Of a stretch of 64,000 bases of DNA, positions 1 through 64,000 are shown piece by piece. The stretch is from Gamsiella multidivaricata (Eukaryota > Mortierellomycota > Mortierellomycetes > Mortierellales > Mortierellaceae). The translations under genes and the position numbers were made by a program. The DNA is taken from NCBI RefSeq assembly GCF_025024155.1, contig NW_026251741.1, positions 248,001 to 312,000 of the forward strand, read 5' to 3'. How positions within the stretch are numbered: the first letter of the stretch is position 1; each line of letters begins with the position of its first letter. Below the pieces are notes generated by a model, which was given only the letters and a program-made list of their open reading frames with translations, was not told the origin of the DNA and did not search any database.

Positions 1-3000
1 CGATGCACGATGCACGATGCAGCATCTTAGTGTCGCCTTTTTCTCTTCTTTCTTCTCTTTCTTTTTTTTTTTCTTTTTTTGTATGTGTGAGAGAGCGAGG
101 GAGGAGGAAAACATGCAGTGGAGAGGGTCTAATTCTTGTGCTGGTTGTTTGTTTGGGAGTCCAGAGAGCATTGATATTTAAGCATTCTGTCAGAATGACA
201 TTATCGTGCTCCTCATCCTTTGAATTTAGCTCAATACCCAACGATGAGCAGCAGGGAAAAAGATAGAATACAAATAAAATGAAAACCTGTTCATCACAAC
301 TGTACTTGTATTGAAAAGGGAAGAGTGGGACCGAGTGGGCTTAACTGAGTTCTGGTGTCGGGAGGAGAGGTCTTTGAAAGACAATGGCTCGGGTATGTGT
401 CACGTAAAGGTGCCAGAAAAGTAGATAGGACGAGAGCAAGGTGGGGAAGCCGCCACGTGCGCTTGTTGGAACACAGCACCATACCTTTGAGACGTCGGAC
501 TAAACTACAGGTGAAGGAGACAGAAGAAACGGAAAACCTGTCCGCGAGGAGATGTATGCAGACGTGTAAGAAAGATATGGGATTAGATGACACAGATAAT
601 GTATAGATGCAAGGAGGATGCTGATCCAAGAGAACAGATCAAGAGCGGAAAGAATGATCGCAGCGGTGGTGGTTGAGAGCGGAGAGGAGGAGGAGGGAGG
701 AGGAGGGAGGAAGAGTGCGGCAGTAAAGGGAATGGGTTGCTGTGAAAGATCACAAAGAGCCAAGTGAACAAAAAAAAAAAAGTAGAGTAGTGCGAGATAA
801 GGCAAATATCGAGAGCGGTGCATATACCGCTGAGCTGAAACTATATATTTTTTCCTTCTAGTCAGCAAACAGGCGAACAGACAAACAAGCAGCACTAAGC
901 AGCAAAAAAGGTAAGAAAAGGCAGAACAAGAACAGGGGCAATTGACACAAGGATACAGTCAATATCTTCGGTTTGAGGAGGTATCTTCATGCTATGGCCC
1001 CCGACCCATCCACAAATCCTTAAGTAATATAGCACAGATGTAACCAGTGTATGTCCTACATGCAAAACTGTATGTACCGCACAAGGTGCGTGTGTCGCAT
1101 TACAGAGTAGAGAAGAGAAGTATAACACCAACACTTGAGAAGAGGAATTGATAGATCGTCGGCCAGGTTGTCTTCGATAACTCTTTGTAGCAGTTTTATG
1201 AAGAAAAGAGTTTGCTCCACATGGCTGCTGTTATCCCTGTAGGTACATAGCCGACGATATTGAACACTGCCACTATTTCCCTTTTTCAAAAAAGCCCTCC
1301 CCTTCACTCACCTCTCCTAACCTCCCCAAGGCTTTTCGAAACTCTCCAGCATATACAGAATACTATTAAGAAAGACAGACACTCAATACCCATGCACAAG
1401 CGCACATACAGGGCATTTAACTCAGATGGAGAGGCGAAACGCGCGTATAACACCCACTCGGAGTTCAGAGAGGAGGACAGGGCAGGCATGTGGTTGGTCG
1501 GTTGATGATCAAGGCGGTGTAAATATAGCCATCAAAAAAGTCCGTAAAAACATGCAAACACTTCAACCACATACCAGTGCGACAAAAGAAAGAGAGGTGT
1601 AAAGTGGATAGAAGCGCCGACCTCTCAGAGAGCGTAGAAGGCGAGAGAAAGTTTTTTACCGGGAGTAGTGTGCGTGTAGTGGCCAGGCGTGTCTCTTATA
1701 GTCGAAGTCAAAGAGCAAAGCAATTGTAGGTAGAAGAGGAGTCCAGTACAGGCTCGAGGTGCAAGAGTAGGCTGGTAAAGCTTACTCTCAGGGAAAGGTC
1801 CGAGAAGGGGAATGGATGGAGGAGGTGTAGGGGAATGGATGGAGGAAGTGTAGGGGAATGGATGGAGGAGGTGTGTGAGGGTGGAATGGAGAAGTAGGTA
1901 GGAGTCCTTTGAGGACGTGCATTTACCTGCACCCGTTGGTCGAAGGGGTTGTCGGATAGATGATGAAAAGGACCCAGAGGTGGATGTATGATGGAGCAAT
2001 GGAACAGATTCCCCCCAGCCAGCCTAAACCGGGATGACAGTGTGTCCAACACGGGTAAGAGAGAAGGGGAGGGTATCCGAGAAGGGAAGCGGGACTAGAG
2101 TTGGTTCAGGAACAAGAACGCTGCTCCGCACCGGTTCGATGGTGGAGTGGAAGAAGAGTGTGAGTGAGTGCAAGGGCTGGTGTCCAGAGGGCCAAAAGTA
2201 GCGAGTATAATCGATGGACTCAACAGAGCCCCCACCAGCCAGCAAACCCAGCAGAGGCAACAGAGCATGGGATAGCAAACAAATTGGATCCAATTTGTTT
2301 TGACAATACCGAATCGAATGAATCGATTGTATATTCGTGTACCCCTGTCTGTGTTCAAAAAAAAAATGAGGAAACGATGGTCTATCGTGCCTTGTCCAAG
2401 TAGGCTATTGCTGTATCCCCCCTCCCCTCCCTCCATCCCCCGCGGTCCCCCGGTCTTTCATGCCTGCCTCTCAATTGACCAGGATGTATCTCGTCGCACT
2501 GTCTGTCGGCTCCGTATATGCTCACACTGCCACAGAGAAACTTTTTTTGTTCCCGGTAGGCTGTTGTGGACTGATCCGTTTTCTGCCCTCGGTTTGTTTA
2601 TGCTGGGAAGAAAAATTATTGGACCCGTCTTTGGTTTTTCGGTTTGGTCTGAAGCTGGACTCGCGAGGACACCATGCGTAAGCAGATCCCTGTGCTCTAA
2701 CTTTACAAGGACCCTCAAGTGCAATAGATGCCGTGCCCGCCCCTGGAAGTCCGTGAGCGCTTATGAAATCTAACGCCTGAGAGATGTATCGCCACCAAAG
2801 TGACAGACTCAGCACGTTCTCCTGGATCTAAACTAAGACTATATGCTTGCTGACACACAAAACATCTACTCGTCCTGGACTACCTTGCGTCTTGGAGAGT
2901 TCATCCGCTCTGACAGTGCTTGTCGCTTGACCCACCACGTCCAGCACGATTCAGACGACCTCTGTTACTGCTGCCCATTGAGCAATAACTTTCAGCTTGC
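1..3000. other. No supportable gene; low-complexity flank
   Basis: I find no open frame with recognisable domains on either strand. The stretch has purine-rich and pyrimidine-rich low-complexity runs (about 55-80, 655-715, 1290-1330) and a small tandem repeat near 1808. It could be the promoter or leader of a gene beyond the left edge, but nothing in the sequence proves that. Confidence 0.5.
1808..1876. repeat. 23-bp minisatellite, three copies
   Basis: Three head-to-tail copies of a purine-rich 23-bp unit beginning gggaatggatggagga; the second differs by one base and the third diverges in its last bases. The copy number probably varies between strains. Confidence 0.85.
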
Positions 3001-3002
3001 AT

Positions 3003-4990
3003 TCATGGGTAGCTCCCATGGATATCTCTGGGCTGGAGGTACAGGAGCCGCTGCCGGCTAATCAGATGACCACGGACTGCATTGCTGATGTTGTAGCCGC
3101 GATGCATATATGTCTTGCACGTTGAACGATAAAGCCAGCGGATGTCAATCTGACCAACGAAATCCTCGCAGATCGAACATTTTTTTGAGGCGTAATACTA
3201 CAACAATGTAGTGATGTTCCGCAAGAGACAGCAATCACGGGGTCGCCAAGAGACATCATCGGTCACTTACCTTCTGAACGAAGTACGATTGAAACGACGA
3301 GAGTCTGGCCTTTGTAGAAAACATCCAAAGTCTTACGCTGATCACGACCTTGTTGCTGCCTTCTCTCTTGGCGCCAACTGGTCCTTCGACCAGCTTGAGA
3401 AGACGGTTGGCAATCTGCTTGTACTCCTCGTCTTGCGCCCCTTTTGCGTCCCACTTGTGTTTCTTGAGGACCATGTTGCTGTTGTAGAAGGAATCGAGAT
3501 GTATTTCCACATCCTTGAGCTTGTCGACGTAGTCTTTGATGCTTGATCCAGAGCCGCGTAGGGGGGGGGGGGCAAGTTGCTCTCGATGTTGCTGATAAAT
3601 GTCGAGTCATAGACTGGGCTGATACACCGTCTTCTGCTTGACAGCAAGGTTGAAACACTTGGGGGCCATTATCTCTCCAGATGGTTCCTTGGTCGCAATA
3701 TTCGTCCCCGTTCCTTTGTCCAGCTTAGGCCTCTCATGACTGGGTAACAAGGCACTCGCTCCTATCACGAATGCTTGCCCAAAGATCCGAGATGTCCTGC
3801 TTAGTCTTCACGATATTCCTGATCTCAGTCAAGAAATAGCCCGTGCCGCCGAGAGTAGAAGTGACGCGAGGAAGCTTGGCCAGGAAGTCGTCCGTACTTG
3901 ACCGCATTGAGTTCGTTCAGCTTGAATGTTAACAATTGGAGCCGAAACCTATCCGTCCGAAGTGAGCCGTGTAGAGCATAGCCACGCTGCTTGTAAGAGC
4001 TGGGTTCGGAGTTGTCGTCTTGAATGGCTCCAATATGCTGTCTCACCTTATCCGAAGACAACACAAAAGTCCTCGCCTTGTAGTCTCTGAGCGTTTTCTG
4101 TTGCTCTGGCGTATATCCTCCAATGTTAATGATCAGCTTGGTGATAAGATGTCCAGGCGCCTTTTCCGAGAGCCAACACGACATGTCTGTCTGCGCGATG
4201 TTTTCGGTGCTTGTGAAATCAGGCTTGGCATAGTCTTGAAGTAGTTTTTGGAAGACCATGTCTTGCCGAAAGACCTTGATCAGCTTCAGCTCCGAAAGAG
4301 ATACGAAGGCATCTTCAAAGGAGGTTAGCGGAGCCAACCTTCGGCCACTCATGCAGACCCTGTTTAGGAGAATAAAGTTCTCGATTGCTGAAATGCAATG
4401 CTATCTAGTGCATCTGCAGGCAGAAGACCTTTTGTCTTATGAGCCTCGATCTATTTTGGAAAGGATGGGCGATGTAAGCAACGTCTTCCTTGACATAATT
4501 TGGTCTGTTCACAGACGATAGCGCCGACTGAAGTTACATGTCGGTAGCTTCTTACAAAGATCTTTCGAGCCATTAATGTAATGATTCTTTAGCTCGATCG
4601 AAAGATGTTGGACAGTAGATCTCAGAATAATGGATCCAGGATACGGCATCTTTGTCCCTCCTTGGTTATGGATCGCAAGAGGTTCTTGGCTTTCTCGATG
4701 AACCAAAGGACATAGAATCCCAACCCTGAATCGGAGGGAAGTTTGGAGTTGTAGATGCACACGAGAAGCGAGAATAGGAAGCCCATTTGTTCATTTCTCA
4801 ATCTTGTCGTCGTGCATATCAAGTTCTTGGAGTTCTTGAGCAGCCTTATCGGAATCGTTGTTGCTGGCATCATCCTTGGGAATACGGGGGCAGAGTTTGC
4901 CGAGCAGGATTCTGTCTGTCTCATCGATGCCGATGGTTGAAAGGCGCTCAATGTACTGACCAATAGCTCTCTGGCAGGTACGTTTGGCTT
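3003..4990 (-). pseudogene. Decayed Fanzor (eukaryotic TnpB-like) copy
   Basis: Read on the minus strand this is a broken Fanzor-type gene. The conserved middle lies at 4352-3825 (GYALHGS, RTDRFRLQLL, FKLNELNAVKY), the later part at 3660-3270 (FNLAVKQKTVYQP, KKHKWDAKGAQDEEYKQ, FQSYFVQK), then a gtaagt donor and a last exon at about 3185-3003 with the zinc-ribbon start CSIC. It is inactive. The expected RuvC-I Asp segment is missing between the two blocks, frames change several times, one Cys of the second zinc knuckle is replaced (LYRSTC), and the 'HRD' RuvC-III Asp has become Gly (MHRG). A run of nine G at 3566 disrupts the frame. The 5' limit is uncertain; weak matching text continues to about 4750-4990. 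Family assignment rests on motif recognition. Confidence 0.7.
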
Positions 4991-5128
4991 GGGACGCGTA
5001 GCGAACAAAAAAAGGGATGAGACCAACAGGGTTGTGATCAGAGTCGGCCTAGACGAGTTCTCAACGAAGACTGGGCTTTCCTCATTGCACGAGTCCTTCC
5101 AGTCCTACTTTGTTCAAAAGGTAACGCA
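4985..5128 (+). pseudogene. Fanzor fragment, opposite strand
   Basis: A short plus-strand stretch encodes KKRDETNRVVIRVGLDEF followed by STKTGLSSLHESFQSYFVQK and a GT donor. This is the segment just before the C-terminal zinc ribbon of the same Fanzor family as the minus-strand copy next to it, but in opposite orientation. The zinc-ribbon exon does not follow, so it is a truncated fragment. Confidence 0.65.
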
Positions 5129-5606
5129 TCACCAAACAAGTAGTCTATGCAGATATGTATCATGTTTGGATATTGTGCTGATATTATTGATGCTTTTTTT
5201 TTATTAACGCTCACATAGGCCAGGTCACTTGGATACAGCTCTCCAGTCGTCTAACTCCATTACTGTGTTTGCGACTTCCATGACGTCATTTAGGCGAGAA
5301 AAGCCACTTTCTAGCATATTAGGCCAGCAGCTGTATTGTTTATTCGGTCCTTCCTTTTCTTCTACCAAGTAAGATCCTAGCGTTGGGATTCTATTGGTTT
5401 ATTAATTCTTGGACATTATACGGGGACGAGATCGGGCAGGTGGCGAACTTGCTCAGGAATTCAAGGACGAAAGGAATTCACATTCACGATGAATCGAGTC
5501 GCCCATAATGTATCAGGGATCCCGCAGAACCGGGACTTGGGCTGGAGCCGTGATGATTCTCTTCATCCAATTCTAACAGATCTCATCATCTTTATTAATA
5601 GTCGAG

Positions 5607-6224
5607 ATGCAGATCTTTGTCAAGTCCCTCACCGGCAAGACCTTGGCCGTCAACGCCCAGGCTGGCGAAACCGTCAACAATGTCAAGGCCTTGATCCAGG
5701 AGCGCGAGGGTATGTGACAGGGACGAATCACCATGGATCAGTTACTACTGAATCTCGAATGCGATTCCATGGATTCTACGGTAGCTTTTCGACACGCAAA
5801 GGAGATGGACGCGAAGACTAAGGTTTCTCTATTTGTTGTCTCGGAATGAATCGTACCAGGTATCGCTGCTGCTGTTCAGCGTCTGTCCTTCGCAGGCAAG
5901 ACCCTCTCCTCCGAGACCCTCCTTGCTACCATCCCCGCGATGGCCACCTTGGACCTCAACATTGACCTGTTGGGAGGTGCTAAGAAGCGCAAGAAGAAGA
6001 CCTACACCACCCCCAAGAAGATCAAGCACAAGAAGAGAAAGGTCAAGCTGGCCGTTCTTAAGTTCTACCAGGTCGACAACAACGGCAAGATCACCCGTCT
6101 CCGCCGTGAGTGCCCCTCCGAGACCTGCGGTGCTGGTATCTTCATGGCCTGGCACCACGACCGTCAGTACTGCGGTCGCTGCGGTCTGACTTACGTCTTC
6201 AAGAAGGAGGGCGAGACTGCCTAA
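5607..6224 (+). CDS. RPS27A: Divergent ubiquitin-like / eS31 (S27a) fusion
   Basis: Two exons, 5607-5709 and 5860-6224 (GTATGT...CAG intron), give 155 residues. Residues 1-74 are a ubiquitin-like fold starting [12 protein letters not shown] and ending LLGG; the rest is ribosomal protein eS31, with a Lys-rich start (AKKRKKK) and the C4 zinc motif (CPSETC...YCGRC). eS31 belongs to the 40S decoding-site beak, and the leader is normally cleaved after Gly-Gly. The leader is unusually diverged: two residues shorter than the 76 of ubiquitin, Ile44 is Ser, Val70 becomes Asp, Lys63 is lost and Lys33 is Arg, while K6, K11, K27 and K48 remain. The eS31 part is well conserved, so the gene is functional, but the leader probably cannot act as ordinary ubiquitin. 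The start is the ATG of the MQIF motif. Confidence 0.95.
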
Positions 6225-6965
6225 ACGCTGCCTCTCTACTCTTTTATTACTCAATAAAACCCCTCTTCCTTATCCAATGTGACCAATTCTCATTATGTCA
6301 TGTCCATGGTATGGCTGCACGAAGCAGAAGAGGGATAACAACAGCATTTTTCAGTCGACCTCAATTGAATGCCGTTTTTGCCCTAAAAGTGAATGATGTA
6401 TTGAGGCAGCAATTGATATTGCGTCCAACAGATGTTCCTCGGACAGCGCTGCAGCTTCAATTGCAGCTCCAAAAATGGTGTTTGAAAAAATTGCCAAATA
6501 GGAGCACTCTGATAAGCCACGCTCACTCCGTTGCCCAGGGGTCGATTGTGGAGGAGAGGGCAAAAGGGACTCGAAGGTTGCTGCAACGCCGGAAGAACTT
6601 TTGTTCGTTATTTTTTTTCTTCCATCAACAATCCCAACACTCCGACTGGAATTCACCAATAGTCTCCAACCCAAGACATCACTCCCATACCGGGCTATGT
6701 TCAAGGTGGACTCTTTGAAGTAATCACCTCTGCGCACCTTTCAGGCACACCCCCAATAAGAACCCGTACTAACAGAACGTTCACCATAATAACTCTCTCG
6801 GCATCCCAACACAGTTTTTTTCTCGCTCGAACTTGCTATTCTGAAATAATCTGGAAACGAACAGGATCCAGTACTCGATACGCGTAACAGATCGTCAAAC
6901 ATTATAGAGAACCGTACTCGATACCTCCGATTCGACTTCTATCTCCAGTATAAGCCGATCGCGCA
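6225..6965. promoter_or_regulatory. Spacer between eS31 and OPA3-like genes
   Basis: This 740-bp stretch holds the 3' end of the eS31 gene (an aataaa-type signal in 'caataaaacccc' about 25 bp after the stop) and the upstream region of the next plus-strand gene. No further coding capacity is evident. Confidence 0.5.
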
Positions 6966-8289
6966 ATGTCTGCAGTCAAGCTTGGGTTTTTGGCTATCCG
7001 AACAATTGCGAAGCCAATTGCCAATTCTATAAAGTCCTACAGTGTTAAGCATCCAAAGTAAGCGCGGTATTCATCATCTACAGGATCGTCATTGATGAAC
7101 TTGCCGTATCTTCAAAGGACCGACATCCGCCATTTCTGACGAGCCCTTTATATTCTGGATCTCCCTTCACGGCGCTATAAAGATTCAGGGATGCATGTAT
7201 CAGCGTCGCCCAAGTAGGTCCCTGATGCTATCCATTTGATCGCTCAATTGATCGTCAGGTTTATACGTTTATCAAGGTTAACCAAGAAATGATCTGCCAT
7301 TTGATAGTTCTCGCACAAGACCGAGATGCAACTCAAGATGAAGTTTTTAGGATATAAGGTTGAGTCGATCCGTCCCTTGAACGACGCAAGGTACGTCTGC
7401 TTCTGAAACAGGACTCATCATCAAGGATGTTAGCGTGTTGCTTCGCATATCGTTTCGACAATTACCGACACTTTCTCTATTATTCTATACAACATTAGAG
7501 CAGTGGAGATGGGTGCCAATTTCCTGGGCGAGGCAATCATTTTTGGTGTCGCTGGGTCTCTTATCATCTTGGAGAACGCTAGGCAGGTACCATGGCTTTA
7601 CTTCCAGAGCGCGGCTGACTGTTCTTTTGAGCCATACCCCAGCGTACTGATCGATTTGCAATGTATAAATGCGTGATCCTCACTTTAGAACGCGTATGAA
7701 TGCGCGAGACAGGAAAAATCACGTTGATGACACGCTCGACAACCTTTTGCTAATCACCTCCGAATTGCGAGAGGAGATCAAGGAGCTTTCTGTCGCTACA
7801 GAGCAGCGGGTTGAGGAGCTTCAGAGAGAGAACCAGGTGCTCCGAAAGACCCTGAACGAGATTTTGGATGTTAGTCTTCGCCTAAGGAACCACACTCCAT
7901 ATAGTGGTCAGGAGATTGGAATTGGCAATGCCAAAGGTGGATTTGTCCTTCAAATTGCAGATGAACCCATGGTACGGCCCTTTCCGGTTGACCCTGCGCC
8001 CCAGTCATCACCAACAACATTGTCAAATTCCAGTTCAGGACAGGATAATGCCTCGGAAACGAGCGTGTATTCAAGTAAACCATCACTCCAATCCTCATAC
8101 GATTTTCACCATGAGCACCATCAGCTTGGCCATTCACAGCCCGAGGAGGACTTTATTCTAATTGAGCAGCAAACCTCATTGCCCTCACAGCACGTTAAGA
8201 AGAGTCGATGGGAGAGCATGACTGCGCCATGGTTCTCTTCTGGTTCCTCAGGTTCATCCAGTTCATCTAGCTCGTCTTCATCGGCTTGA
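6966..8289 (+). CDS. OPA3: OPA3-like mitochondrial protein
   Basis: Six exons fit in phase: 6966-7057, 7183-7213, 7259-7276, 7320-7390, 7499-7582 and 7689-8289, giving about 298 residues. The start MSAVKLGFLAIRTIAKPIAN, the block KMKFLGYKVESIRPLNDA and the membrane-like stretch GANFLGEAIIFGVAGSLII are typical of OPA3, an inner/outer mitochondrial membrane protein tied to mitochondrial shape and lipid metabolism. A heptad-rich helix follows (LLLITSELREEIKELS...), then a Ser-rich tail ending in a run of about 13 Ser. The junction of exons 5 and 6 keeps frame only if the intron is GC-AG (AG|GCAGGT ... TTTAG); the neighbouring GT donor shifts the frame. The tail after about residue 165 is longer than in most OPA3 proteins. 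Exon 3, with 18 nt, is a micro-exon. Confidence 0.88.
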
Positions 8290-10030
8290 GATAGGAACCA
8301 TCTTTATTTTTGACATAGACGTAGTACATGAAGACGAAGCAGCGCACATACGCAGCCTGAAATATAGAGACTATACTGGAGAGTACCTGCTCGCATGTAC
8401 TACTACTCTTTGTTGACCATGCACTTAAGGATAAAGCAAACCCGAAAAATCTAGGTAACCACGAGTTCTTTTGCTTGCTATGTCGTTTATGTCGTATCTC
8501 TCTCTTCACGCAATGCGTTTTGCTTGTTGCAGATGTATCAGGTTCGCATTATGCAACTCTGTTGCGGTCTAGCAAGAAGGAGATATGAAAGGTTATGAGG
8601 TTCAATGGAGCAAAGGGGAAATTGAGTTTCCAAGATATGATGGCTGCGACGAGGCTAGGGGACAGGTTTGGTTCATTGTTGTTAACCTTCTTACGTCGGC
8701 TGAGAGCTCCTTCGTCTGTGCTCCTGATTGCGGCTCGAGCTCAAAGCCTATGAAAGCATGGAAAACATCAAAACAAGGCCTCATCTAAACAAGCGCAATT
8801 GGCCGTTATGCTCTGTTGACTTGAACGAAGGACGACCGAGTCGACCCATGATGCATAAACACGCTGCTAGAGAACGGTTGCATGTATGCAAAGGCACATA
8901 AGCTCGCCGAAGGCAACGTGATGCTGCTTTCCTCCTCTAATATACAGTTTGTTCACGTCCATGATATCTTCTCTCAGGCCGGTCATGGCCAACCTTGCCT
9001 TTGCTTCCATCCATGACGATACCGGTGGTCATGTCGCAATGATTTTGTTCTCATGGAGGACCTAGACAGATTTGTTGTTTTGTTCTTTGCAGCCTCTAAA
9101 TTGAAGCCAAGAGCATTGGCAATCCGTGCGGTATAAACACGTTATTACTTGTATGAGTGAATGCGCTAGTGGCATCGGTATCAAACCGATGGAAAAAAAT
9201 TATTAACTGGCCATGCTTGAAGAGTATTTTCTACTGACAATCAGCTGGCAGCTGGCACCATCATTTCGGAGAGCAACCCGGGGCCTGGTTCTTCACTTTG
9301 TCTTGCGCAACCATTGCACAATTGGTACCAAAAGAGCAATTTTTATGGTTCTCACTGTTTACGAGAAAAAAAAATGACACGAGGAACACATAATGTAGGG
9401 CTCTTATGAAAGCCCTCATCCGCGACGATGGCGTAAATGAGTACTCTATAATTGCGATAGATTGCACTTGGCGAAAACGTGGATGCTGAACCCACCGCAT
9501 AAGTACTCGGACACAAGTGGAGCCATGCGCTGGAGTCCATTCCTTAGAATGACGCTAGTGCTCGTTAGGGTTCCGAATCCGCTCTTGTCGGCGAGCGGTG
9601 CTCTTCATTTTATCTGGCGCAGATCCCTGACGAACTCTTAGCCCCTCAATCGCACTGAATCAGGTCTTTCAACAAGAACAACATCTGCGGACCGTTCAAT
9701 CAGGCAGGCAGGGGTTCTATTGTCCTTGATTTCATTTCGTTCCCGTTAAGGTTTGCTATATTTACCATTCCTTCCATCTACCACAGTCGGCACCTACGCT
9801 TTGAGGTCATCGTCTATCCAGTTCCAGCTCTCTTTGACGCAGCTGCTGACCCTCGCTACTCCATTTGGCGCGCTTTGAGTGTGTAGGCCACCGATACCTG
9901 TCCATTGTATCGCGAGCACCCGATTCGGACGGACAGTCGCTGGCGCAAGGGAAAATCCTAAAAAATAGAAAATAGCCCCAATCCATTGAGAATAGGATCC
10001 ATTTTATCAACGGGAGCCGTGCATTTTTCT
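8290..10030. other. Non-coding spacer
   Basis: No open frame here resembles a known protein and none shows a plausible exon pattern. It separates the OPA3-like gene from the long leader of the transcription factor gene. Confidence 0.5.
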
Positions 10031-11585
10031 TTCTGTTAAACAGCATCAACAAAGATGTGTGTGTGTAGACTACTGTACTGCAAGTGCGGACAAACATACA
10101 TCCATCCATCTCGCGCGAAACACAAAAACATACACACACAAACATACATCTCTCTTGCCTGCTTGCTCTCTCTCACTCTCTCTCACTCTCTCTCACTCTC
10201 TCTCAAAGGGTACGCACACCACATACTACAGCTGACGGCCACACACATTTCCTTCCTCCCCTCCCCCGCCTTGGCTCTTTTCTGCTCTCTTTTTCTTTCA
10301 CTTCAGAACATATTCATCCCATTGACATTCCACTCGTCCTCCATCACTCACTCAGATTCTGCAAGGGTCGACTTTGTTCTCGCGTGCTCAAAGGGTCACT
10401 ATTCGTCTTTTCTTTTCATTTTTTTAACACCCCGCAACACTCACACTCACACTCACACCCTGCTTTTCCCCAGACCAACCGCCCGTCGGTTCTTCGATTC
10501 AAACCCTGGTTGCCTTTGCTACCTTCTCCATTGCTTCTCCCATCCCTCTTCCTCCATCCGTCTGTCTTACCTCAAATCAGTCTGGTTTCCTCCTCTTTAT
10601 TCCGTCACCTGCCGTTACAGCCCTCCCTCTTTTCCTCAGCACAATTGACACTGCCACTTTCCCCTTTTTATTTATCCACATTTGAACCAACAGCATCGGC
10701 CGGCGATTCCCACACTTACACCGGCCTACCCTTACCCTTCTTCACTCCTGCCCCCTGCCTCCCTCGGTCCCTGAACGACTGCCATCTTCATCCATCTCAA
10801 TAAAAGACTAGAAACGGCTACCAATTGCATACTGCCGCCGCTTTCCCCCTGGACATTCTTGACAACAAGGGGATATGTATGATAACGCCAACCATGGCCA
10901 TATGCAGGTCAAAGCCTTTTGGTAAGTGGCCCTCCCCTTCCTCTTTTGCCAGACCAAACCCTGTTGTATGAGCTTCAATGGATGGCTCCCTTTGTCTTGC
11001 TAGCGCCCATCTGCAATTATTTTTTTTGATCTGCTCTCTCTCTCTCTCTCTCTTTCTCTTTCTCTCTCTCTCATATCGCATCCTTGGCGCTATCGTTCAT
11101 GATTATCCGGATTCCCTAGTTACGCCTTGTACCATACACACAGCCTTCACATTCGCACCCACTAAATTTCGACCGCGCAGCTCTTCGATATTTTGGGTGT
11201 TCCTGAGAGGACTGAGAATCTCCATTGAACAGTAGATCCTCAACAACTTCATTCTCCCCTTGGCTTTAATCCATTTGTTTTCGTTTACTTATACGATTCC
11301 CTTCATTTGCGTTCCCTCCCATAAATGGCCTTGTCCACTCCTCACTCCGACCCCTTTATTCCCGCACAAACTATATCGAAGAAAACATGCTCTGGGGCGG
11401 AACACATCTATGAAAAAGAAACACTATAAGATGTATCCCGCAGAAAATGGGTCATTTCTTTCTTTTGGCCGACTTTTGATTAGCTTATTTTCCTTACGCC
11501 GCATTCTCAGTACGGCACACGTGTCCTCTTCAATCTATCCCCTTCTTCGTAACACCATCGACTCACCTCCTCTTTAACTCATTTC
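10031..11585 (+). promoter_or_regulatory. Pyrimidine-rich leader/promoter of Zn2Cys6 gene
   Basis: A roughly 1.5-kb stretch just before the transcription factor start is strongly C/T-biased on the plus strand, with (ctctctca)n at about 10166-10204, (ac)n around 10440-10458 and a CT microsatellite at about 11036-11073. Long CT-rich leaders are common upstream of regulatory genes in filamentous fungi. Several short upstream ATGs are present. Open frames here (for example 10084-10803) are made of low-complexity Ser/His/Leu and look non-coding. Confidence 0.55.
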
Positions 11586-14500
11586 ATGGTTCCCTTTTCT
11601 CTTCGCATCTCCAACGACCAACTCATATCCAGGTCCAACCTAACTCAAGAGTCATCTGCAACAATACCAGCTTCACCCGGCCCACCCAAAATCCCCCCAA
11701 AGAAACCCACTAAACGCATCCGCATCTCGACAGCCTGCGTCAACTGTCGCCAGAAAAAGATCAAGTGCGATGGTCAGGTGCCGTGCGCACACTGTGAAAA
11801 ATGCCACACTGAGTGCGTCTATCCGGTCGCGACTAAACCCGCCAATCAAGAATATGTTGAGACGCTCGAGAACAGGCTAAAGAGCGTGGAATCACATCTC
11901 CAAGGCCTTCTATCACGCGGTTGGGGAAAGAGCGCCGGTCCTATGGCTCTGGATGGCGATCATGGCGACCTTATGCCAGATGATGGTGATATTCATTCTC
12001 CCTATACCCCTTCCTCCATTCCTGCGACGCCTCCTTCTAAACCGTCCCACAACAGCAACGACCCACACCGGCAAACCAACGGCCATTTTATCACTCGCCA
12101 ACCCTCTGGAGCTATAATGAACACACCGAACTTGACGGGACCCGACTCTGATCTGGAAGACAATACATTCGCCACCGATGACTCCATGCAGCTCCTGGGG
12201 CTCCTGATGGGTAGCCTCAAGATCGAACGCGACGGCTCTGCTCAATATATCCCAAGAATTCTTGACCAAAAGGAACGCTCCTATAATGACTCTAGGATCT
12301 ACGGCTCCTCAGTTTCAAACAACTTCCCCGACCTCTCAACCCTCGATTGGGATTCAGCTGAACCTCCTTTCCCTTATACCCTGCCCAATACTCTCTTGAC
12401 ACCTAAGGCTATCAGCGCCCTCATGGACATCTACTTCAACAGTGTCCACACATTCCTGCCTGTCATCCACAAGACCAGCTTCTTAACGCTCTGCCAGGAG
12501 GGCGAATATCGTGTACCTCCCTTTTTACTGATGGCCATCTGTGCAGTTGCAGCGTGCCATGCCACTGATTTTGAACTGCAGGAGATTCCGGAACTCGCGA
12601 ACGTGAAGAGTCGCCACGCCTTATACGATCATGCACGTTCCTTACTGGATACCTTCATGGACGTGCCCAGACTCAGCACAGTCCAAGGTCTCCTGTTACT
12701 CGCGTACTACCAGACTAAAGAGAAGCGCTCTGGCCACTTCTTCCGCATCCGAATGTATGTTAATCTCGCCGTACGGATGGCATTGGATATGGAGCTGCAA
12801 CGTGCTCTTCTCAGAAGCCCGAACGGGGTGGAGTCTTCGAACACTGGCGACAGTCTCTCGAGCGTGGACAGCACACATGGCCGGCCAATGTCCGCCATCA
12901 GTTCTACAGCACAGTTTCCATCTCTCTTGAACGCGCGTCAGAATGCAGCGCAGCCGGGCTTCCATTCCCGCGACAAGATCCAGAACAGCCGACTATCACA
13001 ACAAAAACGAGCTGTCATCGACCAGGAAAAGCGTCTGGCATGGCTCGGCTGCTTCTTTTTGGACGGTCTGACGAGCAGTTTGATGGGCCAGGACTACTGC
13101 ATTGCGAATGCCACATTAGACATGCGCAGGCTGATCCAGGAAGCGAGTCAGATGACGGACACGGTCCAAGGCGCAACGCTGATCTTTTGGTACCATCATC
13201 TGGAGTTGGTGCAGATTTATCGTCGCATCTGTGTCTTTTACCGGACGGTTCAAAGCGAACGAGTTCTCGCAAGAGCCATCAAGAGTCAAGAAATGCAGGC
13301 GATCGAGTCATCCATGACAGAATGGCTGTCGGATTTGCCCGCACATCTGGTATACGTCGACAGCCAGGGAACAGGAGCAGCCCTTCCGTCATACTATACC
13401 CTCTACCTTCATCGGTTCTACTACAGCCACAAGCTGCTCCTCTATCGACCCCTCATCTCCAACAAGACGCACCGTGGCGACCCCAAGAACAGTAATTCCG
13501 CCATGGCCAGTTGCTCACATGCGGCCACGATGCTGACACAGATCGGAGAGATCATTTTCCAGAACTACAGCTGGCCTTGGCCTGGCTGTGGCCTCTTTGC
13601 CTACCATATGCTTCAGGCGGCTGAGATCCATGTCTTCCAGATGATAACGCAGTCGGCCGTAGATTCACAGAGTCTTTACTATCGCACCATGGATCTGATC
13701 AAGGGTTACGTCAGTCTGGCCAAGTTGCCGGATCTTGAGAAGGATATCGTGGCCATGGAGGAAATGGTTAACAATTTCCTGTTGACGCCACAAGGGGCAG
13801 TAGCCCAGCCTAATGCATCCTCGCAACAGCAGCAGCAGCAGCACTTTGTCGCCACCCCTGCTTCTGAATACAGTTACGCGAGCATGATGTCCCCTGCCTC
13901 ACCTGCAGAATCTGTGCAGAGGATGTCGATGCCCCACAGTAACCACGGCAGCCACACCGAGGATGCAGACATGTTCTCGCCTTTGCAAGCCCATGCCTAC
14001 CCATCGTTCGAGACAGCCAGTCGCGCCTTCCGCCAGCCGCAGAACGGCTCAGGCATACCCTCTGCCTCTTCAGCGGCTGCCGCGTCAGGCTTCATGGCCA
14101 ATTCCATGTCGGACACGGGCGGGTTTTCGATGAACTTTGGCTTCACTAATGTCTCATCAGCAACGTCTAATCAGTCTCAGCCCACGAATTCTGCTGCTCT
14201 ATACGATCCCTCCAGCTCGCTGCCGTTCTACAGCGCTGCGACCCCATCTGGTCCATCGATGAGCATGTTCGCCTCGAACCACCATGGTAACGGCCTCCCT
14301 TACGGACAGTCATCGTTCCTCCAGCCGACACTTACTCCTGTTGGCGACCTGCTCGGTCTTGGCAACATGGCCACCACCCCGTCGTCGAACCCCTTGCAGC
14401 AGCAGCAATCATCGTCGGCTGCACCGGCTAATATTCCAATGGATACCAAGAAGAAGCCGGCAGTGGCTCCACCAAAGCCTCCCAAGCGCATCTTTTCCCA

Positions 14501-15169
14501 GTCTACAGGCAGCTCGAGCTCCTCGGGTATTAGCCAAAGCCTCAAGCCCCCAGTTCCAAAGAAGCCCGCAAGGCTGAATGAGATTACACCTCCTCGATGG
14601 ATTGCTCCTCGCCCAGATACTACAGCTGCGTCCGCGGCCGTGACGTTGATGCCGTCCACTTCAGAGCCTGGCATGTATTTTGGTGGCAAGCCCTCGGCAG
14701 GCGGTAATACTGAGAACAACAACATTGGCAATGGCGGCCACGAGAACCCGTCGTCTGCATACCCTCCTGGCTCAAACGGCGGAGGACCTAATGGGTCTAT
14801 TCCAACGATTGGTAGCAATGGCCGACAAATCAAGGTGCTGCAGCCGCAAAACGCGCTGTATGGCATGGGTACACTTGTGAACTCCCTGGGCATTGAGCAG
14901 CAGGTGCATCCGGCACCAGATCCTCAGGATCATGTGTCAGTAACATCCGAGCGTAGGTACTATGATGGCCACGAGCAGGCCTTAAACTACCTCCAGAGTA
15001 AGTCGCCTTTCTTTGCTTTTTTTTTTTTTTTTTCATCTTCTGCGGAGGGCTTCATGGTCTCATGCTGCATCAATGCAAAATACTAAATCTACTTTTCTTT
15101 CTCTCTCTTCTAGTGAATCCTCATCTATATGAGCAGCTACCTCCTCACAATCGCCGCCAACTCATCTAA
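11586..15169 (+). CDS. Zn2Cys6 fungal-specific transcription factor
   Basis: Two exons, 11586-14997 and 15114-15169 (intron starts GTAAGT), give about 1,155 residues. The zinc cluster is at residues 51-77: C51-x2-C54-x6-C61-x5-C67-x2-C70-x6-C77 with an extra Cys at 73, followed by a short coiled coil (YVETLENRLKSVESHLQGLL) for dimerisation. Residues of about 275-700 are the fungal-specific transcription factor region (MDIYFNSVHTFLPVIHKTSF, LMAICAVAACHA). The C-terminal third is Ser/Pro/Gln-rich with a Gln run and Pro-rich blocks (PPKPPKRIF), as in activation regions. Such proteins bind CGG-type half sites in the nucleus; the regulated pathway cannot be told from sequence. Reading through the intron would replace the proper tail with a Phe-rich stretch, so the spliced end MNPHLYEQLPPHNRRQLI is preferred. 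Confidence 0.93.
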
Positions 15170-15904
15170 GCAGGCTAGAAAAGCCATGCCCCTTCCATTT
15201 GCTTATTTTTTTTAGCTATATCTGTGCTATCTTGTACTATTTAACATATTTATCGTATTTATCATCATCTACCTTTGACCTTTATTCGCTCGATTACTCT
15301 TTCACTCTTGTACTTGACATTTTTTAATAATTTCTTCATCTCATGAACCATGATAATGCCACAGCCATGAACTTTTCTTTTTCTTTTTTTTTTTTTTTTT
15401 TTTTTCTTTTCTTTTTTTTTTGGAAGTCATGTCATTTGCGACGGAATAAAAGAAACGTCGCTTTCTGGCTCCTTGTATTTATCCTTTCCTCCGTTTTCAG
15501 ACATGTACGGGTCTAAATTTTTGGAGCCATTGCACTCCTTGCCTTGGTTACAGATCACAAAGAAAATAAACCGCACTTCTTTGCTCATGAGATATCTGTC
15601 CTTGAATGTCGTATTGACCTGCGCCTAAGCGGTATTCAGAGCCGACTCTGGCATCCCACAATGCTTCGCTTAATAATGCGAAGCACAGCGTTTGGTGATG
15701 TAAAAAAAAAATCTATTTTCAGTGCATGCATGTACGCCCTATATTCGGGAATCTATGTGTGTGTATGTGTGTGTTCAAAGGCGATCTTGAGGGGAACTGG
15801 GGACGCGTGTAAATCCTTAAGCAGAGCTAATACAGTAATACAGTAATACAGTAATACAGAAGAAAGAGAAAGACAAAAAAAGGAGTTATGTCAGTACTTC
15901 CAGG
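15170..15904. other. Convergent 3' spacer with poly-T and taatacag repeat
   Basis: This spacer lies between two genes that converge. It holds long T runs near 15379-15421 and four tandem copies of the 8-mer taatacag at about 15828-15859. No gene is seen; it should contain both 3' ends. Confidence 0.6.
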
Positions 15905-17146
15905 TTAAGTGTCGCTTAAGTTTTTTTTGGGACATTCCAGGAACCAAAGGCAGATCGCAAAAGCATACGCGTTTCTGGTGATGGCTGGGAGTTTGGCCAC
16001 GATGCCGTCGAGCTCCTTGTTCATCAGCACTTGACATCCAAGGCGCGAGCTTAATAAGCATTAATTAAAATGAAGAGATCGATAAGATCGTCGTTGTGAT
16101 TTTAGTACAGCTGCGGACGAAACTCGGTTGCAACGTTTTTTTTTTCTCCTGCATAACTTACGTATCAGTTAACCCGAAGGCGAGATCCAGCATATCATTC
16201 TCCTCATCCGTGGGCTCCTCCAGCTTTGAGTAGGATTCTGTGTCCAAGATCAAATGACATGTTGAGCAAGCCAACGATGCCTCGCATGCTCCTATATGAA
16301 TAAAAAAATCATCACCATCATCATCATCATCATCATCATCAGTCGGGAAGCAAACGTTAGTATTTCGGCTAAGGGTCGTTTGTTGAATATTTCAAAACAC
16401 CGATCTACGTTATCTCTAGCGGCTTTTTAGGCGTTCAAATAGTTTGCTCCGCACCTTCGATATCAATGTCGTTAGCCCAAGCAGCATCGAGCAGACTCTC
16501 GCCCTCGTGCGCTTGCACAGTAATCTCTTCGCCGTCCTGCATGATAAAGTTGACTGTGAAGCCTTCTCCCGGGCCAGGACGGCCCCTCTTTGCGTACTGG
16601 ATGCCTACACAGAAGGAAGAAGTCGGAACCGAAAAATGGAGTATTCAATCACCGTTAGCTGCTTGTGCTTCGCCGCAAAAAAAAAAAAAAAAAAAAGGTG
16701 GAGTGTATGACATTGGATCCACCTTGATCGTTCCTAAGAGGCATTGCAAACATCCTAGGAGAGTACGATCATGCTCGGCTCGGTGATTAACAAAGAATCT
16801 GATGTCCCCCTCCCCCCTATTTTTCCTGCGTTGATTCACCATGCGAGAGATGATCTACTGTACTGCGCACTGTTCCTGTGGTATCTTCGCCGTTATCAGA
16901 TCCTGCGATCCGTCCTTTGTTCAGTAGTGATATTGCGCCATATGCTTTACCTGAGGCCGTTGTGAATTGTGCGAACCGGCTATTGGATGCCTTATAACCT
17001 CCCACTACTCCCGTCCTTGAAGATGTTGTTTGAATATGACCAAAAGTGTGTGTAGATCTCGCAATCGATGTTCCTGATCCTGTCCTTCCTGCATGAATTA
17101 CAAGAGGGAATGCCCTCCGGAGTGTAGCTGCGAGAATGGATGACAT
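15905..17146 (-). CDS. YAH1: Mitochondrial [2Fe-2S] ferredoxin (adrenodoxin/Yah1 type)
   Basis: Four exons on the minus strand, 17146-16951, 16604-16455, 16291-16162 and 16049-15905, give 206 residues. The first ~65 residues are Arg/Ser/Thr-rich without acid, like a mitochondrial targeting peptide ([13 protein letters not shown]). The core has [20 protein letters not shown], then cluster ligands in [10 protein letters not shown] and the fourth Cys in SRLGCQV, the adrenodoxin arrangement. This protein carries electrons from ferredoxin reductase to iron-sulfur cluster assembly (and heme A and ubiquinone synthesis) in the matrix. After LPAITRNAY the usual 'VDG' ending is replaced by a hydrophobic Cys-containing tail ending NLSDT; this may be real or show that a final short intron was missed. 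Intron 1 contains a run of about 18 A. Confidence 0.93.
16305..16341. repeat. Trinucleotide (atc)n microsatellite
   Basis: About eleven near-perfect atc units lie inside an intron of the ferredoxin gene, close to the acceptor of exon 3. It is not translated. Confidence 0.85.
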
Positions 17147-20100
17147 TGTCTTTGAGTGAATGAATCCGTGTGGATGGAGCTGTGTAGAGGTGTTGAAGTG
17201 GGCTGAGAATAAAAGATGGATGAGTCGAGATTCCGGAGCTGGGAGTCGGACTGATCTTCTACTTCTCGGGTCTGCGCAAAAACATGGCAGAATAAGGTTC
17301 GAGCACTTCGCTTGTGGTTTGTCGCGAGCATAGTCTATCAAGACGACAGCCAGTGAAGGATGATCACCTCCTCTGTTCTTTTGCGCGATCGATAGTTGGT
17401 ATCGGATAGGATACTCGTTGCGTTCGTGGAGTGGCCATGAGATTCAATCGCGCTCAAGGTGGGAACCGCATATCATGCAGGCAGTGCTTGGCCTATACAA
17501 GAGGTCAAATAAAAACAAGCAACGACTCCATAAAAGTGTAGCGTTTAATCGAGATGGCCGATGGCTGTAAACTTTCTGGACTTACTCTTATTGCCAAAAT
17601 ACACTATGTGCCCGCTGCTTTGAAAATTCAAGTGTCTGCAAACGTTTTCATCACTCTGAATCGCTTACTCCTAACGGTCTTGGCGACTTAACGAAGGACG
17701 CAGCTGTCTGCATAGATCTCGCCAGGGTGTCGGCGAACTAGGATATTCACAATGATAGAAGGCAGCCTATTGGGATTGAAAAGAAGAAGCCCTCAAAAAT
17801 ATAATCCCGCTCTATATCCGCCTGTATTTCGTTCCTCTTGGCGGGCGACCTGGCATCCCTGGATTGATTCTCTTCCGCATTTGCTTGCTAGCCCTTCACT
17901 TTCTTGCTTGTATCGGACAATGAACAGCGAGCAATAAAAAGGTCATAATTCAAATAAAATTGGAGAAGGCGCAATGACAGCATTGCACAAAGAGCGACAG
18001 CGACAATTACTGCCGGAATATTGTTAGTGTCACTCAAGTACGCTGCGTGCAGTCGTCCTCATCCTCTACAACCTCACGTATCTGTATTCTTCTCCTGCCA
18101 GGCCGCTACAGTGCGGTTTGTGTCTAATAATCATAAGAACTAGAACATTTAGTCCCGTAGAGTTTTGCCTTTCGACTAATACGCGTTCTTTCAACCGAAA
18201 AGACGCGTGCTGCATGCAACTCATTCCCGGAATATAAGGAACTGTAGTGGCCCACCTACTGCATTCGGCTTTCTCCCTCCATGCCTGTAAAAGTTGTAAG
18301 GCCAGTCCATAACATAAAACATGCGTGCAATATGGCAGAGGTGTAGAGTGCGGAGAGTGCATGGGCGACTGAGCGATGTTGGCTGAAACGTTGCAAAGTA
18401 TTTTCTAGCGTGTCCTCCCTACTTTGTAATTTAAAAATGCAAACACTGCAAGTAAATACAAAGTAGATACAACAGAGCAACTTGTTGATTACTTTGAGAC
18501 AGAAATGCATTTCAGAGTAATTATTTCGGCCCGCAATGCATGAACAGACATCGCCTATTTACGGCAGACGTGTCTCCACAAATGTACACGCACTCGTGGG
18601 TGAACGTGAAAGCCTAAGAGCAGCAATCGAGATCGCGTGGCACAAAATAAATAAGTTAAAGACATGTAAGAACACAGTTTGTTTGAAAGATACCATTTCT
18701 ATTCCGCAACTGCATGGATATGAGCTTCTCTCTTGCAGCGAAGCATCGAACAACGCGCTCAATTTAACAAGCGCTGGTACATTGCAAGGGTATAAGCGTG
18801 TAAAGTTCAATCGGCGTTTAACAAACACGGTGAGGGGCCAGACACCACTGCAATGGTTATATCCTGCTCCCGTCGCTGCTTTATAAACTGGAAATATTTT
18901 ATTCGGGCTATTTGGCTATTTATGGAGTAGGATCACTCTGGTGCCAACGCAGTGGACCACAGGGACTACGCTACTGAACTCATGTACGCTGAGTAAGGTA
19001 TGCATATGCTTGTACCGCGTGAGCAGCATGCATGTTGCGGGTAGATGAATCACGGAATAACTGGCTGTTTGATGACGTACCTAAAGTAATACACAATGGA
19101 TGTTGGAACTGGAATGCGAAACAGCGTGCTCAGTATGTGAAAATGTGCTGGCTCACATCGAACTTTGAACGGCTTTCTGTAAAGTCCAAAAAAGCATGTA
19201 ACGAGATATCAGGCAACGAGCCGAAAGTGTTAGTCCGAGCTTAATTACCCAGTGCTTCCATGCAGCGGTGATCTTTTTCAAGAACACGAAGAACACGAAC
19301 AGCAAGGGTGCTTGCATATATGTCTGTCCGCATATGTTGAGCGCGGTGAAATCCAAGAATGAGGGTATGTTATAGATCTAGTAACTTTGATGACTCTTGC
19401 TAAAGGCAAGGGCATTTGCAATGAAGCCTGTTCGGTTCGAGGTAGGCAGTGCAAACTGGTGATATCATCAGGGGGTTTAAGTCAGGTGACGGACGACTAG
19501 CCTTGTTCCTGGCCCAACGCAATTCTGTAATGAACCTTGAAAGATGCCTGACTATATGGGTGAGAAGGAAGATTAGACAACAGGAATCAGTCGCTTGTCC
19601 AGTGTTTGGGCAAGAGAGTAGTGAAAGGTTCAAAGAGCCGCAGATGGCGAAACGGATATTAGCGGACGCTAACTTTTTTTTTTTCAGTGCGATAATTAAG
19701 CGTCTCATGTAATTCGTGACATATGGCATCCGGATACATCGCGGGAGGCGTTTTTTATACCTTCACCGCCCTAAATGGGGGATATGACCAACTTGGAGGT
19801 CCATAAGATATCTTGTAATACAATGCTGCATGTGAGAGCTGCAGATTCTGGGAAGTGACCTTGTCCCTTCCTGTCTGGAAGAAAAAAAAGGTGATGCCGA
19901 AGGAACTCAGGAGTACGCATGCAGGAGCACGCAAGTGGTAGCGATGACGCGACAGACTCCGCTATCATTGGTGAATAAAGCGAGGGATTTCGTGTACGCG
20001 TGACATCAAAGGACGGGATTACTGTGTGCCTGATACTATTTCTGTGAGTGCGATCAACCTACTCAGCATTTCTCGTGCTGATCCGTTCAACTGCAGTTTT

Positions 20101-22624
20101 TCTTTTGTCCGAATATTACTGGCCCAAGAATCCAATACTCCACGTGTATAAACCTTTTCCGGCCACTAACTGCGGACGAGAGCAAGGCTAGGGCCACAGC
20201 AAAGGTCAAGTAGGTCTCGTTATTTGCCTCCTGCCGTAATCTTCTGGAAACAAAGTAGTGGAAGGCTTGAGGCGCCTTTCCATACACTGCCAGGTATGCA
20301 AGTATACAAAATAGTCCCTGTGGTTGTTCAAGGCAAAGCGGAGGGAGGGAGCAAATGGGTGGGGTGAATGAACAAATCCCCACCACAGCAAAAAAAAAAA
20401 AAGAATACAGCGGACGTGATTGATGCACCTCCTTCTTTTTTAGTTTAAACTAAGAAAATAAAGAAACAGAAAAGACTCTCTGAAGCTTGCTTCGTTTAAC
20501 ATCCTACTACCGGAGCGACAGGTGACACATGCACAAGGTACAAAGGATATCGATCAATACTCTCTTCGCTAAAATATATACCAGTTCCCGCACGCAAAGT
20601 TTGTATGTGTGTGATGTATAGTTAGGTTTATTGTTGATTTAAGGCCGACTGTTTAGACTACGATTGAATTGCAGGGATAGGAGAGCTCATTGGGTGTAAT
20701 GTGGCTGATTCCATAACTATCGACCTATGCCGAGTTTCTGGGAGGACCTCCTTCGCACGTTGTGCTCCCAACCAAACGAAGTGATCGTCTCAGTCGTACG
20801 TCCATAGGAATGCGCCCGTTTCTCTTTACTCTTCGCTCACAGAGCCTGGCACCATCGTTCCAGGGACGATGTGGATGTAGCCGCCACCACTGACTAGCAT
20901 GCGAACTAACGAGGGCTTTTTTGTAGAGGTCCAGGACCTCTTACTGTGATTCCATTCCATATACGATTGTCAATCATTTATTGACAGAACACACACGTAT
21001 TCATGGAATAAAAGACTGAAAACCCCTCTCATTGGGGCGGAGAGTTTATTTTCCTTGGCATTCCACCTTACTCAAGGCAGAAAATAAGACACTCTGTCGA
21101 CATCATTGCTGCCAGTATGAGTCGAAGAACATGAAGTGTTGCTTGGTCCCTGTTGCCGCTTTGTTTGTCTTAATACCCTCCTATGTTTCTCTGCATTATC
21201 TCCCTCACTGTCTCGAGTCCATCATCATCATCATGATCACCAGAGAGAGCGATGAGCCTTGTTAGTTATTTTTTTGATTCACGCTTCGGTCTTGCTCACT
21301 TTCGAAGCTCCTCCTCCTCTCCCCTCCTGTGTTACAAAACAGCTCTTCCAATGCGCGTACATTATCATCCGCCCACTTGGCGCCTGTAGAACCAACGTAA
21401 GTGGTTGACTGATGCCCCAGGACCTGCGAAGTTCCAATCCTCGTTGACCCTCGATTCCATATCGGGGCATCTATACCGAGCCTTAGATCCAGCGGTGTAT
21501 GTGTATGTGTTTGTTTGAATGAGGTCGCAATCCAATGGCTATCTTTTTCTTTGTTCCTCCTCTCCTCGTTACTTCACTTTTTGCTTTCTTTCTTCCTCTT
21601 GGCTTTGGTCACTCACTCGCTCCTCTTTCCACCCTACCCCCTTCACACCGCGCTAGCTTTTGACCACTTTCCCTTTCTGTCCCTTACTCTGCAACATCTC
21701 TGTCCTACTCGTACCCACATTATTTACCAACCACAAATCTCCGCACCGTGTCATGAATATAAATTGATAAAGCGCACTCACTCGCGTCCTGCTCATTCCC
21801 GAATCTCGCACTTCCTCATTCCACTTCACACAATCACCTCTGCTCATTCCACAGCAGTACCCTCCCGATCTCCTCGTGTATCCCATTCTCTTTAAGCAGT
21901 ACCTGCATTAAATAACTGGCTTCAACCCCTGCGCTGCCATTCCATTCCCATTCCTTGATTCCTTCGTAACCTCATTTCGCATGACTGTGGTTGTACCTGT
22001 CAAGTAAAATAAGAACGTGGAATCGTCGCACAATTTCCTCCGTACATATTTTTTTTTTCTGACCTCTTTACCCATTGACCCGCTCGGGAACCGCACCCTG
22101 CCTCGGCTTTGTGCGATCGTCGTATATCAATATTAATCTCGTAAGCAAACACAGCGTCTTCGGTACGACACATACACGGGTTATTTGACATACATCTCAT
22201 GGCGATAAACGTCGTGAACAAAAAAAGATGCGTGTGTCACATTGTATATATTATGTACTCTATTCAATCTGGTTCCAGCCCAAGAAATGCTTTTGACGAT
22301 CGGCATTCTTTTACTCGTTATTTTTTTTATTTTATTTTTTTACTTCTTCTTCTCTTCCGTTCTTCCCGCAACTATCTAACACTGAACTCTTCTTCGTCAC
22401 CTCCGAATTCAGACACCAGGCCTCACTCTCGAGTTCATCTTACCTGTGTAAAACTCATCCGCCAGGGCATTCCTTACGATCATCACTTTGCCTGGATATA
22501 TCCACTGCTCACAGAGCCGTCTCTTCCCACCAATTACAGGCGTTGGCCATCCGCGGGGCAATTTCTAGTTTCCTCCTCCTCGATCTCATCCTTGAACACA
22601 ATCTCAAAGCCCCATCAGATCGGG
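17147..22624. other. Gene-poor 5.5-kb region
   Basis: I see no open frame with recognisable domains or a credible exon chain on either strand between the ferredoxin start and the velvet gene. The right third (about 21540-21650 and 22315-22380) is pyrimidine-rich and probably leader or promoter of the velvet gene. Open frames such as 21515-21895 and 22199-22708 follow this bias; the second overlaps the true velvet start in frame but begins at an upstream ATG in low-complexity sequence. Confidence 0.5.
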
Positions 22625-25135
22625 ATGGGCAAATCTGATAAATACTACTATCATTCCAGACCTTCAGAAGACGACGACGATCTCGATGTTGATCTCAATG
22701 AGCTGTAGGTCCACTCGCAAATATTTCCAGCTAATAATGATTCTGTGCTCCGAATATTGGATCATCAAATAAGTTCTCGTCTAACTTCAACGATATAATT
22801 CGTATTTTTTTTTTTTTTTTTTTTTTGCATTTAAAGGACTTACTCATTAGAGATTGTACAACAGCCAATGCGTGCTAGGATGTGTGGTTTTGGGGACAAG
22901 GTATGTTTTTATTTGCATAGGCAAAGGACTAGCGATACTTTCGTCGCAAAGGAGGACTCGTCGCCCCAGGCCTGAAGCCCGTTGATCGAGGGGTTTTTCA
23001 TATTTGAATGCTTGAATATTTGAATGCCTGTATGTTTGTTGCTTGCATGGGCACGGACAAATGATTGTGTGTATGTGTCCGTGTGTGACATTGAAGAGTG
23101 TTGACTGATCTGGCTTTTTTACCTTTGCATTGTGGTTTTGAACGGAAAGGACCGAAGGAATGTGACCCCGGCCCCCGTTCTGAAACTGGTGGCCAAAACG
23201 CAGGAAGGCAGGGTCGTATCTGCAAGGTACAGTAACGACAGCAATATTGATAACAACATCGTTATTGAAATAGCAATAAAGAAAGGACCTTGGTTACGAA
23301 AAGAGCGAGGGACTATGAGATTGCCCTGATGAACCTGCGGATCCCGCCGTCCTGGCCCTGTCTCTCTCACCCCTTCTTTCCCTGTCGGTTGCTTTGCCCC
23401 TGCTCATACCCTGCCGCCTTCCTCCCCGCCCCTGTTTCACCTTCTTTGCTCAATGGACATGTGGATCGGGAAATTCTCCACTGCCTTGGTCCACGACTCA
23501 GACCGATCTCATCTCGCCTGCTGCTGCTGGGCCAGTCAGATGCCGCCCCTCGACTCCCTCTCGCCCTGCTTCTTTTAGCCAAATCGCCTCTTCATTTCTT
23601 CATTTTGGATTCCACCCTAATACCTGGGTCATGAGTATGATCGGCGGATTTGTCGATCGGATGAGATGTCTTAGGCACTCAAGGCTCAAGAGTGGATCCA
23701 TACAACGGATGACACCCGGTGTTTTGATCCTCTACTCTGCTCGGTGGCACACCCGTCCCCCAGTGGTTGCTGCCGTGGAGGGAGGGAGTGGGAGCACAGC
23801 ACAATGCATATTCATATGCGGATATTACTAGCTGGTTTTAAACTTTGCTATGCTACAAAAGGGCTGACAAATACTTTCCCCAAAAATACTGCAACTAGCC
23901 ATCTGAGCAAGCAAGCATTCGTTGTAACAGCCGATCTCTGGCTAGAGGATGAGGTTACAGAGCGCAACCTCGTTCTTATCTCCTCTATTCCCTCGTCAAG
24001 AACGGCGGCGTATTCGCAACAGATGTCCGCTGTCCACGAACAGCAAGAAGGTACACACATCAAGCGCAGCACTTTGATATGCTATTAGAAAATAACCATA
24101 CTGAGAAACTGCTCTAGCGTCTTTAGCGCTATGTTTCTCATACTTCTCGATATTTCCATCGATCTTTTACTAGTTGTAGATCAACTCGACATACAGCAAA
24201 GCTCAGCAATATCTTTCAGTAGGGATGCTGCTGAAGAGTCCGATTCGTATGCCTCATCATCTAACGCGTCTAGGATGAGTATCCGCAACGTGATCCACGG
24301 CGAGGATATCTCTACACCGCCGCCACACTCATCGTCCGCTTCGTCGCCTGCAACATGGTCACGGCCCGTCCATGCGCTTCCAAGGACAAATCCCTCTCAG
24401 CGCAATATGGCAAGGGATGTTTCGGGTGCTGAGAGGCGGTATGACCGTAAAGAAGGGACTGCGGAGACATGTGCAGATACAGAGATGGAGGATGAACAAG
24501 AATTCCATCGGAATAATGAGAGATACGTGGATCAGGATCTTCACGAACTGAGAGAGCTGGAGCGCATTGAGGCAGAGTCTGGAAGAAAGGATTTGACGAC
24601 TCGCAACCTGGTTGGACAGATCGCCGTGAGCGGTCAAGTGGCTCCAGGGTTGGATGACGATATGTCGCACATATGGTTTGCTTTCAGCATCTTATCCATC
24701 CGCACGGAGGGTTTTTTCAAAATTCGGTTTTGTTTAACTGATCTTATGCGGATCCCAGAGTAAGCTGGAACTAATGAGCTCGCCTCTGTTCTTGGTCTGG
24801 TGTGGACATAATGCACCAAACGCTAACGTCTTCGTCAATCCACTTCGCGTAGGGGAGGAAGATCAGAGACCATTTGCCAAATTTTTACGAATACAATTCA
24901 TGTTCAGACGCCCAAGAAGTTCGAGGGAACATGCGGTAAGTCGATACCTTTTTTGCGTACTTCTCTTATAGTTCTTTGGTACCAGTCAAGCTCATATTGC
25001 TCTTCATCATACCATTTTTTTCATTCGAAAGATAATAACAAGATTGCGGTACATCTAAACAAAAACTGCATCAGGATTCCGGCCAGAAAGGACGAAAAGA
25101 AGCTGAGCAAGAACAGGAAAGACAGCTTGACATAA
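22625..25135 (+). CDS. Velvet-domain regulator
   Basis: Seven exons fit in phase: 22625-22704, 22837-22900, 23150-23226, 23899-24050, 24174-24759, 24853-24935 and 25032-25135, about 381 residues. The acidic start (EDDDDLDVDLNEL) leads into velvet motifs: YSLEIVQQPMRARMCGFGDK, DRRNVTPAPVLKLV, FVVTADLWLEDEVTERNLV, NLVGQIAVSGQVAPGL, IWFAFSILSIRTEGFFKIRF, HVQTPKKFEG and IRIPARKDEKK. Velvet proteins (VeA, VelB, VosA) are fungal nuclear DNA-binding regulators with an NF-kB-like fold that link development with secondary metabolism. A poorly conserved, acidic and Ser-rich insert of about 130 residues (from DQLDIQQSS to ELERIEAE) splits the domain. I cannot assign a subfamily. The junction of exons 3 and 4 is the weakest: the 672-bp intron could hide another small exon. 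Confidence 0.88.
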
Positions 25136-26100
25136 GTGAACGCGTAGCCTCGTTACTTAGTCGTGCATAATTTCTATCGCAGCGATCTTGATACCTTCCT
25201 CCGTTATTGGTCCTGGACAGGATCAAAGTTTAGAGATCTTTGTTGAAACGCATTTTTTAAGATCCGGCTGCCTGGAATAAAGTCTTACTGCTCTTCCGCT
25301 AACTTGAACATGCGAGTAGACGATTTTTGTTTGCGATGGGGGAATCGAGGATGGCATAGCAAGTACTAGAAAAAGCCTAAGCCAGACAGGAAGAACAGAC
25401 GACGCTTTTTTTTTTTTTTTTTTTTTTTTTGGGAGGGGGGACACAACGCCCGATTACTACTTAACGATGGAAAGGACAACGAGAAATCTGATGATTTCAG
25501 CGTAGATAGCGAACTTGGCTCGTTTCGTATGCTCTCGCGCCTTCTTCATTCAAAGAGTCACTCCCTGTTGGTATCCTCCAGGCCTCACCTATAGCTTTTC
25601 TCTGAAACTAAACCATTGATAGCTACATGAAATCAAAAAGCCATGATATAATGCGTTGGAGGCAGAATAAATCCATGGAGCTGAAAGCGGCCCTTATATT
25701 ATCTCGGTTAATATTTTTCTTATCAGAACGCCATTTAATATCATACGCGTATGAGATGTGGATACCAGTCATATGTTTCGTTCAACAAATGAAGAATATC
25801 CCAGTGAAGTGACGACTATGTCCTCTAGAGTACAATCTAGAAGTAGACGGGTGCCACTAAAAAGCATAGAAATGCGCTCTGTATCCCTGCTAAACGCGGA
25901 ACTGCATAGCAAAGGGTTGTACAAAGTACATGTAGTACAGACGTTTGGCTGGAGGTAGGCTGGCCACATAGATCGTAGATGGGTAATTGCGTCCAAGTGG
26001 ACCTGACCTGACACACATAGAATTCAAGGGACCGAAAGACGCTCCACTCCGTATATTCTTATATTCTTGAGCTCATTCCTGTCCCCAACGCTTCTCTATC
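25136..26100. other. Non-coding spacer with T-run
   Basis: No gene is evident. There is a run of about 24 T at 25407-25430 and generally degenerate sequence, perhaps the upstream part of the decayed element that becomes recognisable at 26104. Confidence 0.45.
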
Positions 26101-26103
26101 AGG

Positions 26104-26480
26104 GCTGACCTTCTTGAGTCTCTAGACCTTGAATGTGAACGAGATCTGCTATTGGTACCAATCGTTGTTACAAATGATTACTCCGAGGCTCTTCCCTGGC
26201 ACGGCCTCAGTGGATGTCAAGATCGTACGGGGGATGAGAATCCAGATCGGAATAAGCGATGAATCGACAACGGACGCGCCAGGACCTAAGATGCTTTTGA
26301 CATACGACAACGCTAGCAATCATCTGGAACTAAGGGAAGAATCTCTCACAAATGTTCTCGACCAAGGCTTTCAGAGCTGCGATTGTGAGGGAGAAGGGTG
26401 GACTTGGGCGACATAGTTCCAGCATTGTTTTATGCGCTGGATCTCTGGAAATCAAAGCAAGTTACGAAATTAGGCTTTGT
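26104..26480 (+). pseudogene. Decayed, internally deleted XPG/Fanzor copy
   Basis: Two pieces match the element at 36.8-41.2 kb. At 26104-26205 the frame reads ADLLESLDLECERDLLL...NDYSEALPWHG, 23 of 34 residues equal to the XPG-like nuclease there (by eye). At 26401-26472 another frame reads DLGDIVPALFYALDLWKSKQ, the Fanzor RuvC-I block, 13 of 24 residues equal over DPGEVIPASFCALD...QVTNL. About 2.2 kb present between these points in the other copy is missing here, and stops and frameshifts interrupt what is left. It ends shortly before the octanoyltransferase gene. Confidence 0.7.
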
Positions 26481-26574
26481 CCCCAATTTCGTCTTATGTT
26501 GGTCTCTACCACATATGCACTCACTTCTTTTCTTCCGATGTCGATTTAATCCTCAATCATTACTCTACAATTTG

Positions 26575-27864
26575 TCACCATAAACTATCTAGGCGATGAT
26601 GATCAATGGGGGCGACCTCGCCAGTATTTACATACTCCCGAATCATGCTCTCAAGCTCTGGGTTCGTCTCCGACAAAGGTACGAGCGCGCGATTGAAAGT
26701 GGATCCGAAGCCCTTGAGAAAAGTAGGGATGACTCTTTGGACACTAATGGAAGGATCGTTGAGCTCCTGTGATAATGAAGTTGTTTCCTTGCCGACCAGC
26801 CCGCAGGCAACGATTTGCTGGAAAAAGTCGAGATTCGTGTTGCAATTGAGCGCTAATCCATGCGAGGTGATGTACCGCTGAACATGAACGCCTATGACAA
26901 AAAAAAAAAAGAAAAGGAGGGGGGATTGTCGCATGCGTATATGGGGCAATTAGTATGCATTACGACTATAGAAAATGTCAAATAGAAGATTGGCAGGTTT
27001 GCATTTACCAATGGCAGCAATCTTCTTCTGATCGCTGATCCACACTCCTGTATTCTCAGTTGTGATGGCCTGGACACCCCATTCGGCGCACGTCGCAATG
27101 ATAGCTTTCTCTAAATGTGACACGTAACACCGCACACTTAGCTGTAAAAATAACGGATTGATGAGTATGAGTGGTTAGTAGGCCGTACCTGACTGAGTGG
27201 GGGAAAGTAGACTCTTGGTTCGTACCTGAATTGGTTTAAGATCCAAGATCGGATACGCCACCAATTGACCAGGGCCATGAAACGTTATTTCGCCTCCGCG
27301 CAGCGACTCCACATAGGTTGCACCCAAATTCTGTAACCGCACTGCTTCTTTATGACTAATAGCCTGTGCACCGCGATTCCTCCGACCGTTTGTGTACGTG
27401 GGTGTGTGCTCCACAAGGAGGAGCAAATCGTTGCTTTCGTCCTCTGCAAGCTGGGATGCATGTCCAGCAACGTGACTAATGACTTCTGCAGCGGCCATGT
27501 TTCTAGATCGATGATCTTCTCGGTCCTTCCGAAGCCGGATCTGTCTGTCGACAAGTCGTTGCTGTAGATCCGTGGAACGGTTGTATGGAAGATCTCGAAG
27601 GTAGATATAAGGTAGCGGGGACAATCGGGGACGGGCGATAGTGGTGGGGCATGCCTTCTCTTGTCCAGTCTGGAAATCTGAGCTCACGGAAGTGGTATTA
27701 GGACTTAGTGGGGTAGTAGCTGAAGATGATGCAGATATGTCAGAGTCGCGCTGCTGCCGGAGTGCGCAGGTAGAGAACGTGGAGGAACGAGCGAAGAGAG
27801 TAGGGAAAGGAAGCCGACCATTGCGAACCACTCTTTGAAGTAGAGTGGTGGTGTGCAGTTGCAT
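26575..27864 (-). CDS. LIP2: Mitochondrial lipoyl(octanoyl) transferase
   Basis: Three exons on the minus strand, 27864-27226, 27141-27009 and 26891-26575, give 362 residues. An N-terminal Arg/Ser/Thr-rich leader suits mitochondrial import. The LipB signature follows: LVEHTPTYTNGRR, the block RGGEITFHGPGQLVAYPI, then ENTGVWISDQKKIAAIG and TSHGLALNCNTNLDFFQQIVACGL with the catalytic-type Cys. The enzyme moves octanoyl from acyl-carrier protein to lipoyl domains (glycine cleavage H protein and the 2-oxoacid dehydrogenases), the first step of lipoate assembly. A long spacer rich in charged residues separates the leader from the domain (DRQIRLRKDREDHRSRN). The two introns are 84 and 117 bp. It is divergent from the Mga2-like gene, with which it shares its upstream region. 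Confidence 0.93.
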
Positions 27865-28510
27865 TTCGTTTGTAACTGAGAAAGTGATTGATGAGATTCC
27901 TCTTGAAGGATGGAATGTGAAGAAGGTTGGTGCCCGGGGAGCGGGGAATATGTAAGATGTGTTAAGGGGTAAAGGACGATTTGAAGCATAACACCGCGAA
28001 GAGAGAATGTTTCACACACGATTGACGCGTCTCCCTGACCCATCTGTTTGTACATTGCACAGCCACAGAAAGATGAACCTCTGCTTGTTCCTATTTCATC
28101 CCCGGACGCGTTTGTGCTGTACCGATGGGCCAACCCATCCTTGCCAGCCCAACGGAGACGCAGGTCCACAATAGCAATGGCGCAATAACGCAATAGCACA
28201 ATGGCCCAACAGACCAAAGCCAATAAGCAACGGTCGAATGGCTCAGTTGCGCAACCCAAAAAAGAGCCCAGACCAGATGCGCGGATTCTGGCACAGGCAC
28301 AGACGAAGGTAGACGCACGAACGCAGGCCGTCTTCTTCCCTTCCTTTTCCTCTGCACCTTCATTTCATCTAAGGCCTCCTCTTCCTCTCGTCGTCCCAAA
28401 TCGTCTCTCTGTATCTCTGTATTTGCATTCTTCTCCCTCGCCCCTACACACGTCTGCTGTAGCGTTTACTCTTTGAGGTCTCGCTCTTTCACAGCTTTCA
28501 CTCCCTGACA
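27865..28510. promoter_or_regulatory. Shared divergent promoter region
   Basis: These 646 bp separate the starts of LIP2 (minus) and the Mga2-like gene (plus). Between about 28165 and 28215 the motif 'caata(g/a)c' recurs five or six times (caatagcaatggcgcaataacgc...), a possible cluster of CCAAT-like sites. No TATA box is evident. Near 28430-28510 the plus strand becomes CT-rich, as in other leaders here. Confidence 0.5.
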
Positions 28511-31500
28511 ATGCAACCCATTGTGCCACAGCATCATGAGCAATTGCATGCAACTCTCTCCTCAGCTCAGCATTCGCATCAGCATCCACATCCACATCTC
28601 TTTCATTCACATTCCTCTCATGCCCCTCAGGAGCCCTTGCAGCAGCAGCAGCAGCCATACAATTCCTCTCAGCCAGTAGTCGCTTCCCATATAAGTTTGG
28701 AGCGCAACCAGCACCGCGACTCTCCAGCCCACCCACATACACAGCTTCCTACCACTGGCAAGCAAAGATCATCGACACACTATGGCCAACGGTACAACCC
28801 CATGTTTGCAGCTATATCCTCTGCACCGCCACCAACGCAGCATTCCTCGGCTGGCTCTGTAGCAACATTCCCTCAGATATCAGTCAGCCAGTCGGCAGCA
28901 GTCGCTCAGAACATGACCTATGGATCACAGGCCGAGGCCCACAGTCTGTTTCCACAGGGCCTTACTACGAGTCCAGGATTGCATGGGACCGGCGCGCCGA
29001 TTGGCCCAGCTATGATCAGCGCAAACCGGCAGTCATTGATTCACCAGCTACCACCTGCTGCCGAGGTTCACGATCAATTAGCGCCTACTTGGTCACCAGC
29101 ATCAATGCCAGCCTATACATCGACCTATGAGGTATGATCAACAAACCACTCCATCGCGGCCTTTTTTTGTTTCATGATATTCTTATAACAGCCGTCAATT
29201 GACAGCGCCTGGGATCTTCGCAGTAAGGGAGGACGCAGGTGTGCTTCCGCTCTGATGGATTTGAATGTTTTGTTTTTAAGGTTTCTTTGGAGATTTGGAG
29301 GTTTGGAGTCTTGGAGTGGTCCGTCATGCTGTCCAATGAGTGTGCAGATGCACAACTACGCGCCAATGTCGCTCTGCCATACGTTACTCACAAATTAGAC
29401 AAATCCATATGATATGCACCGGTACCTCCTGATAGACAAAGTATGCTGCTGGACCAGGTCTCGCCGCCCAACAAGCCACGGGACCGGCTTCCCATCCCAG
29501 CTTAATCGCAAACAACATTTATGCACGATCGCTTCACACGCCCTTCTACCAAATGGGCCTTCCGTTGTCACAGGAGGCGACATTTGACTATGGGGCTCAA
29601 GGGTCAAGGTACGAGCACTACAGACAACGTGCCCCATACAATTTTGATTGCACCGCCTCTCTGTCTTATGTAATCCTATGTCGTATTGATCTGGCCTCGC
29701 AAGAAACTAACACATGTGCATTAACCCAATTGTCTCTCTGGTTAGTACAACAACATTGTTGGACACTGCGACGACCGACTCTCTAGAGGGTTCTAGGTTG
29801 CCAGCGTTTGATGTCAAGGCCTACACATTCCGCAAGAAATCGAGGCACTATGTCGCTGTTAAGCACAAAAATGCGCTGAGAATCGAGCCCATTATCTATC
29901 TTAAGACAAGCGTGCTCGATAATGGCCGCGATGTAGTTCGCAATTGGGACTACCTGCGCTTTTCGATTCACCGCTTCAGAGAGAACGCATACCCAAAAAA
30001 GAAACTAAGTGCAGAAGGCAAGACGATCTGGCCGCGATGATCGATGGCACTATGGTAAAACAATTATGACATGCTATAATAACCATATCGCTGTTTCTTT
30101 CATCTTGACAGAGATGCGAACAGCAAGGATCCTAGATGTCAACATCTCTCTCGTTTCGCCCAATAATAAGAACCGCCCTATCGAGGACTCTTGTCCTGCT
30201 TGTGTTATGCGCATGGCAAGTTATGAAGAGGGAGTCTTTCATGAATAGGTCATAAAATTATCGAATATCCCGTCTAACCACTAGCTGCTTCTGCGATTGG
30301 TAAAAAATAGGATGGCGAACGCAGGGTAGGTATTTGCATATCTTTATTTTACATTCACATATCCCCCAGTAATGCCATCGTAAAGCTTACGCTCGCTACG
30401 ATTATTAACACTGTAGATTATGCAAGTGTTGGCCAAAAACTTCAAGCTCACTCCCGCAGGCGAACCAGTCATCGACATTCGAAAGGGTCATGTCATCGTA
30501 TGCATCAAGCTGAACTGTTACTGCGATCATCACAACGAGCAGGAGGGTTTTGTGGTCAGGATGCAGACGGAGCCCGAGATCGTTCGAGTGGGTAGCTCGG
30601 TCAAGCTTCGCATCTGCTGCGAAGCCCGCTCAAAATCAGGTCCTGCTGAACCAGAAGCCGAGGAGGAAGATGGGCTGACAGACATTGATGCGCCCATATC
30701 CACGGGCTCCCGATCCCCAGCGGGACATGAGCGATCCGTCCAAAGTCCTTCGCTGAGCTTTGGGAGTGAAAGTCCTGACCCGGGAAGTCGCCAGCGTCTG
30801 CAATCTACGAATTCGAGTTTAATTGCATCGCCCAGATCTATGGATGAGCGTGTTGTAAATTCGCTGTCCGTGGGATATTCCCAGGGTGTCCGTGCGGTCC
30901 ATCCCCCAGCCTTTCGACAGATCTATCCGCTGACACCAAGCGAAGGAACATGCCTCGGAGGCACTCGAGTGACGATCCACGGTGCGCACTTTGACACCAT
31001 GCAAAACCCCGTCGTGTACTTTGGGGAGATCCCAGCAGAACTGGTGACCATTTCGCACCATGATGTGATGGAGTGCACGACACCCCCTGCGGAGGGTCTC
31101 AAGCCGGGCATTGTTGCAGTCAATATTGCTTCGCTGGCATTCCCGCTGAGTCCCGATGTTGATACCGTGGATTTCATGTATATGGCCCCGCCGGACTATG
31201 ACTTTTATAATTTGGTGGCACAGTCTCTTTCGTACGCCATGGCCAACGAATATCCTCATGATAACAGTGTGAGTTCTTAAGCCTGGATCAATGACCAATT
31301 TTTATATTGTATGCATTCGCAGCTCCTTCACCTTAACATTTTTTGACGACATTTTCAAACTATAGCTGGCATATATTCTAAATGCTCATGGTCCGGGGCT
31401 TAACGCTGAACTCAATCATGGAATGGTCCAGGGTAATACCGACACACTATCCGGGGATACACTTGACTTGGGACTTGCATGGGGCGCGAAGGAAGATATA

Positions 31501-34500
31501 GCTATAGAATTTTTGCGGGTCATTCAGGCACTGGCCCCTGGGAGGGTGTTGCCAGCCTTCAAGGTAAAATGAAACGCCAACTCTTTCTTGTATTCGCAGT
31601 CTGCCCGTCATTCGTAAACAACCACTAATTCTCTTACTACGTGAATAGAGTGAAAGTGGGCATACTCTCCTTCATTTGGCATCCCAGAGCGGCATGCATA
31701 GCCTAGCCAAGGAATTGCTGGATATGGGCATCGACCACACCGCTGTGGACAGAAACCGTAAAACAGGCAAGTGAGTGTCTTGAGGTACCATCTATCTCGT
31801 TTATCATCTCCACATCATTCACTAACACTTCGTACTTCATTTGTCTCAATGACATTCATTTAGCGCTTCACTTTGCTCAAATGGTCTCAGACATCAATAT
31901 GGTACAGCTGCTTTCAGAAGCCAGGATCCCGCCACGTCCTATGGTGCCCCGATTAGAAACCGGCGCCGCCCATTCGAGCATGAGGAAGACCGTAATAACA
32001 CTAATTCGGAAGCACGAATCAACACTCCGCAAGGCGCTGGCACAGTTGCAGGAACGCAACGCAAAGGACCTCCAGGGATTGCGCGATCGTTCCTTGCGCG
32101 TGATGGAATTGCGAGACCGACGTGGGGTCCCATCTGACCTATCGATCGATGCGGACGATGACGATATTACAGTCTTCTTGGGCGAATCTTCTCCATCTAC
32201 CAAATCGTCGGATGGAAGCGAGAGCTCATTGACTCTGGACTCGCCAACTCAGGACGTTGATCGGAAGCGCAAGTCGAGAGACGAGCCAACGACATTTGAC
32301 ACTTTCAAGAGAATGTCGACTGGATCAGCACCCATTACCAAACAGAGTGTGGATAATGCAATCGACCTGGCCCAGCTGGAATTTATTCAAAATGGCATAA
32401 AGGACTGGGAAGACTGGAGAGATGCTCAACTCTTTGGACACACGTTGGAGCTGACGAGCTCGACAGATATACAGGTCTGGGTTTGCGAATCTGCAACGAT
32501 TACTCCGCAAAAGGACTCAGCCGATTCGGACGTGACATCTGCACCTACGATTACATCTGCGGACTCGACCCTGACTGCCCTGGCCTTGTCGGCAACTGGA
32601 CTGCATTTGCTCATCGAACGATCGCTGGCCCTAGACGCAAACGCGAGGAAGCTTGAGCATTGGAGCCTTGCTGAGATAGAGGAGCTGAACTGTGTGGCAG
32701 TGAATGGCAAGGACGTCCTTCAGATCGATATGTGCAGCCTAATTCCCAGAGGCCGTGAGCTATCGGGCGAACGGATTCAAGCTGACCCGGTTACTGCTTC
32801 TTACGAAATCCTAAATGCCATCAGGGGCGCATGCACACGACTAATGGAGTACCAAAGGCTACTTGCACAGGATACATGGCTCGACTCGCGTCTGAAGATG
32901 TGGAGCGCTCTGTACAATGCAGAAGAGCGCGAACTCGAATCTGTCATCAAGGATCAACTGGAAATTCGAGGCGAAACACTGACTTTGAAAGCTGCTCAGG
33001 ATGATCACCAGGGACACAGTCTCGCGATGATGAGCTCTATTATTTGTACAGCTCGAGACTTGGGCACTGTTTCGCGAGTTCAGTTCGAGGGCGCAGTAGT
33101 CGCGGAGGATGGATGGGGTAAACTAGCACTTATCAGGAAACTGGAGAAGACTGTACGTGTGATGAGGCAGGTCATACGATGGGAGTTCAGCGGCTGTGGG
33201 TGGACCTCGAAGACGGCTGAAGGGTTCATTAAGGGACTCAAGCCTGATTCGAACCCCAATACTCCAAAAGATCAGAGCCTCCAGCAGTGCAGAGAGATCC
33301 GTTTGGCAGGAAATAAGTTTGGTGGCGAGGATGCTATCGGCCACTTACTGGTCGAATGTGCCGGAAATATCAGGGACCTCGAGACTCTCGATCTGACAGA
33401 CTGTGATCTTGGATTGGCGGGAATGGAGACTCTAGTTCATCATTTATCGGGACTTGGGGAGCTCCGACTACACGGTAACCGTGCAGACAAGCGTTGGTGG
33501 CAATGGATGGAGACGGTCCTCACGCGGAACCCTGACATGGAACGGTGTAGTCTCGGTGCTCGAATCACTCCCGCAGATCCGCAAGGAATACTTTTAACAC
33601 AGGAGCGACTCAAATCTCTCAAGGAGCTTGTGGAACTGGACTTGACTGGGTCTCCGATGACAAAACCGATGCTGGACGTCATTGAGGCGCACGTGAGATA
33701 TGATGCAAAGCACTTTCAAACGCTGGTTCTCGCACACTGTCAACTGAGCTGGACAGATATATCGTCGATCTTCAAGACCATCTGTGAGGTGAATTTGTCG
33801 ACCAAATTTACTTTGAACGTCAGCAAGAATCCTCTGTTCGACTCGGAGGAGGCGGTGCAGCTTTGGGAAAGGGATGTATATGCTGCATCCGTCAATGTTC
33901 CTTTCGGAATTCAGATTATAGACCTGTTGCTTTCCGATGCTACCCTGCAGCGCATCCTCAGTCCACTCGAAGATGCGACCTGCTTCAACGAACTGAACAT
34001 CAAGGGACTCTACATCAAGCCCAACAATCAAGTTACCGGACTGGCATCACTGCCATACGATGAGGCACGCGCGGAAGTGGTCCCAGAGCGTGCATCCAAG
34101 GAGAGCTGTCTCATTTTGCGTCGGATTCTTACCTCCAACAAGACTTTGGTAATGTTGGATGTATCAGGCAACAATGGCATAGGACCTAGACGGGACGATT
34201 CAAAATCCAAAACTGCCATCTTCAGTTCAGGGTCTAGTTTTGGCTCGAAGCCCGGCTCGCATTCCTTTGCTGTGGGTGGATTTGGGCGCGATATCGCCCT
34301 GGTTTTCCCCGCTCTAGCCCAGAATTCAACACTGCGAGTCCTGGCGATCGATTATAACCTATTTGGTGAGGATAATATGCTCAAGTTTTGCGAGGCCATG
34401 CGATCTAACCGCAGCATCGGTGTTTTGAGCTGTGACGGGAACGATGCATTCACGCCAAAGGGTCTACGAGCTGTCGAGAGTATTTTCCCGCCCGTCTCAC

Positions 34501-34859
34501 TAACGACCTCGGAGGATGTGGTGGTCGAGAGTGAACAGGAGGATTTGCATGGGTACAACAGAACGCTTTCTGTGTGGACGTTAGAGCGGGATGAGATTCT
34601 GATGCACATGCAGCTGCTGGCGATGGATGTGCGGCGATTGACGGCGGAGTACAATCGGATCGAGAAGATGCAAACCAGCAACGTGATTGGGGGCGACATT
34701 AAATTCCTGGGAACAACACCATTGGCGGACGTACAGCGACGATGGGATGCCGCCGCGAGGAACCGAATCGAGTATGGGGAGACCCACGCACGAATTGTGA
34801 AGGCCATTGGCGAGAATAATAGACGGACAAAGAGGGCGTACCAGCAGAAGCAAGGCTGA
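28511..34859 (+). CDS. Spt23/Mga2-like IPT-ankyrin protein with LRR tail
   Basis: Eight exons fit in phase: 28511-29131, 29436-29608, 29746-30017, 30112-30215, 30417-31268, 31366-31563, 31649-31766 and 31864-34859, about 1,777 residues. Residues 1-260 are His/Gln/Ser-rich. The Mga2/Spt23-type region follows (FDVKAYTFRKKSRHYVAV, LDVNISLVSPNNKN, CPACVMRM, VCIKLNCYCDHHNEQEGFVV). An IPT/TIG domain is at about 550-645 (PLTPSEGTCLGGTRVTIHG), ankyrin repeats at about 675-800 (GHTLLHLASQSGMHSLAKEL; KTALHFAQMVSDINMVQLLS). Instead of the transmembrane anchor of Mga2/Spt23, about 970 residues follow with a coiled-coil start, a possible PH-like part and leucine-rich repeats from about 1250 to 1650 (LETLDLTDCDLGLAG, LRVLAIDYNLFGEDN). 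Exon 8 is open from the ankyrin repeat to the end, so the joining is real. Mga2/Spt23 regulate fatty-acid desaturase genes; the role of this hybrid is unknown. Introns 3, 4 and 7 fit GC-AG. Confidence 0.87.
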
Positions 34860-35152
34860 ACTTGAAGTTCGAGTGCCGAGTACCTAAATATATATAGATC
34901 CACCAACGGTAGTTAGATTGTATATGACAAAAAAACGTTTCCCCAATATGAATGCTATCCTTCCATCGTTTGTTTTGAAGGATCTACATTGCTGCAAAGT
35001 TTTGTCATTTCTTCTTCATCTCGCTGCTGAATCAACTTTTTGCACATCGGAGCACGCCGTTGTCTCTTCAAGCACCAGTTCGCTTACACTAGCCGCGAAG
35101 CTTTGGATGCTGTAGAAGATGGCTTCGACGACCATTAAAAAAATTATATCCC
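34860..35152. other. 3' spacer before piggyBac remnant
   Basis: This short spacer holds the 3' end of the preceding gene and then AT-rich sequence up to the left terminal repeat of the piggyBac-type element. No gene is seen. Confidence 0.5.
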
Positions 35153-35164
35153 TTACTCTGTATA

Positions 35165-35182
35165 CCGGGCAAATTTGCCCGG
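35165..35182. repeat. Left palindromic subterminal repeat
   Basis: A perfect 18-bp palindrome CCGGGCAAATTTGCCCGG lies 12 bp inside the left end; its partner is at 36086-36102. Since it reads the same on both strands it may be a transposase binding site. Confidence 0.85.
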
Positions 35183-35459
35183 TTAAAATAAAATGACAGC
35201 CTTTTTTCGTTTTGTCTCGAAATTCTGTTAAGCCACCCCTCCCTGGTCTTTAAGCTCGATCGAAAGAGCACAGGTGGAAAAGAGCACCAAGTTGGGTTAG
35301 GATACTCGGTCTGGAGTTGTGGTTGGAGGAGTACTGGTCGTTTTCTGGCAGGATAATGGACCGGTGACGATGATGACAACGATTCACGGGATTGCAGGTG
35401 CGGAATGGGAGGTCCTTCGAAACGGCGCCGACCATGAGAAACAAGTACAAACGGAGCAA

Positions 35460-36032
35460 AGGTGCGAGCAATTTTTGGTAACTCTCCCAGGAAGGAACTC
35501 AAGATCCTGAAGGTCATCGATGATTACAACTGCAATATGGGTGGAGTTGATATTGCCGACCAATTTCGATCCTACTACAGCACGCAGCAGACAACGCGGT
35601 GGAACTGGATGCCAATTTTTTTCTGGCTCTTGGATAAGACTATCATCAACACCTATCTCATAGCCCGAAAAAAAGGACCCCTTCTCACGCACAAAGAGTT
35701 TCGCAGCTCTCTTATCTGGGGGTTAATCGATTCGGTCCATACCTCAAGCAAGGCACGGCGCCACAATGCTGTGAAGGAGGAAGACGAGAACGAGGATGGC
35801 ACTGTCTGGAAACGACCTCGAGTGACAAAGAACTTTGAATTCCCCAGTGATCCGAAAGCATCGAGGGACCTGCATGCTGTGTTCTTGGAAATACCAAACC
35901 AAGCAGATCTACATGAGCCAGAAGAACCCCTTCTAAAGTAATATCTGGTGCCAGGTATGCAAGGTTCCCTTGTGTAGCAATGGCGCCAGACCTTGTTTCA
36001 AAGAATATCACACACAATCCACAGACCTGGAG
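35460..36032 (+). pseudogene. piggyBac-like transposase, C-terminal remnant
   Basis: The frame reads KELKILKVIDDYNCNMGGVD, ADQFRSYYSTQQTTRWNW and FFWLLDKTIINTYLIA, typical of the end of the piggyBac DDE domain (DDE_Tnp_1_7), then an acidic linker (KEEDENEDGTVWKRPRVTK). After the stop at 35939 the text WCQVCKVPLCSNGARPCFKEYH can be read in another frame, matching the C-terminal Cys-rich finger, which indicates a frameshift near the end. The N-terminal two thirds, with most catalytic Asp residues, are absent. Confidence 0.8.
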
Positions 36033-36120
36033 TAAAAAACTTTGAATAATTTACATGACTGTAGCACAGGGAAATTTTCATTTTGCCGGGCAAATTTGCC
36101 CGTCACGTCGTACAGAGTAA

Positions 36121-36766
36121 CAGTTTGGTAAAATAATTTTATTGTGTGTCGTATGTTCACCAGAGTCAGTGCCATGCCATATATATTACTATGTACGTTC
36201 TTTTAGTATACACAGGCGCATATGTATCTGGAATGATGGGCCATTTGTAATCTGCAGTTGTGAGAAGGCAGGTGAATAGAAAAAGAAAGAGAGAGGAAAA
36301 GGGAGAGAGGGAAAGAGAGAGAGAGGGAAAGAGAGAGAGAGGGAAAGAGAGAGAGAGGGAAAAGGCGTCTACAGTCTAGAAACCTATGGCGCCATTATTT
36401 TCTCGTCGGCCCACTCCTGACGCGAAATACATTATTTTGCAGCAGTTTTTCGCCGCCCCAGTCTAGGTGGTTTATGAGAACAGTGATCAATCACTGTTAG
36501 ATACGAATGAAATAATCGATAATCAGTGTGAACACTGCAATTTCTATAGCATAGTGCATGAACATACACACATTTTGGACGTAGATTTCGGGGCCTTAAA
36601 AGAAATATCATTCCGTACATCCTTGACCCTACTCCTTTCCTCCTATCAGCCCTCAAGCACTGTCGCATATTCTTAACGTGAGTCTTGAATGCTTCTGCAA
36701 ATGGATACATGTACCAAATTTGATCCTCATTAACTGTCTACTTTGACTTGGCCTTTATTGTACCAG
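36121..36766. other. Spacer with GA-rich tandem repeat
   Basis: This region between the piggyBac remnant and the XPG/Fanzor gene has no recognised gene. At about 36285-36362 an 18-bp purine unit (gagagagagggaaagaga) recurs about four times. Confidence 0.55.
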
Positions 36767-39741
36767 ATGGGAGTCACTGGGCTACTCAAAGCTATAAAAG
36801 ACACCGAAGGAACGCTAGCTTATGATCTGCAGAGCAAGAAAGTTCATGTCGATGTCTTGAGTCAGTACTTTGGATTCTTGCAAACAAGGGCCTTCAAAAT
36901 GACGTGTAAAAGAGTCGCCAAGGAAGCGAGAGCTGAGGCAACGGCTACGACAACTACTAGCGCATCAGCGGCTTCCATTCTACCAGAAACGACGACATTT
37001 CTCGCAGTGCCCACAGCCCCCGCAGTCTCCACAGCCTCAACAGCGCAAGACACGTCTTCTGTTGCAGACGCCGGCACTAGCAGGAGAAGCAACATCAAGA
37101 AGTGCGCCTTGAGTTTCTCCGAGGCTCCATCCAAGCGAGGAAAGGCATGCCCTAGTTATGCGAGCGAGGTACAGGCTGCAGGGGCGCAACATCCTGCACT
37201 GTTCATTGGCCCTAATGGACGATTGACACCAGACCGACCTGGAATAACAGAGCAGGTAATTAAATGTGCCAATGGTTTCGTATCAGCTTGCGCAGCATAG
37301 CAACCAAGTGCTGACACATGTTCTGTTGTTTCATCCTTCGATCCTGCCTCATCTCTAGTCACAGAATTACGGCCATATAGTGCACGACCTCAACAAAATC
37401 ATGTCAAAGCACTTTAGCAAATCAACCACGGTTCTACACTTTGACGGAAAGGCCTCGATACAAAAGTCCCAGGAGCGACAAGATCGGGCCATATCCCTCA
37501 GCAACCGGATCAAGACTCTGGAGGTGCGAGTTGACAACGCCATAGGAAAAAACAACGGTTCTTTGGGCCCCCTGTACAAGCAATGTCGAAACGCGTACAA
37601 GACATCCAAGGCAGCGTTGGCAGACATAAGAAATGGGCTGGAGACCTTGGAGTGGCACACTTGCGAATGTCCCTTCCAAGCAGACACGCACATTGCTGAG
37701 TTGTATCAAGCTGATAACAACAAAGACGACCTCGCAATCATTACCGCCGACAGTGATATGATGGTATATCAAGGTGTTAGAGAAATCACTATACCCGTCG
37801 GAAAGTACCGAGCGCTCACCACGTACAAGAAGCCTGACCTGCTCGAGTCTCTAGACCATGCATGTGACCGTGAGCTGTTGCTGGCATCAATCATTACTAA
37901 GAACGACTACTCCAAGGCACTCCCGTGGCACGGCTTCCAAAGAAATATCAAGATCATCCGAGAGATGAGGACCGAGACCAGAGCAGGCGATGGATCGACC
38001 ATGGACGCGCCAGGATCCAAGACGACTGAGGCTGGCATTATCAAGGAGCTGATCCAGGAGTATTTACAACGGGCGAGAGGAGGACAAAACAAGAGTGTGG
38101 ACGACTACACCCACGCCATTTCGGCTTTTGTTCAAGTGCGTGAGGACTATCTTGACTCCGCTACGCCATCGTGCACGACCCATGAGAAAATACGGAGCAT
38201 ACTCCAGAAGCTCGAGAAGTGCAAGCTGCAAAGGAGAAATATGACTCGAGCCTCGCGGACAAAGCCTCCAGCCGACACACTCGCCAGCGACACTTCTGCA
38301 GGCTTGGCGTTTTCTTCCCCTGTCCAACGCAGCCTGCAGACGCCTGGACAGCAGACGATTCTTCAGGTCCGACGCCGTCGCCGCAGACACAAGAAAGGGA
38401 ACGCCCAGCAACGGAGAAAGCGACGTCCCAAAGGCAAAGCAAGACGTAAGAAAGTCCGGGAGGCAAAATGGAGACGAAGCAGGTATGATTGTCGTATGAC
38501 TTTGTTAGCGAGTTCAAATTCATTACGACCTTTTACAGCTTTGTCGCTTTGGTACAATCATCTTATTGATATTTTCTTTTTTTTTTTTTTTTAATTTTTG
38601 GGATTGTCCCTTAGGTACAAGAGCAGGAACGGAGATGCCAACTCTCGTTATTCCCCTCATGTTGTCATGGACGTCAGCCACTCATGCTCGGTCGACAAGA
38701 TCGCATTGGAAAAGATGTCCATCGAGGAACCGCGCCCGCGGAAGAAGAAGGACGGAAGCATGGATGACAATCCTAAGGCCGCGAGTGAAACCAAGACGAA
38801 GTTCAAGGAGGACGAGGAGAATGGTGAAAAAGTGGAGAGGCCAGCTGGAGCTAACCTGACTAAGCACCTGTTCGGGGAGGCTTTCAAGACTGCCACAATG
38901 ACTGAAGGGTCGATCACAGGGTGCCTGCACCGCGCCACGAAGCTGAACGTAGTCCAGACCAAGATCGTCGCGGAACGCATCAGCGAGGCGGTCCGCATCA
39001 TGAGCCAAGCTCGTATTCTCGTGTTTAAAGCGCTCGAACTTTTTCTCTACAAGGAGGTCAGCACTACCACCATATCTAATTCAGATCAAGCGCGCCCGAC
39101 ACCAGATCAGAACTTGGGCACTGATGTCAATCAAGCGAGTGCTCCGAAAGTCCAGCACAAGGAGGAAAAGGACGCGGACCCACTTGATCTCATTCTGCAC
39201 AAGGCACATGGAGAAACTATCATCAAAAATCTGATCTCTTTGATTCTGAATGGTCCAGTAGCGCCTCGCGGGAGACCACCTAAAGGCTCGGCGGCAATTC
39301 AGGCGAAAACAATTGCGCGCTCGATTTATGACGATTTCCTGAGCGTTCTTTCAGATTGCGCACCGACAAAGGGCTGCCAAGATATACCCCTGAGCGTCAT
39401 CCAGGCGGAACTGGCGGTGAAGGTCCGGACCGCGGTTCGGGAGCATTTCCAGAGACTGCCCAAGTTCATTGTGAACAAGGTAACATTTCCACTGTCCGGA
39501 ACAAGATGTATCTCGCGTCGATTTGCTTTTCCACTGTGAACTTACGTTTATTTCTTGTCTCTATTAGCTGAAGCGTGCTCGTTTATTCACGGATGATATT
39601 CCTCCAGTTGAGGATGACGAGAGCTCCGATGGCGATAAACAGAAAGACAAGATGTCATGTAAGAAGGGGCACATCCAAACTTGGTGGAGGTTCTTTCTCC
39701 GTGTGCCATCGGAGTTGCGTCCTGTTTCCTGTCCAGTGTAG
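36767..39741 (+). CDS. XPG/FEN-like nuclease reading into Fanzor N-terminal half
   Basis: Exons 36767-37255, 37359-38482, 38615-39479 and 39568-39741 join in phase to 883 residues, ended by an in-frame TAG. MGVTGLLKAI and VHVDVLSQYFGF are the XPG/FEN N-domain start; a Thr/Ala-rich linker follows. The I-domain has FDG (D192), FQADTHIA (D272; the usual preceding Glu is Gln), TADSDMMVY (D294, D296) and NDYSKALPWHG (D346) in the place of the helix-hairpin metal ligand. These are the metal-binding acids of flap endonucleases, so activity is plausible. Basic and acidic linkers then lead to a region (FGEAFKTATMTEGSITGCLH, RSIYDDFLSVLSDC) and FFLRVPSELRPVSCPV, which continues after the TAG as the Fanzor protein. 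In an intact copy this would be one large protein with two nucleases. The role of the XPG part in such elements is not known to me. Confidence 0.72.
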
Positions 39742-41234
39742 AAGTTGGGAGACTCTTTCATCTTGTGCTCTGAGGCCGCCATTCTTCCACTTCTTTGGGG
39801 TAGTCCACATTCAAAGACGCACCCCACGCGGCATATCATGGAATCTCAAGTCTGCTCTTCCGGGAGGGCCCACGAACTTGCATCAGAGAAGTATGGGGAG
39901 CTTTTCCGACTACTGTTTATCGGAGGCAAGGTCGAGATCAAGACGAATCCCCTCAAGAACCAGACTTCATGTGGCAAGAAAACAACGACCATGAACCGAT
40001 TGCTGAAGGACTATCCAAACACATACGGCCAAGCCGCACTCGATGAGTACATGAAGAAGGTCTTTGCATATCACAAGGCTAGGAAGCAAGCAGCTGCCGA
40101 AGGCACGGAGCCCCCCGCGCCCCCTGACTCCCCAAGTAATGACAGCGTTAAGGAGCACTATGCCATCAGCAATATGATGAGAACAGACGGAGTCCAGCTC
40201 CACCTAATGGCATTTGACATACGGAGATGTTGGCAGTCGTCCAAAATTAAGGCGTGGATCCCGGAGATTACATCGCGATTTCCTAACAAAGGTTCTCTCG
40301 CAAAGGCTTTCGATCAAGACCTCCAGAATGTTGTGGTTGTGGGGGTGGACCCCGGTGAAGTAATTCCAGCATCATTTTGTGCGTTGGACCCCCGAAAACC
40401 GAACCAAGTCACGAACCTGCCTATCAGACGCTCCGCTCTCTACAGTCCCAACTTGTCATTCAGAGCCGCGCTGGAGGCCAAAAAACGCGAACGGGCCACT
40501 GTTACAATCAAAGACGATGCAGGATTGAGTGGGGACACATGCGAGATGCCTAGCATATCGGAATTGAAAGCCTCGCTGCCGTCATCGTCGTTCGTAAGCA
40601 TGGAAGAAACCGGCATGGCCTCCGACAGTTCAGCTATGTCCTACAACCACTTCGCGATTTTTACGGATCCCGTTCGATGAAAAAAAAGCTGTGGGAGCTC
40701 AAAATGGCGAACCGGGCAGAGAAGGATCATGCCGTGCATGGGCATTGCGAACTGTGGACCCACAAGGCGGGATACATACTGGGCCAACGAGACCGGCGAT
40801 ATTTATATACGGGTCAGAAAAGTTCAACACCCATACCAAGCTGGCATCGCTACACGAGAGCTTCAAGGGGTATTTTTTCCACAAGGTATGTTGTTATAAA
40901 CATATTTATTGCGATTTGCTTGCTTTCAATCCAGTATCGATACTGATGCCATGTTTCAGCATGCCATTGCACTACATAGGCAAACAGCCTCGGGTACACC
41001 GTCGTTTGTTCAGATGAGTATCTCACGTCATCGAAATGCCCGAGCTGTGTACGACAAAACAAGGACCGAAGAATGGCAAAGCCAGCGAATCGGGCGTTCG
41101 TCTGTCTCGAGGATGGGTGCCAAAGATGGCTAGACAGGGACTGCGTGGGCGCCCAGAATTTGGCTAATATTGGTCTCGAATGGATCAGTAGCCTGTCTCG
41201 CCCAGAGCCCCTCCGCCGATCCCAGCAAGAATAA
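39742..41234 (+). pseudogene. Fanzor (TnpB-like) RuvC and zinc-ribbon half, broken
   Basis: Directly after the TAG at 39739 the same frame goes on (KLGDSFILCSEAAILPLLW). The RuvC-I motif VVVGVDPGEVIPASFCALDP has its Asp codon at 40348. The frame then shifts near 40670 (to KKKLWELKMANRAEK), again near 40737 (to IFIYGSEKFNTHTKLASLHE, FKGYFFHK), then comes an intron (gtatgt...tttcag, about 40887-40959), and a last shift near 41005 before DEYLTSSKCPSC, FVCLEDGCQRWLDRDCVGAQ and N. The zinc ribbon and RuvC-III Asp are therefore intact in sequence. One nonsense codon and three shifts make this copy inactive unless they are assembly errors. Fanzors are eukaryotic relatives of TnpB, RNA-guided DNA endonucleases found in transposons. 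Confidence 0.8.
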
Positions 41235-41903
41235 CTGTACTGGCCGTGTCAGTTAAAATTTATCCTAGGTGACTGTCTCTCTTTCCAGTTGAGACGGTCT
41301 AAGGGATAAAGAATCAGAACGCGTCTTGTCGCACAAGGAGAAGCAAATGCGATTGGCCGAAATAGTGCTGTGTTGATCATACTGCGCTTCATAAAATTTT
41401 AAATGAAGGCGACTGGCCAAAACAATGGCAATGGATATTAATATGGCACTCGATCTCCATCTAATGTCGGATTTCATCATAAATGCATACTACCTGTTGA
41501 GTAGTAATCATGAATAAGAATAAGGAAAAGAAAGAGAATGAGAGATAGAAGGGGAAGCGTTGAATGCTCTCGCCCACGTGGTCAGCCATGCACAGCGGCC
41601 AAATCCAACCCTCCTATTTTATTTATTAACAATTTGTTTTGGAATAATTACTGAGACCTTGTTGTAGCTCTTCCTTTTATTTGAAGCATGATCGATTTAC
41701 AGCTGCCATAAAGCATATTATTCTTCTCGAGCTTGCGCGACAATTTACATCACCAGTGTGTCAATAGTCAAAGAAAACTGCAAGAAAAGATTTTTTTTTT
41801 TTTTTTTATAAAACTGCAAGAGAAGAAATATCCACTTCATTACTTTCATACTTTTCGAGCGACACACCTTCTGCAGTAATTCCAGCAGTGCTCAATTCAA
41901 AAC
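41235..41903. other. Spacer 3' of the Fanzor element
   Basis: No gene is seen. A T-run at about 41791-41808 is present. If the element encoded a guide RNA, it would be expected around the end of the Fanzor frame and in this flank, but I cannot delimit one. Confidence 0.4.
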
Positions 41904-41923
41904 ACCAGGACCCAGCAGGAGAC
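41904..41923. repeat. Target-site duplication, left copy
   Basis: The 20-bp sequence accaggacccagcaggagac is repeated exactly at 42922-42941 and brackets the LINE fragment between them, as left by target-primed reverse transcription. Confidence 0.9.
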
Positions 41924-42921
41924 TTTTTTTTTTTTTTTTTATTAACGAGAACCCTCATAGACATGGGGCTTATTAACTATGGTCTGAAGGAGTCCTACAG
42001 GTGGGACAGAAAATAAACAGCGTACTGCCCGTCCCAACTAGCGCCGCGACGGATCCTTGGTTTCATAATCTACAACCGCATGAGTGGCGTGCCAAAGGCT
42101 CCTGCTCCCTACGTGGCCTGTTGTGCGCGAAGGTCATCCTTTAGCCACGGTCCTCTGACATTTTATAGAAGCGGCATCCTCCCAGCCGCTCCACCACGTC
42201 CAAACGCTGTTGTCCAAAATAATACCGCAGCACCCTCTCATCCGCGGTGTCGTTGATTTCTTTCCCCTCGGGTGCTTATCGTTGCCTCAGGGTAGATCCC
42301 ATAAAATCATTGCTGCTACGTCTGTGCTCTCCAACACAGTTGCGTCCCCGGGCGCGTTTGCTCGCAGCGGTGATCCCATGTTCACGTTCCCAGTCGACGG
42401 TGGCTTTGCATCTTCTGTTCCAGATCTCAGTCCGCCCGATCTCCTCAATGGCCTTCACAAAACGGTGTACCATGTACGTTGCAATTCGTTCCGTAGTGCT
42501 GAAAATGCGTTTCCATGTCTGTACCATGCACTTTGGAGTCAGTCCGTGGTACAAATCCTGCACGGCCCACTCAACTCCCTCGAAACCTTCTTCTGCCTCT
42601 GTTGCTGCCTCTGCCCTGCGTATCTCCCGCACTTCGCGGAACGTGACCCCGAGTGCTTCCCACATGACGTCTCTTCCGGCCTCCTTAAAAGTCGGTGGGG
42701 TGCGTTGACTGACGTCCTTTCCCTTCTCTGCCGCTTTCCTTGTCTCCTGTTCCCATTTTTTCTTTGCACTTCTCCATGCTCTTGCTCCAACCGCATTCAT
42801 CTTTCTTAACTCGTCAGACCACTGCTCTTGTTGTCTCGCCAGTGTCGCCGGGCAACGCCATAGATGACGAGTGTCCTCTATTTCCTGTTCAAACACTCTA
42901 CACTCGTCGGTGGGATATAGG
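41924..42921 (-). mobile_element. 5'-truncated LINE (non-LTR retrotransposon), copy 1
   Basis: A 998-bp insertion starts on the plus strand with a T run (the poly(A) tail of a minus-strand element) and ends abruptly, with a 20-bp target-site duplication on both sides. The minus strand is open at 42896-42276: TRHLWRCPATLARQQEQW, KCMVQTWKRIFSTTERIATY, FVKAIEEIGRTEIWNRRCKA, EREHGITAASKRARGRNCVG, which I read as the region after the reverse transcriptase of a LINE ORF2 (the Cys-His pattern near TRHLWRC resembles its C-terminal zinc knuckle). The reverse transcriptase itself is missing. A second copy lies at 49084. Confidence 0.85.
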
Positions 42922-42941
42922 ACCAGGACCCAGCAGGAGAC

Positions 42942-43701
42942 CAGGGTCGTTTCCTTCGACTTTTTTTTTTTGTATAACAGCTCATCCCTCGAGTCGAGTC
43001 GATTGACCCTGCGAGTCTACCAGGCCTAATTAGCAACTATCTACTACAGTCGTCCTTCCACTAAAGCATAAACGGTCCATGGTCGCTAAAAGACAAGTCA
43101 CATTCCCAGAGCCTGCGCATTGCTACACCTCATCAGTGTGCTAAAAGCTAAAGACTACTTATCACAAAAGGGCATTTCCCTCATTTCCTTCCTGGTTACC
43201 AACCGTCCCCCTTCCTTACAAGCAGTCCATAGCGTCCGATTCGCAGCATTAGAACCCAGCACGAGGCTAGGGTATCATCCGTTTGTATGATCAGCGAGCA
43301 TCGCACTACAAGGGCAGTTCTCAACACTGCAAATGTATGCTTTTTTTTTTTTTCTTTTTTTTTTCTTCTTCTTTGGTAAATAAGGACTCTCAAGGGCATG
43401 TGAAGCGTTGCAACTGTGTCCATAGCCCTTGCTTCAGCCCTCGTATTCATATAATTTACCAGAAAACGCACAAAAAACTAGAGTCGCACATGAGAAACCG
43501 CTAATTATGGCTCCAAAAAAATTCTAAAATTACGTTGGAGCTCCAGATGATAGCCGTCAGCATTTAAAAGCTGTTTAAACCTTCAAATGGGCAGAAAATG
43601 GGGCCCAAGGCCATCAAAGCTCAATGTGGTAAAAGCTGCTGTGCGGAGTTTGCTATGGAAATATATAGTAAAATAAGCTGAAGCTTTCATGATCACGTGG
43701 T
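42942..43701. other. Spacer before tRNA-Pro
   Basis: No gene is seen; T runs at about 42960 and 43340-43371 may be old retrotransposon tails. Confidence 0.45.
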
Positions 43702-43773
43702 GGCCTAATGGTCTAGTCGTATGATTCTCGCTTTGGGTGCGAGAGGTCCCGGGTTCAATTCCCGGTTGGGCCC
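43702..43773 (+). tRNA. tRNA-Pro (TGG)
   Basis: 72 nt fold as a cloverleaf. Acceptor GGCCTAA pairs with TTGGGCC (one G-T pair), the anticodon stem CTCGC/GCGAG holds loop TTTGGGT with anticodon TGG at 43734-43736, and the T arm is CCGGG-TTCAATT-CCCGG. A-box (TGGTCTAG) and B-box (GGTTCAATTCC) are good matches. No intron and, as expected for a nuclear gene, no encoded CCA. It is identical over its full length to the gene at 50521 on the other strand. Confidence 0.96.
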
Positions 43774-43853
43774 CGATCTATCTTTTATTTTGTTGGCGAG
43801 CTGGTGGTTCTCATCATCGTTATTGTCCTATTTGGCAACCCGCCCTGGGATTA

Positions 43854-44261
43854 GGGACAATCTATTTGACAACCCGGGTTGACACTGCTATTTGGCAATC
43901 CCTATACTAACTCCATGTAAGGCCAACATTTTTTAAATGTCGATTATGCCAGTAGTCCTTATGGTACCTGGCCCCGGCTCTTTAAGCTAAATCGTCATCT
44001 GTCTCTTAAAGGACTCCTGATTTCCCATTTCGTCATCGCTGAGTCCGTCATCGATAAAATCCTGTTTTCCGTCATGAAGAAGGCTTCTCCCAAGGTCGCA
44101 AAAGATTTCATGGGGTGCCAGGTGGAGGACGGAATGGTTCTCAACCTCTCGCCGCGTTGTTTCGACTTGAAATTCGCAAAAGATACGAGCCTTGTTTTAC
44201 ATGGGATTTGTGCAGGGGTTGCCAAATAAGAGTAACAACCCGGGTTGTCAAATAGATTATT
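43854..44261. mobile_element. Mutator-like MITE, copy A1
   Basis: A 408-bp element with inverted ends of about 65 bp: the left end reads caatctatttgacaacccgg, the complement of the right end aatctatttgacaacccggg, and both arms run on to 'ccatgta'. It is flanked by the 10-bp repeat cctgggatta at 43844-43853 and 44262-44271. Long terminal repeats with a 9-11 bp duplication are typical of Mutator-like elements. The interior has no coding capacity. It lies 80 bp after the tRNA-Pro. Confidence 0.8.
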
Positions 44262-44280
44262 CCTGGGATTAGTGCCTCAC

Positions 44281-44416
44281 CCCCCGTAAGATTTTATTCT
44301 TACACCCCCCGTGAGATTATCCAAAGCACATTGTGAAATTTTATTCTCACACCCCCCGTAAGAGCTTTAATCTTACACCCTGTTATTCTATAGCGAAACA
44401 AAGATAATCTCACGGG
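44281..44416. repeat. Short 'cccgtgagatt' inverted element, copy B1
   Basis: Variants of ccccccgtgagatt recur three times and face the inverted partner gataatctcacggg at 44403-44416. A related 123-bp unit is at 48718. It is probably a small MITE or a damaged pair of them. Confidence 0.6.
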
Positions 44417-45390
44417 CATATAAAAGAGGCTTTATGATCAATACCTGGGTTTCTAAGTGCTTAAGCGCCTGACACCCCGTTATCGTCGCCCAGATGTGTC
44501 AAGAGTACAAACTTCAGTACATCTCTCTCTCTCTCTCTCTCTACCAGTGCGCACTTTTGTACACCTCTCTCTCTATACCAGCCCGAACTTTTTTCCTTCT
44601 GCCCTGACCACGCGCCATCGTACCCAATACGTAATTGTTAATGGATTGCTCTTGCTTCTATCACACATCTAGTCCCATCACCTCAATTCGTTTAAGGATC
44701 CGGATCTTTTTAGCCATCGCTTCCTTAATATAGACTGTAGTTCAGCTCCGTTCTCTGATACCAGGTGTGTTACACTCTTGACACACTCGGGCGACGCACT
44801 AAGTTGCTGTTTACCAGTAGTGCGGTGATAACGGGGTGTCATACTAGGTCTACATGTAGATTCACATATCGGTTTCCTTATCGCTGGAGAATCTACCCCT
44901 TTGTCCAATCCAATATGAGGCAGGATTGAGCCAGATTTCACTCCGAAGCTGAATGACGAGGTGCCATGGAAAAGAGAAAACAGACAGTCGTTTGTGATCA
45001 TATTGGAGTAGTACTTTACGATTCAAAATCACTATCGTGGATCTTTGCAAAAGTTTAATGCTAGATTTAGTATGCCATGATGTCGACAGTGCTTCGCCCA
45101 GTTTCTACAATATTTCAATGCACTGTTGACACCAGAAACTAGTATATAAACCCTATCTACGCATAGAACTAGATAGCAGCATTCGCCTAACAAAATACCC
45201 TTTTCACCCTAGATCCTTCGACACCCCAGATACTCCAATCGTTTGCAAGCATGCCGACGCGTAGGGAGTTACCTCGCTTTCACTGTCATGGAAAATGATA
45301 AGTGAGGCGAGACCATGCGCTTTCCCGTCTCTACATCTGCCCAATTTTTATACTGACCTGCACTTGCTCCACCAAACTGCCATTTTTGTT
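44417..45390. other. Spacer with CT microsatellite
   Basis: No gene is recognised. A (ct)n stretch lies at about 44521-44542. The sequence sits inside the repeat nest between the two tRNA-Pro genes. Confidence 0.45.
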
Positions 45391-46263
45391 TTACTTATTT
45401 TCAGTTGGAGACATACAACTGGGGGACCTGAATGTTCCAAAGTGAGGGGCGTCAGAGCGCGTTCTTTTTCTATTTGTAGAAACCGGACTGGAAGGTCCGG
45501 TGTCAGAAGCAGAAGCAGAAGCGGCTTGCACAGCTTGCCCCTGCCCTTGACCTGCTGCAATCTGGGCAATAGAGCTCAGGATCCGTTGTTCTATGGCCGT
45601 AATCAGCGTGCGCTGTTCCTCTTGAAGCGCCATGATTTGCATGTGCTGTGCATATTGTTGTTGAGTATTTGCAATGCCCAAGCCCCGCATGAACTCTTGG
45701 ATAGTTGCACCAACCACTCTTCCTGAATCAAATGCCATTGAAGTAGCCGAAATGTCGTTATTGTTGAATATGAGTGCATTGCTGCCGCTAAACGCCTCAT
45801 CGCCTTTGTCGTTCTCCTCATCAACCCCGTCACCAGATGTGCCTGGGGCATTGACGATCTCCAAATCATCAGGGAGAACTTGAGCGCTGTCAATAAGTTG
45901 AAGCCCTGGAACGTTGGTCGGGATGTTGGAATGGGCGCAGACCCACTTGTAATGCTTGCTCAGACTGTCTCTTGTCAGGAATGGCTTTCTGCAAACGCAG
46001 ATGAAATCCATGCTTCTATCCTTGCGCCTCTCAAATTGGACGAACACATTTAAAAGGACGTTTTTCACTTGAACTGGCACCGTTGAGTGCAACCGAATCA
46101 AGTGATTTTTTTCTGACTTGGTCAATGGCACAGGTCTGTCCCCGTCCCTGACCGGGAGACCCTGATCAATGCGACGCTCCTGTGACTGGATCGCCGCTTT
46201 CCCGTCCAGCAGTCCCTGGACACAGTTGCAGAATGTACATCCGTTTCTCTGTACCTTGATCAT
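45391..46263 (-). CDS. Unknown Cys-rich protein
   Basis: The ATG-started frame gives 290 residues. I do not recognise it. Near the N-terminus it has CTFCNC; residues of about 85-115 hold a possible zinc finger (FICVCRKPFLTRDSLSKHYK followed by WVCAH). The middle is acidic (DEENDKGDEAFSG), then comes a Gln-rich helix (QQQYAQHMQIMALQEEQRTL) and a Ser/Ala-rich basic tail (TNRKRTRSDAP). The layout, a small finger plus coiled coil, would fit a DNA-binding protein carried by a mobile element, and it sits between elements B1 and B2. Composition and an open frame of nearly 300 codons suggest it is or was coding; the frame may be one exon of a longer gene. Confidence 0.55.
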   Translation of the reverse strand: MIKVQRNGCTFCNCVQGLLDGKAAIQSQERRIDQGLPVRDGDRPVPLTKSEKNHLIRLHSTVPVQVKNVLLNVFVQFERRKDRSMDFICVCRKPFLTRDSLSKHYKWVCAHSNIPTNVPGLQLIDSAQVLPDDLEIVNAPGTSGDGVDEENDKGDEAFSGSNALIFNNNDISATSMAFDSGRVVGATIQEFMRGLGIANTQQQYAQHMQIMALQEEQRTLITAIEQRILSSIAQIAAGQGQGQAVQAASASASDTGPSSPVSTNRKRTRSDAPHFGTFRSPSCMSPTENK

Positions 46264-47961
46264 TGTAGTTAGCGTAGCGTGTAGTGGAATGCTGCCGGGG
46301 AAGGTAATTTGCAACAGTGATGTTGGTTATAGAGTGTTAGAGTGTGCACAGAGATGAAAGCTGCGAGAAAGAGTGCATTGCACCATGTTCTCCACCTTGC
46401 ATAGAATATATGACTCGCCTCATAGTCTACAAGTTCTCTTCTCGACCATATCTCCATGACCAAGCAACCTCGAGCAACGGCCATGTTGTGTCATTCTCTC
46501 TCTTCGTCTAATTGCTTTACGCCCATCTGCAGCTCGTCCTCTTTTCTTTTTCGAAATGTGTAAGGCTGTTTGCATGCAATGCTAGACTTTAAGTCAAGAC
46601 GATTAGGGTTTATCTTATGTAGAAAGAAAAGAAGAGAGAGGTTGCTAAATCGCGATGGATAATCAATGGTCATAGGCATCAGCAGCATCAGTAATACCAC
46701 ATATTCACCAGAGTCCGTTATAAAAGGCTATAGTCTATGGTCTATCCAGACCGGGTATCCGGAGAATGTCCTAAGATACGTCTTACTCATAGACTAAATA
46801 CTCATAAACAATTGCTCTCAGTAAGCTCTTGATGCTCGCCTTGTGGATTGTCCAAAGCGCCTTTGCAATCGAGGAGCATTTGGAGGTATCGCCACGCGTT
46901 TGCTTTTTCAATCTTCTTCCATGATGATCTGAGAAGTGCATCTGGACTTAACTCACATATTTGACGCTCCAAAACTAGGAACTAGGGAGATTCATTCAAT
47001 TGGGCTGTAACCGTTGGATCATTTTTCGATGCACAGGACAAGCGCGACGCGTATGGCGCTGCACGAAAGGTCGTTTGTAGCAACCGGCTTCTGAATAATA
47101 CCTCTGATTGACTAGAAGCCTCATTGCCTACCGTGGCAAGAGGCAACGGGGTAATGCGGCGTAGGGAGTCTAATAACGAGTTCTGTAACTTCTATCATTA
47201 GTTCTATTTACAATAGGAGACACCACGCGAATAGGACTTCGGCAAGGGCGTGCTTCGGTCACATACTGGTTCGCGATGCAGGGTCCTCCTTTAGATCGGA
47301 ATGTATGAAGGAAATAAACACGGGATCTGTTTAGCTAAATGGTACGAGCTAGGACTATATTCCTTTGGGAATGACTGGGGTAGTTGCAAAGAGTTCGCAC
47401 ATGTGATACCCGATGAGGCGAGGAGTCGTGACAATGAAGTCCACCCCTCTGGAGTCGTTGTATGCCAATATTCGCTGATAAGGCCTCGGTTGTACCCTTA
47501 TGATGCCGTTTGACGAGGGTGGGCCGATGATGGATGCTCAATGAGACGATCGGTGATCGGGGAATCGCTGTAGGGCAAGTACAATATCTAAATAAAAGCG
47601 ATTGACGGTGCAAAGGTGGCGAATGATCAGGATCGGCATTCCCTGTTGACTGTATCTCCTTGCGTGGGTTGCTGACGGTGGTAGTCAGTACTTGTCGTTG
47701 ATGCGGTGTTATCCAGACAATTTGGACGAATGCAATGTGATACAAATGATTTAGGTGGAAAGAAGACTCTGGTTCAGGAACCAGACCGTTTATTCTTTTA
47801 TTCTGGGGCGGTGTTCTTTCCCGTGATCCAATATCAACTTTGCGAGGCCAACCGAATGATTCTCATTTACTATACCACAGAGTCCATTTGCATAGGTCGA
47901 TCGAACTGGGAAAGCCCTCCGCGAGTTTTCTCTGGCATCACTACTCTCAAGACTGGACCCA
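46264..47961. other. Non-coding or decayed stretch
   Basis: I find no domain-bearing frame. It lies upstream of the Mutator-like remnant and may contain unrecognisable parts of the same transposase. Confidence 0.4.
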
Positions 47962-48667
47962 GCTGAAATCACTGTGGTTTATTCCATCCACAACAAAATC
48001 CGTCTCAGTCAACAGGAGTTCGTTGTGGTTATGGTTGGCCATTCATATTTTTGCACCTGCCTCTTGCTGCAAAACACGGAGATTGTGTGCAGGTACTTCT
48101 TTTGCGTGATGTAAGGAGACAGCAGGTGCGAGTATTTGATCAGCCTCGTTCTCAAGCGCTGGTTCAAGGAGCAGTGACAGGATCTCGAAGGTTTCGAGAC
48201 GAAAGTTGGTTCAAAGCTCCTAGTCGCCTACCCGCATCACATCGCCTCCACCAGGATCGAGGGTCACCCCACCAGGACCGAGGACCACCCCACCAGCACC
48301 TGTACGAAAATTGTGCACACCTTGTTCTCTACAGGATCCTCGGCACCATAGCTAAGGAAGGAGAAGCGACTGAGGATAAAGCGGGACGCAGATGTTACAG
48401 GGATCGTGAGAGAGCTGGCCATCATGGGGACAGCCGATCCAGCAATGCAATGCAAACGCTCAACAACCTCTCAATCCCGCTGAAACGGAGACGGGACTCA
48501 TAGAGCTACAGGACGCATCTGACAACGAAGCAGGTCTTGGTGTCACCAAAGACCCACTTGTGGTGAAGCCGAAGGGGCGTCCAAGAGCCAAACGTATCAA
48601 GAGCAGCAGTGAGATGTCGCGACCATCCAAAAAATTCCATCCTGCTGAAACAGACCTTGAACAATAA
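47962..48667 (+). pseudogene. Mutator-like transposase, C-terminal remnant
   Basis: The frame reads AEITVVYSIHNKIRLSQQEF and HSYFCTCLLLQNTEIVCRYF, which matches a SWIM zinc finger (CxC...CxH) whose last His is Tyr here. After a stop and frame change the end reads KDPLVVKPKGRPRAKRIKSS and a final stop at 48665, the tail typical of MULE/FAR1-type transposases. The catalytic DDE part is missing. Together with the A-type MITEs it suggests a Mutator-like family was active here. Confidence 0.65.
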
Positions 48668-48717
48668 ACGAGTGCTTTTTTTTTTTCTTTTTTTTTAAAC
48701 GAGGCCCTACAGACTAT

Positions 48718-48840
48718 CCCCGTGAGAATATGGCGCTCACCTCCCCGTGAAAAAAAAAAGCTCGAATTATTCTTACCGGGGTGTGAGAATAGCCCGCTTA
48801 CATCCCTGTGAGATGACAAAACGAGGGATAATCTCACGGG
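48718..48840. repeat. Short 'cccgtgagatt' inverted element, copy B2
   Basis: 123 bp starting ccccgtgagaat and ending ataatctcacgggg, with the motif also repeated internally (ctccccgtgaaa, ccctgtgagat). It resembles copy B1 at 44281 and is probably a MITE of a second family. Confidence 0.65.
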
Positions 48841-48886
48841 GTGGGGAGATTATATTCTTCCGTAATTCTAAGGGACAATCTATTTG

Positions 48887-49915
48887 GGAATAATCTACTC
48901 GGCAACCTGGGTCAGTCCTATTTGACAACCCCTGCAGGCGATCCATGTAAAATACTTGGTACATTTGCTGAAGACAAAGGCAATATGAGCGTTAACAACA
49001 GACCCCATCGTGAAGCAGGCGCCCTGAACATGCGAAAGGCGTTACTTGGGTCATAGGTCCGATTTCCAGGGTAAACGATATACTTTTTTTTTTTTTTTTT
49101 TTTTTTTTTAACGAGAACCCTCAAAGACATGGGATTTATTAACTGTGGTCTGAAAGAAACCTACAGGTGGGACAGAGAACAAACAGCAAGCTGCCCGCTC
49201 CGACTATGTCGCAACGGATCCATATGACATAATCAATGACCGCATGAGTGGTGAGCCGATGGCCCCTGCTCCCTACGTGGCCTGTTGTGCGCGAAAGTCA
49301 ACCTTTAGCCACGGTCCTCTGACATTTTAAGAAATTGGCATCCTCCCAATCGCTCCATTACATCGAGTCTCAGCTGTCCCAAATAGTGCCCCTGCACTCG
49401 GTCATTCGCGGCGTCGTTGATCTCTTTCACATCGGGTGCTTGTCGTTGCCTCAGGGTAGATCCCATAAAATCATTGCTGCTACGTTTGTGCTCTCCAACA
49501 CAGTTGCGTCCCCGGGCGCGTTTGTTCACAGCAGTGATCCCATGTTCTCGTTTCCAGTCGACGGTGACTTTACATCTTCTGTTCCAGATCTCTGTTCTAC
49601 CGATCTCCTCGATGGCCTTCACAAAGCGGCTGACCATGTATGTTGCGATCTGTTCTGTAGTGTTAAAAACGCGTCTCCAAGACTGAACCATGCACTTGGG
49701 TGTTAGACCGTGATACAGATCCCGCACTGACCACTCAACCCCCTCGAATCTTTCCTCCTGGTGTCTGCTGCTACCTCTGCCCTTCGTATTTCTCCCAAGC
49801 CCTGACTGTGACCTCAAGCGTGTCCCAGATTGCGTTCCAGGGTGAACGATATACATGGATTCCCTCACGGGTTATCAAATTACACTACAACCCAGGTTGC
49901 CAAGTAGATTATTCC
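48887..49915. mobile_element. Mutator-like MITE A2 split by a LINE insertion
   Basis: The left end reads ggaataatctactcggcaac and the right end, complemented, ggaataatctacttggcaac, with the match running on to 'atccatgta'. Removing the LINE fragment at 49084-49834 and one duplication leaves about 258 bp, shorter than A1. Just left of it is a further truncated A-type end (gggacaatctatttg), so A2 went into or next to another copy. Confidence 0.7.
49084..49834 (-). mobile_element. 5'-truncated LINE, copy 2, nested in MITE A2
   Basis: 751 bp, starting with a T run (poly(A) of a minus-strand element) and then following copy 1 closely (gagaaccctca-agacatggg, gtggcctgttgtgcgcgaa). It is bracketed by 20-bp duplications, ttccagggtaaacgatatac at 49064-49083 and the same with one mismatch at 49835-49854. 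The minus-strand frame has KCMVQSWRRVFNTTEQIATY and WNRRCKVTVDWKREHGITAV, the same ORF2 end as copy 1, cut further. Confidence 0.85.
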
Positions 49916-50168
49916 GTCCGTTTAGTCTCTTATGGCATTTTGCTGATTTCGAACAAAAGTCTAGCGCTGTATGATAGTGTTCATCGCATCATGCCGGCGG
50001 TGAACATGTCCTGAGCAGTGTAGCAAAAGACCAACACCAGTACCTGTAGTATACTCAAGTATTCGCTAAAGAGATATTGGAAAGTTATCATTAAAGGTGT
50101 ATCCAATGACGAGGAGCTACGCCATGCATACTTCCTACACTCTCACTGACCCCTGGACGCTAATCAGA

Positions 50169-50475
50169 GGATAATCTGTAATGGCAACCTGGGTTGCCAC
50201 TCTTATTGACAACCCATCCGGAAATCTATTTGCCACCTTGAGCATGCAGGTCGATTCTGGGAGGAAATCCATCCAGCTCATTCAGACAGAAAATCGAGCC
50301 TATGGCCTTCCTTGTATTCGTACGGCGCCTACGCAGCGCCTTAAGCGAGAATATTTTTTCTAGTTCGCTCCGAGAGAGATGAGTGCTGAATTTCTTAGCA
50401 TGGAAACAGTGTTACGCCTTGAGCGGAGGAGCAAAAAAGGATTTCCTGCAGGGGGTTGTCAAGTAGACTGTTCCC
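50169..50475. mobile_element. Mutator-like MITE, copy A3
   Basis: About 307 bp with inverted ends: left ggataatctgtaatggcaac, right (complemented) gggaacagtctacttgacaa, sharing the inner 'ttgacaaccc...ggaaatc'. It is more diverged than A1 and A2. Its right end is 45 bp from the second tRNA-Pro, mirroring A1 beside the first. Confidence 0.6.
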
Positions 50476-50520
50476 TAGGAAAAATCTACAGCTCGAGGAG
50501 CTGCAAAAACAAGTAGATCA

Positions 50521-50592
50521 GGGCCCAACCGGGAATTGAACCCGGGACCTCTCGCACCCAAAGCGAGAATCATACGACTAGACCATTAGGCC
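50521..50592 (-). tRNA. tRNA-Pro (TGG), inverted second copy
   Basis: The complement gives the same 72-nt cloverleaf as 43702-43773 with anticodon TGG; I find no difference. A few flanking bases also agree (gtggt before, gatcta after), so it looks like a recent inverted duplicate or a pair kept identical by conversion. Confidence 0.96.
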
Positions 50593-50639
50593 ACCACTTA
50601 ATCTGGAAGCTTGTAGAATAAAATCTTACATATATCATA

Positions 50640-51427
50640 TATAACTATAGTCCCTATTTGCATACATTCCCTAAATGCAAGTTTTTCTTTAATTGCACGA
50701 TTTTTCCTATTTGCACGCCTATCAGGCGGGCGAGCCTGTGTGGTACAGTAGTATCACGCGAAGCTTCCAGAGAACAGTGCTGTGGATCCTAGTTTCGGAT
50801 CCAGCTTGGTGCGGTTGTTTTTCGGCACGGGGGGCTGTGTATAAATTACCTTTCGGATCGCGGGCAGCAGGGGATTGGCTCCCTCCTGAGAGAATGTTCT
50901 ATTCTGCTCAGGTTCGCACGCCACCGTGGGTTACGAGGAGATTTTTCAGAATTGTCACTCGGATTTGCCAGAGCCGTTCTCCAGCACTAAGGTTACGGGG
51001 GGGACTATTGAGAGAGGAGACTAAATAATTTACTTCAGAAATCACTCGAGGGCCGCAGTGACATCGTAAGGAAGCCGTACATATATGCCGGATCGAAACA
51101 TAAGTTGAATATTTGCCGAATCAAGTCACACAGGAGAGAGCCAGTCCAAAGGATCAAGATATCAAGTTAGCAGGAACAGGACGACCGAGGCAGGCTTGCG
51201 GGAAAATACGCGGGATTTATATGGCGCCTCCTACCATTGTTCGGGACAAACAGGAACATCCTGACCAGCGAGAAATAGTAACCCCCATAAAATAACCAAT
51301 AAACCCTGGCAAAGATTGTCCATTGGAAAAAAAAAAAAAAAAAAAAAAATCCCTATCTGCACGCCAGCATCTATGGCTTCAAGGCCTTTGCGGACCATGC
51401 GTCTTGTGCTCATGGGGATTTATGCTA

Positions 51428-51463
<36 letters not shown>

Positions 51464-51475
51464 ATTTGCACGCCT
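50640..51475 (+). mobile_element. Chain of poly(A)-ended insertions
   Basis: The motif cctatttgcacgcc occurs at about 50707 and 51461 and, as ccctatctgcacgcc, at 51350. The stretches between end in A runs of about 23 (51327-51349) and 30 (51431-51460). This is the pattern expected from repeated poly(A)-dependent retrotransposition at one target, each leaving a duplication. The inserted sequences (about 640 and 110 bp) encode nothing I recognise. Confidence 0.55.
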
Positions 51476-51969
51476 ATTTCGGCTCAACACAATGTTTGTC
51501 TGAGCTGCGCCCAAACCCAACCGGCTTCCTGACGCCTCTCTATTTCTCTTATATTTACGCTCTCCATTTCATATCTATATCTACGACACACTTGAGGATT
51601 AGTCAGTACGGCGCCGATCCGGTCCCGCTCCTATATTTAAACGCGACAAAGTCCATGAATAATAAATCGGTTACGAAGACCAAGAGAATGGACATAATAC
51701 CTTTGCGATTTGACTGTTGACTGTTTAGTTTAACCTCCTTTGCCTCATATTCCTCCCACTCCACCCGTTATCGCCCTATCTAGCTATCCAACCCTCTGCC
51801 TATCTATCTTACCCTACCTTGCAGTTACCTTGTCCGCCACCGCTGACTTACCTTACCTACCCTACCCACTCACTGCTTTCCCCTATAAGCCTGCTCTATC
51901 TTGCCCTGATCCCGCTCACCTGTAACAGTAAGCCGCTTGTTTACTTAGGTATATACATCCAAAACTATA
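51476..51969. other. Spacer
   Basis: No gene is evident; the sequence is rich in ctac/cctac runs near 51830-51890. Confidence 0.45.
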
Positions 51970-52437
51970 ATAAAGCAAGACCGCTCTCTGGATCTGACCT
52001 GGAGCATCAGAGATATATACCGTGGCATCACACCCCTCAGCCTTATTAAGGAGTGGGGTAGCCTTTCCATGCCGCCATCTTCGATTGCACGCCAGGCCAT
52101 CCACAAGTTCGTCGGCTTTATTGAGAAGCAAGCTACGGAGTTGATCTGGAAACCACGCTGCAAGGCCACCATTGCTCGAGAGCGAGAATGGGGGATCACA
52201 GCCAAGATGAAACGAATTCCGTACAAGGGACCGAAAGGGGACTAGAGGGATGGGTATGGATACATTTGCGACGCGAACCGCTGTCCCTGTGGTGCGCTAC
52301 TCGCCGACCATGCAAACGGGAGCTGCCCTGGCCCCGTGCTTGACCCAGACTCAGAGGATCGGGCGCTGCTGGACTGCCTGCAAGGGAAGAGGCGGTTGAC
52401 AACCATGGAGGAGATGAGGAAGATACCCTTTTTGTAA
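51970..52437 (+). pseudogene. Diverged LINE ORF2 C-terminal fragment
   Basis: The plus strand reads RQAIHKFVGFIEKQATELIW, KPRCKATIAREREWGITAKM and, after a stop and frameshift, CPCGALLADHANGSCPG and KRRLTTMEEMRKIPFL. The middle corresponds to the ORF2 end of the LINE copies at 42 and 49 kb (FVKAIEEIGRTEIWNRRCKA), but it is on the other strand and clearly diverged, so it is an older or different family. Confidence 0.65.
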
Positions 52438-53185
52438 CAAGGAGTTTTCAGAATTTAACACACTGCTGAGGTGTGGCAATTGTTGCGCAGGCCCTAGGGG
52501 CAGGCCCGGGGAATGTGACCTGTCAACTGGCGACTGTGGATCCACTCTGCTTTGGTGAAGAGGACAATTTTGGTAGATCGTTGCTAGTTAGTCTGATACA
52601 TTCGCAGAGTCAATTGACTCGAGAAACAAATCGACATAAAAAAAAAAAAAAGACCAGCCATACTAAAGCTTTAGTGTGCTGCAATGGTAGCCGGGGCTAC
52701 GAATAACTCATTGATACCATATATGTATCATTTCAACATTTACAGAGCTGAAAACAAGGAGATGATTGATTTTGTTGTAAAGGTGATGCGGATAGTAGTA
52801 TGGTTGAACATAGCGTAGCAGCAAAAATTGTTGAGAATATCCAAAAGGCTGCTAGAGGATACTCAAAAAAAAAAAAAAAGCAAAAAGAGAAACGCAGCAA
52901 GGGATTACCCACAAATCGCTGCTGTGCATCGCATTAATATTCAGCCAAATAAGCGTGTACACTGTCGATCATATTTGCTCCGTTTTGTGCGGCTATAAAA
53001 ATAATAAAGAAAAAAAAAAGGCAACGTTCGATCCATTCAGCTCGTAGATCTGGACAACACCATTACCTCGGCTTACAACAAAAAATTACGCCGCGACGGC
53101 ATGTTTTAAGTGGCGGAAGTGTTATAAATAAGTGCAAATGTCTGCACCAAAACGATGCGCTTTAATGTATGTACACTGATTTTGT
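52438..53185. other. 3' spacer, A/T-rich
   Basis: No gene is seen between the LINE fragment and the stop codon of the ATG14-like gene. It has A runs at about 52638, 52865 and 53010. Confidence 0.5.
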
Positions 53186-55335
53186 TTATGGCACTGAGCT
53201 TGGTATACGCGGGTAGGATTGATCGCCTGCAGGAGAGACTCTTTCTCGAGAGCTGGGGCCTAGCCGCGGACTCTTGCCCCCCGCCACGCTTGACGCGCCG
53301 TTCACAAGACCGACGGCTGCACCGCCTACAGCACTCCCGACTTTCCTGAGCACAGACATATCTGGCCACCCACGACCCGATAGTAGACCTGATCCTTTAT
53401 TGGCTGAGCTTGGAACACGGAAAATATCCACATCGAGAAAAGTCCAGTTCTCTGGCTGACCCTGACTAGGTATAGAGGAGTCCGAGTCCCGAGAATGCAA
53501 TGGTGGTTGTCCTGAATCTGGTTGCGACCGTCGACGGTCTCGTGAGGGATGTGCTGGACGACGCAAGTGTGGGCTGAGCGTCACGGAGGAAGAGACCGAG
53601 TTGGTAGTTGCAATGGTAGCACTCGCAGAATCCCCTCGTCCCCGTGGCCGCATGGCATCTGTGGCTTCGATCGTATACATCCCGTCTTCCTCTTCCTGAT
53701 CCTCATACATGAAGTAATCGTCCTCCAAGCTCTCCAAATTAGCAGCGACTGCGTCCTGAAGATGAAGTCCACCCCAGACCGGCGATTCCTCCTCCCGACG
53801 CGAGCGAATCAAAGAGATCAAGTCGTGCAAATTCAGATCGAACGGTTCCTGTCCTGGGCACCAAAGCAGGTGCTCATTGCCCTCCACCACTTTTCTAAAG
53901 TCGCTGTCTTCACTTGCCGGTGAAAGTGGTGCAGTGTCGTCCATACCAGTGTCAGTCTCGGTTCCACCTTCAAAGGGCTTTGTCATGATTGAAGCATAGT
54001 TGGTATATCGTCCGAGATTGGGTGCCTCACAACAAGCGAGCAAATTTTCCAGCGTATTGGTGGCGTTGGCCAGAGTGATATGGACACCTTGCGAGTGGCA
54101 GAGGTAAGCGATGTTATAATTGAGATGTCCCAGTCCTGCTGCAAACGGTACGATGTTGTTTTCGGACAAAAAAAGTGGAGCCCGTTTGGACCCTGCTGTA
54201 AATGCTGCTTGAATATAGTACCGAGATTGTCGTGTGAATGTGTCAAATGGTAGCTTGATCCCCAAATAACATGCCACCAAGGTCATCATATGAATGACAT
54301 TCTCGATCGTCGTATTGATCTCATCCCGGTCGTAGTCTATATGGCAACATATGAATAGACAAAACAAAAGCAGGTGAGTGCGCAACATATATAAACTTGC
54401 TGCACCTTTCGGATCCTCTGAAAGCTCTGGGTCTTACTTTCAAAATATCCAGTGGGTAATGGCCGTCCAACGATGAGATACTCATTCCACGAATCCTCCT
54501 CCAAATAATCACGAACACGCAGCTTCCTCCGCGACGTTTCTTTCGTACTTGGTGATCCGGTCGTGGGGGTAGTAGCAGTCGAGAGTGTGCTCTGGCCAAG
54601 GTCGTAATTTAGAGAACTTCTCCTCCGTTCCGGAACGCATTTGAGGTCAAACAATGTAACGAGTTCCGCCACAAGGACTCGCCGCGAATGACCCAGTTTT
54701 TGGTGCACGGAGGCCCATCGCTCCTTGATGCGGCTGATCGAGTTGGCAATCGCAGGCGACCCATTCATTTTTGAGACTTGAAATCGAGCCATGGACAACT
54801 TGAGCGTCTCTTTTCGTTGATTCAATGCTGTCCGTAGCCGTGTAAGGTTCTGGCGATCTATATAATACGCAAAACAGCCCTGGTTAAACAGGGATTCCAT
54901 CGATTCCATTGTCAAACATAGTTCTGTTACCACAGTATAACATACCTTGTTCAAGTTCAGCCTGTAATAATTTGCGCTCCATGGCGATGGCAGCGGCGTG
55001 CTCGGAAGCCAGGGCCCGCTGTGCAAGGCACATCTGATATCGCTTGATCCTTGGGCTAAGCACCTGGCTCGCCTGTGCGGCAAGTTGGTCTCTCTCCATG
55101 GTAATCCCCTTTAGGATGTCCCAATGTTGACGCAAGCTAGTGATAACACAAACAGTTCAAGTCAACATGCTAGGAAAAGGTATGATGCCTGAAGGATCAT
55201 GGCAGCGTATCCCTTGGATGATATTCGTACATACTAGGAGCGGACACACTGCACACAGGTGTACGAGGTTGAGCCTTGCAGATGGCAGATACCACACCGC
55301 ACCGTGTCAGTGGCAGCCGTACTTCGTTCCTCCAT
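53186..55335 (-). CDS. ATG14: ATG14/Barkor-like autophagy protein
   Basis: Four exons on the minus strand, 55335-55235, 55136-54946, 54857-54438 and 54336-53186, give about 620 residues. The N-terminus has two CxxC pairs (CGICHLQGSTSYTCVQC, residues 14-30), a hallmark of Atg14. A long helical region follows (QVLSPRIKRYQMCLAQRALA, LTRLRTALNQRKETLKLSMA), then the conserved core (ENVIHMMTLVACYLGIKLPF, LGHLNYNIAYLCHSQGV, NATNTLENLLACCEAP). The family recruits the Vps34 PI3-kinase complex I to the autophagosome formation site. The tail is acidic and Ser-rich and ends with a possible amphipathic helix (LRKVGSAVGGAAVGLVNGAS), which could serve like the membrane-sensing end of mammalian Barkor. The related UVRAG/Vps38 family is the main alternative; the CxxC start argues for ATG14. 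Confidence 0.85.
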
Positions 55336-55833
55336 TGAGTAAAGTGTATACGAGTTTTTACAAGGGTTCGTATGGTTATTGTTATTGAAATAATGAGAGA
55401 AGAAGTACGTGTGTGTGCGTGTATGTATGTAGGTTGCGAGGGGCAAATGAGGCAAAGGTACTAGAAAGAAAGAGAGAGGAGAGTAAAGAGAGGTGAGAAC
55501 GAGAAGAAGAATGCGGTCTCGTGATCAACATGGCATGAACGCTCGTTAAGCAGAGGGAGCTGATTTGGATGCCTTCCGTCCTTGCCGCCTCCACTTTCTA
55601 CATCGACTGCCAAGCCGTCCTCGCCAAGACAGACAACAATAAAACAATAACAGCAGCGGCAATGCATACCGTGGAACTGTAGACAGGAAATCAATGAACA
55701 GAACACATGCACCTCGCTGCGCCGTTGTCAAAGGGGGGTGACTGCAATTGACAACTTTATACTCCCAGCACTCGCTCTTCCTGATCTCTTTATTCGATCA
55801 CCACGACCGACTCAACCCTGGTCCGACAACAAC
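55336..55833. promoter_or_regulatory. Divergent promoter of ATG14-like and TOE1-like genes
   Basis: About 500 bp separate the two start codons. The half nearer ATG14 is purine-rich on the plus strand (about 55460-55510), that is, CT-rich on the strand of the ATG14 transcript, like other leaders here. No TATA box is obvious. Confidence 0.5.
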
Positions 55834-57575
55834 ATGCACGTCGCCCAGATTCCACTCCCGACCTACAACCAGGTGACAAAGCACAACCTGGCGCTGATGC
55901 AGCCCATGATCATCCAGCTGATCAAGCAGGCCACCTTCATTGCCCTCGACGCAGAGTTCACAGGATTGGGGCCAAAAGTAGCTGCCACGCGGACAGCGGA
56001 TATCCAGGAGCGATACCAGCATATGTGTGCACTTGCCAAGAGTCATGCGCTGGTCGCATTTGGCCTGTCCATCTTTATCAAGACTGAACCCGCTTCCGAA
56101 TCCAAAAGTATGGATGGTACTGCGGCAACGGGTGGTGAAGTGAACGATCGAGAACGTGGTTACAAGGTCCACAACTTCAACTTTTCCATGCTGAGCGAGG
56201 TAAGCATCGGCTTTACGTTTGGTTGTTTAGTGTCAATGGTATGTTCACAACCATCGCGACATTGACATATATCTTTCTGCATTTTCCTAATAGACGGACT
56301 ACGCTGTCAGTCCCAGAAGCATGATCTTCCTAGCTGAGAACGGACTGGATCTGAACCAATGGATCATGGAAGGGATACCTTACACAGGAGGTGATCGGCT
56401 GGTCAATGAGGGCGGACGTGGCAACCCGAACGGCATCATGAGATCCATCTTCAAGCGCATCATGTCACGGCAGGTCCCAGTCGCGGTGCATAACGGATTT
56501 CTGGACCTGGTTTTCCTCTACCATAGGTATGCAAGTATTTCAAGACTGGTCATATTGGCGCAGTATTGTAATGGGTTATAAACTGACCCGTATACCGTCT
56601 TGCTTTTATGCATTTGTGTTTGATTAGTTTTTATGCGAGTCTTCCACCAAAGTTGTCGACATTTGTCGCTGATCTCTCAGATATGTTTCCAGGAGGACTA
56701 TTTGACACAAAGTATGTTTCCGACTACATGACGAGGGAACGGTCGAGCTTTTTGGCATATCTTTTCCGAAAGTATGAGAGAGACGATAGCCGCGCAAGGG
56801 AAGAGACAGACCCATCATCAACGCAGGTTTACTCGACATTTCACATTCAACCGCGACTCGGATTACCGGCGATCCAGCAAAAGCCCATTTCAGAGACATC
56901 ATCGAGCGACCCCCAACTCGCGTATTGTGAGGACTATGCTGTAAGCGGTTCGCCTCTATTATATTTGCCACGTAGGATTTCTGATCTACTATTGCGTGGA
57001 CCTTGAGACGTGTTTAGTATTCTAACGATCTATATGGCTTTCTGTACCGCGTATAGTTTCATGGAGTATGCAAAAAGAACATGTGGTGTGGGAAATCGCA
57101 TGATCTGGATCTCATTCTGGATGCGGAGGAACAGCGGCGGGATTCCAAAAGAAGGAAGACGCAAAAGAGAAGTCAAGATGCGCAGGACGCAGAAAAGGTC
57201 GCGGAACCAGGCAATGCTCAAAACAATGTCTCCGATAACGTCTCAGAAACAAAAATGCCTACGCCATCATTGTCAACTGAAGAAACGACGGAGCTGTCAA
57301 TGCAATCGAGTGTGGGAACAACCAAGGCAACTGCGAGGGCAGCGAAGGCGCCTGAGAATGTGGTCCAACCTGGCGAAAAGTTTCATTCTGCTTACTTTGA
57401 CGCCTTCATGACCGGAACGATTTTTTCTCACCAGCTGAACCAGCACACGCCCGAGGAGGTCGAATCGCAGGCCAAAAATAAGGTCTATCTCATCGGTAAG
57501 AGTATTCCGCTTATTATCGAGAAGAGTGCCTTTGCAAAGTTTAGCCTTGAACACGAACGCTCGCGAGCATTATGA
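55834..57575 (+). CDS. TOE1: TOE1-like 3' deadenylase with CCCH finger
   Basis: Four exons, 55834-56199, 56294-56526, 56628-56940 and 57057-57575, give 476 residues. It is a CAF1/DEDD-type nuclease: FIALDAEFTGLG supplies Asp and Glu, VAVHNGFLDLVFLYH the third acid, and SAYFDAFMTG the last Asp. A CCCH finger spans the exon 3/4 junction, CEDYAFHGVCKKNMWCGKSH (C-x8-C-x5-C-x3-H), followed by DLDLI as in TOE1. TOE1 trims 3' tails of snRNAs and other small nuclear RNAs in nuclear (Cajal) bodies. A basic stretch just after the finger (RRDSKRRKTQKR) could be a nuclear signal. The start is the first ATG in frame (MHVAQIPLPTYNQV). PARN is a less likely alternative, since the CCCH finger between the DEDD halves is a TOE1 feature. 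Confidence 0.92.
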
Positions 57576-57725
57576 TCCGCGTGCTAAATAAATGAGAGCA
57601 GTCCCGCCTCCGCATTGTTTCCCGGGCCGTATAAAAAACTGATCTCTTTGAATCGCCCACCAGTTAAAGCATCAGCATCTCCATCTTTCACATCGCCTCA
57701 TCAACCCCATCACAGCACTCGCGCC

Positions 57726-58069
57726 ATGTCCACAAAAGCAAAAATGACCCTGGGTATCACCACCCTCTGCACTATCGCCACAGTATACGGAGTTCATTAC
57801 CAGCAAATGTCTGAGAAAGAGGTACCCTGCCCTTGACACGGTTTTGGCTTGATTAGGTTCTGGGTATCCGACCGCTGGAAACGAATAAGAACATCAAAAT
57901 TGACATATCCATGAATCTCCAATGATAGACAATGCGCATGGGTATTACCAAGGACGAGGAAAGGATGGCAAAAAAGAAGCGCCAGGACGATAATGTGATC
58001 GAGCTCGCCGTCCAGCAGGAGCTGCAGCGAAGAATGTTGGAGGAACAGACAATCCGGAAAGAAGCGTAG
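57726..58069 (+). CDS. PET117: PET117 cytochrome c oxidase assembly factor
   Basis: Two exons, 57726-57821 and 57929-58069, give 78 residues. The N-terminal hydrophobic segment LGITTLCTIATVYGVHY is followed by a charged helix, MRMGITKDEERMAKKKRQDD and VQQELQRRMLEEQTIRKEA; size, the GVH motif and the 'R-x-G-I-x-x-D-x-E-R' pattern match PET117. The protein sits in the inner mitochondrial membrane and works with the heme A synthase COX15 in building complex IV. It starts 150 bp after TOE1 on the same strand. Confidence 0.88.
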
Positions 58070-58197
58070 CAAAGCGCCATTACACATTAAAAATGAGCGC
58101 TGCACGGACATATTTTTACTTGAACCATAAAACGGATTTACAGTGCATTTGACGACTTTTATTAGATAGCAATAGGCGATGAGGCGATATTGTTTTT

Positions 58198-60010
58198 TTA
58201 GAAGAAGTTGGGTTTACTGCCTTGCGATGATCGTCGCTCCATCTTTGCCTATATGAATATAAGAAGAGGAAAGTCAGTTGAATTCATCATGCACCACCCA
58301 GCCGAGAATTGACGAAAAAAAACCGTACCGTGAAAAAGGCCTGGATATCATCCGCGGTGACAGTCTTGCCCTGTTCAGAGAACGGCATCAGGAAGCTGCG
58401 GATCTCGTCCCTCATTTTACTGTATGCCAGCATACCGTCCATCATCTTAACGCGGTCCATCTCGTTCAGCTTTTTCATGCCGCTCTCCAAAATTGATGTT
58501 TCTGCATCATCGTCCTCCTCGTCCTCGTACACGGGCTCTTCACCCAGGATGAACTGGACGTTTCCCTTGGTGTACATAGCCATGCACGCAACGCACTGGC
58601 AGAGGAGTTCTCGCCAGCCCTCTGTGGCAAAGAGATTCATCTCCTGGTCTGAATAGGCGTCCTCAGGCTGGTTCTCCAGTTTGCACGTCCCCGCCTCCAT
58701 TTTGATTCGTTTGTTCTGGCTTGACGAACTACCCGCATCATGCTCCTCCGCAGCATCCTCAACAGTCGTCTCCAGCGAGCGCTTCACATGGCTGACGGTT
58801 TGCAATTCCTGAGTTTGCTCCGATAAATCTGAAATGACTGTAGCCGTTGCCGTCGTCGTCGTGGCTGTCGTCGTTACTGAGGCTGTAGTGGTCATTTCGA
58901 TCGAAACGACATCAACTTCCTGCTCCTTAATCTCCTCGTTCTTTTCATCCTTCTTGTCAATTTCCTTGCCTTTGCTGTCTTTGCTAGTCTTCTTGGAACA
59001 GTCGACCATTACAACCGATTTTGATGCGCTACCCTTTTCGGACAGTCCGATCATGAATAGCGGGTGCTGCGCATATTTACGGAGAAACGGATGGGCTCGG
59101 GTGCAAGTCCTACAGATAAAGTCGTCAAAGTCGTCGCCATGAGGCGTCTAACAAAGTCAAGAGACAAAGCCATATTGTCAGCCATCTGTAGCACCATGGC
59201 AATAACATTGGTGTCTTTGCGGTAACGCTCATTAAGGTCCACGTACAATTCCAATACATGTATCGTGGAACCAGTCCTCGCAGACAACGCACTGTAACAT
59301 AGTGCTCTCCTCCTTTGTGGGGTCGTACTGAATATCGCACCTACCGTATTGCATAGCAGTTAGAACCATATATCATTAAGCACTATTTTTTTTTTGTTGC
59401 CAGCAGAAAATAAAGTAGATGGAGTATCATACCAACAGAATCTACCCAGATAGTTGTGATTGTACACGTTTAGTTCGTTGACAGATCCCTCGGGTTTCGG
59501 GTCCAGCTTGCACTTGGTCTCCCTAAACTTTTTCGTGCCGCAGTCGCATCGAAAGTGTCTTTTCGTAAAAAGCTCCACAAGGTTGTGCTCTCCATGACAT
59601 GAGATACTGCAGGAGTAACAGAATCCAGCTTCTTCGGAGGGGTTGGGATTGCAGGTTAGGCACGAGTACACAGGTTGGCGAATGTAACCCATGCTGTTTG
59701 AGCACTGTGCTGACAAGGAATGTCAATGAAAAGAATAATCAGCAAATTTGCAGCCATTTCCCAAAAGTGCGAATCCTTTGAAAGAGGTAGTGCCCATGCT
59801 TACAATGTCAAACTTCTTGGGGAACAGCTCTCGGGCTTCCTAAAGTGATGAGCGAAACAGGGTGGCAATGCAGTAGCAGGTCATTGGTCCAGTCAAGACT
59901 CGATCAACATCTTGCTCAGCAATCACCATAGTGGACAAGAGGCATACCTTCTCTAGTCGTTCCTGCTCCGCAATGTACTCTGAGACGGTGATGGTTTCCT
60001 GGTCAGCCAT
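58198..60010 (-). CDS. UBR7: UBR7-like protein (UBR box and PHD finger)
   Basis: Six exons on the minus strand, 60010-59948, 59839-59804, 59704-59433, 59340-59247, 59147-58329 and 58248-58198, give 444 residues. The UBR box is at about residues 34-100 (CSNSMGYIRQPVYSCLTC, FCYSCSISCHGEHNLVELFT, FRCDCGTKKF), the PHD-type finger follows (FCWCDIQYDP, MLQCVVCEDWFHDTCIG, DDFDDFICRTCTRAH). The second half has a Lys/Glu and Thr-rich linker and ends in a helical part (MKKLNEMDRVKMMDGMLAYS, ADDIQAFF). UBR7 in animals is a nuclear histone H2B ubiquitin ligase; the yeast counterpart is Mlo2. Introns inside the finger were placed by phase and by completing the Cys pattern. Confidence 0.93.
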
Positions 60011-60293
60011 GGTGATGTCAGAGTGTGAAAGGAAACAAGCAGCAGCAGCAGAGAAACAGCGCCGTCAAATGTATTTATTTATCCTCGCGTCTTTAACGGA
60101 CGCGGTATCAAACCTTATCTCGCGTGATAAAACACGTCGTGGAGGGAAAGAGCCCTGCTGATGCATCCATGTGGTGTACCAGCAGGATGTGTGTGCGCCT
60201 TATCTCCTCTTACAGCTGTGTCCAAGGTCAATGAATGCACTCCATTATCGCTTTAAGAATAGGCATCCAGAGCTGTAAAGAGTAATCTTTTTG

Positions 60294-62724
60294 TTATTCG
60301 TTTTCAATTGCAAATAGTTTATTGTACGCCAGAATGAAGGCAGCGTGGTGCTTCGCCCAATTAAAGTGAACCCATCTCCCTTTGTGTCTCATAGTAAAAT
60401 GGCATAAAATTAATCTTGCCGGATTCCCATGCCTATGTGCAAATGGAAAATGAAGAGATGGGTATTCATCAGCATAATGATCAGTGCACAGGTCGCTCTC
60501 AAGGCCATCCAGAGCCATGCCAATGTTCCTTACCATCGAAAGCAATGACGTGCCGTTGGAATGCCTCGCAAAGGTTATAGAAGTTGTCTTGGGCTCCCGC
60601 CCATCGTGTTCGTCATCATCATCATCTGACTGTTGACTCTCCCATCCTGGTCCCTGAATGAATCCGGTTGGCATGAAAATATCCAGATCTTTCAACAAGG
60701 ACCCAGTCGGTTTCACAAGTACGACGCCTAACAACTCCGTATCCCTGAATCTGACAACTAATCGCTCTCCATTTGCGTCTATGGCCATTTCTTCAACCGG
60801 ACCAAATTCCTCAAGCTCTTCTAGTCTCCGGCCCCCAAACCTCTTCCAAAATATGTCTCTTAGCCCTATTTGGTCTCCATCTTTGTCCTCGCTTCGCATG
60901 GCGCTCTTGTACGCCTCGATATCAGCATACCGCAGTGACATTTTGACAAAGTTCAAGGGAATCGATGTCAATGCACCCGCTCGCTTCTCGAAATGAGCTG
61001 CCCGGATAAGGTCATCGCCTTGCAGCGAGTAAATTAGGTTGTAGCCATCAGGTGTCCAACACGCAGACTGAACTACGCCCTTCATGTCCTTGATATCGAC
61101 ATACTCCCACGTAGCTGTGCAGTATACGCGTGCCACCTCTGACAGATATCCAACCAGTAGGTACTGCCCACAGGGCGACCAGCTAAGGCAGCTGACAGTA
61201 GGGCCAAAGTGACCCTTTTCGTGTGTGGGTCGAATGTTTTCGTGCAGGTTTGGTGATGTCGCAGATCTGATTGCCTTCTTGACGTTGGACACGGTCTCCA
61301 TCAGGGATTCGAAGCTCCGGACAAATCGAGGTGGAGATGGTCGCATGTTTAATCTTAGCTCCGTCAGTGCCTTGGTCGTCCCGTCGCGAATGTAAACCGT
61401 TGATGAATGAGCCGATCCGACAGCCAAGAGCTCCCCACGAGGATTCCACGCCATATAATCCACTCCTCTGAGATCCTCAAAGAGATTTAGTCCGATCCAC
61501 GCAGTGTCTCGTCCATGATTTGTTGCTCTGGAGGGCGTGCTGTACACCTCGCTTATCAGCTCGGAAGGACGATCTTTCAAAGGGTTGGGTTCTGTCAACG
61601 CAGCCTCTGTACCTGATGGAGCATGATCCCTAAAGACGTGCCAGAGTGCCACACCCTCTGCACAGCCGACTGCTAAAACGACTCCTGACGTGGGCTTCCA
61701 CTCTAGACTCATGACTTTAGACTGTGCTGGATGAGACAGGCCACAAGAGTACCACGCTTCGACAGAAAGGTCGTACACCCAGACAGAGTTGTTCCAGAGC
61801 GCAATGGCGAGCAAAGGTTGATATGGGTGCCAAGCAATTTTGCGGATCAATAGTTTGGCGAGTTTATCGTGACGGACAATGGTGCCGTATGATCCTGCAA
61901 GGCTCTAGAGTGCCCAGTTACGAAAGCGCGTCAATTTAGGACTCAGTACGGCGTTAGCGAAGCTGAGGAATCGATAGTCATTTGCCTTACATTGTAAACA
62001 TCCCAGGCTTTCTTCCATAGTGCTCCTGCAGTATCTGCAATCGCATCCAGGTCCCTATTGGAAAGAAAAAAGAGAAGTGATCAGCTGGTTGCGAATATCT
62101 ATGGTTGCGTTTGGAGTGCGAGGCTGTGCGGAATCCTAACCATTGCTTTGAGAGTTCTTCGATCCTGTCTAAAATTGGCTGCGGAATAAGGCCCGTCGAC
62201 TTGGCATCATCCAGAAGCTCCTCTACTGCTGCATTGGTCTTGTGGTGATGCGGTATATGGGTGTTTCTGGAAGGCAGTGTCAAGGCGGCATTCAACTCTG
62301 CCTAAAAACCGTATATTTAAAGAAGCAGGTCAGCAACTGCCAGAGTCTAATCCGACGATGTCCATCGCGTTCCATTTTCTAGAGAATACAATCTAATCGG
62401 GCTTACATGCTTCTTGATGAAGCTTCTTAGTGCTGGATCTTGTGGTCCAGAGATGTGAACTGTTGATTGTATGTGATAGAAAGGACGATTAGCCATTGGG
62501 TATGCAGATACCTGCTCAAGCAATAGTCCAAATGCATGTCCGACATACCTAGTGTAGCATTAGATTCACCAACAGTAACATATCCTTTTGGAGGTAGACT
62601 GAGCGCATCTATATCGATTCCAGGCAGGCAATTGTCAGTCAACTTTTGTCGTCCATCGTTGCTGAGCAAAAGCGAGGAGATCAGGCAGTCGAAACTGACC
62701 TGTGTAGTCTATGGTCTGGTGCAT
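60294..62724 (-). CDS. AAAS: Nucleoporin Aladin (WD40)
   Basis: Six exons on the minus strand, 62724-62700, 62608-62549, 62459-62407, 62301-62141, 62054-61991 and 61904-60294, give about 657 residues. WD-type blades are visible: RKIAWHPYQPLLAIALWNNS, SKVMSLEWKPTSGVVLAVGC, GVDYMAWNPRGELLAVGSAH, PTVSCLSWSPCGQYLLVGYL, VQSACWTPDGYNLIYSLQGD, with the later PTGFIQGPGWE matching the Aladin pattern. Aladin is a nuclear-pore scaffold-associated protein, bound to the membrane via NDC1. A Glu-rich loop and the acidic run QSDDDDDEHDG are extra. The first exon of 25 nt (M H Q T I D Y T) is inferred: only the acceptor at 62609 makes the phase fit, and it is the least certain part. Confidence 0.88.
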
Positions 62725-62961
62725 GCTGTTGGATCGATCCTGTGTCGTCGTTTTGTCAGCTTATTCTTGTCTGGTGAGAAGACGATGTCGAGTTCTTTGG
62801 ATCGATCTTTGTCCGCCAGAATGTGGCGTGGCTTTTTTATAGGACCATGCACTGCACCTGGACCCGTTTACCCCTGAAACATGGCTCCCCTCCCTCATTT
62901 AGACCGAACCTCATTCCTCTGGAAGCATCATTAACCAATTCACTGCGAACACACTCCCACC
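62725..62961. promoter_or_regulatory. Bidirectional promoter, TATA box for Aladin
   Basis: Only 237 bp separate the Aladin and thioesterase starts. On the minus strand TATAAAA lies at 62840-62834, about 110 bp before the Aladin ATG, so initiation near 62805 is expected. No TATA is seen in the other direction. Confidence 0.55.
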
Positions 62962-63693
62962 ATGCCGCCTATCCATCGCATAGCCCAGGTTTCTGCCCAC
63001 CTTCTCAAGACCACTACGACGAAATATCACGCAACAGCAGCACAGTTCACGTCCTCCGTGACACGCAACTACACTTCGTCTTCGGCTTCTGCTCCATACA
63101 AGGTCACTAAAAAAGATCGCGCCTTCTACCCCTACGCCCTCGACATCCAATCGCGCTGGGCCGATAACGATCAGTACGGCCACCTCAACAATGCACACTA
63201 CTACTCTCTCTTCGATACCGTCATCAACACCTTCCTGATCCAAGAAGCCGGCCTAGATCCACATAATGATATCCAGGGCAATGCCATTGGCGTCGTGGCA
63301 GAGTCAGGGTGCCAATATTTCAACTCCATTTCGTTTCCGGACATGATCGAGGCCCGTTTGGCGGTCATCAAGCTTGGCCGGTCCAGTGTCGTATACCAGG
63401 TTGGTATTTTTAAGAAATTGTCGGCTGACCATGCTCATAGTGTTCCACAGGCTGCCACGCGTCCAGGCTCGTCTCCATCGTCGGCGGGTGTGTTTTCAAA
63501 GGCGGCAACAGCCATCTCGCAACCTGAGGATGAGGCGAATGTCCGCGCGGTGTTCCATCCATCGCAAATCCAGGGTGATGTTGCAGCTACAGGACATTTC
63601 TGTCACGTCTTTGTGGACAAGATTAGTCGGCGACCCGTCCCCATCCCTAAGGAGATTAGGGCAGGACTCGAGTTGCTGCAAGTCGTAGCATAA
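62962..63693 (+). CDS. Hotdog-fold thioesterase, probably mitochondrial
   Basis: An uninterrupted 243-residue frame. Residues 1-50 are rich in Ser/Thr/Arg/Lys and lack acids, a likely mitochondrial presequence. The 4-hydroxybenzoyl-CoA thioesterase/YbgC-type signature follows: LDIQSRWADNDQYGHLNNAH and YYSLFDTVINTFL, with the catalytic-type Asp and the HLNN motif. SFPDMIEARLAVIKLGRSSV and the late strand TGHFCHVFVDK complete the fold. It probably splits acyl-CoA or related thioesters; the substrate cannot be told. An insert of about 35 Ala/Ser/Pro-rich residues (ATRPGSSPSSAGVF...) lies between two strands. The first ATG is used. Confidence 0.88.
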   Translation: MPPIHRIAQVSAHLLKTTTTKYHATAAQFTSSVTRNYTSSSASAPYKVTKKDRAFYPYALDIQSRWADNDQYGHLNNAHYYSLFDTVINTFLIQEAGLDPHNDIQGNAIGVVAESGCQYFNSISFPDMIEARLAVIKLGRSSVVYQVGIFKKLSADHAHSVPQAATRPGSSPSSAGVFSKAATAISQPEDEANVRAVFHPSQIQGDVAATGHFCHVFVDKISRRPVPIPKEIRAGLELLQVVA

Positions 63694-64000
63694 GCACGCC
63701 CATAGTTGAGAGATTTCAATCTATTTGCAGTAAGGAAGTTTCATGAACTAGGCGTTCAATGCGGAAATGGATATCCTCATTGCTTCACAATGATAATTTA
63801 GTCCCTCGGCCTCTCATTCATCTAACACCAGCTAATGGTGGCATTTTCGATCAATCGGCCTGTACCCCGCACTCTGTTCTTCAAATAATTAGTTCTCGAT
63901 TATCCTTTCAATAAACATTGTTTTATCAAAACAAAGTGGAGGAACGGATAAGTGGAGGTACTTGAGCTACTTTTGTGATATTCCCATGGGGGGTTTGGCG
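63694..64000. other. 3' flank
   Basis: The region after the thioesterase stop has an aataaa sequence at about 63910 (caataaacattg) which could be its poly(A) signal or that of a gene entering from the right. No coding part is seen before the window ends. Confidence 0.5.

Follow-up and report, generated by a model that had tools for sequence, protein, structure and literature searches.

Gene structure and decay of the window copy

The window is a stretch of 64,000 nucleotides from Gamsiella multidivaricata, a member of the Mortierellaceae (NW_026251741.1, positions 248001-312000), and it carries on its forward strand a gene that leads from an XPG/FEN-like nuclease into a Fanzor. Exon 1 (36767-37255) encodes the XPG/FEN-like N-terminus, with the MGVTGLL motif and the first metal-site aspartate, and a low-complexity insert; exon 2 (37359-38482) encodes the remaining core with its DG, QAD, DSD and NDY motifs and ends in an arginine/lysine-rich stretch (about 38363-38482). 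Exon 3 (38615-39479) holds the linker and the N-terminal helical part of the Fanzor, which exon 4 (39568-40680) continues through RuvC-I (VVVGVDPGE, aspartate codon at 40348-40350) and beyond. The three intervening introns (37256-37358, 38483-38614 and 39480-39567; 103, 132 and 88 bases) are all GT...AG, and the joined exons give a single open frame of 883 codons with the phase kept throughout, exactly as a first-pass annotation of this DNA had described for the four exons. Among ten further copies (L009-L018), GT follows exons 1, 2 and 3 in 10/10, and AG precedes exon 2 in 10/10 and exon 3 in 7/10 as aligned. The exon 2/exon 3 join is annotated alike in one Gamsiella protein (P0003) and one from Mortierella sp. 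GBAus27b (P0005).

The open frame ends at a premature TAG in exon 4 (39739-39741), a mark of decay in the window copy that is absent from the eight other copies spanning the site (L017 has a small deletion there). Further downstream, the reading frame is lost at two or more points (about 40680-40820), which puts the zinc ribbon out of the RuvC-I frame. The Fanzor RuvC region at 40681-40885 is legible out of frame in three-frame translations, and the sequence suggests a fourth GT...AG intron (40886-40979) ahead of the ribbon; relatives too carry the ribbon in a separate ORF. The last exon (40980-41234) encodes the alternative catalytic glutamate, the C4 zinc ribbon (TSSKCPSC) and RuvC-III (LDRDCVGAQN), and the final base of its stop codon (41232-41234) is the one at which the first-pass annotation had ended the gene. 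That annotation had also proposed one frame from the nuclease into RuvC, ribbon and RuvC-III: RuvC-I does lie in the exon 4 frame, which the TAG interrupts, and the ribbon and RuvC-III are present in a frame other than that of RuvC-I, probably beyond an intron.

Because of the TAG and the frame breaks ahead of the ribbon, the window copy is a pseudogene, a broken copy of one subfamily. Under a common gene model all 11 copies contain stops and are pseudogenes; the window copy reads furthest, at 883 codons, and the first stops of the ten others fall between codons 16 and 666. The broken state of the window copy and its ten close copies counts against the explanation favored below. The exon 4 piece 39742-40677 has 52 matches within the genome.

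The XPG/FEN-like and Fanzor parts

Pfam gave no match above cut-off for the window exons. A profile built from four divergent family members and searched against solved structures matched yeast Rad2 (8.9e-11) and FEN1 (5.6e-7; profile 1-278). P0004, annotated as the product of one close copy, has an AlphaFold model of 504 residues (mean pLDDT 76.8, 283 residues at or above 90) with low confidence at residues 80-172, to be compared with the low-complexity insert of exon 1. In Foldseek this model matched FEN1 at 8.6e-10, and all 50 of the matches listed were FEN1, EXO1, XPG or Rad2. The structures superpose only loosely, with TM-scores of 0.26-0.38 by query and an rmsd of 5-22, and this counts against the favored explanation. 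An alignment to no XPG/FEN nuclease, named in the first-pass annotation as fatal to its reading, was not what emerged, since the profile matches Rad2 and FEN1 and two AlphaFold models match FEN1/EXO1. The Mortierellaceae FEN part differs from the members of the XPG/Rad2 superfamily (FEN1, EXO1, XPG/Rad2, GEN1), with which it shares about 14-19% identity, in being fused to a Fanzor, in falling into several subfamilies and, in the window's subfamily, in a glutamine at one metal site.

All seven FEN metal-site carboxylates have counterparts. Six are aspartate wherever a letter is present (20 and 21 rows in two alignments); the seventh is glutamate outside the window's subfamily (11/11 and 17/17 rows with a letter in the two alignments), and in that subfamily and its closest relatives it is glutamine (9/9 rows, P0002-P0010; residue 279 of P0004), another point against the favored explanation. 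Across the 11 copies, FEN exon 37359-38158 has dN 0.037 and dS 0.131, a ratio of 0.28 over 55 pairs that are not independent; the ratio is 0.42 in Fanzor exon 4 (36 pairs) and 0.52-0.53 in the regions between. Judged from these substitutions, the FEN exon is under purifying selection. The relation of the window's subfamily to XPG/FEN nucleases is clear, and its full activity is putative. The glutamine would also suit a FEN domain that processes guide RNA or merely holds DNA, its nuclease activity unused on the guided break, and FEN/EXO1-type enzymes do act on RNA-containing strands too; with six invariant active-site aspartates, the glutamate kept in other families and the purifying selection on the FEN exon, we regard this as improbable.

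On the Fanzor side, a predicted model matches the fold of SpuFz, and the TNB Pfam domain was found in 25 of the 42 proteins scanned. Fanzor hallmarks include DPG at RuvC-I, a glutamate six residues before the zinc ribbon, TSxxC and the RuvC-III RD (PMC10711439, PMC3627910). The RuvC-I aspartate stands in a DPG motif in the window (GVDPGE) and in family 2. Among database relatives, a regular expression read RuvC-I in 48 of 75 homologues (27 were not read) and gave DLG, DGG, DAG or DMG there; the DPG typical of Fanzors occurs in none of these 48, which counts against the favored explanation. The RuvC-II glutamate six residues ahead of the ribbon, followed by [TS][TS]xxC, is present in the window (SDEYLTSSKCPSC, out of the RuvC-I frame) and in 27/75 homologues. 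RuvC-III RD follows the C4 ribbon as LDRDCVGAQN in the window and as HRDxMA in 30/75 homologues, and the order of the motifs in the last exon of the window copy is that of the relatives. Fanzor1 proteins (SpuFz1, GtFz1, PpFz1) share with the Mortierellaceae proteins the RuvC, the alternative glutamate beside the C4 zinc ribbon, the RuvC-III RD, the helical N-lobe and the coding by mobile elements in fungi; the latter proteins differ by the added N-terminal XPG/FEN domain of about 300 residues. The extra domain described for PpFz1 is a cyclophilin-binding FRI domain inserted in RuvC and unrelated to the FEN domain (PMC11423790).

One protein or two genes

In one 37-Mb genome, 70 of the 102 FEN-like loci are paired with a Fanzor in the same order and on the same strand. 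Pairing is therefore more frequent than chance, as 1000 randomizations gave a mean of 0.9 pairs and a maximum of 6. The unpaired loci (64/133 Fanzor, 32/102 FEN-like) count against the favored explanation, as does the lack of the FEN part in 37/75 homologues, whose match starts at reference position 240 or later. Of these 37, 35 have at most 32 residues ahead of the match, a pattern expected of truncated, partial or split gene models; in eight the match begins at reference position 240-280, close to where the FEN part ends, and these eight may represent split or separate genes. The 37 as a whole, and these eight in particular, are what speaks for a FEN-like nuclease and a Fanzor encoded by two adjacent genes of one mobile element and merged by gene-prediction pipelines. 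Both parts are nevertheless joined in one annotated protein in 38/75 homologues, where the first-pass annotation had taken consistently separate genes as evidence against it; the same exon join is annotated in the two species above, and the window exons stay in phase over three introns. Moreover, the FEN-like fold match of P0015 extends to residue 309, and in the relative L031 an apparent intron falls ahead of the segment equivalent to the last helices of that match, which would place these helices in one exon with the linker. Taken together, this makes merged neighboring genes a very unlikely source of the fusion. A 283-residue annotated protein of Mortierella sp. GBAus27b (P0011) combines a fragment of the FEN part with an apparent fragment of the Fanzor part.

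The fused proteins, of about 1,000-1,300 residues, are encoded by a multi-copy mobile element, so the single mobile gene with both nucleases that the first-pass annotation had seen is sustained for the family and not for the broken window copy. Copies that look intact occur in Entomortierella parvispora (P0024), Benniella (P0047) and Podila verticillata (P0049), and P0027 is a protein with an intact RuvC. Sequence, genome context and models demonstrate the two domains, their order, the single annotated protein in several species, the conserved active sites and the fixed right end. The first-pass interpretation of the pairing is supported, and what the pairing does is discussed below in conditional terms.

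The name 'Fanzor flap endonuclease homologs (Fendons)' has been used for sequences in animal-virus contigs in a preprint that does not state their architecture in the passage concerned (PMC11071296). Its sentence is ambiguous on fusion, and Fendons might represent a previous observation of a comparable kind; viral contigs scanned with the FEN part contained no relative. Aside from this mention, the literature search turned up no description of a FEN-Fanzor fusion in the texts it reached, and the pairing looks new.

The mobile element and a proposed role for the paired nucleases

The right end of the element is constant. In family 1, eight of the nine copies with a printed end terminate no more than 3 bases from ...ACGGTCTAAGGGATA (L011 stops earlier), and the diverged copy L027 keeps this end with one change; in family 2, all six copies hold ...AGATACTGTA, with unlike flanks beyond. 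Left ends are ragged. The multi-copy MCi-2 Fanzors of Mucor circinelloides likewise combine a constant 3' region with variable 5' regions, and are described as lacking recognizable terminal inverted repeats (Bao and Jurka, 2013; PMC3627910). They differ, in a comparison by description only, in that section 12 of that paper reports no FEN-like domain.

Between the stop codon and the right end of the window copy lies a 3' tail (41235-41308) with a terminal hairpin. Bases 41234-41308, the final 75, have a better fold than any of 200 shuffles (z -2.81), and longer stretches fold less well (z -1.67 for the last 100 bases and -1.21 for the last 150). The guide RNA of PpFz1 is also 75 nt long (PMC11423790). 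The family-1 hairpin is a candidate guide-RNA scaffold; its covariation is no higher than in shuffles and the family-2 tail folds no better than shuffles, and both results, like the weaker folding of the longer stretches, count against the favored explanation.

In its left part, the window copy contains a piggyBac-like remnant (35166-36102) with 29-base inverted repeats that are 86% complementary and an ORF with a weak, below-cut-off match to DDE_Tnp_1_7; the remnant is matched in L009, L010 and L014. At one locus, L024, a 701-residue ORF (747-2849) with a weak match to DDE_3, a DDE-type transposase domain, lies directly upstream of the FEN-Fanzor gene and possibly encodes the transposase for this element. 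Besides the nested remnant, no transposase was seen in the family-1 element among the few of its ORFs that were run on Pfam. This, with the multi-copy gene and its fixed right and ragged left ends, would be expected if the FEN domain of a single protein served transposition, for example by flap removal at donor or target ends, rather than the Fanzor cut. The fusion of FEN to a Fanzor and not to a transposase, and the upstream ORF of L024, argue the other way, and we hold a role in transposition to be rather unlikely.

It is on balance probable that these proteins form a Mortierellaceae clade of Fanzor1 with an N-terminal XPG/FEN/EXO1-type domain, in which a guided cut and tethered 5' trimming favor the keeping or copying of the element. 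The C-terminal Fanzor would bind a guide RNA, with a scaffold reaching to the right end of the element, and the guided RuvC would cut matching DNA. At the break, the tethered FEN/EXO1-like site would then trim the 5' strand or flap, and repair from an element-bearing copy would leave the element kept or copied. This order, from guided cut through 5' trimming to repair from an element-bearing template, is the likeliest. A more specific version, put forward tentatively as a possibility, is a homing machine of two nucleases in one protein, with a Fanzor cut and EXO1/FEN1-type 5' resection that bias repair to copying of the element; engineered fusions of a guided nuclease with an exonuclease would then have a counterpart in nature.

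A Fanzor clade that carries its own end-processing nuclease would point to break repair as a key step for such elements, and its role can be probed through mutation of either active site. The family is large, with its 70 paired loci in a 37-Mb genome, and would be a starting point from nature for guided nucleases that bring their own resection activity.

Elsewhere in the window are a FEN-like fragment of 37 residues with 62% identity (26101-26211, forward strand) and a Fanzor fragment (3265-4385, reverse strand). Beyond the element, an ORF on the reverse strand (42276-43016) gave no Pfam match and contains a Cys/His-rich stretch which we take to resemble the tail of non-LTR retrotransposon reverse transcriptases, and two tRNA-Pro(TGG) genes lie at 43702-43774 (forward strand) and 50521-50592 (reverse strand).
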